NCBI GenBank assembly: GCA_021816725.1
Contig: JAKAXD010000002.1
Location: forward strand, 49,957 to 113,956
Direction: 5' to 3'
DNA length: 64,000 nt
Origin: Thermoplasmata archaeon
GTDB lineage: Archaea > Thermoplasmatota > Thermoplasmata > Thermoplasmatales > GCA-001856825
Every line of letters starts with the position of its first letter. Positions within the stretch are counted from its first letter, which is position 1. Below, one piece after another: positions 1 to 64,000 of this stretch. The notes beneath the pieces were generated by a model that saw nothing but the letters and a program-made list of their open reading frames with translations, made no database searches and was not told where the DNA came from. The translations under genes and the position numbers were made by a program.

Positions 1-2
1 CT

Positions 3-1367
3 GCACTCTTGATCAAGACACAGGCAGGTGTAAAGACCATCGAGAAGGTATCAAAATTCAAGTTCTGGGATTATTTCATTTCCTTTTATTATTATGCGCT
101 GCCTTTCTTCGCGGCTGCAGGGGTGGCTCTACTGGTCTATGAAGCTTTCCTTGTACTGTCTATTCCAAGGAGCGCGGCACCTTCGCTTTCCTATGTGCTA
201 GCTTTGCCGGGAATAAACCCCGCAATACCTATCGTGTGGGGAATAATAGGCTTAATAGTAGCAGTTGCCCTCCATGAAGCGTCACATGGAATTGCCGCAA
301 GAAGATTCGGGATTTCTGTCAGGAGCACAGGCCTTCTATGGCTCATAATACCGGTAGGAGCATTTGTTGAGCCAGATGAGGAGGAAACAAAGAAGGCAGA
401 ACCAAAAACAAGGGCGAAGATTTTTGCCGCCGGACCAGGTATGAATGTTACGCTTACCGTAATATTCCTAGTCCTTGCAATACTTGTTGCTTACTCGTTT
501 GCACCCGTTCCTGGGGCCCCAGTTCAATCTTCGCTCATTCCAGCTTTTCACCCTGGTGACGTACTGCAATCAATAGATGGAATTTCCATCCCGAATATTA
601 CCGCACTATCTGATCTTTCCATTACCCCGGGGAATTATGTCAACGTCACACTCCTAAGGAGCGGCCATGAGTTGACTGAAAGGGTGATGTACGGCGTGTA
701 CGTAACCGCCGTGTTGAAAAACTACCCTGCATATAACGCAGGTATCACAACAGGAAGTGTCATTATTTCACTTGGGAACCAAAAGATCTCGAACATCACC
801 AACTTCCAGAATTTGGAGGATACTTACAAGGCAGGACAAACAGTTTCTGTTGAAACATTCAACGGGACCAGTTATAACTTCTACAATATCACCTTTGCAT
901 CAAGGTATTCCTATCTGGTTTCAAGTGGAGTAGCAAATCCTGGCATTCCAAAGGATTCCGCTTTCATGGGGATAGAAGTTTCTGTGCTTGGGCTCAGTCT
1001 ATTTGACCAGTATTCCTATTTGAGCCTCATCAGGAACCCTGCTTCTGCTGGCCCTCTGGGATTCTTCGAATACCTCGGCCTACCTTTCCATTTTGAGCTC
1101 CCGCTTCCTTCTGTCCTCCTGTCGACAATATATTCAAACCCGATTTTGCTTAACCTTGAGTATCTTTTTTACTGGCTCTTCTGGCTGAATTTTGCCCTTG
1201 GCCTGATGAATCTCTTGCCTATAGTTCCTCTTGACGGAGGGTATGTTTTTCTCAACATCCCTGCACTGCAGAAAAACAAGAAAGCAAGAGATGCTATTGT
1301 AGCGGCGGTTAGCCTTATAGTGCTTTTCCTGATATTATGGGAACTCATCGGCCCCAGAATAATCTAG
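3..1367 (+). CDS. Site-2 protease (M50) family membrane metalloprotease with PDZ-like segment; probably 5'-truncated by the window edge
   Basis: HEASHG zinc motif, C-terminal LDGG motif, multiple TM segments; frame open to the window start, so the TTG at 9 is probably not the true start. Confidence 0.88.
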   Translation, partial: ALLIKTQAGVKTIEKVSKFKFWDYFISFYYYALPFFAAAGVALLVYEAFLVLSIPRSAAPSLSYVLALPGINPAIPIVWGIIGLIVAVALHEASHGIAARRFGISVRSTGLLWLIIPVGAFVEPDEEETKKAEPKTRAKIFAAGPGMNVTLTVIFLVLAILVAYSFAPVPGAPVQSSLIPAFHPGDVLQSIDGISIPNITALSDLSITPGNYVNVTLLRSGHELTERVMYGVYVTAVLKNYPAYNAGITTGSVIISLGNQKISNITNFQNLEDTYKAGQTVSVETFNGTSYNFYNITFASRYSYLVSSGVANPGIPKDSAFMGIEVSVLGLSLFDQYSYLSLIRNPASAGPLGFFEYLGLPFHFELPLPSVLLSTIYSNPILLNLEYLFYWLFWLNFALGLMNLLPIVPLDGGYVFLNIPALQKNKKARDAIVAAVSLIVLFLILWELIGPRII

Positions 1368-1576
1368 ACAAGGCTCATCTGGAATTGGTTTCCTGAGCTT
1401 CTGCTTATTGCCAAATCGAAGTAGCTTACTGGTAGTTTTGAACTTTCGGAGAAGGAAAGTGCCTCTTTTTTGAATGACACAAAATTAGGGCAGAGATTGC
1501 ATCTCGTGGTTTCATTTCTTAAAAAATTGCAGTTCCCGTTTGAATTGTAAAAGCAGAATCTCCCGATTGACTCCAC
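1364..1576 (-). CDS. Small 4-cysteine protein (70 aa), unknown function
   Basis: GTG start preceded by AGGAGGT (minus strand, 1586-1592) with a 9-nt spacer; C-x7-C-x9-C-x2-C pattern; stop shared with the S2P stop in a CTAG. Confidence 0.55.
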   Translation of the reverse strand: MESIGRFCFYNSNGNCNFLRNETTRCNLCPNFVSFKKEALSFSESSKLPVSYFDLAISRSSGNQFQMSLV

Positions 1577-1652
1577 CGTTACTCAACCTCCTGTTCGATA
1601 AATACTTTGGTTCTTCAGGACTTTGAAATCAAGATTTAACTTAGACTTTGAA

Positions 1653-3014
1653 TTACCCCACTTTTTGAGCTGCCCCTTTTTTTGCGTCGTAATTTGCCCT
1701 GACCTCTTCAAATTTCTTCAGTATACTTTCCGTAATCTCGATGGAGTTGCCCGTATAATCCAATGGCGACAATTTGATAATGTTCTTTCCGCTCCTTTTC
1801 CGTATATTTTCCCATAGTTCCCCTCCCTTTTCCCTTGCCTCCATTGATGCCTGCCTGACAATCTCGTGAGCCTCCTGTCTACCGTATCCGTTATTCACTA
1901 GAGCCATAAGGTAAGCCTCCCCAAGTGCCATATCGTTGGCAAGTACATTCTTAAGCATTACGTCCGAGTTTACCCTGAGCCCCCCGAGCACATAGATCAT
2001 CTTGTTCAGTATGTCGTCTATGAGAATCGACACATACGGGATTATGAATCGTTCTGAAGCGCTGTTAGTCAAATCCCTCTCGTGCCATAGAACTGCAGAT
2101 TCGTGCATTGGGGTGACAAATCCTCTTATGATTCTGGCAAGTGAGACAATATTCTCGGATGTTACAGGATTTATCTTTTGGGCCATGGTACTGGAACCAA
2201 CCTGTTTTGCCTCATTGAACGGCTCCTGAACTTCATTAATCTCGGTTCTTTGAAGATTTCTAACCTCTGTCGCAATTTTTTCCAGAGAGGTGGCGATATT
2301 TGCAACAATTGAAACGTACTCCACGTACCTGTCCCTGTCAACTATTTGTGTTGGACCCTCCTCCTCATTAATTCCCAGGTTTCGCATCAACGTGGACTGC
2401 ACCTTGATTGTATCCTTTCCGAGGGCAGCGCCCGTGCCTACTGCCCCCATGAATTTCCCTACTACCACTCTCTTTTTTGATTCTTCCACCCGAGCCAGGT
2501 GGCGCATCACTTCAGCCAGATATACGGAAGTTTTCAACCCAAAAGTTATCGGTAGTGCCTGCTGCCCGTGTGTTCTCCCAATCATGACAGTATGCTTGTT
2601 TTTCTTAGAAAGATCATACAATACTTCAGACAAACCTAGCAGGTCTCCAATCAATATTGAATAGAACCTCTTGAATTGCAGTGCGTTAACTGTATCTGTT
2701 ATGTCATTGGACGTTGCACCTAAATGAACGAATCTTCCACTCTCCCCCGAAACTGAACTGAGCACCTTGACCATTGCCATCACATTGTGCCCTATTTCCG
2801 CTTCAACCCGCTTCACTTCCTTTATATCGACATGCTTTAGGTTGGCGTTCTTCCATATCTCCTCTGCTGCCTCCTTTGGCACTATTCCTATTTCTGCTTC
2901 TGCCTTGGCTAGAGACGCCTCGACCTCAAGCATGTATTCAAGAGTAGACTCTTCCGAGAATATCGCCTTGACCTCTTCCCTTCCGTATCTGTAATCCAGG
3001 GGAGAAACAATCAT
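1653..3014 (-). CDS. purB: Adenylosuccinate lyase
   Basis: SSTMAQKINPV signature, fumarase/ASL fold sequence. Confidence 0.95.
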   Translation of the reverse strand: MIVSPLDYRYGREEVKAIFSEESTLEYMLEVEASLAKAEAEIGIVPKEAAEEIWKNANLKHVDIKEVKRVEAEIGHNVMAMVKVLSSVSGESGRFVHLGATSNDITDTVNALQFKRFYSILIGDLLGLSEVLYDLSKKNKHTVMIGRTHGQQALPITFGLKTSVYLAEVMRHLARVEESKKRVVVGKFMGAVGTGAALGKDTIKVQSTLMRNLGINEEEGPTQIVDRDRYVEYVSIVANIATSLEKIATEVRNLQRTEINEVQEPFNEAKQVGSSTMAQKINPVTSENIVSLARIIRGFVTPMHESAVLWHERDLTNSASERFIIPYVSILIDDILNKMIYVLGGLRVNSDVMLKNVLANDMALGEAYLMALVNNGYGRQEAHEIVRQASMEAREKGGELWENIRKRSGKNIIKLSPLDYTGNSIEITESILKKFEEVRANYDAKKGAAQKVG

Positions 3015-3326
3015 ATCAAAATATCGGGATTTAGAATAACTATATTTCTATCTTAAGAGAGGCTGCCATAAACCCTAGAAACTTAAGCTTTTTACCTTGA
3101 AGGTCCCACTGGAAATTCTCCTGATTATTGAAAGTTCTACAAAGATTATGTAAACAATCACCAAGGCTCATTGTTACAATTGAAATAAAGACGACAGTGA
3201 CCTGGAAGAATACTGTACCCCAGCAGCTTAGACGAGATGCTTCATTCTGTGCCCTCCATTTCCAAATAAAGGGTAAATTACCGATGAGAAAAATGACACG
3301 CCTCAATCTCAGTTTCAAGGTAGTGG

Positions 3327-4529
3327 TCAAATTATCTGCAGGATAGAGAATAGTCCGAGCCCAACTGCAAGTACCATGAATACGTAGAGAAATACAGTTC
3401 TAGGCATCCCTATCCTATACTGGCCCATGATCTTCTCGTTAGATCCTATTCGTATTACCACTAGAAGTGGCAGAGCCAAGGCTATGGAACTCAATACCAT
3501 GATGTCGAGCGCAAGATTGATGAGATTGGTTATTAGGAGGGTCAATATTGCAGCCGGTATTATCTCAACCAGATAGATGCTATAGAATTTCTTCTGCTTT
3601 CTGAAACCCCTATTAAAGCTCCCTCCCATCTTGAGTACATCTGATAGTGAATACGACATACTCATGGATATTACAAACATGGCAAGGAGTCCTGCGACAC
3701 CCAATGCAATTGCAAAAATCAGTGGACCAATTGGGCCTACTACGTGACTCAAGGCGGATGCGACGTAAGTGACTGAATTTCCATTAATAAACCCGTCCTG
3801 CGCTAGCTTCCATGAGAATACAACAATGGCAATCATGAGACCTTCGGATGCAATGGCTCCCTGAAGCGTGCCCCAGCTTTCCTTCTTCATGCCGGATATC
3901 TTGATCCCTGCGTCCACATCTGCTGCCTGATGATAGAAAAGCATCCATGGCATTATCACGGCTCCGATGTTTGCAGCAATCAAAAAATAGAATGAATCAG
4001 ACGGAACGAAGGGAACGAAGTCTCCTAAATGTACGTGATGAGGGTATACAAGGAAGTCTAAGACAACAAAGAGGAATAATAGGAATCCCATTGCAACGAG
4101 AAATACCTCTATTTTCTTGTATTTGCCAGTGATAATGACAAGCGTATGGACCACTACAACAAAAATTATTGCAACGATTATCGGAATACCTATTATTGAG
4201 GCTGCCACTGCAATGCCTGCAAATTCCCCTACGTAAGCGGCGAAATCTATAACCGCTGTACCTGCAACTGCAGTTACTGTCCATCCGTGCCCAAAATGTT
4301 GAGAAATCACCTGTCCCAAGGTCTTTCCAGTCACAGCCCCTATCCTCGAGGATGTGTCTTGAACGAAATAAAGCGGTATTATCAAGACTATAAGGAATAT
4401 TATCAGGTGGGCCTTGAATTCTATGCCTGATTGAATTGCGGTTATAACACTCGGTGCATCCAGATCAGCCAACATAACAACCCATCCGGGTCCCAGTACT
4501 GGAAGCAGTTTCTTAAGAGTCGGGTTCAT
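3327..4529 (-). CDS. NRAMP-family divalent metal transporter with variant metal-site motifs
   Basis: about 11 TM segments, GPGWVVMLADLDAPS (TM1) and GAVIMPWMLFYHQ (TM6). Confidence 0.85.
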   Translation of the reverse strand: MNPTLKKLLPVLGPGWVVMLADLDAPSVITAIQSGIEFKAHLIIFLIVLIIPLYFVQDTSSRIGAVTGKTLGQVISQHFGHGWTVTAVAGTAVIDFAAYVGEFAGIAVAASIIGIPIIVAIIFVVVVHTLVIITGKYKKIEVFLVAMGFLLFLFVVLDFLVYPHHVHLGDFVPFVPSDSFYFLIAANIGAVIMPWMLFYHQAADVDAGIKISGMKKESWGTLQGAIASEGLMIAIVVFSWKLAQDGFINGNSVTYVASALSHVVGPIGPLIFAIALGVAGLLAMFVISMSMSYSLSDVLKMGGSFNRGFRKQKKFYSIYLVEIIPAAILTLLITNLINLALDIMVLSSIALALPLLVVIRIGSNEKIMGQYRIGMPRTVFLYVFMVLAVGLGLFSILQII

Positions 4530-4540
4530 TTCAATTCATT

Positions 4541-5236
4541 TTAGAGCTGGTGGGCATTCTCAAGGGAAATGGAGGTGCTAACATGATGAGTGTTGTTGAG
4601 TGCTATTGGTTTATCCCCCGGTCTCAGCCTGATCGTCCTTCCCATCTGGATGGGTACCTTCAGCTCGCCATTTTGACCTGTCAGGTAGAGACTGTCTCCC
4701 CCCTTCTCCAGTCTGACGGGCATCCCTGGCGTTGAACCGGCATCCAGAAGCTTCTTCAGAAAAGAATATTCCTCAAGCACCTGCCTTACAAGATAATACT
4801 TGCCTTCGGGAGCGTCGGAAGCACTTACCTCTATCATCTTCCGGTCTGGTTCAATGGGGTTACCGTGGGGGCAGTAGTCGGGCGATCCCATTTTCCTGTA
4901 TAGATTTGACAGGAGTTTGTCAGGAAAATCGTGCTCGAGGTCCATTACTGCATTGTGGACTTCGTCCCATGGAACTTCTAGAAATGCGTATGCAAAGTGC
5001 TCAGTGATCCGATGAGCCCTAATCATCTGCATTGCATTTACATACCCGTCCCTAGTAAACCTCAGCCCCTGTTTGCCCACAATCAGCTGTTTTTCCCTTT
5101 CCAGCCTGTGAATTCCTTCCCAGGCCGATGGAAGAGAGATGCTCAACCGCTGGGCCACGCTCTTTTCGTTGACAAATTCGTAACTTTCGTTTAGCTCCCA
5201 TATCGCCAAGAGATAATCCTCGGCATTATGTTTCAC
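4541..5236 (-). CDS. DtxR/MntR-family metal-dependent transcriptional regulator
   Basis: N-terminal wHTH (EDYLLAIWEL...), metal-binding dimerisation region, SH3-like C-terminus; GTG start; upstream of the NRAMP gene. Confidence 0.9.
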   Translation of the reverse strand: MKHNAEDYLLAIWELNESYEFVNEKSVAQRLSISLPSAWEGIHRLEREKQLIVGKQGLRFTRDGYVNAMQMIRAHRITEHFAYAFLEVPWDEVHNAVMDLEHDFPDKLLSNLYRKMGSPDYCPHGNPIEPDRKMIEVSASDAPEGKYYLVRQVLEEYSFLKKLLDAGSTPGMPVRLEKGGDSLYLTGQNGELKVPIQMGRTIRLRPGDKPIALNNTHHVSTSISLENAHQL

Positions 5237-5241
5237 TTCAG

Positions 5242-5263
5242 TTAATTAGGGTAGCCTAATTAA
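5242..5263. promoter_or_regulatory. Putative DtxR-type operator, TTAATTAGG-GTAG-CCTAATTAA
   Basis: Perfect 9-bp inverted repeat with 4-nt spacer, 5 nt upstream of the dtxR-like GTG. Confidence 0.75.
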
Positions 5264-5372
5264 AGATTGCTAAAGGCTTGGTCAAGCAAATCCAATACAT
5301 TGCAAACTTGATCCGCAGATGAATTTGGAGCAGGTACATAAATTATAATATTTCTTACTTGTTCGTTATTAA

Positions 5373-6011
5373 ATGAAACCATACGTGAAGATAAATTTCG
5401 CCTGCTCCATGGATGGGAGGATCGCCTTAAGAGGGGGTAAGGCATTCAAATTCTCTAACAATGAGGATCTTGCCAGGGTACATAGGATACGTTCGGAATC
5501 TGACATAATCTTGGTAGGAAGGAACACCATAAACCTGGACGATCCTAAATTGGTGGTCAACGAGAAATATCATAAATCTGACCACATCCCAGATGCAGCC
5601 ATACTGGACTCCAACCTGACTGTCAATTATGAAGCTAGGGTATTCACATATCCAAGGAAGGTAGTGATCTTCTGTGGGAGTGGGGCAAAGGATGAAAAAA
5701 TCCCTGTCAACCTGCGATCGAAGATAGTTCTGAGGAAGAGCGAAACGTCCCGCCCTGATTCCGGGTTCGTTCTTAGGGAACTTGGGAAAATGGGATATTC
5801 TAGGATAATGATAGAAGGCGGGAAATCAGTCATAACATCCTTTATCTCTGAAGGAAACTGGGATGAGATCTCTATATTCTACTCCCCGGTCATGATGGGA
5901 GAGGAGGGCATACCAATGTTCGGGGTAGCAGAATATCCGATAGAACTAGGTACACCCGAAGTGTCTAAATTGGGGAAGGGTTTTTTGGTTAGAATCAAAA
6001 AAGGATTATAA
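5373..6011 (+). CDS. 2,5-diamino-6-ribosylamino-4(3H)-pyrimidinone 5'-phosphate reductase (RibD C-terminal family)
   Basis: KPYVKINFACSMDGRIA...VGRNT, RibD-C fold. Confidence 0.88.
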   Translation: MKPYVKINFACSMDGRIALRGGKAFKFSNNEDLARVHRIRSESDIILVGRNTINLDDPKLVVNEKYHKSDHIPDAAILDSNLTVNYEARVFTYPRKVVIFCGSGAKDEKIPVNLRSKIVLRKSETSRPDSGFVLRELGKMGYSRIMIEGGKSVITSFISEGNWDEISIFYSPVMMGEEGIPMFGVAEYPIELGTPEVSKLGKGFLVRIKKGL

Positions 6012-6025
6012 TCATATACGATTCA

Positions 6026-7246
6026 TTGTATATGGACGGCAAGAAGAAGATTGAATGGGCAATGAAATGGATGCCCGTACTGGATATGATAAGGAAGGAT
6101 TTCATCTCAAGCAAGCCTTTCAAGGGAATGAATATATCAATGGCCCTTCACCTGGAGGCCAAGACTGCAGTACTTGCTTACACTTTGAAACAGGGCGGGG
6201 CAAGAGTGAGCATAGCTGGGTGCAACCCCCTGAGTACGGACGATGAAGTGGCAAAATCCCTAAAGGAAGACTACGGGTTGAATGTATATGCCAAGCGTGG
6301 ACTCACCAAGGAAGAATACTATGAGAGCCTGTCAAATACGATTGATGTAGAACCTGACATAATAATAGACGATGGAGGTGATCTTACAGGACTGGTGCAC
6401 AACGACAAAAGTGTTTACAAGAACATCAAGGGAGGAAATGAGGAGACTACAACCGGGGTTGTCAGGTTAAAAAACATGGAAAAAGCGGGTGCCCTCAAGT
6501 TCCCAATGTTTGACGTAAATGATGCACTGATGAAGCACCTTTTCGACAACAGATATGGAACTGGACAAAGCACGATAGACGGAATATTGACTGCCACTAA
6601 CCTGGTCATCGCTGGAAAGAACGTGGTAGTAGGAGGGTACGGATGGTGTGGAAGAGGGATAGCTAACAAGATGAGGGGTCTAGGGGCAAATGTTACCGTA
6701 ACAGAGATAGACCCATTCAAATCCATAGAAGCGCACATGGACGGTTTCAGAGTAAAACAGATGAAGGATGCAATAAGTGACGCTGATTTTGTCATAACTG
6801 CGACGGGCGTGAAGGATATAGTAACACCGGAACTCCTAAGGTATGCCAAGGATGGGATAATCCTGGCAAACTCAGGCCACTTCAACAACGAGGTTGCAGT
6901 CGATGATATTGAAAAGGTGTTTGGAAAGGGGAAGGAAGTGAGGAAGAATGTTACTCAATACAATGTTGGGAAGAAGAAGGCATACGTCCTGTCAGATGGG
7001 CGTCTTGTAAATCTTGCATCAGGTCAGGGGCATCCTGCGGAAATTATGGACCTTTCTTTCTCAATACAAGCACTAACTGCTCGGTTCATTGCAGACAACC
7101 CTCCAAAGAATCCGGGAGTTTATCCTGTACCTCACGAAATCGACCTGGATGTTGCAAATTCATATTTACATTCCTACGGAATAAAGATCGATAAACTAAC
7201 GAAGGAGCAAATGAGATATATCAATTCGTGGCAGGAAGGAACCTGA
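6026..7246 (+). CDS. ahcY: S-adenosylhomocysteine hydrolase
   Basis: GYGWCGRGIA NAD-binding motif, NSGHFNNEV, C-terminal region. Confidence 0.95.
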   Translation: MYMDGKKKIEWAMKWMPVLDMIRKDFISSKPFKGMNISMALHLEAKTAVLAYTLKQGGARVSIAGCNPLSTDDEVAKSLKEDYGLNVYAKRGLTKEEYYESLSNTIDVEPDIIIDDGGDLTGLVHNDKSVYKNIKGGNEETTTGVVRLKNMEKAGALKFPMFDVNDALMKHLFDNRYGTGQSTIDGILTATNLVIAGKNVVVGGYGWCGRGIANKMRGLGANVTVTEIDPFKSIEAHMDGFRVKQMKDAISDADFVITATGVKDIVTPELLRYAKDGIILANSGHFNNEVAVDDIEKVFGKGKEVRKNVTQYNVGKKKAYVLSDGRLVNLASGQGHPAEIMDLSFSIQALTARFIADNPPKNPGVYPVPHEIDLDVANSYLHSYGIKIDKLTKEQMRYINSWQEGT

Positions 7247-7307
7247 TTAATTTCAGCATCAATATTTTCCAGGCAAATCATAAATAATCAATATTGGATA
7301 TGGCGGT

Positions 7308-8366
7308 GTGCCGTTTGAGAAACTGGCCGAGATGATACTCCCCAGGGAGGTCATTGGGGGCCATGGTGCAATCGAAAGGATCGGCGAAGTGTTCAAAAAA
7401 CTCACGATATCGCAGAGGAGCATAATAGTCACGGGCAGGAATACTGTCAAACTGGCCGGAGACAGAGTCAAAGGGCTCCTCGAGGCCTCAGGCATAGATA
7501 CTGAAATAATAATCACTGATTACGCTACGGAAGAGAACGTAGAGATGGTTAAAGCTCAAACCAAGGACTTTAATGCAAATATCATCATTGGAATAGGGGG
7601 AGGGACTAAGATCGACATTGCCAAGAAGAGTGCATTTGACCTTGGGCTAGATTTTATCTCAATACCCACCTCTGCTAGCCATGACGGTGTTGCTAGTCCC
7701 AGGGCATCTATCATAAAGAATGGGCTGTCAACATCTGTAGAAGCTACCATGCCTGCAGCAATCATTGCAGACACGGAAATAATAGTCAAGGCGCCATTCA
7801 GATTCCTAGCGGCAGGGGCAGCTGACGTACTTTCCAACCTGCCTGCCCTCAGGGACTGGAATTTGGGGCACAGGTTGAAGGGGGAGAGAGTCAGCAGCTC
7901 CGCTTATTCAATCTCTGAATTTGCCGCAAAGGAAATAATCAATAATGCATCTCAGATCAAACCTCACGTTGAAGAAAGCGTTTGGCTCGTGATCAAGCAG
8001 ATAGTATTCTCTGGAATAGCAATGAGCATTGCGGGGAGTTCCAGACCTGCTTCGGGTTCGGAGCACATGTTTGCCCATGCTGTCGACACCATAAAGAAAG
8101 GAAACGGACTGCACGGCGAATTGTGCGGTATCGGCTCAATAATTGCCATGTACCTGCACGGCGCTGATTGGATGACTATAAAGAACACGCTTCAGACTAT
8201 CGGGGCTCCGACTACCCTGGACCAGGTCTCGCTGACGGAGGAAGATGCAATACAGGCACTTATGATGGCACATAAGACAAAGCCCGACAGATATACGATA
8301 CTGGGAGAAAGTGGCCTCAGCGAAAGCGCTGCGATGGAAGCGTTGCGCATCACGGGAGTTTCATAA
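7308..8366 (+). CDS. egsA: sn-glycerol-1-phosphate dehydrogenase
   Basis: GIGGGTKIDIAK, TSASHDGVASPRAS; GTG start. Confidence 0.95.
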   Translation: MPFEKLAEMILPREVIGGHGAIERIGEVFKKLTISQRSIIVTGRNTVKLAGDRVKGLLEASGIDTEIIITDYATEENVEMVKAQTKDFNANIIIGIGGGTKIDIAKKSAFDLGLDFISIPTSASHDGVASPRASIIKNGLSTSVEATMPAAIIADTEIIVKAPFRFLAAGAADVLSNLPALRDWNLGHRLKGERVSSSAYSISEFAAKEIINNASQIKPHVEESVWLVIKQIVFSGIAMSIAGSSRPASGSEHMFAHAVDTIKKGNGLHGELCGIGSIIAMYLHGADWMTIKNTLQTIGAPTTLDQVSLTEEDAIQALMMAHKTKPDRYTILGESGLSESAAMEALRITGVS

Positions 8367-8788
8367 TGGTCATAACGCTCGTTCCAAAGAACATTGCAAA
8401 GGATGGATCGGTATTCCAGTATTTCGCCCCCGCTCCGGAATGCAACGTTTGCAACCTTAAGAACGTCTGCCACAATCTTACACCTGGTTCATACTACAAG
8501 GTTGTCAAATTCAGGGAGAAGGAGCACAAATGCTTCATTCACGAATATGACAAGGTGTATACTGTTGAAGTGGTTGAGGTCAGTAGGAGCATAATGATCC
8601 CCTTGAAGATAGCAAAGGAGGGGGCAAAGGTAACTTATAAGAGACCAGAGTGTGATGATTATGAATGTAAGCTGGCAGGTATATGCATTCTGAGCTATAT
8701 GAAGGACAGATCAAAGATCAAAGTCAATGAAGTGCTTGAAAACAAATGCCCCAGAGGCTTAGGCCTGGTTGAAACCAAGATAGAATGA
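8366..8788 (+). CDS. UPF0179-family protein (Cys-rich)
   Basis: C-x2-C-x4-C pattern and NKCPRGLGLVE C-terminus; overlaps egsA stop. Confidence 0.85.
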   Translation: MVITLVPKNIAKDGSVFQYFAPAPECNVCNLKNVCHNLTPGSYYKVVKFREKEHKCFIHEYDKVYTVEVVEVSRSIMIPLKIAKEGAKVTYKRPECDDYECKLAGICILSYMKDRSKIKVNEVLENKCPRGLGLVETKIE

Positions 8789-9972
8789 GCTTACTTGTCG
8801 GAATTATAGGGAAGCCAAATGTTGGAAAGAGCACATTTTTCTCCGCTCTTACGGAAAATCCTGTAGAGATAGCGGACTATCCATTTACCACTATAGAATC
8901 AAACAAGGGGGTCACCTATATAAGGGCAAAATGCCCTGAGACGGATATCGGAAGGAAATGCAATCCTAAGCTTGGAAAGTGTGTAAGTGGGGTAAGGCTT
9001 GTTCCTGTTGAATTGATAGACGTCGCTGGATTGGTACCTGGGGCCCACGAAGGCAAGGGGCTTGGAAACAAATTCCTCGACGACCTCAGGAGGGCAGATG
9101 GCTTCATACAGGTAGTCGACTCAACCGGTTCCCTGGACCATAATGGGATTAATGTTGGAAGAGGCAAGGTAGACCCATTGAGCGATGCGGAATTTGTGCA
9201 AAATGAAATCGGGTTGTGGCTAGCAGGCATCATATCAGATGGCCTTATAAGAAACCTGAGGAAACTCGAGAGTGAAGGCGGCAAGCTGGATGCGGTAATA
9301 GCAGAGAAGGTTTCTGGACTTGGAATCGATCCAAAAGAGGTATCCGCTGCCATCAGGAACGCAGGAATACCCAGCAATCTCAAGGAGTGGGATGACCAGG
9401 TTACCCTAAGACTTTCAAAGGAAATAATAAGACTATCCAAACCAGGGATAATAGTTGCCAGCAAGGCAGACAAGATCGAACAATCTGAAGCAGCAAAATT
9501 GAGGGAAAGGGGAGCTCTCGTTGTTTCAGGGGACTATGAGCTTGTACTGAGGAGGGCATCAAAGGCAGGACTGATAGACTATTTCCCAGGAAATGACTAC
9601 TTCACGATCATAGACGAGGGAAAATTGAACATTGCCCAGAAAGAAGCACTGAAGAAGGTCAGTGACTTCCTTAAGGCCAACAATGGAACACAAACCCAGG
9701 AAGCGGTAGAGTATCTTGTTTATGATGTTCTTAAGATGATAGTTGTCTATCCTGTAGAGGATGAAAACCACTGGACAGACAAGAATGGAAACACACTCCC
9801 TGATGCAATCCTCATGAAACAGGGGTCAACCGCAATCGACCTTGCATACAAGGTTCATTCCGATCTGGGGGAAAAATTCATCAGGGCAGTAAATGGACGG
9901 ACAAAGAGGGTTCTTGGGAGGGATTACCAGCTGCAGGACGGAGATGTCATTAAGATTGTCGCTGCCCACTGA
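8785..9972 (+). CDS. YchF/OBG-family GTP-binding protein with TGS domain
   Basis: GKPNVGKSTFFSAL, C-terminal TGS domain. Confidence 0.93.
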   Translation: MSLLVGIIGKPNVGKSTFFSALTENPVEIADYPFTTIESNKGVTYIRAKCPETDIGRKCNPKLGKCVSGVRLVPVELIDVAGLVPGAHEGKGLGNKFLDDLRRADGFIQVVDSTGSLDHNGINVGRGKVDPLSDAEFVQNEIGLWLAGIISDGLIRNLRKLESEGGKLDAVIAEKVSGLGIDPKEVSAAIRNAGIPSNLKEWDDQVTLRLSKEIIRLSKPGIIVASKADKIEQSEAAKLRERGALVVSGDYELVLRRASKAGLIDYFPGNDYFTIIDEGKLNIAQKEALKKVSDFLKANNGTQTQEAVEYLVYDVLKMIVVYPVEDENHWTDKNGNTLPDAILMKQGSTAIDLAYKVHSDLGEKFIRAVNGRTKRVLGRDYQLQDGDVIKIVAAH

Positions 9973-10651
9973 ATTTACTAAAAATTTCTAGCAGCTCTAT
10001 ACTCGACAACTCTTCCGGTCTGTTATCGCCGTAAATTTCAGAATCAACAATGTTTCTAATCTTCTTCCTTCTTTGCGAGAACAGTAGCTTAAGGAATTCA
10101 TCGAATCCAGGTGGTATATATTTATCTCTCTTCTCAAGTCTGAGAACAGTGCTGTATACTTCTGGAGATGGAGTGAATTTGGATGGAGGAATGTCAAATT
10201 TCCTTTCTATCCTGAACTTCATCTGCATCATGATAGAAAGCCTGGAATACTCCCTTGTCTTTGGAATAGCAGTTATCCTATCAGCAACCTCTTTCTGGAT
10301 CGTAACTACGCCTTCATCGAACCTGCTGTTCCACAGTTTTTCCAGAAGAGGGGAAGAGATGGAATACGGCATGTTCGAAATGAACACGTCAAACACGGGC
10401 CATTCAACCTTCAGAGCATCTCCTGAAATTATTTTTGCATCTGGAAAAGAATCAACCAATCGTTTTACGAATCCTTTCTCCCTCTCAATTATGGTCAGTG
10501 ACCTGTAGTTCCTCAAGAACCTAGTAAGCTGACCCAATCCTGCACCAACCTCCAGAACATCTTTGTCTTGAACATTTACGATAGAAACTATATTCTCTGC
10601 AATCCTGGTGTCATTGAGGAAGTTTATTCCTGAGCTTCTATTCCTGTGCAT
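9950..10651 (-). CDS. ksgA: 16S rRNA (adenine(1518)-N(6)/adenine(1519)-N(6))-dimethyltransferase
   Basis: LEVGAGLGQLT SAM motif, SNMPYSISSPL. Confidence 0.93.
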   Translation of the reverse strand: MHRNRSSGINFLNDTRIAENIVSIVNVQDKDVLEVGAGLGQLTRFLRNYRSLTIIEREKGFVKRLVDSFPDAKIISGDALKVEWPVFDVFISNMPYSISSPLLEKLWNSRFDEGVVTIQKEVADRITAIPKTREYSRLSIMMQMKFRIERKFDIPPSKFTPSPEVYSTVLRLEKRDKYIPPGFDEFLKLLFSQRRKKIRNIVDSEIYGDNRPEELSSIELLEIFSKFSGQRQS

Positions 10652-10654
10652 CGC

Positions 10655-11212
10655 CTATCCGGAAACGAACAGCCTATGCCTTTCATCCTTGTTCTTGAGT
10701 TCCCTGATAATCCGCTCCGTGATCATTTTCTCAGGATCCCTGAGGCCCTTGACCCTAGACTTAAGGTCCTGAAAGTTCTTGAATGGCCCCTTCTTCCTTT
10801 CGTCAAGTATCTCCCACATGAGGTTCCTTCCTACGCCATAGAGAAGATCAAGCTGGTGGAGTCTTGCCGTAACCGGTTGTGCGTTGTTGAAGAAATTCAC
10901 GAATCTCTGTTCGTTGTTTTCTACTATTTGCCTCAGTACAAATTCAATCTCATTCTGGGCACCTGGTGTCAGCTCATCAAAGGAAATCCTTCTTCTTACG
11001 CTTCCTATCTTATCCCTCTTCTCTATATCCTTCCCGATGTACACCCTGTCTCCTATCGCCATCGCAACACCCTGCTTCGGTATAAGCTCGAAGAGTTTCA
11101 GCTCCTCTTCCCCTATTGCGAGCGAGAGTGGAACCCTCTTGAATGCTTTTTCTTCCATCCTTCCTTGTGGTAGAATGTCAAGGACGTACGCATACTCTTC
11201 CAAGGTAGTCAC
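10655..11212 (-). CDS. DUF655-family predicted RNA-binding protein
   Basis: YAYVLDILPQGR N-terminus, C-terminal helix-hairpin-helix; characteristic position between ksgA and rpo4. Confidence 0.88.
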   Translation of the reverse strand: MTTLEEYAYVLDILPQGRMEEKAFKRVPLSLAIGEEELKLFELIPKQGVAMAIGDRVYIGKDIEKRDKIGSVRRRISFDELTPGAQNEIEFVLRQIVENNEQRFVNFFNNAQPVTARLHQLDLLYGVGRNLMWEILDERKKGPFKNFQDLKSRVKGLRDPEKMITERIIRELKNKDERHRLFVSG

Positions 11213-11523
11213 CTGCTCTTGTGAAGAGTTTCAATGATCTTGTTTCCCAGTTCCTGTTCAAGGTTTTGAACGTGGGGGTACAGGATAGACCTTAGTTCAT
11301 CTATGTTTGCCGGCATGATGTCTATGACCTTTACTGCAAGCATCTCTTCCAGTCCTAATGAAACTAGCTCCTTTTGAAGTTTTGCAGCCTTTTCCTCTGA
11401 AACTTTGGAGAATTTGGTGAGGTGCTTAAGTGCAGACGCTTGGACATCAGTGAGTTCTCTTTCCTTTGAAGCATTAGAGAGCAGTTCCTTTGCCTTGGCC
11501 AGTGGGATGTATTTTACTTTCAT
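11209..11523 (-). CDS. rpoF: DNA-directed RNA polymerase subunit Rpo4 (RpoF)
   Basis: Rpo4 HRDC-like domain; operon context. Confidence 0.85.
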   Translation of the reverse strand: MKVKYIPLAKAKELLSNASKERELTDVQASALKHLTKFSKVSEEKAAKLQKELVSLGLEEMLAVKVIDIMPANIDELRSILYPHVQNLEQELGNKIIETLHKSR

Positions 11524-11532
11524 TCCCCTGAT

Positions 11533-11823
11533 TCACGCCCTTCTTAAATGAATTGGATAAGCAACGACTGTCTTGGGTTTCCCCTGATCGCTTATCTTAA
11601 TGACGTATGCATCTCCTCTCTGTCCCTCAACGACCCCCGTCATACCCTGAAATCTCTTGAAAGGCATACCCTTGTGAAAAGATGGTTCTAAATCGATGGC
11701 TACACTGTCTCCTACCTTGAACGTCTTAACTATCCTGTTTACGGTAATTGGTCCCCTCTCGTTCAACCTCTTCCTCATCTTGTATCTAGTCTTAGATCTG
11801 GGACCGTGAGACATTTTTCCCAT
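11533..11823 (-). CDS. rpl21e: 50S ribosomal protein L21e
   Basis: SHGPRSKTRYKMRK...HKGMPFKRFQGMTG. Confidence 0.95.
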   Translation of the reverse strand: MGKMSHGPRSKTRYKMRKRLNERGPITVNRIVKTFKVGDSVAIDLEPSFHKGMPFKRFQGMTGVVEGQRGDAYVIKISDQGKPKTVVAYPIHLRRA

Positions 11824-11834
11824 TTTTCCATCTC

Positions 11835-12902
11835 CTATTTGACTTCGAGCACATTAAGATAATCTATTTTAACGTTTATGTCCAATTCGTCCTTGAGGTT
11901 TGGGACTGTACGACCGTTGTCTCCCGTGATGAATTCCTTGATGTATGTACCTGCCTCCGCCCTTATGACTAACACCAGGTGGCCCTCATTATATTGCTTG
12001 ACTTCCATTGACCTAATAGTCCTTTCCCTAAGCTTATCCTTCCTAATGTTCAGTACCCTCCTGGGGGTCTTCTGGTTGATCCTGAGATTGCTATACTTCT
12101 TCAAGATCTCCTCTATTCCATCTATTGCATTCCCCTCTATTGTTAGACCGACTTCATATGTCTTGTCGGGCCTCTGAGTCTTCATATCCTCTATTTCAAC
12201 AGGGTTCGCCGGGGATAATTCAATTATCTCAACCCCGCCACCTGAAAACTTCAGTACCTCCTCTGAAATTCTCGCAGGATCGAATGTGCGCTTGCGGGGG
12301 TTCTTGATTTCAACGTAGAATGGCCTTCCATTGCCGAGCATCAGGGCATCAACGTCTTCCCTGCCTGACGCATAGAAATTATAGTCGCTGCCCTTGAGTA
12401 GGTCACAAGCTGTCAAGCCTATGTATTCTGAAATAGACTTCTCCCTCTCCTTCCCTATCCCCGGCTTTATCCACGGAGATTGAGGGATACCTCTCCTCTT
12501 CTTGAGGTACCTTCCCTTCAGGTATATTGGCCTAATCCATATTGAGTAATCCATGTTTTCCTGATTTACAGTGAATACAATCTCTGGCCTGGAAAAATCA
12601 GCCCTGTAAGGGAGTTCAGCTTCTATCTTTGAGCCCAAGGCAACCTGGAATTCATCCTTGTAACTCCTGAGCTTCACTCCTGTCTTCTCTGCAAGTTCAA
12701 TTTCCTTTCTCAGGTTTCCCTTCGGCGTTCTCAACCCTATCAGGAATGTAGAGAAATCATACTTTTTGGTTTCTCCTTCAAACATTACAAAATAATCTTC
12801 AACATGGTCCAGAATGTCACCGCAAAGTTCACAGCTTCCTTCCCCTGATTCTGAATAGTCGTTATAGGATAGCCTTTCTTTGCATCTTGGGCAAAGGTAC
12901 AT
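11835..12902 (-). CDS. pus10: tRNA pseudouridine(54/55) synthase Pus10
   Basis: N-terminal Zn finger, GREDVDALMLGNGRPFYVEIKNP, AGTYIKEFITGDNGRT. Confidence 0.93.
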   Translation of the reverse strand: MYLCPRCKERLSYNDYSESGEGSCELCGDILDHVEDYFVMFEGETKKYDFSTFLIGLRTPKGNLRKEIELAEKTGVKLRSYKDEFQVALGSKIEAELPYRADFSRPEIVFTVNQENMDYSIWIRPIYLKGRYLKKRRGIPQSPWIKPGIGKEREKSISEYIGLTACDLLKGSDYNFYASGREDVDALMLGNGRPFYVEIKNPRKRTFDPARISEEVLKFSGGGVEIIELSPANPVEIEDMKTQRPDKTYEVGLTIEGNAIDGIEEILKKYSNLRINQKTPRRVLNIRKDKLRERTIRSMEVKQYNEGHLVLVIRAEAGTYIKEFITGDNGRTVPNLKDELDINVKIDYLNVLEVK

Positions 12903-13034
12903 CTACTTGACTTCTACTGTCTTCACAACATTCCCGGGAATCCTCACAAAGACCTTGGATCCACACTCACATTCGAACTGTGTTGTATCTCCTTCGTCCT
13001 TCAGTTCCCTTCCACACCTTATGCACTTAAACAT
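12903..13034 (-). CDS. rpoP: DNA-directed RNA polymerase subunit P (Rpo12), 43 aa
   Basis: MFKCIRCGRELKDEGDTTQFECECGSKVFVRIPGN; the 112-aa track ORF is an over-extension into rpl37Ae. Confidence 0.9.
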   Translation of the reverse strand: MFKCIRCGRELKDEGDTTQFECECGSKVFVRIPGNVVKTVEVK

Positions 13035-13284
13035 TTTCCAGGTCCACCTTCTTGAATTCAGTACTAAGTTCAGGAGAATATGCATCTCCGACAAACTCGA
13101 AGCCGCACTTTCTGCAACCCCAGATACCAGGATGTATCCTCTTGACTGATACGTGGTGACACCTAGGGCATATGTAAGTGGTTTTCCTGAGATTTTCCAT
13201 CTCAAGCCACCTCTTCTTGACAGTAGAACCATACCTGGCACCGAATCTGCCAGAACTTCCTACCTTCCTTGTCTTCTTGGTCAT
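13027..13284 (-). CDS. rpl37ae: 50S ribosomal protein L37Ae
   Basis: RKVGSSGRFGARYGSTVKKR...CPRCHHVSVKRIHPGIWGCRKCG. Confidence 0.96.
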   Translation of the reverse strand: MTKKTRKVGSSGRFGARYGSTVKKRWLEMENLRKTTYICPRCHHVSVKRIHPGIWGCRKCGFEFVGDAYSPELSTEFKKVDLENV

Positions 13285-13288
13285 GGAC

Positions 13289-14074
13289 TCATTTCCCCAG
13301 TACTCTCTTCCTAATATCCTTTCCCACTTTAATCGATGTATCGACTGCAGAAAACAGTTCCTCCTTCGTGATGCTGCCGCCTAGTCCTTTCTGCATTGCA
13401 ACAACGTCCCCGTTCTCATTCGTTGCTACTGACAATCTTGCCGACGCAACCTCCTCCTCTTCAAGGTTGGGATCCGCAAGGAGGGTATTGCCGATCTTTG
13501 CGAACGTCACATTGATTGGAATGTGGTTTATTGGCAGCTGGAAATCCTCGGCACCGATCTTCGATGCAGGGACCTTTGCCTCAAGCAGAGCAGCCACTGC
13601 TCCGAGCGAGCAGGCGTCTATCAGGTTGCCGTCATAATCCAGGATGTGCATGTCGATGAATACGACCCAGACCTTCTCCCCTTCCTTTATCACCAGCTTG
13701 TCAAGATCTATCATCTTTGATTCCCTAATACCCCTGTCAACGACCCTCGCCAGTTCAATTGCATCTTCGCCTGGTGGTCCCGATTCAAAAGTAGGCGAAG
13801 CCATTGGTAGTAGTTCTGCATTGGTCGTCAGTATGCCGCTGTTGGGGGTGTCCGGAAATGGTTCCCCCTGCTCAATCTTGATGCCTACGAGTACCCTCGT
13901 GTCGCCGAGTCTAACTTCAGCTGATCCCTCTGCCCTCGGAACGAAGTTTGTGTTAACTACTGCAGTCCTAATCTCGTCAAACTTCCTGCCGTCTATCCTG
14001 CTCCCCTCAGCACATATTTTCTCCAGGTATTCCCTCTTTAATCCATAAACTATCTCATCTGCGCTCTTACTCAC
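13289..14074 (-). CDS. rrp42: Exosome complex protein Rrp42
   Basis: RNase PH-fold; GTG at 14072-14074 or 14081-14083 is a likelier start than the track start, which lies deep inside rrp41. Confidence 0.92.
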
Positions 14075-14828
14075 TGCGCTCACCTTCCTTTTCACTTTCA
14101 CTGGCCTTGTATTTTGCAAGAAGCGCCTCCTTCTGAAGGTCAGAAATGTACATCGCTGCCTTCTTTGAGAGCTCAACTGCTTCTTCCAGCTCGTCTCTTG
14201 TCATATTCCCATCCATCTGTAGCAGGACTATCTCCTGAGTCCTTGGAATAATGGCCATTGGCAGGTCAGCCTGTCCGAAGTTGTCTTCCTCCTTGTTCAG
14301 GTCGAGGACCACCTTCCCATCGATCTTGCCGGATGCACATCCAACCACCAGGTCCTTCATTGGTATGCCCGCATCCACGAGTGCAACTGATGCGGCTGTC
14401 AGTCCCGCAATTCTTGTGCCTGCATCAGCCTGAAGGACCTCGATGTAGACATCTATGCTCGTCCTTGGGAACTGTTCCGTGAATACTGCACACTCCAGCG
14501 CTTCCCCTATGACTTTGCTTATTTCTACTGCCCTTCTATCAGGCCCAGGTCTCTTTCTCTCGTCAACGGAAAAAGCAGCCATATTGTATCTTGCATTTAT
14601 TATCGCCCTGGAAGGATTCTGTGTGTGCTTCGGGAATGCTTCCCTCGGCCCGTAAACAGCAACTAGAACCTTGTTTCCTCCCCATTCGATGTATGCTGAT
14701 CCATCCGCCCTGTTAAGCACTCCTACTTCTATCCTGATAGGCCTTAACTCGTTGAACTTCCTTCCGTCTATTCTCAAACCATCTTCATTTATCAGTTTTA
14801 TATCGCTTTGCGTTCCCAATTCAATCAC
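14067..14828 (-). CDS. rrp41: Exosome complex exonuclease Rrp41
   Basis: [32 protein letters not shown]. Confidence 0.95.
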
Positions 14829-15495
14829 CTTTGTTCTCTTCCAATATCTTTTTCACTCTGTCCGTCAATCCAGACGTGTGCGCCTCTTTCTCTATATACT
14901 TCAAAATTTTCTTCACTGCCATTACCTTGTCAGCAGATCCGTCAAGCCATACTACCCCATTCTGTCCAAGCTGGATCTTTACTCCCGTCATTTCCTTGAT
15001 CGTGTTGACCATTGACCCCGCCTTTCCTATGATACGGGAGACCTTGGTCGGCTGAACCATTACTATGTGGCCTCCCTCAAGTTTTCTCAGGCCTGCATCC
15101 TTCAGCGAGAGCCAGATCTGCCTGGACTCCGTTATCTCATTGACCTTGAGGAACACAGTATCGCCTATTCCAAGTATCTTGTTCAGATCCTGGTCCAGAT
15201 TTTTCCACGGCGTATCGTTAATGTGCAGGAAACCCGGATACGGACCTCTGATGTCCATGATCCAGAACGACGGGGCTATGTCTATTACCTTTCCAATTAT
15301 CCTGTCGTTCCTTACAGGATAGTATTTCCCAGACAGCGGAATTATGTTGGCGTAGTTGTTGTAGGTCTGCAGTACGCCCATCTGATACGAGTAATACTTC
15401 CCGTTCTCGTGATAAATTCCGTTTCCCTGTTTCATTCCTTCTAGATTTATCTCCTCTCCTGGCAAAACAATCTTCCTTTCCATATCCAAATACAT
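14821..15495 (-). CDS. rrp4: Exosome RNA-binding protein Rrp4
   Basis: S1/KH domains, operon position. Confidence 0.93.
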
Positions 15496-15501
15496 TCACC
15501 T

Positions 15502-16209
15502 CTATTTTATCAACCTTATATTCACATTACCTTTTGTTCTCTTGTTCAGGAAGTCGTAAAGCTGATCCTGAACCCCACCGGGAATCTCTATAATTGCACT
15601 GTAATTCCCGTTGTTCTTCCAATCTTCCTTGAGTATCTGTCCGAGGTGGGCCATTTCTGCATATATTTTCCCGTACTCTGTTCCCGGTACCTCGATCTCC
15701 ATCTTAACGTGCTCGAACCTGATCGGAAGAATGATCCTTATAGCCTTCAGAACCTCATTGACCTGTTCCTCTGCGCTCTTAAATGGATCCACCCTGACCT
15801 TTGCTTCCTCCATTGCTTTCTCTATCCTCTGCGGCGGATGTGGCGTTCCTGACTGAGGATTCATGGACTCCCTAGATATTATCTCTACGATTTGCCTTCT
15901 CTTCTCTTCAAGCATCTTGCGCCTTTGTTCTGTTGTAAGCTGTACCTGGCCCCTCTTCACTATCTCTACTACTACAGTCTGAAAGTCGTCAGTGCCAAAT
16001 ACCTCTTTTATTACTTCTTCTGATGCTCTGTCCCCTTTGCTGCTGTCCTTGAATATCATGTCAGTGGCCACGTAGTCAGATACGTTTACGTTTTTCCCCG
16101 ATTTGATCAAATCCACAAGTTTCTGGTCAATGAGCACCTCGAACCTGTGGCCCTTTGATTCGTATCTGGCAATAAGAGCGTCCTCTACTTTGACCATTAC
16201 CCTTCTCAC
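15502..16209 (-). CDS. Ribosome maturation protein SDO1/SBDS homologue
   Basis: VKVEDALIARYESKGHRFEVLIDQ. Confidence 0.94.
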   Translation of the reverse strand: MRRVMVKVEDALIARYESKGHRFEVLIDQKLVDLIKSGKNVNVSDYVATDMIFKDSSKGDRASEEVIKEVFGTDDFQTVVVEIVKRGQVQLTTEQRRKMLEEKRRQIVEIISRESMNPQSGTPHPPQRIEKAMEEAKVRVDPFKSAEEQVNEVLKAIRIILPIRFEHVKMEIEVPGTEYGKIYAEMAHLGQILKEDWKNNGNYSAIIEIPGGVQDQLYDFLNKRTKGNVNIRLIK

Positions 16210-16946
16210 TTGTTGCCTATGAGCTTGTTGGTTTCCTCCGGAGATAGAATTTTGAACTTTTGTCCCTTCGTTATGACCCCAACACTCACTGTCCCGAGCC
16301 CCTGTCCCTGTTCAAGTCCTGCCTTGAGCGCCTTTATCCCGAGTTCCGCAGCATCTTTCAGTTGCATGTTGCTTCTATATTCCTTTTCCAGGATTTCTAC
16401 TGCTGCATCCCTTCCATATCCTATAGCATCTGCCTTGTAACCAGTTGAGAGACCTGAAGGATCAGTCTCAAATAGGGTTATGCCCGTTTCGTCGATTCCA
16501 GTTATCAGAAGAGATGCTCCGAATGGCCTTACTCCGCCGTACTGCGTGTACTGCTGTAGGAGGTCGCACACCTTCTTAACCAATGACTCCACTATTATAT
16601 CCTGTCCGTATGTAACCTTCTCAGACTGGGCCTGGAGTCTCGCATGGTCTATCAATATCCTAGCGTCCCCGATAAGACCAGATGAGGCAGCACCGATGTG
16701 ACCGTCGATTGTGAATATTTTTTCAATACTTCTCTCGTCTATAAGTCCGCTCTTCACCCTCTTGTCTGCCATGAGGATTGCTCCGTCCTCAAACACGATA
16801 CCAATGGCAGTCGTACCTCTCTTGACGGCTTCCCTTGCATACTCTACCTGGAACAATCTTCCGTCCGGTGAGAACACTGTGATAGCCCTATCATATGCCA
16901 TTTGTGCTGATTGCATCATTTCACCTACTTTCTCCGTATATGTCAA
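16206..16946 (-). CDS. psmA: Proteasome alpha subunit
   Basis: AYDRAITVFSPDGRLFQVEYA. Confidence 0.97.
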   Translation of the reverse strand: MTYTEKVGEMMQSAQMAYDRAITVFSPDGRLFQVEYAREAVKRGTTAIGIVFEDGAILMADKRVKSGLIDERSIEKIFTIDGHIGAASSGLIGDARILIDHARLQAQSEKVTYGQDIIVESLVKKVCDLLQQYTQYGGVRPFGASLLITGIDETGITLFETDPSGLSTGYKADAIGYGRDAAVEILEKEYRSNMQLKDAAELGIKALKAGLEQGQGLGTVSVGVITKGQKFKILSPEETNKLIGNK

Positions 16947-16992
16947 CGCAGTAATAAACCTTTATGAGGATATTATAGCTAGAAAAAGCTAC

Positions 16993-17718
16993 CTAGAACC
17001 TGAATAAATCTAGCGATTCTTTCTCCTGAAAATGCAGTTCTGCTGGTATGACAATCGTTAATGGAACTTTCCCCTTTCTCCATTCCTTAACATCATTCAT
17101 TCTGCCATACGCTATAGCTTCATCTTCCGTACCAAGAGAGCTTACTACCCCTATCTCCCTGCTGTCTTCAAATACCCCTCCCTTCACTTCAGACTCCAAC
17201 CATTGGAGTTCTTCTACGGCCTCCCTCAATTCCATGGGAGGCTGGGTATCAAGAAGCAGAATCGTGTGCAGGTTCCTGTTATAGTTTTCGCGTATCTTGT
17301 CATAAGGTGATAATGGCCTGAAATTCCCTTCAAACCTGGGAAGAGATACAGGCGCTCCTATCTTATAGAGGTGAAGCCCCATCCTAGTTGCAGCAGTTGG
17401 AAAAATTGAGGAGTTGTGGAAAATTCTGACAGGAACTCCCTTCCTTGATGCTTCCTGATATATCGCAAAGTGGGTGGTTGCGGAAAATGAGTCTCCTGGT
17501 ATTACGATTGAAACATTACCCTCCTCCTTGAATAACCATTCAAAGTCTTCGAGCATTTTCCTGCTGGCAAATGTCAGTTCCCTTTGCCCAAATTTCTTTA
17601 GATAATTTGGGGAGGTATAGGTGTCCACTATTATAAACCTGGAATTTTCAAGGAAATCCATCTCCTCCATCGTAAAGCTCTTTGGAGGGTTGAAACCTGC
17701 GGATATGAATGCTATCAT
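16993..17718 (-). CDS. dphB: Diphthine synthase
   Basis: PGDSFSATTH, NSSIFPTAATRMGLHLYKIG; tetrapyrrole-methylase fold. Confidence 0.85.
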   Translation of the reverse strand: MIAFISAGFNPPKSFTMEEMDFLENSRFIIVDTYTSPNYLKKFGQRELTFASRKMLEDFEWLFKEEGNVSIVIPGDSFSATTHFAIYQEASRKGVPVRIFHNSSIFPTAATRMGLHLYKIGAPVSLPRFEGNFRPLSPYDKIRENYNRNLHTILLLDTQPPMELREAVEELQWLESEVKGGVFEDSREIGVVSSLGTEDEAIAYGRMNDVKEWRKGKVPLTIVIPAELHFQEKESLDLFRF

Positions 17719-18425
17719 AAGAGGCCCCCAACAGTTCCCAGATCAATCGTGCCATAGGCATCCCAGAGGCCGTATACCCTCCCGTCGTTCAATTCCACCT
17801 TCTTCAACACGGGTGAGGAAATGTCATTTTTCAATATGTCCGAGCCTCCTGCATAAATCGACATTGCTGGAAGCACTATCAATCTCTCCTTCTTGAAATA
17901 TAGAAAACAGTGCAGCTTCAGCACTGAATCGACTGAATCCCTTAGGCCGACGGCAGGATGCTCATTCCCTATGATAGCAAATTCGTCCCACCTGAAAGCC
18001 TTGTGCCCGTGATGGAACGTATAACGCCCCTCCTTGTAGATGTCGTATGTTCTAAGATTCAATTTTGAAGCAATGTTAGCTACATAGTTGTCATGGTTGC
18101 CCTTTACCACGATGGGTTCAGACTTCTTTCCAATTCTTTCCAGAAGTTCATACACGTCATCCCATTCCTGTGGGGTATTCCTTGAAAATTCGTGTTTCAA
18201 ATCTCCATCTATGATGAATTTATCAGGCTTGTATCTTTTTATTATCAGGTCGACCGTGTCGTATATCATCTGGGACTGCACCCTAGGAATGAATATTCCG
18301 TTCATTGCCAGGACATCCTCGTAGCCTAGATGAATATCTGAGACGACTACGGCAGAAATATCCTCAAGATATGCTGCTCCATATCTTGTGAAGAATATAC
18401 TGTTCTCGACCTCTATCTCTTCCAT
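17715..18425 (-). CDS. Calcineurin-like metallophosphoesterase
   Basis: VVSDIHLGYE, IDGDLKHEF, KGNHDNY. Confidence 0.88.
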   Translation of the reverse strand: MEEIEVENSIFFTRYGAAYLEDISAVVVSDIHLGYEDVLAMNGIFIPRVQSQMIYDTVDLIIKRYKPDKFIIDGDLKHEFSRNTPQEWDDVYELLERIGKKSEPIVVKGNHDNYVANIASKLNLRTYDIYKEGRYTFHHGHKAFRWDEFAIIGNEHPAVGLRDSVDSVLKLHCFLYFKKERLIVLPAMSIYAGGSDILKNDISSPVLKKVELNDGRVYGLWDAYGTIDLGTVGGLL

Positions 18426-18462
18426 CTGTTGATAATTTATTTAACTACATCTAATTATCTTT

Positions 18463-19383
18463 GTGATGGAAATCGGTAAGTCAGGGGAGAGAAAACTTAT
18501 TGAAAAGATATGGAGGATTTTTGGAGAGAGAAATGAGGACGAGGATGTGCATTTTTTCTCCATTGGGGACAAATACCTCCTCCTGGCAGTAGATACCATA
18601 AACGAAAGGTATCATTTTGATAGTTCATGGGACCCTGGCTCCATCGGGAAGTTCCTAGTCGACATAAATTTGAGCGATATCGCGGCAAAGAACGGGAGAC
18701 CTTTAGAGATGATGGTATCCTTCTCATTCCCTAGGGAACTAGAGGAGCGATGGGTAACAAAAATGGTTAGCGGGATCAAGGGAGAACTGAAGAAGCACGA
18801 CGTTAAATTCTCTGGTGGGGACCTAAAGGAATCAGACAGGATTTCGCTGACCGGAATGGTCATCGGCGAAGTTCAAAAAGGGAAAGAATTCAGAAGAAGC
18901 GGTGCGAGACCTGGAGATTATGTTTACATATCGTCAAAAATTGGCAGGAATGAGAGAGCGATCATGGATTACTACAGTGGTAAATTGACGACGCCCGAGA
19001 AAATAATAGACATTAGACCTAGACTCGACCTGCTTGGAAAATTTAGCAAGCTGAAAATAACATCGTGCATTGACAATTCAGATGGTATTTACAAGTCTCT
19101 TGGCCTGCTGTCTAAAATGAGCGGAGTGATGATAAGAATAGAAAGAGACGTATCTGAAAATTCCAGGAACGAGGGCGAGAGGGAAGCGATATATGCAATG
19201 GGAGGAGATTACGAGCTCATTTTCACTTCACCTCAGAAACTAAGTGATTTCCCCCTAATAGGTAAGGTAATGAAGGGAAAAGGGGTAGTGGACCTTAACG
19301 GCAAAAGGAAGATTCCAGATGGATTCGACCACTTTAGGACCACTCCAAGGAGAGTAAGAGATTTCCATAGTAAAAAATCGTGA
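18463..19383 (+). CDS. thiL: Thiamine-monophosphate kinase-like (AIR synthase fold)
   Basis: DINLSDIAAKNGRPLEMMVSFSFPRE, GDLKESDRISLTGMVIGE. Confidence 0.82.
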   Translation: MMEIGKSGERKLIEKIWRIFGERNEDEDVHFFSIGDKYLLLAVDTINERYHFDSSWDPGSIGKFLVDINLSDIAAKNGRPLEMMVSFSFPRELEERWVTKMVSGIKGELKKHDVKFSGGDLKESDRISLTGMVIGEVQKGKEFRRSGARPGDYVYISSKIGRNERAIMDYYSGKLTTPEKIIDIRPRLDLLGKFSKLKITSCIDNSDGIYKSLGLLSKMSGVMIRIERDVSENSRNEGEREAIYAMGGDYELIFTSPQKLSDFPLIGKVMKGKGVVDLNGKRKIPDGFDHFRTTPRRVRDFHSKKS

Positions 19384-19515
19384 GAGTGATCTCCATCCAG
19401 GAGCTCAAACGGCATGACCTGCAAGTGACAATGATTGCTCCCATGTATGACTCCTAGGAAAAACGGAGATTATAAGAAATGGAAAAAATTATTAGATTGA
19501 CGAATCAATAACTGG

Positions 19516-20100
19516 GTGATTTCATTGATAAAGAAACTACTGCTGATGAGACACGGGGAAAGTTTTGCCAACGTTAACAATATAATCTCAGAGGACCTGG
19601 ATAAATATCCGCTAACTGACAGAGGGGTTGAACAGATACTCTTTTCCGCAGAACAACTGAAGGGACTGAAGTTTAAAGGGATTGTCTGCAGCCCACTGCT
19701 CAGAACGAGACAGACAGCTAAAACACTGGGAGAAGTAGTAGGGTTGAAGGTAGTAGAAAACAACAAGATTAGAGAATCGGGTCTTGGACCGTATAATGGT
19801 TACAGAGTGGATGAGGTACCTAAGCTCAAGAGGGAAGACCTTGGCATGGAAACGTGGGATTCTCAGCTGGAAAGGATGAGAAGTGCCCTGAACGACTATG
19901 ACGGAACGTACATATTTGTTAGTCATGCCCTTCCAATAAGGGTCCTCACGGCCAGTTTCCTCGGGCTTGATGAGAGGGAGAGCTTCGGAATTGATATCAA
20001 GCTGGCATCCATGACAGCTATAGATGTGGAGAAAAATAGGGTCGTCTCCATTGGGACGGTCCTTCTTACCGACAGGATAAAGAAGCTCTTTTCCTCATAG
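19516..20100 (+). CDS. Histidine phosphatase (phosphoglycerate mutase-like)
   Basis: LLMRHGESFAN, SPLLRTRQTA, FVSHALPIR. Confidence 0.88.
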   Translation: MISLIKKLLLMRHGESFANVNNIISEDLDKYPLTDRGVEQILFSAEQLKGLKFKGIVCSPLLRTRQTAKTLGEVVGLKVVENNKIRESGLGPYNGYRVDEVPKLKREDLGMETWDSQLERMRSALNDYDGTYIFVSHALPIRVLTASFLGLDERESFGIDIKLASMTAIDVEKNRVVSIGTVLLTDRIKKLFSS

Positions 20101-20102
20101 AT

Positions 20103-20118
20103 GTGCAATTCGTTGCAC
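20103..20118 (+). other. Hairpin GTGCAA-TTCG-TTGCAC just after a stop codon
   Basis: Perfect 6-bp inverted repeat with UUCG loop. Confidence 0.6.
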
Positions 20119-20291
20119 CAAAGAATGAATCCAATCGTACTGGAGCACAACACTGGATGAAATTAAGGGGAATGAAAACCGAAGGTTCGAATCAAAGAGA
20201 ATGCTAGTACATCACTTATATCCTGAAAGTTCCTTCAGTGAAACGGGCCCTTAATCATGAACCCAGACCATAATGCGTTAAGTGTCAAGGT

Positions 20292-20708
20292 CTAATCAAA
20301 TGTTAACTCCTTCAGCCCAGAATTTGGATTCAATTCCCTCTTTAACACGACCTCTTCGAGCCTTAGGATATGAATCTCCATCAGAGGGTCTGCGATTCCT
20401 GAAAAGAAATGCCCTCCCTTGACGGAATGGTCGCTGATGGCTACTGATGTGTGAATGTGAAGCCTTGGCTCGTTAGAAGATATTGTCCCGTGGAAGGATA
20501 CTACCTCTCCAGGCATCTGTAATTTTGCCTTCTCGTACTCCTTTCCATTCCAGTAACCAACTTCCAGGTCCCTTATCATCCCTATTCCATATTCTATCAG
20601 CCCCGAAAAGATACCATAGTCATCTAGAACTTGAGAAATCGATTCTCCAACATCGTCACCTTTTTCAAGCTTGACTACGATGTAGTTTTTCTCTATGTCA
20701 GAGATCAT
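20292..20708 (-). CDS. PPC/DUF296-domain protein
   Basis: GIGMIRDLEVGYWNGKEYE...LHIHTSVAISDHSVKGGHF. Confidence 0.85.
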   Translation of the reverse strand: MISDIEKNYIVVKLEKGDDVGESISQVLDDYGIFSGLIEYGIGMIRDLEVGYWNGKEYEKAKLQMPGEVVSFHGTISSNEPRLHIHTSVAISDHSVKGGHFFSGIADPLMEIHILRLEEVVLKRELNPNSGLKELTFD

Positions 20709-21072
20709 GATTCTTTAACCTGAACGCATATATATATGGTTTCCCGTGACTTGTGGAGTTGTATCCGCACAAGTTGCACTTGTACCCTATGATCTTGCGT
20801 TTTCCCTCCAGATTAATCTCCCTGATTTTAGAAAGCTTTGAAGAACAAACTGGGCACTTATCCAGATGGTCAAACTTCTTCTTAGTGTACCTCACCGATA
20901 CCTCTATTTCAGGTATGGAATAGATTAACCTCCTGAACCTTTTTGGGGATGCCCCTACATTCATTTTCTTCAGGGCTTCAAGGAATCTGATCTCGCCTAC
21001 AATTTCCCCGCTTTTCCTGAGGACGTTCAGAACGCTGAATATGAGTTCTGCATCGCTGGGTCGCTTAACCAC
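20698..21072 (-). CDS. Small protein with wHTH-like N-terminus and zinc ribbon
   Basis: CPVCSSKL...CNLCGYNS; GTG start; overlaps the DUF296 gene. Confidence 0.65.
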   Translation of the reverse strand: MVKRPSDAELIFSVLNVLRKSGEIVGEIRFLEALKKMNVGASPKRFRRLIYSIPEIEVSVRYTKKKFDHLDKCPVCSSKLSKIREINLEGKRKIIGYKCNLCGYNSTSHGKPYIYAFRLKNHDL

Positions 21073-21106
21073 TGGAAAGATACTCTTTTTTCAGATATAT
21101 CATTTG

Positions 21107-23659
21107 TCATTTCAGTATCGATACGCAGAATCCATTCCCACAATTCACGTTCATCCCTAGGATGGAGTACGACTTCGTAACTGTGATGTCTTCCCTCTTA
21201 ATTTTCACGCCCTCGAATTCTATAGTTTCACTGTTCAGAACTCCTGGATTCTCGTGCAAGTATCTTATGAAGGCGTCAGCTTTCTCCCTGAGGATGGAAT
21301 ACGTCTCCGGTGTCAATTTGAGCGACTGAATCTTCTCCTCAATTGAGCCGTTCTCGTATGACAGTACCTCAGCCCTTATTGTCCCCTTTACGTCTTCATC
21401 GTCTACTTTAACTTCTGTGGATGATAATATCGACGCTTTCATCACTCCTTCTGAGAGGGAAATCTTGTCCTTCACCTTCAGGTCCCTCATCATCGATATT
21501 GCATCTACTGTCCTTTCCCCTATTTCTGCGTCGTCCGAGCTTAATGATGCCTCACCAGGGTATTCCAGCTCGAATATACTCCTCTTTCCTTCCCTTGACC
21601 TGAATGCCCTTTGATAGGAATCTTCAGCTATGAATGGGAATATGGGGGATATTGCTAAAATGGAAGAGAGTAGAACCCTGTAGAAATTCTCGTATGTCTT
21701 GGACCCGGTGATCCTGTGCTTGATAATCTCGACATAATTGTCGGCAAGATCGTGCCATATGAAAGATTCTGCGACCCTTATTGCACGGTCAAATTCAAAG
21801 CTGTCCATAGCTTCCCCTACCTGCCTCAACATAGCGTTCATGTGCCTCAGTATCCAGTGATCCGCAGGTCTGAGTTCATCGTCCTTATCCTGTTTTCCCT
21901 TGTAGAACTCAAGGAAGCTCACTAAATTGAAAATCTTGTTCATTAGTCTCTGCCCCCTTATAAGATCTCTCTCCCTGAAAGCAGTGTCTTCACCTAACGA
22001 ACAGGAAGCGGTGAAATATCTGAACGCGTCAGCGCCAAATTTATCCAGGAGGACTTTCGGGTCGACCACATTCCCCCACGAAGCGTGCATCGGCCTTCCG
22101 TCCGGTGCCATTATGTTGCCATCCACCATAATGCTCTTCCATGGATTGTCACCCGTTAGAAGGTTGCCCCTTAGCAGGCTGTAATATGCCCATGTCCTGA
22201 TTATGTCTTGCCCTTGAGGTCTAAGGGACATGGGGTACATTTTTGAGAACAGTTTTTCATCTCTATCGTAGAATGTGTTGAAAAGCGGAGAAATGGATGA
22301 ATCCATCCAGGTGTCAAATACTTCTTCAGATCCTTTGAGCGACTCGTGGCAGACCGGACATTCCTTGACAGGAGGAGGGTCTATGAGTGGATCTACGTAG
22401 CACTGTTCTTCCTCTGCCACAACGGCATGACCGTTCGTGCATTCCCATAAGGGGATGGGGGTTGCAAAATATCTCTGCCTGGAGACTACCCAGTCCCAAG
22501 AAAGAGAATCGATCCAGTCGTCCAGCCTCTTCTTCATGAATATTGGGTGCCACTCCAGCCTGTCAGCCCATTTCTTCAGGTCTTCCTTGAATTCTGTTGA
22601 TTTAATGAACCACTGTTCTTTCTGCAGAAATTCCAGAGGGGTACCGCAACGCCAGCACGTACCGACGTTTTGCTTGATCCTGGAGCTGGATATGAAATTC
22701 CCAGATGTCTTCAGGTCTTCTATTATTTTCTTCTGTGCCTCCTTGATCGTCAGGCCTGCATATTTTCCAGCTACGTCTGTCAGCTTACCTTGCTCATCTA
22801 TGCTCTTGAGGAATGGGAGGGAGTGCTTGTATATCATCTTCAGGTCAGCTTTGTCTCCAACAGAACATATCATCTCCGCCCCCGTGCCAAAATCCATGAG
22901 CACTTCATCGTCAGCTATCACCTTGACTTCCTTACCGAAAATAGGCAATTTGACTTCCTTCCCCACCAAATTAGTATACCTCTTGTCGTTAGGATTCACC
23001 GCTATCGCAAGACAGGCAGGTAACAGCTCTGGCCTGGTAGTTGAGATTATGAGTTCTATACCATCCCCACTAAACTTTATGTCATTTAGGAAAACATCCC
23101 TCTCCTCATAAACGATTTCAGATTCAGCAATGGCAGTTTCGCACCTTGGGCACCAGTTTACCGGGTGTTTGCCTTTGTATGCAAGTCCACGCTTATGCAA
23201 TCTTATGAAAGATATCTGGGTGTACTTCCGGTACATTTCAGAATCAGTTTTGAAGTATAATGACGGGTCAGCGGTTATGCCAAGGGAATTGAATTGGGAA
23301 ATCATCGCCTGAATGTTCCCTTCTGCAAACTCTTCGCACAGCTTCACGAATTTCTGCCTGTCATACTCTCGCATTTTGATGTCGTATTTTTTTTCCACGT
23401 TAACCTCTATAGGCATTCCGTTTACGTCGAAGCAGAGAGGGAAAAATACCTCTTCTCCCTTTATTTTGTGGTATTTCGCAACCATGTCTATGTGCGAATA
23501 GTGAAATGCATGTCCTATGTGCATCTTTCCTGATGCGTAGCGGGGTGGAGTATCTATGCTATATATCGGTTTTTTCGAGCTGAAATTATACTGAAATATC
23601 CTCTCATCTTTCCAGAAAGTGATCCATTTCCTTTCGCTTTCCCTGAAGTCGTACGGCAT
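21107..23659 (-). CDS. valS: Valyl-tRNA synthetase
   Basis: Class I; HIGH motif (KMHIGHAFHY), CPRCETAIAESE, NVVDPKVLLDKFGADAFRYF; KMSKS replaced by PMHAS. Confidence 0.92.
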   Translation of the reverse strand: MPYDFRESERKWITFWKDERIFQYNFSSKKPIYSIDTPPRYASGKMHIGHAFHYSHIDMVAKYHKIKGEEVFFPLCFDVNGMPIEVNVEKKYDIKMREYDRQKFVKLCEEFAEGNIQAMISQFNSLGITADPSLYFKTDSEMYRKYTQISFIRLHKRGLAYKGKHPVNWCPRCETAIAESEIVYEERDVFLNDIKFSGDGIELIISTTRPELLPACLAIAVNPNDKRYTNLVGKEVKLPIFGKEVKVIADDEVLMDFGTGAEMICSVGDKADLKMIYKHSLPFLKSIDEQGKLTDVAGKYAGLTIKEAQKKIIEDLKTSGNFISSSRIKQNVGTCWRCGTPLEFLQKEQWFIKSTEFKEDLKKWADRLEWHPIFMKKRLDDWIDSLSWDWVVSRQRYFATPIPLWECTNGHAVVAEEEQCYVDPLIDPPPVKECPVCHESLKGSEEVFDTWMDSSISPLFNTFYDRDEKLFSKMYPMSLRPQGQDIIRTWAYYSLLRGNLLTGDNPWKSIMVDGNIMAPDGRPMHASWGNVVDPKVLLDKFGADAFRYFTASCSLGEDTAFRERDLIRGQRLMNKIFNLVSFLEFYKGKQDKDDELRPADHWILRHMNAMLRQVGEAMDSFEFDRAIRVAESFIWHDLADNYVEIIKHRITGSKTYENFYRVLLSSILAISPIFPFIAEDSYQRAFRSREGKRSIFELEYPGEASLSSDDAEIGERTVDAISMMRDLKVKDKISLSEGVMKASILSSTEVKVDDEDVKGTIRAEVLSYENGSIEEKIQSLKLTPETYSILREKADAFIRYLHENPGVLNSETIEFEGVKIKREDITVTKSYSILGMNVNCGNGFCVSILK

Positions 23660-23707
23660 TTAGTACGGATAGCCTAAAGCTAAAAAAGGTTCTCGCTTTT
23701 CTTCAGG

Positions 23708-24130
23708 TCACTTCTTCTTGAACGCCTTGAACAGTTTTGCTAGTGACTCAATTGCCCTAGTTGAATATTCTTCGATCCTTGCGACTGCCTGGTCGTGTTC
23801 TGCGCCTGGTCCTATTATCCCGATCGTCACAGGCTTCTCAAAATCGTTTGATAGGTCCACAATTTTCCTTACAGACTGATTTATGACAAGGTCGTCGTGC
23901 TTCGTTTCCCCCTTTATAACCGCACCCAGCAACGCTACCCCGTCTATGTCCTTCTTCTTGAGCAGCAGTTTGACTGCAAGAGGCATATCGAATACGCCTG
24001 GAACCCTTATCACTTCGTGTTCAAATCCAAGAAGGTCTGCTTGTTCTTCTGCCTTCTTCTGCATTAGTGACGTGATGTCATAATTGAAATCTGATACCAC
24101 AAGTCCGATTCTCTGCATATTAATCCTCAC
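23708..24130 (-). CDS. ribH: 6,7-dimethyl-8-ribityllumazine synthase
   Basis: [27 protein letters not shown]. Confidence 0.93.
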
Positions 24131-24599
24131 TCAGGATTTGTCCTGCATTATTATATCCTTGCCTGATCCCCTTTCCAGCCATCGATGAAAGCGAGCTTCC
24201 ACCATCCCTGACCAACTTCACCAGGTTAGCGGCATGCTTGGTAGACCTGTCTTTTGCCAGAGCAAGGAGCATTGATTCCTCTACCTCATCCTCATGGACC
24301 GTGACATCCATTATGTGCCTCTTCGCCAGCAGTTGGGCCTGAATCAGTCCTATGCTTGTTGCAAGGTAGCTGTACTTGTCCAGTTTTGTCTTCCCGACCC
24401 AGCCTAGTGTTATCACTCCATCAGCACCCTTTTCAAATAGCTTTGTTGCACCCAACGGAAGGTCCTTTATCCCTGGAACCGTATATCTTAAGATCTCTCC
24501 TTCTGGGTCCTCCTTCCTTATTGTCTCATACGCATACTTCCCCATATCCACTCGTGAAAAGGTTGTATCTACTATCCCATACTTTACCACTTGCGTCAC
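24120..24599 (-). CDS. ribC: Archaeal riboflavin synthase
   Basis: [30 protein letters not shown]. Confidence 0.92.
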
Positions 24600-25294
24600 A
24601 TCCCGACGATATCCTTCCCTTCCAAAAATATGATGTTTTTCATTGAAGCATATTCTTCCGCAGCCCCCCTCTTCAAGCTGTGCCCTTCTCCCAGCATCTC
24701 TGCTATTACCATGCTCCTAGGTAGGTTTACAAGTTCCGCAACTCTTGCAACCAGTTCTGTATGACCCCTTCTTTGCTCAATTCCCCTGGATGCGAGAACT
24801 GGAACGTGACCCGGAGCGTAAAAATTCCTCAGGAAGAACCCTTCCTTGTCATCTATATGGTCAGTCAGAAGATTGTGAAGTTCCCTGATAGTACTGGCCC
24901 TATCTGCATCCGATATGCCAGTAGAGACTGAGACGTGATTCACCCACATAGTGAATGAGGGGTAATCTCCGTATGAGGGTTTCTTGATGAGATTCTGGTA
25001 AATCGGATGGGTCTTCCACTCGTCAGTGAGGAAGTTTAGGCCTATCTTGTTCGCTTCTTCCTTTCCTGTGACGTAGCATATCAGCCCACCGGCCTCCTTC
25101 CTCAGTTGATTGATGGATTTCCAAGTAACGGAACCAGCGTAGAATACCATGTCTGCCTCTTCTTCCCTTCCGTCAAAGTCGTAAATAATCAATGGAGAGC
25201 CACTGATAAGCTCTTTTCTTATATTCGAAAGTAATGTCTTGGATAGGTCTGTCATAAACCAAGGAGTCAAGGACGGTATTTTAACATTTTCCAT
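24596..25294 (-). CDS. ribB: 3,4-dihydroxy-2-butanone 4-phosphate synthase
   Basis: PLIIYDFDGREEEADMVFYAG, VSVSTGISDADRASTIREL. Confidence 0.93.
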   Translation of the reverse strand: MENVKIPSLTPWFMTDLSKTLLSNIRKELISGSPLIIYDFDGREEEADMVFYAGSVTWKSINQLRKEAGGLICYVTGKEEANKIGLNFLTDEWKTHPIYQNLIKKPSYGDYPSFTMWVNHVSVSTGISDADRASTIRELHNLLTDHIDDKEGFFLRNFYAPGHVPVLASRGIEQRRGHTELVARVAELVNLPRSMVIAEMLGEGHSLKRGAAEEYASMKNIIFLEGKDIVGM

Positions 25295-25315
25295 TTTTTG
25301 GGATTTACTCAGAAA

Positions 25316-26275
25316 TTAGTAAATAAAATACATAAATATAGCCAAAGAAGCTAGATATAAAAGGAAGACGTAAACCGCATTCCTTGACCTGTACGTGATG
25401 AAACCCAAGACTGCAGAGAATGAAGATGTAAGCCCAACGGCGAGTATCCCGTCCGTAGTTATTACCCATTGACTTGCTAGTATTCCAATAACAGGGTAGA
25501 GAGTCACAAAGAATATCTCCTCGCCAACCATTGCACCTATTGCCAGGCTTGTCCTTCCCCTATATGCCCAGATTACTGCATTCATTGTTTCGGGAACTAT
25601 AGTTCCTAATGGAACCAGCAGGATAGTAATCAGTTCCCGATTAGCACCTATTTGCTGGGACAAATTGTCTATCCCGGTTACCAGTAGTGAGGACCCACCA
25701 AGGAGAAGCGCTATTCCCAAGGCCAAAATGAAAACAAACGCAGCACCGCTCTTGATCTTAAAATCCGTTGCCTCTTCCTCGAAATTACCTTTCCCTCTGA
25801 CAAGCTTGAGGAAGACTATGTAGAGGATTACAAGCAAAACTGCCACAACAGGGCGGACTGAAACTGAGCTGAAGAAATGAGGGACAAGTATGATGGGGAA
25901 GATAAGGCCCATGAAAATTAGCATCTTTGACAGTGTGCCATCGATCTCCTCGAGCTTCCTTTTTTTTCTGGAAAATAACAGGGTCAATGCTACTATTGGA
26001 AACCCTATGGCCGAAACCATGAAAGGTTCACCAATTATAGTCCCTGCAGCAATTTCTGATCCTGGTGTCCTCCCGACGAACAAGAGTGCAATGAGTATAA
26101 CCGCAAGTTCAGGAAGGGATGTGAATATTGGACTTATCACTGCCCCTGTGAGTCTATCGTTGAACTTCCCCCTCCTTCCTATCTCTTCTATTGCTAACGT
26201 TAGAAGAAAGGAAGAGACAATGATCATCACTATTCCTGATATAATTCCTAAGATAGGTAGGAGCGATGATGTCAC
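25316..26275 (-). CDS. Na+/Ca2+ exchanger-family membrane antiporter
   Basis: CaCA repeats: FTSLPELAVILIAL and GTIVPETMNAVIWA. Confidence 0.82.
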   Translation of the reverse strand: MTSSLLPILGIISGIVMIIVSSFLLTLAIEEIGRRGKFNDRLTGAVISPIFTSLPELAVILIALLFVGRTPGSEIAAGTIIGEPFMVSAIGFPIVALTLLFSRKKRKLEEIDGTLSKMLIFMGLIFPIILVPHFFSSVSVRPVVAVLLVILYIVFLKLVRGKGNFEEEATDFKIKSGAAFVFILALGIALLLGGSSLLVTGIDNLSQQIGANRELITILLVPLGTIVPETMNAVIWAYRGRTSLAIGAMVGEEIFFVTLYPVIGILASQWVITTDGILAVGLTSSFSAVLGFITYRSRNAVYVFLLYLASLAIFMYFIY

Positions 26276-26407
26276 CGTTCCTCTATATCTTCGCCTTTAA
26301 AAACATCGCTCGTTTTTTTCTCAACACAGCATTGCATCTAAAGCGAAAGGTTGCCATATAATCATAGGAGCAAATTTTATACAATCCAATAATGTCCTTT
26401 AAAAGGA

Positions 26408-27175
26408 ATGAAAGCTATCATAACAGCTGCAGGACTTGGAAAAAGGTCCGGGCTAAACGGCTTGATAAGGAAGGAGCTGCTCAATGTATATGACTTCAGG
26501 GACAGTGCGCTCCAGCTTAGACCTATACTCGACGTACTCATTTCCAAATTCCTTAAGTTCGGAATAAGGGAGATAGCAGTAGTACTGGACCAAGCTGACA
26601 TTATATCTCAAGATTACATTAAAAGGATTTTTCCTTTTGTGAATATATACTTCCAGAAGGAAAAGAATGGTTTTGGCGATGCGCTGCTAGCCGCGAGGAG
26701 TTTTATCAAGAACGAAGGTTTCATACTTGCTGCTGGTGATGGCATGATCCTTGACCTAGAAGAACTAAGGGTCCACCTGGAAGAGTCAATAAAGAAAGGT
26801 GTATGGACTCTGTTTGTAATGAAAGTGGACGATCCAAGGAGATACGGAGTTGCAGTATTTGAAGAAAGGAATGGAATCAAAGAGGTTGTGAAAGTTGTAG
26901 AGAAACCTGAGAAGCCTCCTTCTAATTATGCATTGTGTGCACTCTACCACCTCCCGCCCAAGATATTTGATTTCATATCTTACAGGGATGGAAAGGCGGA
27001 GCTTACGGATGCAATAGCAAGATGCATTGATTCAGGAATCATGTTCCGGGCAGTTGAAGTCCCTGGTTCTTCGTGGGTGAGCGTTGGCGTTGCAGATGAT
27101 TACCGCCTCGTGTTGGAATCGACATATCAACACGCCATGAAGATTTCGGGTAATAATTCAAAGTCAAAGGCCTGA
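26408..27175 (+). CDS. Sugar nucleotidyltransferase
   Basis: MKAIITAAGLGKRSG...GFGDALLAA..AAGDGMI. Confidence 0.87.
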   Translation: MKAIITAAGLGKRSGLNGLIRKELLNVYDFRDSALQLRPILDVLISKFLKFGIREIAVVLDQADIISQDYIKRIFPFVNIYFQKEKNGFGDALLAARSFIKNEGFILAAGDGMILDLEELRVHLEESIKKGVWTLFVMKVDDPRRYGVAVFEERNGIKEVVKVVEKPEKPPSNYALCALYHLPPKIFDFISYRDGKAELTDAIARCIDSGIMFRAVEVPGSSWVSVGVADDYRLVLESTYQHAMKISGNNSKSKA

Positions 27176-28333
27176 ACTATCTCTCCACGACGTCCTTGGC
27201 ATAACGACATTCCTTAATTCCACACACTTCTCTTTGTACTCCATCAGGTCGCCAATTATCTTGCGTAGGTCGTTCCTAAGCTCTCCTGAAGGCTTGTATC
27301 CGAGGTCCTGCAGTTTTTTGTGATCTGGGCTATAGTAATGATCTTCTGACTCTACTCTCGGGTTGGGAACGTGTTCTATCTTGGCTGGTCTTCCGGTCAT
27401 CTCCCTGTACACTTCACCCGTAGTTTCTGCAAGTTCATTGATGGAGTAATACTGGTCGAACTGGTTCAGCACTCTGTACTCTCCATCGTCTGGAGGCTTT
27501 TCAAGAGCTATTGTCAGGCAAGTAATGCTATCCTCTAGTGAGAGAAAACCCCTCTTCTGGTTCCCCTTGCCGTACGGCGTTATAGGCAGGCCGGCAACTG
27601 CCTGCGCAGCGAACCTGTTCAGTGCAGTTCCCCACACCTCATCTATGTCAAATCTTGTATATAGGTGAGAATTTTCTATCTCCTTTGTCCCCGTACCATA
27701 AACAACCCCCTGCATGACGTCAGTGATCTTGAGCTTCCACAATCTGTTCGCGAACATCAGGTTATTGGAGTCATGGACCTTCGTCCAGTGATACCATGAA
27801 CCCGCGTTCCTGGGAAAAGGCAGTATGTCTTTCCTACCCCTGAAATTCACTTCAAAAAACCCCTCCGGAATGTCAATATTTGGAGTTCCGTACTCTCCCA
27901 TAGTCCCCAATTTTATTATGTGAACGTCCGGATTCATATCCTTTGCGGCGTAGATCAGATTGAGCGTGCTTACAATATTTGTCACCATTGTCTCGTTTGC
28001 CTGCTTGAGCCCAAGCATTGAGTAGGGCGCAGATCTCTGTTCTGCAAGGTGGTATACTACATCTGGCTCAATATCCCTGAATATGCGGTACAGAAATCCC
28101 GGATCTGAAACGTTCCCCCTGAAGAATTTTAGCTCCCTTCCATAGAATTTCTTGAAATCAATCAGTCTCTTTCCTATAGAGGGAATGGGAAGAACTGAAT
28201 CTGAACCTACTTCCTTGACCCTTCTTCTGGTAAAGAAGTTGTCTGCTCCATATACATCGTATCCCCTGTGAGCCAGTCTCTGGGCTAGGGCCCAGCCGAT
28301 ATACCCATCGACCCCGAGTACCAAAACCCTCAT
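27164..28333 (-). CDS. UDP-sulfoquinovose synthase-like NAD-dependent epimerase (SQD1/Agl3 family)
   Basis: GVDGYIGWALAQRLAHRGYDV, MQGVVYGTGTKE, DEVWGTALNRFAAQAVAGLPITPYGKGNQKRGFLSLEDSI. Confidence 0.85.
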   Translation of the reverse strand: MRVLVLGVDGYIGWALAQRLAHRGYDVYGADNFFTRRRVKEVGSDSVLPIPSIGKRLIDFKKFYGRELKFFRGNVSDPGFLYRIFRDIEPDVVYHLAEQRSAPYSMLGLKQANETMVTNIVSTLNLIYAAKDMNPDVHIIKLGTMGEYGTPNIDIPEGFFEVNFRGRKDILPFPRNAGSWYHWTKVHDSNNLMFANRLWKLKITDVMQGVVYGTGTKEIENSHLYTRFDIDEVWGTALNRFAAQAVAGLPITPYGKGNQKRGFLSLEDSITCLTIALEKPPDDGEYRVLNQFDQYYSINELAETTGEVYREMTGRPAKIEHVPNPRVESEDHYYSPDHKKLQDLGYKPSGELRNDLRKIIGDLMEYKEKCVELRNVVMPRTSWRDSSGL

Positions 28334-28419
28334 GTTGATTGAAATTCATTTGACAATTTGAACTTTGACTCACCACTCAACCGCTGCGGTATCGTTATAA
28401 AGATCACTATCCTATCAGT

Positions 28420-29421
28420 GTGCACCCTATGAGAAGAATATCAGTGATCTCCCCATACAGGATAAGTTTCAGTGGAGGTGGAACGGATATACCTCCGTTC
28501 CCTGAAATGTTTGGAGGACGCGTTATCAACGCCACAATAGACAAAGGTATAAGGGTAAACTACGTTGAAGACGGGCTTCCGTTGGAAATATCTTCCAGAG
28601 ACATCCTCAAGAGCTGGAGTTTTTCAAAACACATTCAGAATAGCTTCCTTGAGAGGGTTTCCACCCTATTCAGGGAGAGGGGGATAAGGAAGGGGAGGCT
28701 CAGCATATCAGGTGATGTCCCTCCAGGAACCGGTCTAGGGACGTCAAGCGCGCTTATAATTGGCCTTATCCAGATTCTCCACCTGCTGAATGGTGAGGAA
28801 GTGAACAAATCGGACTTGGCGGAGGAGACATATGAACTGGAGAAAAACTTCTTTAACGTCACCCTTGGGAAACAGGACCCGTTTGCTATATCGTTTGGAG
28901 GACTGAAGTACTTTGAGTTCTCTAAGGATGACTACAGGATGGAATTGCTCGGCCATGAACTTCCGGCAGTGAAGGAGCTGGAAGGGTCTACACTGATGGT
29001 CTATACCGGGGCAACCCACAACAGTTCTGACGAGCTGCAGGATGAAGTGAGCAAACTGAAGGAAGGGTCTGAAGAATTGATAGATAGACTTCTAGAGATC
29101 AAGAAAAATACAGAAGAGGCAAAGGATGCCATCATCAAGAACGATTTTGATAGATTTGTAAATCTTGTGGACATTGGTTGGGAACTTAAAAAGAGCTTAT
29201 CGAGGAACATCACGAACCAGAAGGTAGATGGCCTCATAAGGATCGCAAAAGAGAGCGGTGCTGGTGCTGCCCGCTTGATGGGAGGCGGATCTGAGGGTTT
29301 TATTCTCCTACTGGCACATCACGATAACATCTGGGAACTTCAAAAGAAGATGATGGAATATTCAGAATTTGTCACACGTGTTTCATTTGACCGCTATGGA
29401 GTGAGATCTGTCACCTCTTAA
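28420..29421 (+). CDS. GHMP kinase (D-glycero-D-manno-heptose-7-phosphate kinase-like)
   Basis: SPYRISFSGGGTDIPPF, GDVPPGTGLGTSSAL, GGGSEGF. Confidence 0.86.
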   Translation: MHPMRRISVISPYRISFSGGGTDIPPFPEMFGGRVINATIDKGIRVNYVEDGLPLEISSRDILKSWSFSKHIQNSFLERVSTLFRERGIRKGRLSISGDVPPGTGLGTSSALIIGLIQILHLLNGEEVNKSDLAEETYELEKNFFNVTLGKQDPFAISFGGLKYFEFSKDDYRMELLGHELPAVKELEGSTLMVYTGATHNSSDELQDEVSKLKEGSEELIDRLLEIKKNTEEAKDAIIKNDFDRFVNLVDIGWELKKSLSRNITNQKVDGLIRIAKESGAGAARLMGGGSEGFILLLAHHDNIWELQKKMMEYSEFVTRVSFDRYGVRSVTS

Positions 29422-29493
29422 CATTGCTACGAATCAAAATTGGACCAAAAGTTGAATTTATCACACATTTTTCTGTTTTCTTGCTTTGCACAC

Positions 29494-30726
29494 CTATCTG
29501 GTCATCCATTTTGACTGCTTCCAGCAGGTGAAGAAGCCGTAAATGGATGTAAAGAATATTATCAATAGCGCAAGTCCGCCATATCCCAGGGTCCGGAGTC
29601 TTTCCCTTCTCACGTTCATTACGACCGCAGAACCAAAGATCATAGGACCGGGTAAACTTATAAGCGTCAGGAATGGATGAAATAACTGCCTATTAGTGAA
29701 TAAAATTGCAGGGTTCCTTATCATATCAAATATTGTATCAAAGCTGTTGCCTGCGAAAACCCCTATAAAGTGCATGCTAAGGTAGAACCTGGAAAGCCCC
29801 AACCCTAGGGTAAGGATTGGAAGTGCAAACGTGCTTATCGTTTCGAATGCGTAAAACCCTCCAGCCTTTATTGCCGTCCCATCTGTCAAATTCTTTAGGA
29901 AGTAATAGTAGGAACTGCGCGCCCATCTTATGCTCTGCTTTGTGAACTGCTTGAAGTCCTCTGGAGGCTCCGTTTCCACGACAACGTCGAAGCACTTAGT
30001 TGCCTTGTACCCCATCTTTATTATGTGAGCCGTCAGCTGCTGATCGTCCCCCATCATGACAACCTTTCCTGCAACCTTGTAGTTTCTGAAAGAATCTGAC
30101 AAGAGGAGCGGCTTCACTATATCTGTTCTGTACATAGCACATTTTCCATCAATTACCATCACGCTTCCGCCTCTTGCAGTCATCGCCTTTAGTATTATCT
30201 CCCTTGTTCGCTCAAGAAATTCGGCGCTATAAGAGGCGCCGCTACCCGTCTTCCTTATGGAGACGTTTGCTCCAACCCCCCCTACATTACCGTCAAAGTG
30301 TTCCAGCAATTTGTTAACTGTATTGCCGGGAAGTGTTGTATCACTATCCACGAACAGAACGAATTTGGATTCTACGTATTTCATCCCTTCTGATATCGCC
30401 ATTCTCTTCCCGTTTCTTGTCTTTAGGTGAACGAAAATTCCACCATTCTGCTCAACAATTGTTCTATAAGGCTCGTTACTAGAGTCGCCCACGACAACAT
30501 ACTTCGTCCCCTGCTCCTTTACCTGCCTTATCACCTTCTCAAACACATCAACCTTTTCGTTGTATACAGGAACCAGGATCGTGACATCATCTGAGCTATA
30601 CCCCTTCCCGTCCGATTCTTCCCTTTTGTGCTTCATCAGGTAATAAGCGTTGAGGGTGTAGTAAAGGAAATACATAACTGTGGTAACGATTGAAACCAGC
30701 ACTATGTCCCTATAGATGGCTAACAC
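29494..30726 (-). CDS. Membrane glycosyltransferase family 2 (processive/hyaluronan-synthase-like)
   Basis: VTILVPVYNE, DSDTTL, KQSIRWARS, flanking TM segments. Confidence 0.87.
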   Translation of the reverse strand: MLAIYRDIVLVSIVTTVMYFLYYTLNAYYLMKHKREESDGKGYSSDDVTILVPVYNEKVDVFEKVIRQVKEQGTKYVVVGDSSNEPYRTIVEQNGGIFVHLKTRNGKRMAISEGMKYVESKFVLFVDSDTTLPGNTVNKLLEHFDGNVGGVGANVSIRKTGSGASYSAEFLERTREIILKAMTARGGSVMVIDGKCAMYRTDIVKPLLLSDSFRNYKVAGKVVMMGDDQQLTAHIIKMGYKATKCFDVVVETEPPEDFKQFTKQSIRWARSSYYYFLKNLTDGTAIKAGGFYAFETISTFALPILTLGLGLSRFYLSMHFIGVFAGNSFDTIFDMIRNPAILFTNRQLFHPFLTLISLPGPMIFGSAVVMNVRRERLRTLGYGGLALLIIFFTSIYGFFTCWKQSKWMTR

Positions 30727-30840
30727 TTCACTCCTATTGGATACGCGTAAATAAAGCTTCTTTTTAAATTCTGGTACATTTATACAAATTCCGGCTTAAG
30801 CAGTTTCGCTAAAGTTATAGCCAATCAGTGATTATCTATT

Positions 30841-32346
30841 GTGCCAAAATATTCTGAGCTGCTTAGGGAAGACCTAATCGAGTTCAGAAAGTACCAGGAG
30901 AATATCGCTCTGAAGGCAGTTGAAAATAATACCCTAGTCGTTATACCTACTGCGCTAGGCAAGACAATCATTGCAATAATTGCGCTTTCCATTCTGATAA
31001 AGGATGGTGGCAAATGCATATTTCTGGCACCCACACGACCCCTTGTTCATCAGCACGCTACCAACATACGCAAGCTCCTGAATTTACCTGAAAATGAGAT
31101 AGCAGAGGTCACAGGTGAGATAAAGAAATCGGTAAGGAAGGATATTTACAATTCTGCAAGGGTTATAGTATCCACACCCCAGGTGATAGATAACGATTCG
31201 CCCCTCTTCGAAGATATAAAAGATGACGTGAAAGTTGTGGTATTTGATGAAGCCCACAGGGCTATAGGAAACTATTCATACGTAGAGGTAGCAAATTTTT
31301 TTTCAAACTCCAGAATAATAGCAACAACCGCCTCCCCCGGAGGAGACAGGGAAAAGATTGACCAGATCATAAAGAACCTGCGAATAGTTGATCTGGAGAT
31401 AAGGGATGAGAACTCACCGGATGTTGTTGATTACATTAAAGGGATTGACATTGAACAGGTAAAAATACCCATACCTCCCGGAGTCGTAGAGATAATAGAC
31501 CTTCTCAAGGAAATGCTGGACGAGATGATTAAGAAACTTGAATCATTCTCTCTGAAGGTGCAGGGTCACTCCAGGAAGGAGCTAATCGGCCTTGGCGACT
31601 ACATATTCAGCCAGATAAAGAGTGGAAACAAATATTACTATTCTGCAGTGAGGATTAGGACATATGCAATTCTCATAGATTACCTTCTCGAATTTGCGGA
31701 GACGCAGGGGGTACTACCGTTCTATGCGTATCTGGAGGAGATGAAGAAGGAAAACGGAAAGGCGAAGCATATAGTCAGCGACAGCAGGATTCTATTGATA
31801 GAGAAGAAGGCTGAAAAGTTATCAGAGATGGAGCTTAGTCTTCATACCCCAAAGATACCAAAGATAATTGAAATCCTCAAGGAGAGATGGAATCAAAAGT
31901 CCATTGTTTTCTGTCATTACAGGATCACTGCGAACATACTTTCCGACATTTTGAAACGGGAAGGATTCTCCTGCGAGAAGTTCATTGGGCAGAGTTCAAG
32001 GAAAGATGCAAGGGGAATGAGCCAGAAAGAGCAGACATCAACACTGCAACTGTTCAGGGAAGGTGCGATTAAAATACTTATAGCAACCCAGGTTGGGGAG
32101 GAAGGACTGGACGTCCCTGCTGCAGATACAGTGATCTTCTATGAGCCAGTGGCGAGTGAGGTTAGGTCCATTCAGAGGAGGGGGCGAACGGGTAGATTCG
32201 GGAAGGGAAAGGTCTACGTCTTGACTATGGAGAACACAAGGGATTTCTCGTACTATTATTCTGCGGGAAGGAAGGAGAATAAAATGAAGAACATCCTTAA
32301 GGACGGGAATAAAAAAGTCCAGACAACTTTTGATGCATTCCAGTAA
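30841..32346 (+). CDS. Hef/FANCM-type DEAH helicase without an ERCC4 nuclease domain
   Basis: FRKYQENIALKAVENNTLVVIPTALGKT, DEAHRA, QRRGRTGRFGKG; ends KVQTTFDAFQ. Confidence 0.9.
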   Translation: MPKYSELLREDLIEFRKYQENIALKAVENNTLVVIPTALGKTIIAIIALSILIKDGGKCIFLAPTRPLVHQHATNIRKLLNLPENEIAEVTGEIKKSVRKDIYNSARVIVSTPQVIDNDSPLFEDIKDDVKVVVFDEAHRAIGNYSYVEVANFFSNSRIIATTASPGGDREKIDQIIKNLRIVDLEIRDENSPDVVDYIKGIDIEQVKIPIPPGVVEIIDLLKEMLDEMIKKLESFSLKVQGHSRKELIGLGDYIFSQIKSGNKYYYSAVRIRTYAILIDYLLEFAETQGVLPFYAYLEEMKKENGKAKHIVSDSRILLIEKKAEKLSEMELSLHTPKIPKIIEILKERWNQKSIVFCHYRITANILSDILKREGFSCEKFIGQSSRKDARGMSQKEQTSTLQLFREGAIKILIATQVGEEGLDVPAADTVIFYEPVASEVRSIQRRGRTGRFGKGKVYVLTMENTRDFSYYYSAGRKENKMKNILKDGNKKVQTTFDAFQ

Positions 32347-32441
32347 TAGGAAAATAGAGATTGGACCCCACAAGATTGATGAGAGTGCACCTTGGAAAAT
32401 TAAATTAATAATCCACCATTACCAACGAGACGACAACAAGG

Positions 32442-33200
32442 ATGCGGGAAATGTTTGAAGAAATAGAAAATTCTATCAGAGCAGGGAACGGCATTACAAG
32501 GATGTTTCTTGATTATGACGGAACATTGGTGGATTTGACCACCCAACCAGAATTGGCAATCCCTGGTCAAGAATTGCTGATCCTTCTCAACAACCTGAAG
32601 AGGGAGATCCCGCTTTATCTTGTGACAGGGAGGGATTTGGATAGCATCCTTTCACTGGTTGGAGGGGGGTTCAATATAATTGCAATGCATGGCTCAGAAT
32701 TTGTCGATGAGAGTGGCAGGAAAGAGTACATAGATAATTTCGAGTATTACAGGCAGAGGACAAAGGAGCTCTCAGCGAAGTACTCCTACCTGGAAAAGGA
32801 ATTCCCAAATCTCAGAATAATTGACAAGAAGGGTGGGCTCCAGTTCCACTACTATAACGTTGATTCCAAATTCGTACAAGATCTCGAAAGAACGATATCT
32901 GAAATACATGAAGATGGTTTTGAGCTCTACAGCGGAAAATACGTTTACGAGCTGAGAGTGAAGGGGGTAAACAAAGGTAAGGCAATGCTTAAATTCATAG
33001 GTAAGGAAGATTTCATACTATTCGCTGGGGATGACACAACGGATGAGGAAGCCTTCATGGCACTAAAGGGTCATGTGACGATAAAAATAGGGAAAGGGGA
33101 AACAGAAGCTGCATTCAGGATTGATTCTCCAACTGAATTTAAGATGTTTCTTTCCGACCTTCTTGAACACAAAGGTGAGATGCTGAGTGATGAGAGATGA
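32442..33200 (+). CDS. otsB: Trehalose-6-phosphate phosphatase-like HAD phosphatase
   Basis: MFLDYDGTLVDLT, VTGRDLDSI, AGDDTTDEEAF. Confidence 0.88.
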   Translation: MREMFEEIENSIRAGNGITRMFLDYDGTLVDLTTQPELAIPGQELLILLNNLKREIPLYLVTGRDLDSILSLVGGGFNIIAMHGSEFVDESGRKEYIDNFEYYRQRTKELSAKYSYLEKEFPNLRIIDKKGGLQFHYYNVDSKFVQDLERTISEIHEDGFELYSGKYVYELRVKGVNKGKAMLKFIGKEDFILFAGDDTTDEEAFMALKGHVTIKIGKGETEAAFRIDSPTEFKMFLSDLLEHKGEMLSDER

Positions 33201-33877
33201 GATTTGAGTCAATTGACGAAATGAACTCCAAGTTGATTCAATGCACAAGGTGCTCCAGGCTCGTGAAATTCAGGAATGAAGTGGCCAACAGAAGATCCAG
33301 GTTTTCGGGGGAGGAATTCTGGAGCAAGCCAGTACCCGGATTTGGGAGCATAGATTCTAGGCTTCTTATCCTGGGTCTGGCACCCGCTGCGACAGGCGGG
33401 AATAGAACTGGAAGAGTGTTCACTGGAGACAAGAGTGCGTCATTCCTCTTCTCATGTCTTTATGAGGTAGGTCTTTCCAACAGGCCTGATTCAATTTCGA
33501 GGGATGACGGGTTGGCCCTAATGGATCTTTACATAACGGCAGTCCTGAAGTGTGTGCCCCCTGGTGACAAGCCAGAAAATGGTGAGCTGGAAAATTGTAG
33601 AGAATTTCGGGAGTATGAAATTGAATCCATGAAAAACCTGAAGGTTGTGCTAGCTCTCGGCAAGATCGCATTTGACACATTCAGAAAATATGAAAAAACA
33701 AAGGGTTATGACGTTTCCGACGTACAATTCAAGCACGGTGCATCATACAGCATCGGCAATATCAGGTTTTACGGGTCGTATCACCCTAGTCCGAGGAATG
33801 TCAACACTGGAAGACTCACTAGGAATGCATTTATTTCATTACTCTCCGAGATAAAGGAAGAGTTCCTATCCAGATAG
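33197..33877 (+). CDS. Type-5 uracil-DNA glycosylase (UDGb family)
   Basis: LGLAPAATGGNRTGRVFTGD, HPSPRNVNTGRLT, CTRC cluster ligands. Confidence 0.9.
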   Translation: MRFESIDEMNSKLIQCTRCSRLVKFRNEVANRRSRFSGEEFWSKPVPGFGSIDSRLLILGLAPAATGGNRTGRVFTGDKSASFLFSCLYEVGLSNRPDSISRDDGLALMDLYITAVLKCVPPGDKPENGELENCREFREYEIESMKNLKVVLALGKIAFDTFRKYEKTKGYDVSDVQFKHGASYSIGNIRFYGSYHPSPRNVNTGRLTRNAFISLLSEIKEEFLSR

Positions 33878-35575
33878 CATCTTTGATTTAATGATTGAAT
33901 TCTTCTGCTTGACTACTACGGTCTCTTTTGGTTCCTCCCCTGCCCTCAACTTGAGGTTGAACAAATTGTTCTTCCTGAACACGTACAGGTCAACGTCATC
34001 CCCTGGTTTCAAGTGCTTCAGGCTATCGACCTTTCTTGATCTGAGTTCCTTTCCGAGGGACCTTGTGAACGTATCTGTGAATTTTTGACCGTTGACTGCC
34101 ACCAGCTCATCACCCGGCAGCACTCCAGCCTTGTGTGCAGGATAACCTCTTACAACATTTTTCACTACGATCTTCCCTCCTTCCGTCGCGAGTAGCGTGC
34201 CTAGAAATCCCCTAGATCCAGTCTTTCTGTCTGCAAATTTGCGAGTTACCCTGTATCCCATTTCCTGAAGATATCTGTTGAAATTTATCTCACTCTCCGT
34301 CTCCGTCAATTTACTTACCAATTCACTTGCATCGTAACCGATAATCTTGGATACGTGTTCTATAAGCTCCTTCTTCTCAATTCCCTTTCCGTTTCTGTTG
34401 AAATCCGCAAATAGGCCCCTGAACACGTCATCGAGGGACTTCTTCCCTTTGGTAGCTTTTATGATCTCACTGTTCACGGCGAATGCTATAAGCTCCCCCT
34501 TCAGGTAGTAGGAAATGTAAGCGTTCACAATGTTCCCGTCAGGTTTGTAGAGTTTTGTCCAGGTGTTGAAGGATGATGAGTCTGCGGGCAGCGTGTGCCC
34601 GGGTTGGAAGTGATAATAATCGATCATGCTGGAGAGATGATGCATGTATTCGTCCTCCTTGACGAGCCCGGCCCTCCAGAGGATCAGCCATTCATAATAC
34701 GAGGTAAATCCTTCGCTCAGCCATAGAAGGTTTGTGTGCACCTCTTTGGTGTAGTCAAATGGACCAAGCTCCCTTGGACGGATCCTCTTCACGTTCCATG
34801 TATGGAAGAATTCATGCGAGACTGTAGTGAGGAAAAGCTTGTACTCGAAATCATCAAGGAGCTTGTAATCTGGATAGAGAATGGCAGTACTGTTCTTGTG
34901 TTCCAGTCCTCCATAATATTCGTCTGGAACGGTCATTATGAGGAAGAAGTACCTGTCGTATGGAAGTTTTCCGAATATTCTTCCTTCCGCTTCAACAATC
35001 TTCCTGAAATCTTCCGTTATCTCCTTCTTTCCTCTGATCATTCTCCCTCTCCATGCTATCACATGCTTCTTGTTCATCACATTGAATTCCATAAATTGGA
35101 TGTCGCCAAGTAAAATTGGGCAGTCAACGAGATGGTCGTAATCTTCGGCTGCAAACACCCCCTTTTTCTCTGGCAATCCGGTCGCTATCTTCCATTTACC
35201 CTGGTTCTTGAATCTTAAGTTGTACTCGCAATCCTTCTTCCCCTCTGGATAGAAGAATATGCTGGTGCCGTTGATCAGGGCAAACGACTCGTCTGAGTAA
35301 GATGTGTCTACCGTTAGCTCATCGCAATAAACGTCGTAATCCACTTCCACTTCGCTACCTCTTGACTCTATAGACCATCTGTTCTTTGATAGTTGCTTTG
35401 CGATACCGTTGGATTCAAAATTAAATACATGTCTTGAAAAGTCCCTTACGAGATATGATCCAGGTGCCCATACCGGCATTACTATCTCTTCCTTCCCCGT
35501 CGATGGGAATTTCATATGGACCTTTAGGACCCCTGAAGGAGCTTCAGACAAGTCTACAATAAATTGAACAGTCAT
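33866..35575 (-). CDS. M61-family metallopeptidase with PDZ domain
   Basis: VSHEFFHTWNVKRIRP, GFTSYYE, C-terminal PDZ (VVRGYPAHKAGVLPGDELVAVNG). Confidence 0.9.
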   Translation of the reverse strand: MTVQFIVDLSEAPSGVLKVHMKFPSTGKEEIVMPVWAPGSYLVRDFSRHVFNFESNGIAKQLSKNRWSIESRGSEVEVDYDVYCDELTVDTSYSDESFALINGTSIFFYPEGKKDCEYNLRFKNQGKWKIATGLPEKKGVFAAEDYDHLVDCPILLGDIQFMEFNVMNKKHVIAWRGRMIRGKKEITEDFRKIVEAEGRIFGKLPYDRYFFLIMTVPDEYYGGLEHKNSTAILYPDYKLLDDFEYKLFLTTVSHEFFHTWNVKRIRPRELGPFDYTKEVHTNLLWLSEGFTSYYEWLILWRAGLVKEDEYMHHLSSMIDYYHFQPGHTLPADSSSFNTWTKLYKPDGNIVNAYISYYLKGELIAFAVNSEIIKATKGKKSLDDVFRGLFADFNRNGKGIEKKELIEHVSKIIGYDASELVSKLTETESEINFNRYLQEMGYRVTRKFADRKTGSRGFLGTLLATEGGKIVVKNVVRGYPAHKAGVLPGDELVAVNGQKFTDTFTRSLGKELRSRKVDSLKHLKPGDDVDLYVFRKNNLFNLKLRAGEEPKETVVVKQKNSIIKSKMLSG

Positions 35576-35800
35576 AACATGTAAATTTCACTTACAAAAA
35601 AAAGATTGCGGCTGTTCTGCCATATAGTACCTATGGAATAATGCACAAATCTGTCAGAAGTTTAAAAACGTTGAATTAAGTGTTTAATCAGTGCGCTATT
35701 TATCGTTCCGAAGTATCGCCAAAATACAGACTAAGGAATATGCTAATTAGATGACGTGCCTTCTGGAAAAATTGTGAAAGGTGTACCGGAGGGAGAAGGA

Positions 35801-36727
35801 TCAGGCCCGGCTCTCTTCCATCACCCTGGAATTATGCCCATCGATCAGCAGGAATATTGTCTCATCCTTGTGCTGGAACTCGAGTGTCCATACAGGTATG
35901 TGCACAAGGTACATATCTGCGATATCAACATTTACGTTTGCTGACAGGAACCCTCTGACACTCTTTTGAAGCCTCCTGATTTCCCACTGTTGTATCCTTA
36001 TCTTTCCTTCCATCCTAGCTTTCTCTTCTCCCATGCTCCCGTTCATGAGCTTTATGGGCCCGCTTACATCATTTTGTTTTATTGGTCTCTGATTTGAAAG
36101 ATTGAATACATAGTCCGGAGGCTGATACTGGTTCATGTTCTCTATAGCGATGACAGGGTAATGGACCTCATTCACATCCGAACCTGATTCGACAATTGTC
36201 TGTACGTTTATTGAGGGGCCCCCGAACCCCCCTCTGCCACCCATCCCTACTGCAACGAATCCGCCTGGGTTTACCTGTTCCCTTTTATATTGATACTGAG
36301 CCGAATATCCTGCATCCATTATCCAGTATGGAATGTAATTCAGCTCAACCTTCTTCAGTTGACTCTTTTCGAAAAGGTGTCTGTGGAATATACTGTTATC
36401 GAGGAATTCCTTAGATATCTGCTCAGCTTGATCCTTCATCTGTACCTTGATATCTAATATGAAGTGCTTCTCCACCTTTGTCCACCCGAGAGAACCCAGG
36501 GATATGGAGGTGCCGCAGTAAGCACATACGACCATTGCTTCTCCTGATGCAGGATTCAACGGTGCACCACAGTTGGGGCACTTCATCTCCTTAAGAACCT
36601 CGGACTGTTCTCCCCCGTTCTTTCCACCTGCTGTGGAGGTGGGTGACTCGCTTTTCTGGGGGGCTCCGCACTTCGGACAGAAATCTGAATCGTCTGGTAT
36701 CTGGGCACCACACTTTTTGCAGTACGT
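35801..36727 (-). CDS. Zinc-ribbon protein; coding-like sequence extends upstream of the ATG at 36586 to an ACG at 36725-36727 or to the SPFH stop
   Basis: MKCPNCGAPLN...CAYCGTS; in-frame upstream YCKKCGAQIPDDSDFCPKCGA. Confidence 0.7.
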   Translation of the reverse strand, partial: TYCKKCGAQIPDDSDFCPKCGAPQKSESPTSTAGGKNGGEQSEVLKEMKCPNCGAPLNPASGEAMVVCAYCGTSISLGSLGWTKVEKHFILDIKVQMKDQAEQISKEFLDNSIFHRHLFEKSQLKKVELNYIPYWIMDAGYSAQYQYKREQVNPGGFVAVGMGGRGGFGGPSINVQTIVESGSDVNEVHYPVIAIENMNQYQPPDYVFNLSNQRPIKQNDVSGPIKLMNGSMGEEKARMEGKIRIQQWEIRRLQKSVRGFLSANVNVDIADMYLVHIPVWTLEFQHKDETIFLLIDGHNSRVMEESRA

Positions 36728-36728
36728 T

Positions 36729-37889
36729 TCAGATCACCTTCTCACCACAGTTCGGACAGAACTTTGATCCAGGAGGTATATCCGTCCCACATTTCGGGCA
36801 CTTTGTCACTATCGCTTTACCACATTCAGGGCAGAATTTAGAGTTCTTAGGTATATCTTTTCCGCAGTACGGGCATTTCATCGTTTCCTCAGCAGCGAAA
36901 CTGTAGCCGCAGGAAGGACAGAACTTTGCATTTTCATCCACATCAGTCTGGCACTTGGGGCACTTCTTCACCTTCTTCTCCACGGGCGGCTGTTGCTGGT
37001 TCATCCCCTGCGTAATGTTTGAGGCCATTGGATATGCCATCCCTGCACCTGCCCCCAGGCCCATACCAAGTCCCACTCCAGCACCAGCAGTTCCGCTGGT
37101 GTTCTTTGCGGCATCAACCATTGCCTGTCCGGCCTGGTACTGCAGGTAGTTGGCTCCAACCGCCTTCATGCTGGATCTGGTATCAATCGCTTTCTGTACT
37201 TCGTCAGGGAGGGAGATGTTGAGGCCTGAAATCTTGTTCAGTTCGACCCCGTATTGATCAAATGCCGCCTTTGCTGAAGAAAGTACTGCTTCCTCTATGT
37301 TCATAAGGTTAGAAGGAAGGTCAAGAACAGAGACCCCCTGGTCCTTCATCTTGCCAAGGACGTTGTATATTAGCAGCACCACCTGATCCCTTATCCTCTC
37401 CTCAACGTCTGCGCTCGTTTCTACGTTGAATGTACCTACGAACTGGTTTATGAATATTGATGGGTCAGAAATCCTGTACCTCATGTCCCCGAACAGTCTC
37501 AGCATTACTATATCGAAATCCTTGTCCCTGAATGCGTATGGTTCCTTGGAACCAAACTTCCCATCGATGATCCTTCTCTGTAGATAATAGACGTAAGCCT
37601 GCTGCTGAACACCACTAAGTGCCTTGACCAAGCCCCCGACCACCGGTGCATTAAGATCCGTCAGAGCATATCTTCCTGGCTTGTCAATGTACCATATGGC
37701 CTTACCATCCCTGAAGAATACGGCTGTTTCGTCCTCCCTGACCACGGCATTATCATTAAGCCTGATGAGTCTGGGAACCTTCCACATTATGTTTCCTTGC
37801 TTGAATTGGTCCTCCCATTCAAATGTGGTAGAGCCAAATAAGCTCCCTCCCTTTGATGGAATATCTGAACTCTTCTTCCCGAAGGGCAT
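36729..37889 (-). CDS. SPFH-domain protein with C-terminal tandem zinc ribbons (YdjL/virion-core-like)
   Basis: SPFH region plus three CPxC...CPxCG ribbons. Confidence 0.85.
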   Translation of the reverse strand: MPFGKKSSDIPSKGGSLFGSTTFEWEDQFKQGNIMWKVPRLIRLNDNAVVREDETAVFFRDGKAIWYIDKPGRYALTDLNAPVVGGLVKALSGVQQQAYVYYLQRRIIDGKFGSKEPYAFRDKDFDIVMLRLFGDMRYRISDPSIFINQFVGTFNVETSADVEERIRDQVVLLIYNVLGKMKDQGVSVLDLPSNLMNIEEAVLSSAKAAFDQYGVELNKISGLNISLPDEVQKAIDTRSSMKAVGANYLQYQAGQAMVDAAKNTSGTAGAGVGLGMGLGAGAGMAYPMASNITQGMNQQQPPVEKKVKKCPKCQTDVDENAKFCPSCGYSFAAEETMKCPYCGKDIPKNSKFCPECGKAIVTKCPKCGTDIPPGSKFCPNCGEKVI

Positions 37890-38432
37890 CTAAACACCCC
37901 CGTATAGCAGGGTCTCCCTGCTGTTGTTAAGATTTGTGATTGCAGACAATGTCGCATTGATCCCCTGTAATTTGGATTGATCAATGTTCCCGTTGGCGCA
38001 ATTCTGGACGAATGCGTTCATTAGATTCTGGAGGATTTGAACCTGCTCAAATATCTTCATGTCAAGGTCATAAAGGGAAGAAATTTTCTTTGCATCCACC
38101 CTGACAGGTGCGGAAATGCCGGAGTAACCCGTTCCATGATGTTTGACTGTCTCTGCTGCAGTTTGTATCCTTGATCTCAGGGCACCTATTGATTCGAGCC
38201 CTGCAAATTTGCCGGAGCTGACGAGGGAGCTTTCCCCCTCCTTCAGATTTGTGATGACATCCAGCATCTTCTTGTAAAGTTCGTCCTTTAGTATGATGTC
38301 CGCGTCCCGAAGATCCTCATTGACCCTATACCCATGATAACCAGGGAACACCAGTTGGATCTTCTTTATGATACCTCTATCCTCGACGACTTGATCCCTT
38401 AAGTCGGTCATGTGTGTGTGAAGGGAAATCAC
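37890..38432 (-). CDS. Hypothetical helical protein adjacent to the SPFH gene
   Basis: 180-aa ORF ending immediately upstream of the SPFH start. Confidence 0.7.
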   Translation of the reverse strand: MISLHTHMTDLRDQVVEDRGIIKKIQLVFPGYHGYRVNEDLRDADIILKDELYKKMLDVITNLKEGESSLVSSGKFAGLESIGALRSRIQTAAETVKHHGTGYSGISAPVRVDAKKISSLYDLDMKIFEQVQILQNLMNAFVQNCANGNIDQSKLQGINATLSAITNLNNSRETLLYGGV

Positions 38433-38597
38433 TCTAAATACTTTCCGCGGCCTCAGTTTATTGTCAATCCATGTTCTGGAAAACTAGTAGATTTCCCCCT
38501 TCAACTTGCTCTGCCCCTATAAATTTTAAATTCTTCTAAAATCGTGTGTAGCGTGTATTCCTGACAACATTTAACATCTCGTTCGCGATACAGTGAT

Positions 38598-39932
38598 ATG
38601 AGAAATGAGGGGGAAAGCAGTGGCAAGAATTTTTCCGATCTTGCCATCAAGTACTCCAAGGAATATTTAGGGAAGATCCAGACAATGCTCAAGGTCCCGG
38701 TACACAATCTGAGTGACTTTTCAATCTGGTACACCCCTGGTGTGGCAGCAGTATCTCTAGAGATAGCAAAGGACAAGGACCTCTCTTTTGACATGACCTG
38801 GAGGTGGAATGCGGTAGCGATAGTTACAGACGGTACTAGAGTCCTTGGACTGGGAAATGTTGGACCGGAGGCCTCACTACCTGTTATGGAAGGAAAGGGA
38901 CTTATCTTCAAGTATCTGGGCGGCGTAGATGCAATTCCCATTCCTATAAATGTTCACGAAAGGGAGCAGATGGTGAATGTTGTAAAAGCGATAGAACCGG
39001 CCTTCGGGGGGATCAATCTTGAGGACATAGAATCACCAAAGTGTTTCTATCTGCTAGAAACGCTCAGAAAAGAAATGAACATTCCTGTGTGGCATGATGA
39101 CCAGCTTGGGACAGCAGGGGCAACACTCGCCGGGTTGCTCAACGCGCTAAAGATAACAGGGAGAAATGAAAGGGATACCAAGATAGTAGTTGTCGGATCG
39201 GGAGCGGCAAACATCGCTACGATAAAACTATTCGAGGCGGCAGGCTTTGACATAGGCAATATTACGGCGGTAGATTCGCATGGAATTCTTCACCCGGAGA
39301 GGGAAGATATGGATATCCTGATGAGGGATAACCCCTGGAAATATGACCTTGGCATCAGGACAAACAAGCGGAGGATCACAGGAAATATTCCGGACGCAAT
39401 GGAAGGCGCAGACGTACTCATAGCAGCGTCCAAACCTGGCCCTGGAGTAATAAAAGGGGAATGGATAAAGAAAATGGAGAAGAGGGCAATCGTATTTGCA
39501 CTGGCAAATCCTGTCCCGGAGATTTGGCCTAGTGAGGCGAAGGAATATGGAGCTGAAATAGTGGGAACAGGTAGATCGGACTTCCCAAATCAGGTAAACA
39601 ATAGCCTTGTCTTCCCCGGCGTATTCAGGGGAGCCCTGGACGCAAGGGTCAGAAGAATCAATGAACCAATGATAGTCAGGGCATCAAAGGAGCTGGCTCT
39701 GTTTGCAGAAGAAAAGGGGATTAATGAAAATTACATCATACCCACAATGCAGGAATGGGAGGTATTTCCCAGAATAGCTGCAGCAATAGCCGATGAGGGG
39801 GTAAAGGAGAACGTTGCCAGGGTTAAGATGACGAAGGCAGAATTCTTTGACAGGGCAAAGGAGATCATATCCGGCAACAGGATGATGATAGAAAAAATGA
39901 TGGACCAGGGACTTATAAAGAAGGTGATATGA
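38598..39932 (+). CDS. NAD(P)-dependent malic enzyme
   Basis: YTPGVAAVSLEIA, GLGNVGPEASLPVMEGKG, FNDDQ-like HDDQLGTAG. Confidence 0.95.
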   Translation: MRNEGESSGKNFSDLAIKYSKEYLGKIQTMLKVPVHNLSDFSIWYTPGVAAVSLEIAKDKDLSFDMTWRWNAVAIVTDGTRVLGLGNVGPEASLPVMEGKGLIFKYLGGVDAIPIPINVHEREQMVNVVKAIEPAFGGINLEDIESPKCFYLLETLRKEMNIPVWHDDQLGTAGATLAGLLNALKITGRNERDTKIVVVGSGAANIATIKLFEAAGFDIGNITAVDSHGILHPEREDMDILMRDNPWKYDLGIRTNKRRITGNIPDAMEGADVLIAASKPGPGVIKGEWIKKMEKRAIVFALANPVPEIWPSEAKEYGAEIVGTGRSDFPNQVNNSLVFPGVFRGALDARVRRINEPMIVRASKELALFAEEKGINENYIIPTMQEWEVFPRIAAAIADEGVKENVARVKMTKAEFFDRAKEIISGNRMMIEKMMDQGLIKKVI

Positions 39933-40411
39933 ACATGGAAGGAATAAAAATAAGAGACTTGAAGAAGGAAGATTTGAACGAAGCAACAAATCTGGTAATG
40001 AGGCTCAAGAAGTTCAATTCAGAACACGACCCGCTTTTCACAGTATCGGAAGACTTAGAGAAGAATGTCAGGGAGTATCTCGAAAGTGCAATAAAATTGG
40101 AAACAAGGGATGTCCTGGTTGCTGACAAGAACAAGAAGATTGTGGGTGTCATAATGGGGGAAATCCACAGCAGACCATTTTATCAACCAAGCAAGGAGCT
40201 CAGGGTGACTGAGATATACCTGCTTCCTGAATTCAGAAAAGGGGGCCTCGGGAAAAAGATGCTTGACGCGTTGATAGAGAAGGAAAAGGGGAAGAGCTGC
40301 AACATAATAACTGTAGAGTTTCCCTCAGAAAATCTTCTGGCTCACAAATTTTACACAAGCCTAGGCATGCGAAGCATCCTCTCGATATACGGCAAGAAGT
40401 TCGAGAAGTAA
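39929..40411 (+). CDS. GNAT-family N-acetyltransferase
   Basis: YLLPEFRKGGLGKKMLDALIE; overlaps the malic enzyme stop. Confidence 0.85.
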   Translation: MNMEGIKIRDLKKEDLNEATNLVMRLKKFNSEHDPLFTVSEDLEKNVREYLESAIKLETRDVLVADKNKKIVGVIMGEIHSRPFYQPSKELRVTEIYLLPEFRKGGLGKKMLDALIEKEKGKSCNIITVEFPSENLLAHKFYTSLGMRSILSIYGKKFEK

Positions 40412-40476
40412 GAGGAATCTACTGCGACTAAAAAATAGCTCTGCGGGATATTGTAGGTACTAAACAGGTTAAGTGA

Positions 40477-40514
40477 CAAGTAGCTTGACCAAGCATCGAT
40501 TTTCAGGCTACTTG
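40477..40514. other. 12-bp stem-loop in a convergent intergenic region
   Basis: CAAGTAGCTTGA / TCAGGCTACTTG (one G-U), 14-nt loop. Confidence 0.6.
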
Positions 40515-40531
40515 CCATCATTCTTTCCAAT

Positions 40532-40873
40532 CTATGCAATGTATTTCGAAAGGTAGAGCGATATGAGCAATATGACGAATACTGCTGACGCAATTGCAAC
40601 GAATGTTCTATCCCTCTCCTTCGCGTATATGAGAATCTGCAGGAATATCCTTCCTATTGGAGACAGTATCAAAAGAAGTATGCCTAGTTCTATGATTGCA
40701 AATGCCCTCAATTTTATGACACCCACCGAGATTGTACCGAGGAAGTGTGGGAAAACATTCGTATTGATCCCACCTGATTTAAAGAGGACATCAAGAGGCA
40801 CGGTAAAATAGCCTGATGAACCAGTCGCAAGATAGTCCACCACTCCTATGATTATTACAACAAGCGAAATCAA
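40532..40873 (-). CDS. DUF1634 membrane protein; true N-terminus probably further upstream
   Basis: Three TM segments, pairing with a TauE gene; TTG start lies inside TM1. Confidence 0.75.
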   Translation of the reverse strand: MISLVVIIIGVVDYLATGSSGYFTVPLDVLFKSGGINTNVFPHFLGTISVGVIKLRAFAIIELGILLLILSPIGRIFLQILIYAKERDRTFVAIASAVFVILLISLYLSKYIA

Positions 40874-40980
40874 AACGCTCCAGATCAGGTACAGAGATAG
40901 GATCCTTGAAGAGACGTCTTCCTCCTCTTCCTTCTCCCTTTCAGTTTCCGTTTCTATCTCCTTCTTTTTTCTTTCCTGTT

Positions 40981-41835
40981 CTAAAGACGTATTCCCACCC
41001 CATTCAGCAACATCTCTACTGCAACAACGACTATGATGATTGCAAATACGAGCCTTACAGTAGAACCCTTTGTCCTGACAAGCAGCCTAGCCCCCACTAC
41101 TGCACCTATTAGGACTCCTATTGCTACAGGCGCTGCAATATATGGGTTCACGTAGCCATTAAAGAAATAAATACCAGCGCTTGCAGCTGCCGTCATGCCT
41201 ATCATGAAGTTTGATGTTGTGGTGGAAACCTTGATAGGCAGTTTCATGAATGTATCCATGGCTATGACTTTGAAAACACCCGAGCCTATCCCAAGCAATC
41301 CAGAGAGAATCCCTGCCACCAACATCATTGCCGAACCGCTTTTCACGCCAGCAACATTGTAAGTTACCTCTTCCCCCAGTTCCATGTTGTGATAGTGTGA
41401 GCTCAGTGAGAGCCTTTCTGCGATCGGATCATTCTTGACCGAGCTTGGCTGATTAACTTCCCCAAACTTCTTCAGTAGTGGCATAACTGAAATCAGGAGG
41501 ACTATTCCGAATACCAGATAGATTATTCGTGTAGGGGCGATATGCTCAAGAAAGGCTCCCAGTATTGCACCAGATGTAGTGAACAGTACTAGAAATGTCC
41601 CTACCCGTATATTTGATATCTTATCCTTCACGTACGCCGAAGCTGAACCGCTGGAAGTTGCTATGACAGATATTATAGATGCCCCAATGGCAAGTGAGAT
41701 TGGAACATGAAAATAAAGCGTAAGGAAGGGGACTATCAGGACTCCCCCACCCAGACCTGCCATCGATCCTATAATCCCTGCGAAAAAGGCAGCTACTAAT
41801 ATTAATAGAATATAATATAGAGCTAAGTCCAACAC
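40981..41835 (-). CDS. TauE/SafE-family membrane transporter
   Basis: GIIGSMAGLGGGVLIVPFLTL, GLLGIGSGVFKV. Confidence 0.9.
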   Translation of the reverse strand: MLDLALYYILLILVAAFFAGIIGSMAGLGGGVLIVPFLTLYFHVPISLAIGASIISVIATSSGSASAYVKDKISNIRVGTFLVLFTTSGAILGAFLEHIAPTRIIYLVFGIVLLISVMPLLKKFGEVNQPSSVKNDPIAERLSLSSHYHNMELGEEVTYNVAGVKSGSAMMLVAGILSGLLGIGSGVFKVIAMDTFMKLPIKVSTTTSNFMIGMTAAASAGIYFFNGYVNPYIAAPVAIGVLIGAVVGARLLVRTKGSTVRLVFAIIIVVVAVEMLLNGVGIRL

Positions 41836-41875
41836 AGAGGGTAATCAGCACAATAAAGATTAACCTTACCCACCG

Positions 41876-42334
41876 TCAGTGGAAATTAATGTTGTCAACG
41901 TATTTTGCCCTCTCTAGTACTTTGAACTTTGCTATCCCCTTTGGAATCTCAAGATTTTTGACATTGATTATGGATTCGACATAAGCTTCAAAATCCGCCT
42001 CGGTGATGTCCTTGAAAACAAGATTCTGGATGTTCTTGAAAATTACCTTTTTGTTGTTCTTGGCCAGATCAGGCCCGGTGATGTCGATCGAATTAATGTC
42101 TTGGACAAAAGTAGACTTGCTGTCCATGACAGCCTGAATGAATTCTTCCCCCACCTTCTTTGTTTCTCCTGCTGCAGCCAGTAGAACCTTGAATGCATCG
42201 TTTGTAATCTCCCCAACTGTTTTACCTGTGTCGGTTGCAAGCCCCTTAACCCTTTCGTAAAGCCTCTTCTGAACGCCCTTTATTGAGATGTTCTCCGTAT
42301 CTTTGTTGTCACTTCTTGTTTTATCTTCTGCCAT
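41876..42334 (-). CDS. Hypothetical protein
   Basis: Probable start MAEDKTRSDN rather than the longer track start. Confidence 0.6.
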   Translation of the reverse strand: MAEDKTRSDNKDTENISIKGVQKRLYERVKGLATDTGKTVGEITNDAFKVLLAAAGETKKVGEEFIQAVMDSKSTFVQDINSIDITGPDLAKNNKKVIFKNIQNLVFKDITEADFEAYVESIINVKNLEIPKGIAKFKVLERAKYVDNINFH

Positions 42335-42381
42335 ATAAGCGGATTGTTTTCTAGAATATAAGATTTCTGGTTTTCTCAAAA

Positions 42382-43089
42382 TCAAGATTTCAGGAAACTA
42401 TCAAATAGTTTCCCTACCAATTCTGGGAAATGGACATGAGGAACGTGACCTGCATTCTGGACTTCTTCGAACCTGCTTCCCGAAATGAGTTCCCTCAACC
42501 TTCTTCCGTTTTCAAGTGGAATTACTTTATCATTTGCCCCCCATAAGATCAGGGCCTTCACTTGAAGTTTCTTAAGCTCTGACTCCTGTACTTTCCACTT
42601 AGAATCTGCATTGTTCCTTACGATGCTTTCTATCACCTCATCTGAGTTCATTGAATTACTTTTGACTACCGTCCTGACGAAACTAATTCTTTGTTCTTCC
42701 TGGAATTCACCTACAGTCCTGTTGATGCCTGCGCTGTCCTCCAGAATCAGTTTTTGTGGGCGTTTCCTGTCTATTGAGTAACGCATTGATACCCATCCAC
42801 CATATGAATGACCTACAAGTGAGAACTGCCCAAGGCCATTATATGAAATGAAGTCATCAATCACATCCTCCTGAACAGGGATGGTATATTCTATGGGAGG
42901 CTTATCTGATCTCCCATGTCCGAGGAGATCCAGGAAATACAGACCAAAGGTTTCGTCGATATACTGGGAAAGCTTCATCCAAGAATTTCCCGTCCCCCCA
43001 AGTCCGTGGAGGAATATAACCGGTTTCTGGCCTTCCCGCTCAATGTATGAAACTTTGCCGTGCGATGAATTGAAACTCTTCCTAAGCAC
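42382..43089 (-). CDS. Alpha/beta-hydrolase
   Basis: FLHGLGGTGNSW, GHSYGG, GHVPH. Confidence 0.9.
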   Translation of the reverse strand: MLRKSFNSSHGKVSYIEREGQKPVIFLHGLGGTGNSWMKLSQYIDETFGLYFLDLLGHGRSDKPPIEYTIPVQEDVIDDFISYNGLGQFSLVGHSYGGWVSMRYSIDRKRPQKLILEDSAGINRTVGEFQEEQRISFVRTVVKSNSMNSDEVIESIVRNNADSKWKVQESELKKLQVKALILWGANDKVIPLENGRRLRELISGSRFEEVQNAGHVPHVHFPELVGKLFDSFLKS

Positions 43090-43171
43090 GGGGAAAGAGG
43101 TTCACTTTTGATATATCCTTTTCTCTCAGCACTTCCATTAATTATATAAGGGAATAGAATCATACTCATAC

Positions 43172-43744
43172 ATGGAAAAGGTAGCTTCAAGGAAAAGCCT
43201 GAATGTTGCAGGTGCGCTCCTCTTCATTTTCTCTGTTCAGTTTGTAATCATGCTTTTTGTGACGGAGGCCCTCTACCACAACTACAGCATAGCTAACAAT
43301 TACATAAGCGATCTAGGCGTAGGCCCTACAGGATGGCTTTTCGACACATCTATCGTTCTCCTTGGGTTGGCAGTCATCTCCTCCTCCTACTTCATATACA
43401 GGGGATTCGATGTCAAGGTCTTCCCGATACTGGTAGCCCTGACGGGCCTTGGCGCTCTCCTCGTCGGAATATTCAATGAGAATTTTGGCCACATCCATGG
43501 GTACGTATCTGATTTCACCTTCATTCTGGGGCCGCTTACTGCCATCTATGCATTCAGGTACGAGAACTCTCCATTCAAGTTTTTCTCGGTGGTCCTGGGA
43601 ATAGTATCGTACTTCGGTATCTTCATGTTCATGTACACTAATTCCATCCTTGGCGTCGGAGGATGGGAAAGACTGATCGTTTACCCATTCCTTCTCTGGG
43701 GAGTTGGATACGGGGCTTTCCTGATGGGGCTGTCAAACAAATAG
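43172..43744 (+). CDS. DUF998 membrane protein
   Basis: NYISDLGVGPTGWLFDTSIVLLG. Confidence 0.82.
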   Translation: MEKVASRKSLNVAGALLFIFSVQFVIMLFVTEALYHNYSIANNYISDLGVGPTGWLFDTSIVLLGLAVISSSYFIYRGFDVKVFPILVALTGLGALLVGIFNENFGHIHGYVSDFTFILGPLTAIYAFRYENSPFKFFSVVLGIVSYFGIFMFMYTNSILGVGGWERLIVYPFLLWGVGYGAFLMGLSNK

Positions 43745-43782
43745 TGAATCAGTACCGCATAATTACAAAAATGGTTGCGGAG

Positions 43783-44946
43783 TTAGACCAACCGTTCGTT
43801 CCCATCATCCGTGCCTTCGTCTGATAGGCCAAGGGTCTTCACATTAGGCAGACTATTCCCAATGATCCCCTGAAGGTCCCCGAACATTCCTGAAAAATTC
43901 ACGATTGTTCTCTCTATCTCCCTTGTTCGTTTCGCCCACTGCCTTTCCATAGACCTTCTCTCTGCATCAATGTCATTTTTCATCCTCACAATTCCTTCTG
44001 CCACCGCTTCCACTCTCTGCCTGAATTGTGTGCTGGTGAGGTACCTGTACAAAATTTCCTTGGTTTCGTTGCTCCCCTCCCCCAGCCTCTTTTGGCGTGC
44101 TAGCTCAATGAGGTTCATCCTTGCAATCATTGCAAGAGGTATGGCATCCTCAAATCTGGTGACGAATATTCCATCTTTCATTCCAAATGTAGCTATTTCC
44201 TTCGGTAGTGTCTTTGAGACTATGATTCCAACTTCTGCGCCATATTTCACCATGTCCTCCTTGAGTTTAACGATCCATTCCTCACTCCATTCCTTCGTCC
44301 TTTTTGCCTCCCATGCAATTCTGCCGGATTCCGTTCCTGAAGAATTCCTGACTACCTGAATGATGTCCGGTCCCTTTATTCCCTGGGGAACAGAATCCAA
44401 GGAGTCGTATGGGAAAGCTGCTCTTACCCTGTCCTCCAATGCACCCTCTAGCACTTCACCCTGAGCCTGCTGAGATCCCTGTTCCAGTTTCTGGTTCAGT
44501 TCCTGCACCTTCTTCATCAGACCATCAATTTTCTCCTGATTTTCCCTCCTTTCAAGGTTGTATTCACCATCAAGTTCTCTCCTTACCATTTCCCGAATCC
44601 TCTTACGCTCCTCTTCTATCTGTCTTTCGGAAGACAGTTTCTGTTCCCGGACCAATTCCTCCATTTCCAGCCTCTTCTTTCTTTCCTCGCTTTCCATCCT
44701 TCTTGCCTCTTGAAGGTGTTTCTCCTTCACATTGATCTTATCCTCCATCTCGGCTATCTTCGAACTTAGTTCCTCACTTATCTCCTCCTTCATCTTCCCC
44801 CTTTCCTCTGACAGCTTCCTTTCAAGGTCCAATCGAAGTTTCTTTTCGTAAAGCTCCCTGACTTTGGATTCAATTGATTCTCTCAGAGCAGCGCTTACAG
44901 GGATCTCTGCACCGCAATTGGGGCAGGTTAAAGTGTCTTCGGCCAT
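43783..44946 (-). CDS. DUF2130-family protein: zinc ribbon, coiled coil, nuclease-like domain
   Basis: CPNCGAEIP, long charged helix, KGPDIIQ...IAWEAKRTKEWSEEW. Confidence 0.85.
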   Translation of the reverse strand: MAEDTLTCPNCGAEIPVSAALRESIESKVRELYEKKLRLDLERKLSEERGKMKEEISEELSSKIAEMEDKINVKEKHLQEARRMESEERKKRLEMEELVREQKLSSERQIEEERKRIREMVRRELDGEYNLERRENQEKIDGLMKKVQELNQKLEQGSQQAQGEVLEGALEDRVRAAFPYDSLDSVPQGIKGPDIIQVVRNSSGTESGRIAWEAKRTKEWSEEWIVKLKEDMVKYGAEVGIIVSKTLPKEIATFGMKDGIFVTRFEDAIPLAMIARMNLIELARQKRLGEGSNETKEILYRYLTSTQFRQRVEAVAEGIVRMKNDIDAERRSMERQWAKRTREIERTIVNFSGMFGDLQGIIGNSLPNVKTLGLSDEGTDDGNERLV

Positions 44947-45101
44947 GAATTATCAAGCTTCCGTTACTATTAATCCTTTTTTAGGGGGAATGGAAGTTGT
45001 TGATAAATGGTGAATGGAAGTCTTAGACTGCTATTCTGGACAAGAAATCAGCAATCTTTTAATAAATCATTTTCCTTCCCCCAAACGGTGGAGGTGCGCC
45101 A

Positions 45102-45161
45102 ATGTCGATCAAGAGAAGGCCCGATGACGATGAGGACGACGAGGATGATGATGATTTCTGA
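45102..45161 (+). CDS. 19-aa acidic micro-ORF MSIKRRPDDDEDDEDDDDF
   Basis: ATG preceded by GGAGGTG (45089-45095); stop overlaps the start of the GNAT coding region. Confidence 0.55.
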   Translation: MSIKRRPDDDEDDEDDDDF

Positions 45162-45619
45162 ACCCAGTCCTGAGAAGGGGTTCAATCAAGGACATTGATG
45201 ACATAGCCAAGGTGGAAAACAGGGCATTCGGAAGCCACGCTTATGATTACCCAGCATTGAAGTACATGCTTGGCATTGCCAATTCTATTACCACCGTGGC
45301 AACAGTTGATGGAAGGATAGTTGGTTACGCGAGCATTTTCTTCAGGAAAAACTCGAAGATATCTCATCTTGAAAGCATTGCTGTCGACCCAGAATTCCAG
45401 AATGCGGGCATTGGAGGGATGCTGATGGACGAGGTTGAGAGGATATCACTGGAGATGAACTGTTCATTGATAGTTTTGGAGACATTCGAGAAGAATGTTT
45501 CTGCCCTGAAACTTTACGAAAGGAGCGGTTTTAAGGCGAAGGAAGTGGTACAGGATTACTATCATATTCCCTTTGATGGATCCAGAAACGCCATAAGGTT
45601 TGAGAAAAGAATAAAGTGA
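45158..45619 (+). CDS. GNAT acetyltransferase, RimI/Ard1-like; possible CTG start
   Basis: (M)NPVLRRGSIKDIDDIAKVENRAF...AVDPEFQNAGIGGMLMDEVE; the GTG start in the track cuts into the domain. Confidence 0.8.
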   Translation: MNPVLRRGSIKDIDDIAKVENRAFGSHAYDYPALKYMLGIANSITTVATVDGRIVGYASIFFRKNSKISHLESIAVDPEFQNAGIGGMLMDEVERISLEMNCSLIVLETFEKNVSALKLYERSGFKAKEVVQDYYHIPFDGSRNAIRFEKRIK

Positions 45620-45653
45620 AATCATTATTTAGCCATTTTCAATAGAGTAGGGA

Positions 45654-46073
45654 ATGATCAGGGTCCTAGCGACAGGTGTTTTCGATATACTCCACCCGGG
45701 GCATGTGCATTTCCTGACAGAGGCAAAGAGGCTTGGAGACGAGCTGGTCGTTGTTGTGGCCAGAGATTCTGTAGCGCAGAGGATGAAGAGGCTTCCATTC
45801 ATCCCGGAAAACATCAGGGTCACTATGGTCGGAGCCCTCAAGCCTGTGGACAGGGCCATACTAGGAGTTGAGGGGAACATCTACGACATCCTTACTGTTG
45901 TGAAGCCGGATATCGTGGCACTAGGATATGACCAGGAATTCGACGCGAATGAAATTGTAGAAGAGGGAAAGAAGAGGGGATTAGAATTGAAGGTCGCAAG
46001 GATTTCCAAGTATTCTGATAGTGAGTTCGACGGAACTCGGAAGATCATAAAGATGCTCAAGGATAGGTCATAG
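45654..46073 (+). CDS. ribL: FAD synthase (cytidylyltransferase family)
   Basis: TGVFDILHPGHVHFL, LGYDQEFD. Confidence 0.87.
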   Translation: MIRVLATGVFDILHPGHVHFLTEAKRLGDELVVVVARDSVAQRMKRLPFIPENIRVTMVGALKPVDRAILGVEGNIYDILTVVKPDIVALGYDQEFDANEIVEEGKKRGLELKVARISKYSDSEFDGTRKIIKMLKDRS

Positions 46074-46805
46074 GTCGGGCCAGTTCGTGATTGACGACAT
46101 CCTTTCCCCTATGAACCTGATAGCCATTTCCGTGTTCTTTCCGTTTTCATAGGCGTTGAGGGTACCAGCGTATTCCGGCTCCCTGAGATTGTTCAGATTC
46201 TTGAACGCCCTCTCGACGTCATCTACTATTGTGATGTCACCGAATCTTGAAGTCCTTGACAGTGGATTAAGATCTATGGTTATGATGAATTTCCCCATTT
46301 TCTTGAGTGCTTCTGCCCTGTCTCCATCCTCAAGTGGTATGACAACTGTGTCAGCCGAAAATATTCCTCTGCTCTCGCAGCGGCCCCTATTGCTCTCGAG
46401 GCCAGGAATGTTGGCATCCTGGTTCAACCCCAATATTTCCATTCCCAGGTCCCTGAAGTATGAGACAATTTTCTCTATCCTTTCCCTTGACCAGTAGAAA
46501 ATGTTCGCCTCGACAAGTATTCCGTATCTCCTTGCTAACTTCACTATTTCCTCCCCTGCAAGTGCCGCGACATTTCCGTTGACGGATATCACGGCTCTTT
46601 CTGACTTCAATAATTTTTCCAATGCTGCCTTCTCCGCGTTCAGAGAGAAAGCCTGGCTCCTCTCCCCCATAAGGTAGTCGAAGGCCTCCCCCCTTCCGTG
46701 TGATATCAACCCTGATACCGTGACTACCCCCTTATCGTAAAAGTTCAGAAGGGCCTCCCTCTTCTTCAGGCTCCCATATCTTGGATGATTCTTAGGTATT
46801 TCCAA
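46068..46805 (-). CDS. 4-phosphopantoate--beta-alanine ligase
   Basis: EIPKNHPRYGSLKKRE, SGLISHGRGEAFDYLMGE, SVNGNVAAL. Confidence 0.88.
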   Translation of the reverse strand: MEIPKNHPRYGSLKKREALLNFYDKGVVTVSGLISHGRGEAFDYLMGERSQAFSLNAEKAALEKLLKSERAVISVNGNVAALAGEEIVKLARRYGILVEANIFYWSRERIEKIVSYFRDLGMEILGLNQDANIPGLESNRGRCESRGIFSADTVVIPLEDGDRAEALKKMGKFIITIDLNPLSRTSRFGDITIVDDVERAFKNLNNLREPEYAGTLNAYENGKNTEMAIRFIGERMSSITNWPDL

Positions 46806-48108
46806 GCTGCCCGCCTACCACTTCATCGAGTGCCTGGAGGAATTCCTCCTCCTTTCCATATGTAATCTCCCCTCCGGCAGCAATGTTGTGCCCGCCCCCA
46901 TGTCCACCAACCCTTGAAGCCGCTTCACCTATTGCTTTTGAGAGGTCCAGTCCCCTTGATACAAGCTCCCTCGTTGCTCTTGCTGATATCTTCGTACCCT
47001 TGTTTTTGTACAGGGCAACAACTGGCTTGTCATTATTCAGGAGATAGACCATCAGTGCACTTGCAGTAATGCCTGCCAGATATGGGTTTTCTACGTAAAC
47101 GAAATTGAGATTCCTCATCTCCCTCCTTAATTCATATGACTTCTTCACCTGCTCAAGGGCTTCCTTCCTGAATCTGACTGATAGATCGTCCATCTCGTCC
47201 TTTGCATAATCATTACCCATGAACCATGAAGTCGGGAGGCCCATCCTTCCGTTCCTTCCTGCTGCATCAAAATAATCACTCAACTGATTTCCTGTCATGC
47301 CGATATCCTTGAACATGAATACGTCCGATACTAGTGCCTCGTATCCTTCCCTTGCAACGTTTTGCCTTATGAGCCTCAGTGTAAGAGCATCTACGATTTT
47401 CTCCTTTTCGTCCGTCGTGAGATTCATTATAGGTGAGTCGGGGTCTATATTCATGTTCTGCAAAAAGTACCTTGATTCCTCCATGTTTCCGCTCAGTTGG
47501 TCAAAGTAAGGCTCCAGTGAAAGTATTATTGCCTCTGATATTGTTTTACCTGTGAGATTGATTTCCTTCGATGAGGGGTATCTGGCCTTGAGATCATCGA
47601 CTATCTTCCCGTTTATTCCATAGAATCCACCGATGTCCTGCTTGTCCCCTATTACACCAGCCATGAGTGCAGGGAAGAGGTCGTAATTTGAGCCGTCCAC
47701 TACCATTGAGAGCAAGAATGCAACAGTGCTGGAGCACGCCTCCTTCGTCCCATCGTAGCCGTACATTCTGGGATTAAGATTAATACATTTGCCATCGCCC
47801 GCTTCAGTGATCATGTGGTGGTCGACGATTATGACCTCGCTTGATTTCAGGTCATCTGGGATATCTGACCCCAGGTCACTTAAGATTATTGGGTAATCCC
47901 CGGATTCCCTGATCACGTCACCCTCCATAGAGCGTAGGAATGAAAGGTGGAATCGCTTGTTCAGTCTCCTGAGTGTTTCAGCAAGAATGAGGGCAGATGA
48001 GACACCATCTGCATCATAGTGGCTGAATACCCTAAAAAAATATTTCTCTCCTATTAGTCTCTTGGCCTCTTCAAATTTTGATGTGTAAGTCTCACTGAGT
48101 GATATCAT
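46792..48108 (-). CDS. DHH-family phosphoesterase / RecJ-like exonuclease
   Basis: SHYDADGVSSALIL, IVDHHM, GGHGGGHNIAAG. Confidence 0.9.
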   Translation of the reverse strand: MISLSETYTSKFEEAKRLIGEKYFFRVFSHYDADGVSSALILAETLRRLNKRFHLSFLRSMEGDVIRESGDYPIILSDLGSDIPDDLKSSEVIIVDHHMITEAGDGKCINLNPRMYGYDGTKEACSSTVAFLLSMVVDGSNYDLFPALMAGVIGDKQDIGGFYGINGKIVDDLKARYPSSKEINLTGKTISEAIILSLEPYFDQLSGNMEESRYFLQNMNIDPDSPIMNLTTDEKEKIVDALTLRLIRQNVAREGYEALVSDVFMFKDIGMTGNQLSDYFDAAGRNGRMGLPTSWFMGNDYAKDEMDDLSVRFRKEALEQVKKSYELRREMRNLNFVYVENPYLAGITASALMVYLLNNDKPVVALYKNKGTKISARATRELVSRGLDLSKAIGEAASRVGGHGGGHNIAAGGEITYGKEEEFLQALDEVVGGQLGNT

Positions 48109-48560
48109 TTGACATTTGACTTTGAAGCTGCCCTAGAATAATTCCAGCTTGCGGGAAGTTTACTCTTTCTCTTGTAATAGTCGCTGAGCCTCTTGATCTT
48201 TGCCTCTACCAGTTCTAATCCCCTCTTGTTCTTGAGGTCCTTTGGATTGACACCGAGATGCTTGTTCAAGTTAGCTGCCCTGTTCATCAATGCCGCAAGG
48301 TCTTCTGGCACCTGATCCTTCACACCACCATTCTCCAGAATCTTGGATATCCTAGCGCCCCTTATTTCCTTGACTTTGGGGATGCCGTACTGGTCTCTGA
48401 GGATCATTCCAAGTTTTGATTTGGTGAGACCCTCCTTTTTCAGCTTAATTATGAGTTGGTCCAGTTCTTCATTGCCCATATTAACCCAGCTGGGCTTACC
48501 TTCTCGAACCGGTCTTTTTGATCCTGCTCTTCCTCTCTTCCTGGTATGCATCCTCGCCAT
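48105..48560 (-). CDS. rps15: 30S ribosomal protein S15
   Basis: MARMHTRKRGRAGSKRPVR...YYKRKSKLPASWNY. Confidence 0.96.
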   Translation of the reverse strand: MARMHTRKRGRAGSKRPVREGKPSWVNMGNEELDQLIIKLKKEGLTKSKLGMILRDQYGIPKVKEIRGARISKILENGGVKDQVPEDLAALMNRAANLNKHLGVNPKDLKNKRGLELVEAKIKRLSDYYKRKSKLPASWNYSRAASKSNVK

Positions 48561-48614
48561 TATTGCACCTTTCCTGTCCATTCAATTTTAATACTTAAGT
48601 TTTAATAGGTTCGG

Positions 48615-49703
48615 GTGTACGATGCTCTCGTGATAGGCGCTGGACCTGCTGGAACCAACGTTTCCTATCAACTCTCGAAGAGGGGATTCAAGGTCAGGAT
48701 GGTGGATATCAAGGAAAAGGTGGGAATCCCCAACCACTGCTCTGGACTGGTTGACAAGAGAGTAGTTGATCTTGTGGGAGAGGATCTTGTTACCGATAAA
48801 CCCTCCTCAGCCGAGATATCGACTCCATTCGGTTCCTTCAACTTAAGGTCCGACAGGATGCGAGTCATAGACAGGGTAGCTCTGGACCAGAAACTCGCAG
48901 CGATGGCGCAATCTGAGGGAACAGAAATGTCGCTGAGGACCATGCTGACAGGATTACGCCAGGGGAAGGAAGGCATCGTTGCAACCCTTAAGTCGAGGGA
49001 GGGATTTGAAACTGTAGAATCTAAATTCCTGATAGGCGCGGACGGACCAACCAGTTCCGTAAGGAGGAGGCTTGGCATTAAAGCCCCTAGGCTCCTCACT
49101 TCTCTTCAGTATGACCTGCAGCGTTCGTCTGATAAGGTGAAAATCAATCTAAATCGTAAAAATACTCCAGATTTTTTCTCATGGGAGATTCCAAATGGAG
49201 GCGAGGTGGAAGTCGGCGCTTCTGGACGGAATAGCGAGGAAGTTGTCAAGGCATTGACAGGAAGTGATACGATAAAGCGCAGGAGGGGAGGACTGATACC
49301 CATAGGTTCCACTGAGCTTGGGAATGGAAGATGCTTCCTTATCGGGGATGCCGCTGGACTCAGCAAGGCCACTACAGGGGGCGGCCTGTTTGCTGCTCTT
49401 GATTCCGGTAACGTGCTTGCAAATGCAATGGAAAAGGGAAATGGCGTCCTTCAGGATTACCAAAGGAGCTGGAAAAATTCGTTTGGTTCTGAAATTAAGA
49501 GAGATTACAAAATTCGGAAGCTTCTTGACAAATATGAGAAATACTACGGCTTGTGGGTGCCCCTTGTCAGTTCGAGCATTTCCGGCATTAACAGGGTTGG
49601 AGACGTGGATTATCCTTCCAAGACTCTTCTCTATATGCTTTATTCCATCCCCATGAGATTTCCGTTCGCAGTTGTAGAATTCATCTCAAACCTTGTAACA
49701 TGA
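48615..49703 (+). CDS. Geranylgeranyl reductase-family FAD enzyme
   Basis: IGAGPAGTNVSYQLSKRG, IGADGPTSSVRR, IGDAAGL. Confidence 0.9.
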   Translation: MYDALVIGAGPAGTNVSYQLSKRGFKVRMVDIKEKVGIPNHCSGLVDKRVVDLVGEDLVTDKPSSAEISTPFGSFNLRSDRMRVIDRVALDQKLAAMAQSEGTEMSLRTMLTGLRQGKEGIVATLKSREGFETVESKFLIGADGPTSSVRRRLGIKAPRLLTSLQYDLQRSSDKVKINLNRKNTPDFFSWEIPNGGEVEVGASGRNSEEVVKALTGSDTIKRRRGGLIPIGSTELGNGRCFLIGDAAGLSKATTGGGLFAALDSGNVLANAMEKGNGVLQDYQRSWKNSFGSEIKRDYKIRKLLDKYEKYYGLWVPLVSSSISGINRVGDVDYPSKTLLYMLYSIPMRFPFAVVEFISNLVT

Positions 49704-49748
49704 TAACATGATGGATTTAAGGACGGGTGCGAATGGATGTTAAACATC

Positions 49749-50192
49749 CTAATCTATGATCGTCTGGAAAACGATATGTGAAAAAGTGTTCTCTACTCCA
49801 GAAATCCCCCTAATCCTGTTAACAACCTTCTCGCCAAGTTCCCTGAGGTTTTTAGCCCTGACTTTTGCTATAATATCAAATTCCCCTGCAATTATGTGCA
49901 CTTCCTCAACACCTCCCAGTTTAGAAATGACCTGTGCCAGTTCCTCCTGTGTAGTGTTACCTATCTTCTTGAATGAAATGAAAACAAAGGCGAGGACATC
50001 AAGTCCCAACGATTCGTAGTCTAGTTTCACTGTAAACCTTTTAATGATGCCACCTTTCACAAGTCTTTCTAGCCTCTGGGCAACCGTCACCCTATTCAAC
50101 CTTAGTCTGTCCGCTATGTCTGTAACCCTGTCCCTGCCGTTTTCTTTTAAATATGTAACAATTTGATTATCAATTTCGTCAAATCCTTTCAT
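49749..50192 (-). CDS. Lrp/AsnC-family transcriptional regulator
   Basis: DNQIVTYLKENGRDRVTDIADRLRLNRVTVAQRLERL, RAM-like C-terminus. Confidence 0.92.
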   Translation of the reverse strand: MKGFDEIDNQIVTYLKENGRDRVTDIADRLRLNRVTVAQRLERLVKGGIIKRFTVKLDYESLGLDVLAFVFISFKKIGNTTQEELAQVISKLGGVEEVHIIAGEFDIIAKVRAKNLRELGEKVVNRIRGISGVENTFSHIVFQTIID

Positions 50193-50195
50193 AAT

Positions 50196-50209
50196 GTTAT
50201 AATTATAAC
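50196..50209. promoter_or_regulatory. Perfect 14-bp palindrome GTTATAATTATAAC upstream of lrp-like gene
   Basis: Self-complementary, 3 nt from the Lrp ATG in the lrp/asparagine synthetase divergent intergenic region. Confidence 0.55.
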
Positions 50210-50272
50210 TAAAATTTAATGTTTATCATTCATTATGTCAATATATTTTTAACTAAAAGCAATATGATATCA

Positions 50273-51214
50273 ATGATTGAAGTATGCATGATTGAAGAAC
50301 GCCTGATTGAAGAGTTCGTCGAAAAGGACAAGACCAAGCTTTTAACTGGAACGAGAGTAAATACCATCGTTAGGGGAAGCATGAAGCATTTCCTGGACGA
50401 GAAAGGATTTCTTGAAATCAACCCAGTAATCATCTCCCCCATTTCCGATCCTTTGAACCATCCGGTTGACGATCCAGTTCTAAGTTACTATGGTTACAAG
50501 TACAGGTTGACAAAATCTATGATTTTCCATAAGCAACTCGCCCTGATTCATTTTGAGAAAATCTACTCCTTTTCCCCAAATATCAGGATTGAACCGTTGG
50601 AAAGGAAAAATACTGGAAGACACCTTGCTGAGTTTACCCAGCTCGATCTCGAAGTAAGGGATAAGGGGCGGGATTTTGTGATGGGACTGGCTGAAGAAAT
50701 GCTTAATTTCACAATTTTAAAAGTAAGGAAATCAATGGAGCCGGATCTTCTCAACCCGTTACTGAAAGAGTATTCAACCCCCTTCAGGAGGGTCAGGTAT
50801 CTCGATGCAATTAGCGCATACGGTAGGGATTTTGAGTCAATAATGAGTTCTGAGGCAAGGGAACCCTTCTGGATTATAGACATACCTCTGGAAGAAAGAG
50901 AATTCTACGATAGAGAAAAGGAAGAGGAGAAAGGTGTTCTCATGGATATGGACCTCATTTACCCTCTTGGATACGGAGAAGCAATAAGTGGGGGAGAAAG
51001 GGAGTTTTCATACGATAGAATTCTTGAACGCATAGCCAAGAAGGGACAGAGAAAGGAGGACTATTCATTGCTCCTTGAAGCTTCAAGGAGAGGTTTGCAC
51101 CCATCTGCCGGATTTGGAATAGGGATAGAAAGACTAGTTAGATTCATAGTAGGGTCCGAGGATATCAGTGAGGTCGTCCTCTTTCCAAAGGAGATAGGCA
51201 AATATGTTCTGTAG
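50273..51214 (+). CDS. Archaeal asparagine synthetase (AspRS/AsnRS catalytic-domain paralogue)
   Basis: Class II aaRS core without anticodon domain: RHLAEFTQLDLEV, GFGIGIERLVRF; start uncertain (50264, 50273 or 50288). Confidence 0.85.
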   Translation: MIEVCMIEERLIEEFVEKDKTKLLTGTRVNTIVRGSMKHFLDEKGFLEINPVIISPISDPLNHPVDDPVLSYYGYKYRLTKSMIFHKQLALIHFEKIYSFSPNIRIEPLERKNTGRHLAEFTQLDLEVRDKGRDFVMGLAEEMLNFTILKVRKSMEPDLLNPLLKEYSTPFRRVRYLDAISAYGRDFESIMSSEAREPFWIIDIPLEEREFYDREKEEEKGVLMDMDLIYPLGYGEAISGGEREFSYDRILERIAKKGQRKEDYSLLLEASRRGLHPSAGFGIGIERLVRFIVGSEDISEVVLFPKEIGKYVL

Positions 51215-51302
51215 CTATTGATAGCACGGAAAGCAATTCTCCAAATATTTGTGAATTATGTTTATTAACCAGTTTTCCATTTTCGTGGGACGGTGAACTA
51301 TA

Positions 51303-52397
51303 TTGAAGTTGTATATTTACGTGATCAGAAGACTTCTTCTTCTAATCCCCGTCATACTGGGAGTAACGGTAGTAACATTTTTCCTTGCTCATGCCAATGA
51401 GGCGTTGCTCATTAGTGGTTACCTTGGAAAGATAAGGACACCCGCTCACATTGCTGCCGTCAAGGCAATGCTTCACTTGAATGGACCTATTTTTACTCAA
51501 TATTTTTACTATTTAGGTGCCCTGTTCACAGGAAACTGGGGTATTCTCTCTCCAACTGAACAAGCTGACGCCTATACTCCTGTGGTTACTGAATTCATGA
51601 GGAGGTTCCCCCCGACAATTGAGCTTGCGGCAATTGCCATATTGCTCATCGTTGCCATGGGAATTCCACTTGGTGTCTTCAGCGCAGTTAAGAAGGACAG
51701 ACTAACCGACCAGGCTACCAGGGTAGTTGCAATGGTTGGAGTCTCAGTTCCACTTTTCTTCGTAGGACTACTTGTTCTGATGGTCATGGGACCAGCCTCT
51801 ATTCTTCCATCAGCCCTCAGACTGCAGGGAGCAGGGCAGATACCTATTTCTTATTATTACGTCCCGGGTACGAACACTCTGCAGCCATGGATAAACCCGA
51901 ACGTCAGTGGGCTTACCAGGCCGACTGATTTCCTGCTTATAGACACTTTGATATATGGAGACTGGCGGGCATTTCTTGCGGGGCTTTGGACGGTCTTCTG
52001 GCCAGCTCTTGTTGTGGCGTTTGGTACTTTCGGGGTTATAATCAGGTTTATGAGAGGTAGCATGCTCGAGGTCATGGGACAGGACTTCATAAGGACTGCA
52101 AGATCTAAAGGAGTGCCGGAATACTTCGTGATAAGGAAGCATGTCAGGAGGAATGCATTGGGAGCGACAACGACAGTGATGGGGCTGACATTCGCGGGGT
52201 TGCTGGGAGGCGTTGTTCTCACTGAAACTGTATTCGGCTGGCCGGGCATGGGCAGGTGGGCATACTACGCCGCTTTTGGAGGAGACATGGCTTCAATAAT
52301 TGCGATCACATTTGTATTCACACTGATAATTGTTACAGCCAACCTGATAGTGGATATACTTTACTCTGTTCTTGATCCAAGGGTGAGGCTTGAATGA
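51303..52397 (+). CDS. Peptide ABC transporter permease (DppB-like)
   Basis: DFIRTARSKGVPEYFVIRKHVRRNA motif. Confidence 0.93.
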   Translation: MKLYIYVIRRLLLLIPVILGVTVVTFFLAHANEALLISGYLGKIRTPAHIAAVKAMLHLNGPIFTQYFYYLGALFTGNWGILSPTEQADAYTPVVTEFMRRFPPTIELAAIAILLIVAMGIPLGVFSAVKKDRLTDQATRVVAMVGVSVPLFFVGLLVLMVMGPASILPSALRLQGAGQIPISYYYVPGTNTLQPWINPNVSGLTRPTDFLLIDTLIYGDWRAFLAGLWTVFWPALVVAFGTFGVIIRFMRGSMLEVMGQDFIRTARSKGVPEYFVIRKHVRRNALGATTTVMGLTFAGLLGGVVLTETVFGWPGMGRWAYYAAFGGDMASIIAITFVFTLIIVTANLIVDILYSVLDPRVRLE

Positions 52398-53338
52398 CGG
52401 CGAATGCCAACTCGGCAAGCTCAAATCTGGCAAGGGCAGTAAGAACGAGGTTCCAATCGTTTGCCAAAACTTTCTACTTCTACACCAGAAGTCCAATCGC
52501 TACTATCGGTCTTATAATTGTACTTTTTTATCTACTGGTGGCGATCTTTGGGCCAATAATTCTTGGTGGAGATCCGTGGAGAATGACGCAGTACCTGTCC
52601 TTCCACGGACACTACATCTATAACGTTCCTCAACCTCCATCAAGGTATTTCCCGTTTGGAACGACTTTCGAGGGGTATGATATCTTCAATGGAGTGGTGA
52701 AAGCCGCAAGAATAGATATCATGGTAGCAGCAATAGTCGTTCTAAGCGGAGCGATAGTAGGAACTTTCCTGGGGAGCATAGCAGGGTACAAAGGGGGATT
52801 GACGGGAGAGGTAATTATGAGGGTCACGGACATATTCCTTTCAATTCCGTCTCTCGTTTTAGCTATCGCTTTCCTCGTCATATTCTCGAGAACGCTAAAC
52901 GTAATGGTTCTTGCGCTCATAGTGATCTGGTGGCCAACTTATACCAGGATCGTAAGAGGACAGGTCCTATCAGTAAGGGAACTGAAGTACGTTGAAGCTT
53001 CGGTTGCAGCTGGTTCTTCTTCAGTCAGGACTGTACTAAAGCACATAATTCCAAATTCTATTTACCCAATATTTGTGCAGGTATCACTTGATTTTGGTAA
53101 CGTAATTCTCACAATGGCTGCGCTGTTCTTCCTAGGCGTGGGATTTGCAGGTTACTGGACACCGGAATGGGGAAACATAATTTCTATCGCGACAACATTC
53201 AGCAGCGGAATCCCTGCCATAACAGATTACTGGTGGACTGTGGTCATACCAGCGCTTGCAATTTTGATACTTGTAGTCAGCCTGAACCTGATGGGTGATG
53301 GCCTAAGGGATGTTACTGATCCGAGGCTGAGGAGGTAA
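52394..53338 (+). CDS. Peptide ABC transporter permease (DppC-like)
   Basis: EASVAAGSSSVRTVLKHIIPN motif. Confidence 0.93.
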   Translation: MTANANSASSNLARAVRTRFQSFAKTFYFYTRSPIATIGLIIVLFYLLVAIFGPIILGGDPWRMTQYLSFHGHYIYNVPQPPSRYFPFGTTFEGYDIFNGVVKAARIDIMVAAIVVLSGAIVGTFLGSIAGYKGGLTGEVIMRVTDIFLSIPSLVLAIAFLVIFSRTLNVMVLALIVIWWPTYTRIVRGQVLSVRELKYVEASVAAGSSSVRTVLKHIIPNSIYPIFVQVSLDFGNVILTMAALFFLGVGFAGYWTPEWGNIISIATTFSSGIPAITDYWWTVVIPALAILILVVSLNLMGDGLRDVTDPRLRR

Positions 53339-53343
53339 ATATC

Positions 53344-54777
53344 ATGGAAGATGTACTGGTAGTTAAAAATCTTAAAACACAGTTCTTCATATATGAAGGA
53401 GTTGTAAAAGCGCTTGAAGACGTATCTTTTTCAGTCGGGAAGGGAGAAGTTCTGGGCATTGTTGGGGAAACGGGCTGCGGCAAGTCTGTCACCGCATACA
53501 GCATTACTAGGCTTATTCCAGACCCTCCTGGCAGGGTTGTTGGGGGTGAAGTAAGGCTAGGAAATCTTGACTTAATGCGGAATATAAAGGATGAGGCAAG
53601 ATTCGTACAGAAAAAGAGGATAAAGATAAAGCACAACTATAGAGTCATTAGGAACAACGAACTATTCTTCAACACCATCAGGGGCAAATACATATCAATG
53701 ATTTTTCAGGAACCGATGGCCGCCCTAAATCCCGTTTACACGGTAGAAGATCAGATTGCGGAAACACTCCTACTCCACAACAGGACGAGGCTCCTGAAAA
53801 TTATGAAATCTGCAAGCGGCCACCTATCCGAACTTGAGAAATGGAGGGACGGAGGAGAGATTGAGATATTTGACGACGAACTTGGGGAAGAAATAGATAA
53901 GATAAAGAAGACCGCTAGAGGGGTAGAATCCATAAGATTCCATCAGGACCTTTTGATTGAGGGAGCGAACGGATTCTCAAAGAAAATGCAGAAGTATGAG
54001 GAAATGCTCAAAAAGTCAATCGAGCATGATGAACTTGAAGATAGGTTGCTCACCGACCCGAATCCTACAACGCAGCAGGAAATTATAAAAAGGCTGGCAA
54101 AGGAATCCAAGAAGGTCAACCTCATAAAGATGTCTAAGCAGATGAAGAGGAACAAGAAAGATCCACTGCTTATTGAAGGCAGGAGAGAAAGCTTCAGCCT
54201 GCTGGAATCTGTTGATATACCGAATCCCCGAGGCGTGCTGAAAAGCTATCCTCATGAGCTGTCTGGGGGAATGCTGCAGAGGGTGACCATATCCATAGCG
54301 CTGGCAAACAATCCAAAGGTACTGATAGCAGACGAACCGACCACTGCCCTGGATGTAACTGTCCAGGCTCAGATACTGAAGCTCCTCAGGGACCTTCAGG
54401 ATGCAATCGGGACGTCGATCATACTGATTACCCATGATCTTGGAGTAATAGCGGAAACATGCAACAGGGTCGCAGTGATGTATGCTGGAAACATTGTAGA
54501 GATGGCAGAAGTCAAGGAACTATTCAGGAACCCTAAGCACCCTTACACGATAGGCCTTCTTCAATCCATCCCTAGAGTAGACGACCCAAACAAGACACTG
54601 AAAACCATTCCCGGAAACGTCCCGAATCTCATAAACCCTCCGCAAGGATGCAGGTTCCATCCTAGGTGCCCGTTCGTGTTTGATCGCTGCAGGGTGGAGA
54701 AACCTGTTTCTATAGAGGTTTCCAAGGGGCATACAGTAGAGTGCCACCTCTTCAGTGGAAAGGTGAATGCTGAATGA
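53344..54777 (+). CDS. Peptide ABC transporter ATPase (DppD-like) with large insertion
   Basis: GETGCGKS, LSGGM, ADEPTTALDV, CRFHPRCPF. Confidence 0.93.
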   Translation: MEDVLVVKNLKTQFFIYEGVVKALEDVSFSVGKGEVLGIVGETGCGKSVTAYSITRLIPDPPGRVVGGEVRLGNLDLMRNIKDEARFVQKKRIKIKHNYRVIRNNELFFNTIRGKYISMIFQEPMAALNPVYTVEDQIAETLLLHNRTRLLKIMKSASGHLSELEKWRDGGEIEIFDDELGEEIDKIKKTARGVESIRFHQDLLIEGANGFSKKMQKYEEMLKKSIEHDELEDRLLTDPNPTTQQEIIKRLAKESKKVNLIKMSKQMKRNKKDPLLIEGRRESFSLLESVDIPNPRGVLKSYPHELSGGMLQRVTISIALANNPKVLIADEPTTALDVTVQAQILKLLRDLQDAIGTSIILITHDLGVIAETCNRVAVMYAGNIVEMAEVKELFRNPKHPYTIGLLQSIPRVDDPNKTLKTIPGNVPNLINPPQGCRFHPRCPFVFDRCRVEKPVSIEVSKGHTVECHLFSGKVNAE

Positions 54778-55925
54778 GCAAGGTATTGATAGATGCAGTA
54801 GGACTGAGGAAATATTTCCCGATTAAAGGAGGAGTTGCCGGAAGGACACTGGGATATGTTTATGCCGTAGATGACGTAAACGTCAAGATCTATAAGGGGG
54901 AAACTGTTGGCTTAGTCGGGGAATCAGGGTGTGGAAAAACGACACTAGGCAGGGTTCTTCTAGATCTTGCCGAACCCACTGCAGGAGTCCTCTTCTACAA
55001 TCCGGAAGATTCTGTATCCAACAAGGTTTCAGAACTTTACAAGAACCTTAAGACGAACAAGCCGTCAGAACTTAAGAAGGAAGAGAAAAAGCTGGTTGAA
55101 GAGGCAAAGAAGGCTGACGTGTACAGGAACAAGAAAAGAAACAGGGAATTCAGAAAAAAAGTACAGATTGTATTCCAGGACCCGGTTTCATCCCTAGACC
55201 CGAGGATGCTCATTAAAGACATCATTGCGGAGCCTATAATAATCAATGGAGTACCCACGGAAGACGGCAAGAGGAAGAAGATAAAGGGGGATGAGCTGCT
55301 TAATTACATCAAGGAAATGATTGGAGAAATGGGTCTGAATGAAGACCATCTGTTCAGGTTTCCTCACGAGTTCTCAGGGGGTCAGAGGCAGAGGATAGCA
55401 ATTGCAAGGGCAATTTCGATAAGGCCGGAATTTCTTGTCCTTGATGAGCCTACGTCAGCACTAGACGTTTCAGTACAGGCGCAGATTCTGAGCCTCCTAG
55501 AACATCTCCAGCAGAAATACGAGATGACATACCTCTTCATAACTCACAACCTGGCCGTTATAAGGGCAGTAAGTGATAGGGTAATCGTAATGTACCTAGG
55601 GAAGGTTGTGGAAGTATCCAGGACAGACGATCTGTTCGCAAATCCTATACATCCATACACCCAGGCTCTCCTTTCCGCAATACCAGTTCCAGACCCGGAG
55701 AGAAAGAGAAACATAGTTGTATTGAGCGGTGACGTCCCGTCCCCAGCAAACCCACCAGCTGGATGCAGATTCCACACAAGATGCAGGTTTGCAGAAGAAA
55801 TATGCACGAAAGAGGAACCGAAGCTTGAGGAGATAAAAGAAGGGCATACAGCTGCCTGCCACTTTGCAAGGGAGATAATTTCGGGGCAAAAGAAACCTGC
55901 CGAAGCGCCCAAATTCTCAAATTAA
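54774..55925 (+). CDS. Peptide ABC transporter ATPase (DppF-like)
   Basis: GESGCGKTT, FSGGQRQR, LDEPTSALDV, CRFHTRCRF. Confidence 0.93.
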   Translation: MSKVLIDAVGLRKYFPIKGGVAGRTLGYVYAVDDVNVKIYKGETVGLVGESGCGKTTLGRVLLDLAEPTAGVLFYNPEDSVSNKVSELYKNLKTNKPSELKKEEKKLVEEAKKADVYRNKKRNREFRKKVQIVFQDPVSSLDPRMLIKDIIAEPIIINGVPTEDGKRKKIKGDELLNYIKEMIGEMGLNEDHLFRFPHEFSGGQRQRIAIARAISIRPEFLVLDEPTSALDVSVQAQILSLLEHLQQKYEMTYLFITHNLAVIRAVSDRVIVMYLGKVVEVSRTDDLFANPIHPYTQALLSAIPVPDPERKRNIVVLSGDVPSPANPPAGCRFHTRCRFAEEICTKEEPKLEEIKEGHTAACHFAREIISGQKKPAEAPKFSN

Positions 55926-55930
55926 TACCA

Positions 55931-56212
55931 ATGCCTCTATTCAGTAGACTTGAAGGTGAAGAAAGAAAGAAGGCAATTGAAGAACCTGGAAAGAGCTGGA
56001 AAAGATGGGCCAAAGAGGACTTCGCAAGGTACTGGTACAATCTTCTCTGTCTATTCATCGATGCACTCTTTGTCCTTCAGTTTGTGGAAGACTACTCAAA
56101 GTACGGTGGTGAAGCAAACCTTATCTTCATGATCCTTTCAGTACTTGCTCTCATCCCGATGATATACGTTGAGTTCCTAGTTTACAAGCGCCTATTTCCT
56201 GAGAGATTTTAA
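55931..56212 (+). CDS. Small two-TM membrane protein
   Basis: 93-aa ORF, 5 nt after DppF stop, two hydrophobic segments. Confidence 0.75.
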   Translation: MPLFSRLEGEERKKAIEEPGKSWKRWAKEDFARYWYNLLCLFIDALFVLQFVEDYSKYGGEANLIFMILSVLALIPMIYVEFLVYKRLFPERF

Positions 56213-56324
56213 TAGCCAGAATCGAGGAGAATAAAGGTTACCATAAGTCATTAATTTAGCTTTAGGAAGTACCCCCAGACGGGGAAAACTTAAGTATAGA
56301 TGTTCATTTCAATAGGGAGGTCAT

Positions 56325-59138
56325 ATGACGCAACCACAAAGCTCAGAGCAGGCCCCTTCTCCACCAAAGAAGAGTTCTGCTTGGAAATGGATCGCTGTGG
56401 TAGTGGTTATAGTCGTTATAATAGCGGGAGTGGTTGTACTTACGTACCACCCAACGACTACGCCGCCACCCACGAAACAAACACTATCGGTAACACCTAT
56501 CACGTCGGGAGTTGCAACTGCAGCAGGAACGCCCACTACATTCAGCCCGAACATCCCATCCAACTTCACCTGGACAAAACTGGTTTGGAATTTTGGTGAT
56601 GGATCAACAGAAACATTCACGAACGGAACAGGCCAAGCTGTACACACGTACGCAAACCCGGGATCATACCTAGTAGGTATGTATGCAGTAGGACCAAGCG
56701 GTGTTGCATCGAGTAACGCCTCCTTGCTAGCTATTACTGCTAACGCACCGATAAGCCCGAATCCGGCACAGATTTTCGGACCAATCTATATTCAGGGCAC
56801 ATCAGCAAACGGTAACACGACGATTGGCGCAGGTGGATGGGTAAATCTGACATACGCTGGATTACTGGCTGGAATAACAGTAACGGTAGGCAGCCCTGTC
56901 TCAGGAGCACCAGGCTATACAGTCCAATCCTTCTCCTGGAATGTTGATAATGGAACGCAAGTAATTGCAGACAACAATACAGGAATGGCAGAAACAGTAA
57001 ATCTTACTTTCAAAACACCCGGCTTCCATGAAGTTGCACTCACGACTACAACCGTAGGAAATGGTGTGACAGTTACTGGAACTTATACAATGACATTTGC
57101 TGTAGGAAACTACTCTGTTGCCAAACCGCCAACTGGAATCTCGACAAACAAGCAGCAAATTGTAAATGCTGAATGGGTACCGGGTGGTCCAAGAACACTC
57201 GACCCTGCAATCGCTTACGATACTGTGAGTTACGAGGTACTTTATGAGATATACCAGCCATTGGTATATTATAACGGAACATCCCTTACAGAGTTCCACC
57301 CGGTTGTTGCAACTAACGTCCCAAGTACCGCAAATGGTGGAATAACTACATGGAACTGGTTCGGAACTGGTAGCACTGCAGAAAACATTACGTTCTACGT
57401 AAATCAGTCTGTCACGTTCTCCAATGGAGATCACGCAACTGCTTATGATGTATACGTATCCTTCTTGAGGACCCTCCTGTTTGCGAATGACTCGGGAACA
57501 CCCGGATGGATAGATGCACAGGCCCTGCTCCCTGGACCGTCAATATATGGTCCTTTCAACAACAGCTTCTTCTGGATACATCACGCAATAACGTGGAACA
57601 ACACCACCCAGTCAGTAACTTTCCATCTTCTTCCATCTGCTCTGACTTGGCTACCGAATACTAACGCCACATATGCTGGAGTTAATTATGGAATCCTGAA
57701 CCAGACTTTCCTTAATTACTCAGTGAATCAAACTCAAAACTACAAGGTCTGGAACTACGGTACCGCTGGAATTTTCTACCAACTCCTTGCAGGTCCAGTT
57801 GCATCCTATATCATGGACTACAACTGGCTGGAAGCTCACAACAACTCTGCACCTGAACCAACGCTTCCGCAAAATACCAGTGCGTCCTATGCGAGCTTCA
57901 CGCAGTATGGAACTCCAACTGGATACAATTCGTTCCTGATTTACAATACAATGGGAACTGGCCCATATAAGCTTTCATTGTATGAAGCAGCCGCACTTGT
58001 TTCGCTCACACCAAACCCAGATTACGTGCAGTCTAGCAACCAGCTCCCTGCTCCTTCTGCCATTGTACCGAAAGTAGAGCTTGAATACCTGACAAACCAG
58101 GGAACAGCGCAGGAACAGCTGCAATCAGGGTATGCACAGTTCGCTGCTGGGGCTTATCCTCCTGCATCAACACCGCAAGCAAAGGCACTGCAAAGCCAGG
58201 GTATCGTTACGGCAGTAACAGCAAACGAAATGTCTAACTTCTTCTACACATTCAATCTGGCTATCAACGTTACAGGAGCAAAATCATATCTATCCGCTAC
58301 AAACATCTGGTCAGGATTCTTTGACAATCTGTCGATAAGGAAAGCGTTCAGCTTGGCATTCAACTACTCCTACATGATCAATGTCACGGAATACAACGAC
58401 GGAGAGCATTTTGCAAATACTGAAGTTGGCATGCTACCGCCAGGTATAGGAGATTACCCGTCTAATATCACTTCACTACCAGGTGCAAATGAATACAACC
58501 TTCAGAAGGCATCGTTCTACTTCAATCAGTCTGGGTATAACAACGGAACCTGGATCTTCCCGGCTTTCAATTCACAGGGGCAGTCCCCACAGGACCAAAT
58601 GTTTACGATATGGGAAGCGGCCCTTAGCCAGATGAGCGGTGGAAAGATAAAGATGTCAACAGTAGATGTACCGTTTGCAGATACGGTCACATTCAGTGCG
58701 GTAGGTTCCGGTGCTAATATCATGCCCATCTGGTTCCTAGGATGGATAGATGACTATCCTGGCCCAACAGACTTCATGGCGCCTGAACTGCAGCAATACG
58801 GTATATACACGCTCCCTAACGGAATAATAGAAGCGAACAGTACATATTACGGGAATACCACATTCACACCACAAAAGTATCCTGACCAGTGGGCAAAGAT
58901 AAAGCAGATGTGGAATGATATCGTCTTGGCAAATGAGCAAACAAGTACAGCAAATGCTACCGCTTACTATTATAAGGCAGATAAGCTAGCAGTTGAACTT
59001 TACCTATACGTAGGAGTGTTCCAGCCGATCGGTGTAGTTTACATGAGTACATCGCTTAATCCCGCAGGATTAGTTCCAAGCGAAAACACAGCCGTAGGAT
59101 TGTCTTTCCTATTGTACTATCCGATGACTTACAACTAA
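56325..59138 (+). CDS. ABC transporter substrate-binding protein (family 5) with N-terminal TM anchor and PKD-like domain(s)
   Basis: N-terminal TM, WNFGDGSTETFTNG...HTYANPGSY PKD motif, SBP_bac_5-like body, SD GGGAGGT. Confidence 0.9.
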   Translation: MTQPQSSEQAPSPPKKSSAWKWIAVVVVIVVIIAGVVVLTYHPTTTPPPTKQTLSVTPITSGVATAAGTPTTFSPNIPSNFTWTKLVWNFGDGSTETFTNGTGQAVHTYANPGSYLVGMYAVGPSGVASSNASLLAITANAPISPNPAQIFGPIYIQGTSANGNTTIGAGGWVNLTYAGLLAGITVTVGSPVSGAPGYTVQSFSWNVDNGTQVIADNNTGMAETVNLTFKTPGFHEVALTTTTVGNGVTVTGTYTMTFAVGNYSVAKPPTGISTNKQQIVNAEWVPGGPRTLDPAIAYDTVSYEVLYEIYQPLVYYNGTSLTEFHPVVATNVPSTANGGITTWNWFGTGSTAENITFYVNQSVTFSNGDHATAYDVYVSFLRTLLFANDSGTPGWIDAQALLPGPSIYGPFNNSFFWIHHAITWNNTTQSVTFHLLPSALTWLPNTNATYAGVNYGILNQTFLNYSVNQTQNYKVWNYGTAGIFYQLLAGPVASYIMDYNWLEAHNNSAPEPTLPQNTSASYASFTQYGTPTGYNSFLIYNTMGTGPYKLSLYEAAALVSLTPNPDYVQSSNQLPAPSAIVPKVELEYLTNQGTAQEQLQSGYAQFAAGAYPPASTPQAKALQSQGIVTAVTANEMSNFFYTFNLAINVTGAKSYLSATNIWSGFFDNLSIRKAFSLAFNYSYMINVTEYNDGEHFANTEVGMLPPGIGDYPSNITSLPGANEYNLQKASFYFNQSGYNNGTWIFPAFNSQGQSPQDQMFTIWEAALSQMSGGKIKMSTVDVPFADTVTFSAVGSGANIMPIWFLGWIDDYPGPTDFMAPELQQYGIYTLPNGIIEANSTYYGNTTFTPQKYPDQWAKIKQMWNDIVLANEQTSTANATAYYYKADKLAVELYLYVGVFQPIGVVYMSTSLNPAGLVPSENTAVGLSFLLYYPMTYN

Positions 59139-59151
59139 GCAGCAGTTTCAC

Positions 59152-59185
59152 TTTTTTTTATTTTTTTACTTTCTTCCAATTTTTT
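59152..59185. terminator. T-rich terminator-like tract between convergent genes
   Basis: TTTTTTTTA TTTTTTTA ... TTTTTT runs after the SBP gene. Confidence 0.6.
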
Positions 59186-59221
59186 ATGAAGTTCAATTTT
59201 TCATCTATGGTTACAATGAAA

Positions 59222-60022
59222 TTATTCTCCCCAGATGTCCCTCTTAATCCTTCCGTCCTCTATTCCTTCAGACTCTAGCTCCCCAACGATGTCCTTCACG
59301 AACCTAATGCCACCGCATAAATATACGGTGCTAGAGGAAAAGCTTTCTACATGTTTCTTAATCATTTGCATGTTGATCCTGCCCCTTTCTCCATTCCAAT
59401 TTCTATCATCAGGGTCCCTCGTGACAGTATATACAAGTTTCAGGCCTAGCTCTTCGTATGACTGCAGTTCAGAATGGTTTACTATGTCTTCCTTATGTTT
59501 TATACTATAAAATAAGTAGATATTTCTCTTCAAATTCCCACTTTTCAGGAACCTCAGCATGGAGAAGAATGGAGCGATGCCAATTCCTGCTGCAAGGAAC
59601 AGATCATTGTGCTGACTGTCCAGCTGGTATGTGAAGGCTCCTCTAGGTTCCGATACATATATCTCGTCACCTACCTTCAGATTGGCAAGCTGACTGGTGA
59701 ATTTGCCATTTATCATTTCTATCATGAATTCCAGGTGATCTTCATTCGGGGAAGATGCAATGGAGTACGAACGGAAGAGTTTGTCGTCGGGCTTAAGGAA
59801 CAAGGATGAGAACATCCCTGGGACAAAGTCAAATCTCAGTCCGTCGACCGGTCTCATCTTGAAGCTAACTATCCTCGGGCTATCTGGTTCACCGTGGGTA
59901 AGCTCCTTAATTTCATAGATCAAGAAGGGCTTGAGGCCCATCTTTCCTAACATCAGGGCGCAAGTTGGACACCATTTAAATAATTTTCTTGAAGAATTCC
60001 TTGTGCATTCCTTTTTAAGCAT
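59222..60022 (-). CDS. FAD/NAD(P)-binding oxidoreductase (ferredoxin-NADP reductase-like) with short Cys-containing N-terminus
   Basis: RSYSIASSPNE, AAGIGIAPFFSMLRFL, YLCGG; start at MLKKEC more likely than the track start. Confidence 0.85.
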   Translation of the reverse strand: MLKKECTRNSSRKLFKWCPTCALMLGKMGLKPFLIYEIKELTHGEPDSPRIVSFKMRPVDGLRFDFVPGMFSSLFLKPDDKLFRSYSIASSPNEDHLEFMIEMINGKFTSQLANLKVGDEIYVSEPRGAFTYQLDSQHNDLFLAAGIGIAPFFSMLRFLKSGNLKRNIYLFYSIKHKEDIVNHSELQSYEELGLKLVYTVTRDPDDRNWNGERGRINMQMIKKHVESFSSSTVYLCGGIRFVKDIVGELESEGIEDGRIKRDIWGE

Positions 60023-60041
60023 TTTAGCATCCACTCCCTGA

Positions 60042-62747
60042 ATGCCAGATGGTTCGTACAGGGAAGTAGAGCAAAAGTTGCTAGACGTCCTCAGGGAGAG
60101 AGGATTCAGTGAATTCACAGAACCTCAGAAAATTGGTATACCAGAGATCCTGAGGGATCATAATGTTCTTCTTACCTCCCCCACGGGCAGCGGCAAAACC
60201 GAAGCCGCAGTCCTCCCTGTTTTCTTCAAGCTTAGTCATATGAAGGATAGGATCCAAGGATTCGGCGCCATATACATCACTCCGCTCAGAGCACTCAACA
60301 GAGATGTACTTTCTAGGATAGAATTCTACGCGGAGTCATTCGGGCTCGAAGTTGGCGTGAGACACGGTGACAGCAGTGAGAGCGAAAGGAGGTATCAGCT
60401 TCTACACCCCCCTCAGGTCCTCATAACAACCCCTGAAACACTTCAGCTAATCGTGAGCGGGAAGAAGATAAGGAACCATCTCAGAACCGTCAGGTACGTT
60501 ATAATTGATGAGGTCCACGAGCTGCTCAATGATGAGCGCGGATGGCAATTGATGATAGGTCTCTCGAGGATGAGGGAGATTGCTCCAGATTTCAAAATAA
60601 TAGCAATCTCCGCAACAATCGGGAATCCGGAAGAGGTATCCAGGAGTATATTCTTTGACAACGATTACAGGATCCTGAAGGCCGGGATTGCTAAGAAGTA
60701 TGAAATTAAAGTCTCTATGCCAAACGGGGCCTTCCCCTCATTCAAGGACGTCATAGGATCTGACGAGAATTACGCGCAAATCGTGGATTACATAATGAAA
60801 TTGTACATTTCAAATAAGCAGTTCATAGTTTTTTCCAACACGAGGGCAACGGCGGAAGACATAGTGATGAGACTGAGGCTTGTAGATGAAAATATACTCG
60901 TAGAGGTGCATCACGGGTCCCTCGGCAAGGACGTAAGAACAAAGATTGAGGACGACTTCAAAAGGGGGAAGCTGCGAGGCATAATATGCACATCGAGCAT
61001 GGAATTGGGAATTGACATAGGTAGCGTTGACTTTGTCGCACAGGTAAATTCCCCTAGGCAGGTCATTAGGTTGGTTCAAAGGGTTGGACGTGGAAAACAC
61101 AGGCTTGGAGATACTTCGAGGGGAGAGATAGTGGCAATGAACGAGATTGAGTCAGAGGAGGGAGGAGTTATCTCAAAATTCGCGGAGTCAGGCCTGATAG
61201 AGAAGGTGAAGGTCAGGAAAAAGCCGTTGATTGTGGTGGCGAACCAGATAATGGCAATGGTTCACTCAGAAAAACAGATTACACTGGAAAAAGCATACAG
61301 CATATTCAATCGTGTCAACAATTTCAGCAATCTCACGAAAGATGACCTAGTATCACTCCTGACTTTTCTGTCGTCGATTTACGTGATCAGATACGACCCA
61401 GAGACCCAAGAAATTCGCAGGAGTGGAAGGACTCTGAAATATTTCATCGAGAATATATCGATGATACCAGACGAGAAAAGATACGTTGTTAAGGAGTCAA
61501 GCTCAGCGAAGATCATCGGATTCCTGGACGAAGGGTACGTGGCAACCGAGATAGATATAGGGTCTACTTTCACGCTAAAGGGAAGCACGTGGAGGGTCCT
61601 TGGAATAAAGGACAGGTACATCTATGTGGATTTCATCCAGGGAATTTCAGTCCCTCCCAGCTGGTCCGGGGAAGAGATACCGGTACCCTTTGAAATTGCA
61701 ATGGAAGTGGGGAGGGAGAGAAGGGAAAACATCCTCGACGACAACCTTGATGAATTCACGAAGGATAAGGTAAGGAACTTCAGGGAAAGCGTCGCAAATG
61801 ACCGGCTATTGAGGATAGAAAAGGAAGGGACGACTACGGTCATACAGCTTACGGCCGGGACGAAGGCAAATTATACCCTTGCACTAATCATCACCTTCAG
61901 GCTATCTGAAAAGTATGGCGAATCTTTCCTCTTTGACAATTCGCCATATCACATCGTCATAAGCGGGAACACAAGGTATAGGGTTGAAGAGATAGTTGAC
62001 ATAATTGAGCATCTGAGGGACGAATTCGAGAACCTTGACAGGTTCGTTGAGAAGTCAAAAACTTTTCAGTACAGTACGATCAACGTTGCAAAGAAATTCG
62101 GGGTAATATCAAAGGAAAGCGACTTCACGAGGATAAGGATGGACAGGATATTCTCCTCTCACAGGAATACCCCATTCTTTAATGAGGCCCTTGACAAGTT
62201 CAAGTGGGATTACCTGGATATTGAGAACCTCTCCATTATCTATGACCTTATTTCAAGTGGAGAAATGGCGATTGAAGTCAAGAGCGCATTCTCCAGCTCG
62301 TCTAAACTCTACATGAGCAGTCTTAAGGAAAAGATGATGCCCATCAGGCCCTCGGCACCTATACTGTCTGCGGTGAAGAAAAGACTTCTATCTGAGGAGA
62401 TGGCATTCTACTGCCTTAGCTGCCATAGGGTGTTCAAGACGAGGGTTCAGGACCTCAAGGAGAGGAGGTGCATATTCTGCAGCAGTCCCAGGATTGCTCC
62501 CATCAAACCTTACGAGATCGAGAACGCCCAGAAGATGTCACCCGAGACCATGAGAAAGATCAGGACATCGTATCATCTTCTGAGGATGTATGAGGATAGG
62601 GCGCTCATGGTCCTTGCGGCTCATGGGATAGGTCCTGAGAGTGCTTCAAGAATCCTTGAAGTTCCATCGAAGTCGGAGAACGATCTGCTTGAAAGGATAC
62701 TGGTAAACGAGGTGGAATTTGCCAAGAACAGAAGGTTCTGGTCTTAG
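60042..62747 (+). CDS. Lhr-type ATP-dependent helicase
   Basis: TSPTGSGKTEAAVLP, DEVHEL, SATIGNPEEV, QRVGRGKHRLGD, C-terminal CxxC...CxxC. Confidence 0.92.
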   Translation: MPDGSYREVEQKLLDVLRERGFSEFTEPQKIGIPEILRDHNVLLTSPTGSGKTEAAVLPVFFKLSHMKDRIQGFGAIYITPLRALNRDVLSRIEFYAESFGLEVGVRHGDSSESERRYQLLHPPQVLITTPETLQLIVSGKKIRNHLRTVRYVIIDEVHELLNDERGWQLMIGLSRMREIAPDFKIIAISATIGNPEEVSRSIFFDNDYRILKAGIAKKYEIKVSMPNGAFPSFKDVIGSDENYAQIVDYIMKLYISNKQFIVFSNTRATAEDIVMRLRLVDENILVEVHHGSLGKDVRTKIEDDFKRGKLRGIICTSSMELGIDIGSVDFVAQVNSPRQVIRLVQRVGRGKHRLGDTSRGEIVAMNEIESEEGGVISKFAESGLIEKVKVRKKPLIVVANQIMAMVHSEKQITLEKAYSIFNRVNNFSNLTKDDLVSLLTFLSSIYVIRYDPETQEIRRSGRTLKYFIENISMIPDEKRYVVKESSSAKIIGFLDEGYVATEIDIGSTFTLKGSTWRVLGIKDRYIYVDFIQGISVPPSWSGEEIPVPFEIAMEVGRERRENILDDNLDEFTKDKVRNFRESVANDRLLRIEKEGTTTVIQLTAGTKANYTLALIITFRLSEKYGESFLFDNSPYHIVISGNTRYRVEEIVDIIEHLRDEFENLDRFVEKSKTFQYSTINVAKKFGVISKESDFTRIRMDRIFSSHRNTPFFNEALDKFKWDYLDIENLSIIYDLISSGEMAIEVKSAFSSSSKLYMSSLKEKMMPIRPSAPILSAVKKRLLSEEMAFYCLSCHRVFKTRVQDLKERRCIFCSSPRIAPIKPYEIENAQKMSPETMRKIRTSYHLLRMYEDRALMVLAAHGIGPESASRILEVPSKSENDLLERILVNEVEFAKNRRFWS

Positions 62748-63619
62748 CTCAGCTCCTTCCTTAGCGCCCCGAGGGTCCCGTATTTTTCAGCATAAGCGTT
62801 ATGCTTGTGTATTGTCTCGTGACTTTCGCTAGTTACCTTGACAGAAACTTCATCTGGCATCTTTGAGAATTTTTTTACTATGAGTTTCATCGCGTCCCTC
62901 ACAACGTCTTCCACGAACTTTGGGTTCTTGTGTGCTTGAAGGACTAACATCCCTTCCTCCTCTCTCTTCAGGAGTTCGTAAGTCGGCGCGCTCATCGATT
63001 GCTCTGCTATGTCTATGAGCTCGTTCACTTCCACGTCCCAGCCGTCCGGCACCTCCATTGTGATGGAGACGTCATTCCTCTGGTTGTGCGATATGTACGG
63101 TGGAGAGTCTTCCTTCCTGTTCATAAGCGTGGACACCGTTTTCATTGCTGACGGGCAGACGGTTATGCCTGTTGCCATTGCCCCCACATACCTCTTTGCC
63201 CGCTCCCCGTCCTTCTTTGTGGCTTTTCCCTTTATCAGATATCTTTCAGTCGTCCTCCGTCCTTTTGGATTTTCCCTTTCTAGGAAGTAATCGGCGGTCA
63301 GTTCTGCTTCTGCAGAAGTTGCATAAGGATGCCGTGTTAGGAGCTTCTCAACTATGAGCTCTGCTACGTATTCTATTCCCTTAGTTCTACCTTCCACTTC
63401 CCCCTCTACAACATCCTCCACAGCCTCAATGTCCCTGGACAGGTCACTTCCTTTCCTGGATGGAGGGAGGTCAACAAAGACTCTGAACGTGGGTATGAGA
63501 GTTATCGTCTTCTTCTTTCGCTGGACAGTGATGGGCCTCATAACATTTGTAAGACCCACCCTGTCTAGCCTGTAATTGCTTTCTGGTGGTTCTGACTGGA
63601 CGTCCTTGAATTTTTGCAT
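62744..63619 (-). CDS. mptA: GTP cyclohydrolase (MptA/FolE2 family)
   Basis: VGLTNVMRPITVQRK, GITVCPSAMKTVS; start likely MQKFKDVQ. Confidence 0.92.
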   Translation of the reverse strand: MQKFKDVQSEPPESNYRLDRVGLTNVMRPITVQRKKKTITLIPTFRVFVDLPPSRKGSDLSRDIEAVEDVVEGEVEGRTKGIEYVAELIVEKLLTRHPYATSAEAELTADYFLERENPKGRRTTERYLIKGKATKKDGERAKRYVGAMATGITVCPSAMKTVSTLMNRKEDSPPYISHNQRNDVSITMEVPDGWDVEVNELIDIAEQSMSAPTYELLKREEEGMLVLQAHKNPKFVEDVVRDAMKLIVKKFSKMPDEVSVKVTSESHETIHKHNAYAEKYGTLGALRKELS

Positions 63620-63671
63620 GGCGGTGTAGTGCTCAAATATTATCAAACTTTTCTTTATTCTGTCAGCAAAA

Positions 63672-64000
63672 CTAATGAGGAGTAGCTTTCTTCTTCACGA
63701 ATTCGAGTAGCTCCCTTGAGAAGAGTTCCGGATTGACAGGTATATCCTCTTTTTTATCAGGATTTATCGAGTAACCGATGTAGAATCCCTGTGGGTGGAA
63801 GAACCATCTGTCGGTCCCGCAACTGCTAATTGACCTTATCACGTCCTTGAATTCGGAAAGATCTGGAGCCTGCAATTTTGCTGACCTGGTCACAGATATC
63901 CCCCATCTTGATACCTTCACGAGGAATTGCGGCCTAAACTCCTGGAAGATGACATCCTTCGGGAAGTCACCATTGACCGTGAGGACCTCATTTCCTTCAC
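63672..64000 (-). CDS. Hypothetical protein, 5'-truncated at window end
   Basis: Frame open upstream of the track start to the window edge (...EGNEVLTVNGDFPKDVIFQEFRPQFLVKVSRWG). Confidence 0.6.
   Translation of the reverse strand, partial: EGNEVLTVNGDFPKDVIFQEFRPQFLVKVSRWGISVTRSAKLQAPDLSEFKDVIRSISSCGTDRWFFHPQGFYIGYSINPDKKEDIPVNPELFSRELLEFVKKKATPH

Follow-up and report, generated by a model that had tools for sequence, protein, structure and literature searches.

At one gene junction of the window (the whole stretch of 64,000 nucleotides of Thermoplasmata archaeon DNA that was analysed), a gene for an SPFH protein is followed on the minus strand by a gene whose frame encodes a zinc ribbon upstream of its first canonical start codon, which raises the question of where, and at what codon, translation of the downstream gene begins. 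The SPFH open reading frame (37889..36729) has the 3' end GAG AAG GTG ATC TGA, and the zinc-ribbon frame is open on the same strand from 36733 to 35801, that is, for 310 codons with the translation SETYCKKCGAQIPDDSDFCPKCGAPQKSESPTSTAGGKNGGEQSEVLKE-MKCPNC..., with an in-frame TGA immediately upstream (TGA TCT GAA ACG TAC TGC). Throughout the 49 codons of this frame that precede the ATG at 36586, there is no ATG, GTG or TTG. Such a run is not rare by itself, being expected about 5% of the time under our rough estimate of about 6% for the combined frequency of the three codons; it is meaningful because the codons involved encode a strong zinc ribbon that is conserved in all close orthologs. The residues encoded upstream of 36586 include YCKK and CGSEIPDDSDFCPK, with the ribbon segment YCKKCGAQIPDDSDFCPK, and the Pfam match to Zn_Ribbon_1 (PF13240, E 7.6e-13) spans residues 4-25, inside the start-less 49 codons. 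The open frame with zinc-ribbon coding and without ATG, GTG or TTG, which a sequence-only reading of this DNA had pointed out after the SPFH stop, is confirmed by the reading frame and by the Pfam match; the ribbon is of the Cys4 kind. Among the codons that precede the first cysteine (TCT GAA ACG TAC), ACG alone is one base away from ATG. The features of the junction are as follows.

36729..37889, minus strand: SPFH (Band_7_1) gene, Pfam PF13421 (E 4.4e-34), with three C-terminal zinc ribbons (PF13240, three matches)
36732..36739, minus strand: Shine-Dalgarno sequence AGGTGATC, 8 nt, 4 nt before the ACG and within the last SPFH codons
36729..36731, minus strand: TGA stop of the SPFH gene, one base ahead of the ACG, a termination-reinitiation distance
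36725..36727, minus strand: predicted ACG start codon of the zinc-ribbon gene, homologous to ATG, GTG or TTG in the 14 nearest other orthologs
35801..36727, minus strand: zinc-ribbon gene from the ACG, its most likely extent, 308 aa
36656..36724, minus strand: N-terminal zinc ribbon (its codons being 2-24), translated only from a start at or before the ACG
36584..36586, minus strand: first in-frame ATG, the internal methionine of VLKEMKCPNCGAP, probably taken as the start by automatic annotation

The downstream protein consists of an N-terminal Cys4 ribbon, a linker, a second ribbon and a C-terminal domain without a family, and the NCBIfam search gave it no family name. On the other side of the SPFH gene, positions 37890-38432 of the window (minus strand) hold a 180-aa gene without a Pfam family, which shows a weak, sub-cut-off likeness to the NCBIfam LIMLP_15305 family (E 4e-7).

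Within the family, 14 of 15 genomes have the zinc-ribbon gene, and across the order it can be traced, at declining similarity, in 58 of 117; it was found also in nine named records, including that of the I-plasma archaeon (ATMD01000002.1), the sequence of which is the same as that of G001, the independently sequenced sister species of the window genome (G000). The window species is an uncultured, acid-loving archaeon, and public community proteomes from the acid mine drainage of the Richmond Mine cover these archaea (PMC3750248). In the 14 nearest other orthologs, from the genus, the family and a neighbouring family, the codon at the position of the ACG is ATG (nine), GTG (two) or TTG (three); among the 16 close orthologs compared, ACG is confined to the window genome and G001/I-plasma, and in both of these genomes no canonical start lies between the in-frame stop and the ribbon. 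In all 10 members of the genus that have the gene, the junction consists of a stop codon, one nucleotide and a start codon: TGA-A-ACG in G000 and G001, TAA-A-ATG in G003, TGA-G-TTG in G007 and G005, TGA-A-GTG in G002, TGA-A-ATG in G010, G006 and G004, and TAG-A-GTG in G009. An in-frame start, ATG or TTG, comes directly after the stop in the sister genera and in the neighbouring family, and in most of the distant orthologs (G116 and beyond) an ATG or GTG precedes the first YC or FC; for G018 and G019, this motif rule pointed at least one codon inside the evident MK-C or MK-YC start. All the junctions of the relatives carry a start, and therefore the downstream gene always had one of its own. 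The sequence-only reading had proposed the alignment of orthologous junctions as a check on its two options, and this comparison decides for the ACG, a start position homologous to ATG, GTG or TTG. The window genome and G001 form a sister clade (support 0.991). The ACG is a fixed change from a single event, very probably in the ancestor that the window species shares with the I-plasma archaeon.

The most serious rival explanation holds that the start was lost, with translation now beginning at the internal ATG at 36586 to give a protein of 261 aa without the first ribbon, while the 46 upstream codons decay. A methionine is indeed conserved at that position in all 16 close orthologs, and the N-terminal codons of G000 and G001 have pN > pS. 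However, between the two species, only 3 of the 72 ribbon bases differ, whereas the 4-fold sites of this gene (27 of 96 changed, a rate of 0.28) would predict about 20, so the total divergence amounts to roughly one seventh of that at 4-fold sites (P = 1.9e-7); for ribbon and linker together, 13 of 135 bases differ (P = 1.3e-7). All four cysteines of the ribbon are kept, with no stop or indel, and both non-synonymous ribbon changes (A/S and Q/E) involve residues found in relatives. The constraint argument rests on the low total divergence because the division into synonymous and non-synonymous changes (1 and 2 in the ribbon, 1.5 and 7.5 in the linker) shows no synonymous excess and involves too few changes to be informative by itself. 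Moreover, the linker evolves fast in every member of the genus (pN 0.39-0.72), so its high pN is not a signal of decay. The N-terminal ribbon has stayed constrained since the change to ACG and is, by all appearances, still coding, and we consider a start at the internal ATG improbable.

The ribosome-binding signals point the same way. The 8-nt AGGTGATC is perfectly complementary to the 3' end of 16S rRNA, GGATCACCTCCT, as taken from the I-plasma archaeon (G001), and it is the strongest Shine-Dalgarno sequence of the set, compared with 5-6 nt in the 14 relatives; the duplex energy is -14.6 kcal/mol for the ACG pair versus -8.1 to -10.2 in these relatives. Against a start at the internal ATG, the duplexes ahead of that codon are weaker (-7.3 and -5.9). 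The two extra bases derive from the last sense codon of the SPFH gene, which is ATC instead of AAC, AAT or AAA; the strengthening arose once and is therefore no more than suggestive of compensation for the ACG. The AAG GTG codons for the C-terminal Lys-Val of the SPFH protein do not vary among the 16 close genomes, as would be expected if they were held as Shine-Dalgarno sequence as well as for coding.

The initiator tRNA of G001 is ordinary (A1-U72, GGG/CCC anticodon stem, CAU), and no initiator tRNA with a CGU anticodon was seen among the tRNA genes typed, a subset of those of both genomes. The sole CGU tRNA seen is an ordinary G1-C72 Thr elongator, and an altered initiator tRNA was rejected.

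A further possibility is that the ACG reflects a generally relaxed start-codon selection in this lineage or else conversion of ACG to AUG by C-to-U editing, a pair of options to which we jointly assign a low probability. Relaxed selection is considered because, in addition to the ACG, there are apparent CTG-type starts in a small gene, throughout the genus, and in a GNAT gene, in the same two species. These came from a census of 281 conserved gene pairs of G000 and G001, covering 384 kb of the window genome and blind to genes in which a canonical codon closely follows the true start; in this census the zinc-ribbon gene was the only ACG case and two further, CTG-like candidates emerged. Most of the other extended upstream frames appeared to overlap a neighbouring or antisense gene, or to be start regions without a sign of selection (ten were examined codon by codon, the remainder assessed from the table).

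In the GNAT acetyltransferase gene (window 45155-45616, plus strand), the body of which is under purifying selection (pN 0.017, pS 0.24), a one-base insertion common to G000 and I-plasma puts the ancestral ATG out of frame. The new start may be a CTG that overlaps (CTGA) the stop codon of a short Asp-rich ORF lying upstream; in I-plasma, an in-frame ATG also follows six codons later. The small gene (G000:C17:224069-224290, minus strand) encodes 70 residues with no Pfam or NCBIfam match, and its size suggests a putative Pcc1-like protein. In the genus members in which it was found, it has no ATG, GTG or TTG at the start, which overlaps the end of a long upstream ORF, but has CTG (two candidates, or ATT); in the sister genera, there is a TTG at one candidate start position.

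Alternatively, a programmed +1 frameshift at ATC-TGA, of the kind known from prfB and antizyme, would yield an SPFH-zinc-ribbon fusion with the junction ...CGEKVIETYCKK. In its favour, there is a +1 offset between the two frames, the downstream one stays open over the stop, and a Shine-Dalgarno-like stretch lies ahead of the stop, but the same offset occurs in eight other members of the genus with plain ATG, GTG or TTG starts, the last sense codon varies (ATC, AAT, AAC, AAA, GTA, AGC) as does the stop (TGA, TAA, TAG), and, in the sister genera, where the start follows the stop in frame, the layout is not even that of a shift. Furthermore, tRNA-Ile (GAU) re-pairs poorly with UCU in the +1 frame, and, by the familiar geometry of prfB, the Shine-Dalgarno sequence here is misplaced: it covers the ATC codon and, unlike that of prfB, is unavailable for pairing when ATC occupies the P site. 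A frameshift is, hence, very unlikely. Between an ACG start and a +1 shift, which the sequence-only reading had left as alternatives, the former is upheld by the homologous position, the presence in two genomes, the Shine-Dalgarno sequence and the conserved ribbon, whereas the latter, including its likening to prfB and antizyme, is not supported, given that the relatives keep a two-gene layout with ATG, GTG or TTG while the stop and the preceding codon vary.

To our knowledge, C-to-U editing of mRNA has not been described in archaea, and conversion of ACG to AUG in this manner, as in plant chloroplasts, retains hardly any probability. In its favour, chloroplast editing acts on ACG (PMC9845219), and the ancestral codon here was ATG, GTG or TTG. 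Equally remote is a sequencing or assembly error hiding a true ATG, an outcome that had been named as one that would undo the start-codon reading: relatives do have ATG, and both genomes are metagenome assemblies, but the same C stands in two separate genomes, with identical junction DNA, whose zinc-ribbon genes show 71 differences in 924 bases, and therefore the ACG is not an error.

Very probably, then, the zinc-ribbon gene is a separate gene that Met-tRNAi starts at ACG, aided by the extended Shine-Dalgarno sequence and by coupling to the SPFH stop, and the comparison with relatives strongly supports initiation at this codon. Under this scenario, the start codon of an ordinary, separate zinc-ribbon gene would have become ACG by mutation in the ancestor shared with I-plasma. 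Ribosomes ending SPFH translation at TGA, or free 30S subunits, would be positioned by the 8-nt AGGTGATC, so that the ACG, one base past the stop, is placed in the P site, where the CAU initiator tRNA would start with methionine despite the second-position mismatch; the product would retain the N-terminal ribbon, M-YCKKCGAQIPDDSDFCPKCGAP.... We infer the decoding of ACG as methionine, a contribution of reinitiation, and a lower yield. The yield is probably reduced because, in an E. coli reporter library, ACG was among the weak initiators, giving 0.1-1.5% of ATG (PMC6925171), and coupling is proposed because the one-base distance between the stop and the ACG falls in the range in which termination-reinitiation is efficient in Haloferax, namely, overlaps and very short distances (PMC10666635).

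The ACG is outside the starts allowed by prokaryotic gene callers, and the N-terminal ribbon is probably missing from annotations. No native archaeal gene documented to start at ACG is known to us, and the open-access literature searched, a partial collection, yielded none. A natural ACG start found in two species together with the strongest Shine-Dalgarno sequence of the set would provide a clean test of how far archaeal initiation tolerates a mismatch in the middle position.

Several known systems offer themselves for comparison. Suboptimal prokaryotic starts (GUG and UUG) tend to be paired with stronger Shine-Dalgarno sequences (PMC5622118), and the present case resembles the compensation described by Belinky et al. 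in 2017 in that a weaker start goes with a longer Shine-Dalgarno sequence, although that study covered AUG, GUG and UUG, whereas here the codon is ACG and the event is single. With archaeal termination-reinitiation (PMC10666635), the junction shares a stop and a start at a short, efficient distance, +1 nt; other gene pairs were tested there, whereas coupling here is deduced from the layout alone. The +1 frameshifts of prfB and antizyme likewise involve a UGA stop beyond which the +1 frame is open, but at this locus neither a slippery codon nor the stop is conserved, the Shine-Dalgarno spacing is wrong, and the starts of the relatives are separate. A further parallel is with near-cognate prokaryotic starts, which have been measured in reporter libraries (PMC6925171). 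Natural examples are the AUU codons of the E. coli genes infC and pcnB. As with such starts, the codon is one base off AUG, the initiator is normal, and the Shine-Dalgarno context would help; in contrast to them, the predicted start described here has its mismatch in the second position, lies outside the starts of NCBI table 11, and belongs to a native archaeal gene in which the ACG is fixed across two species.
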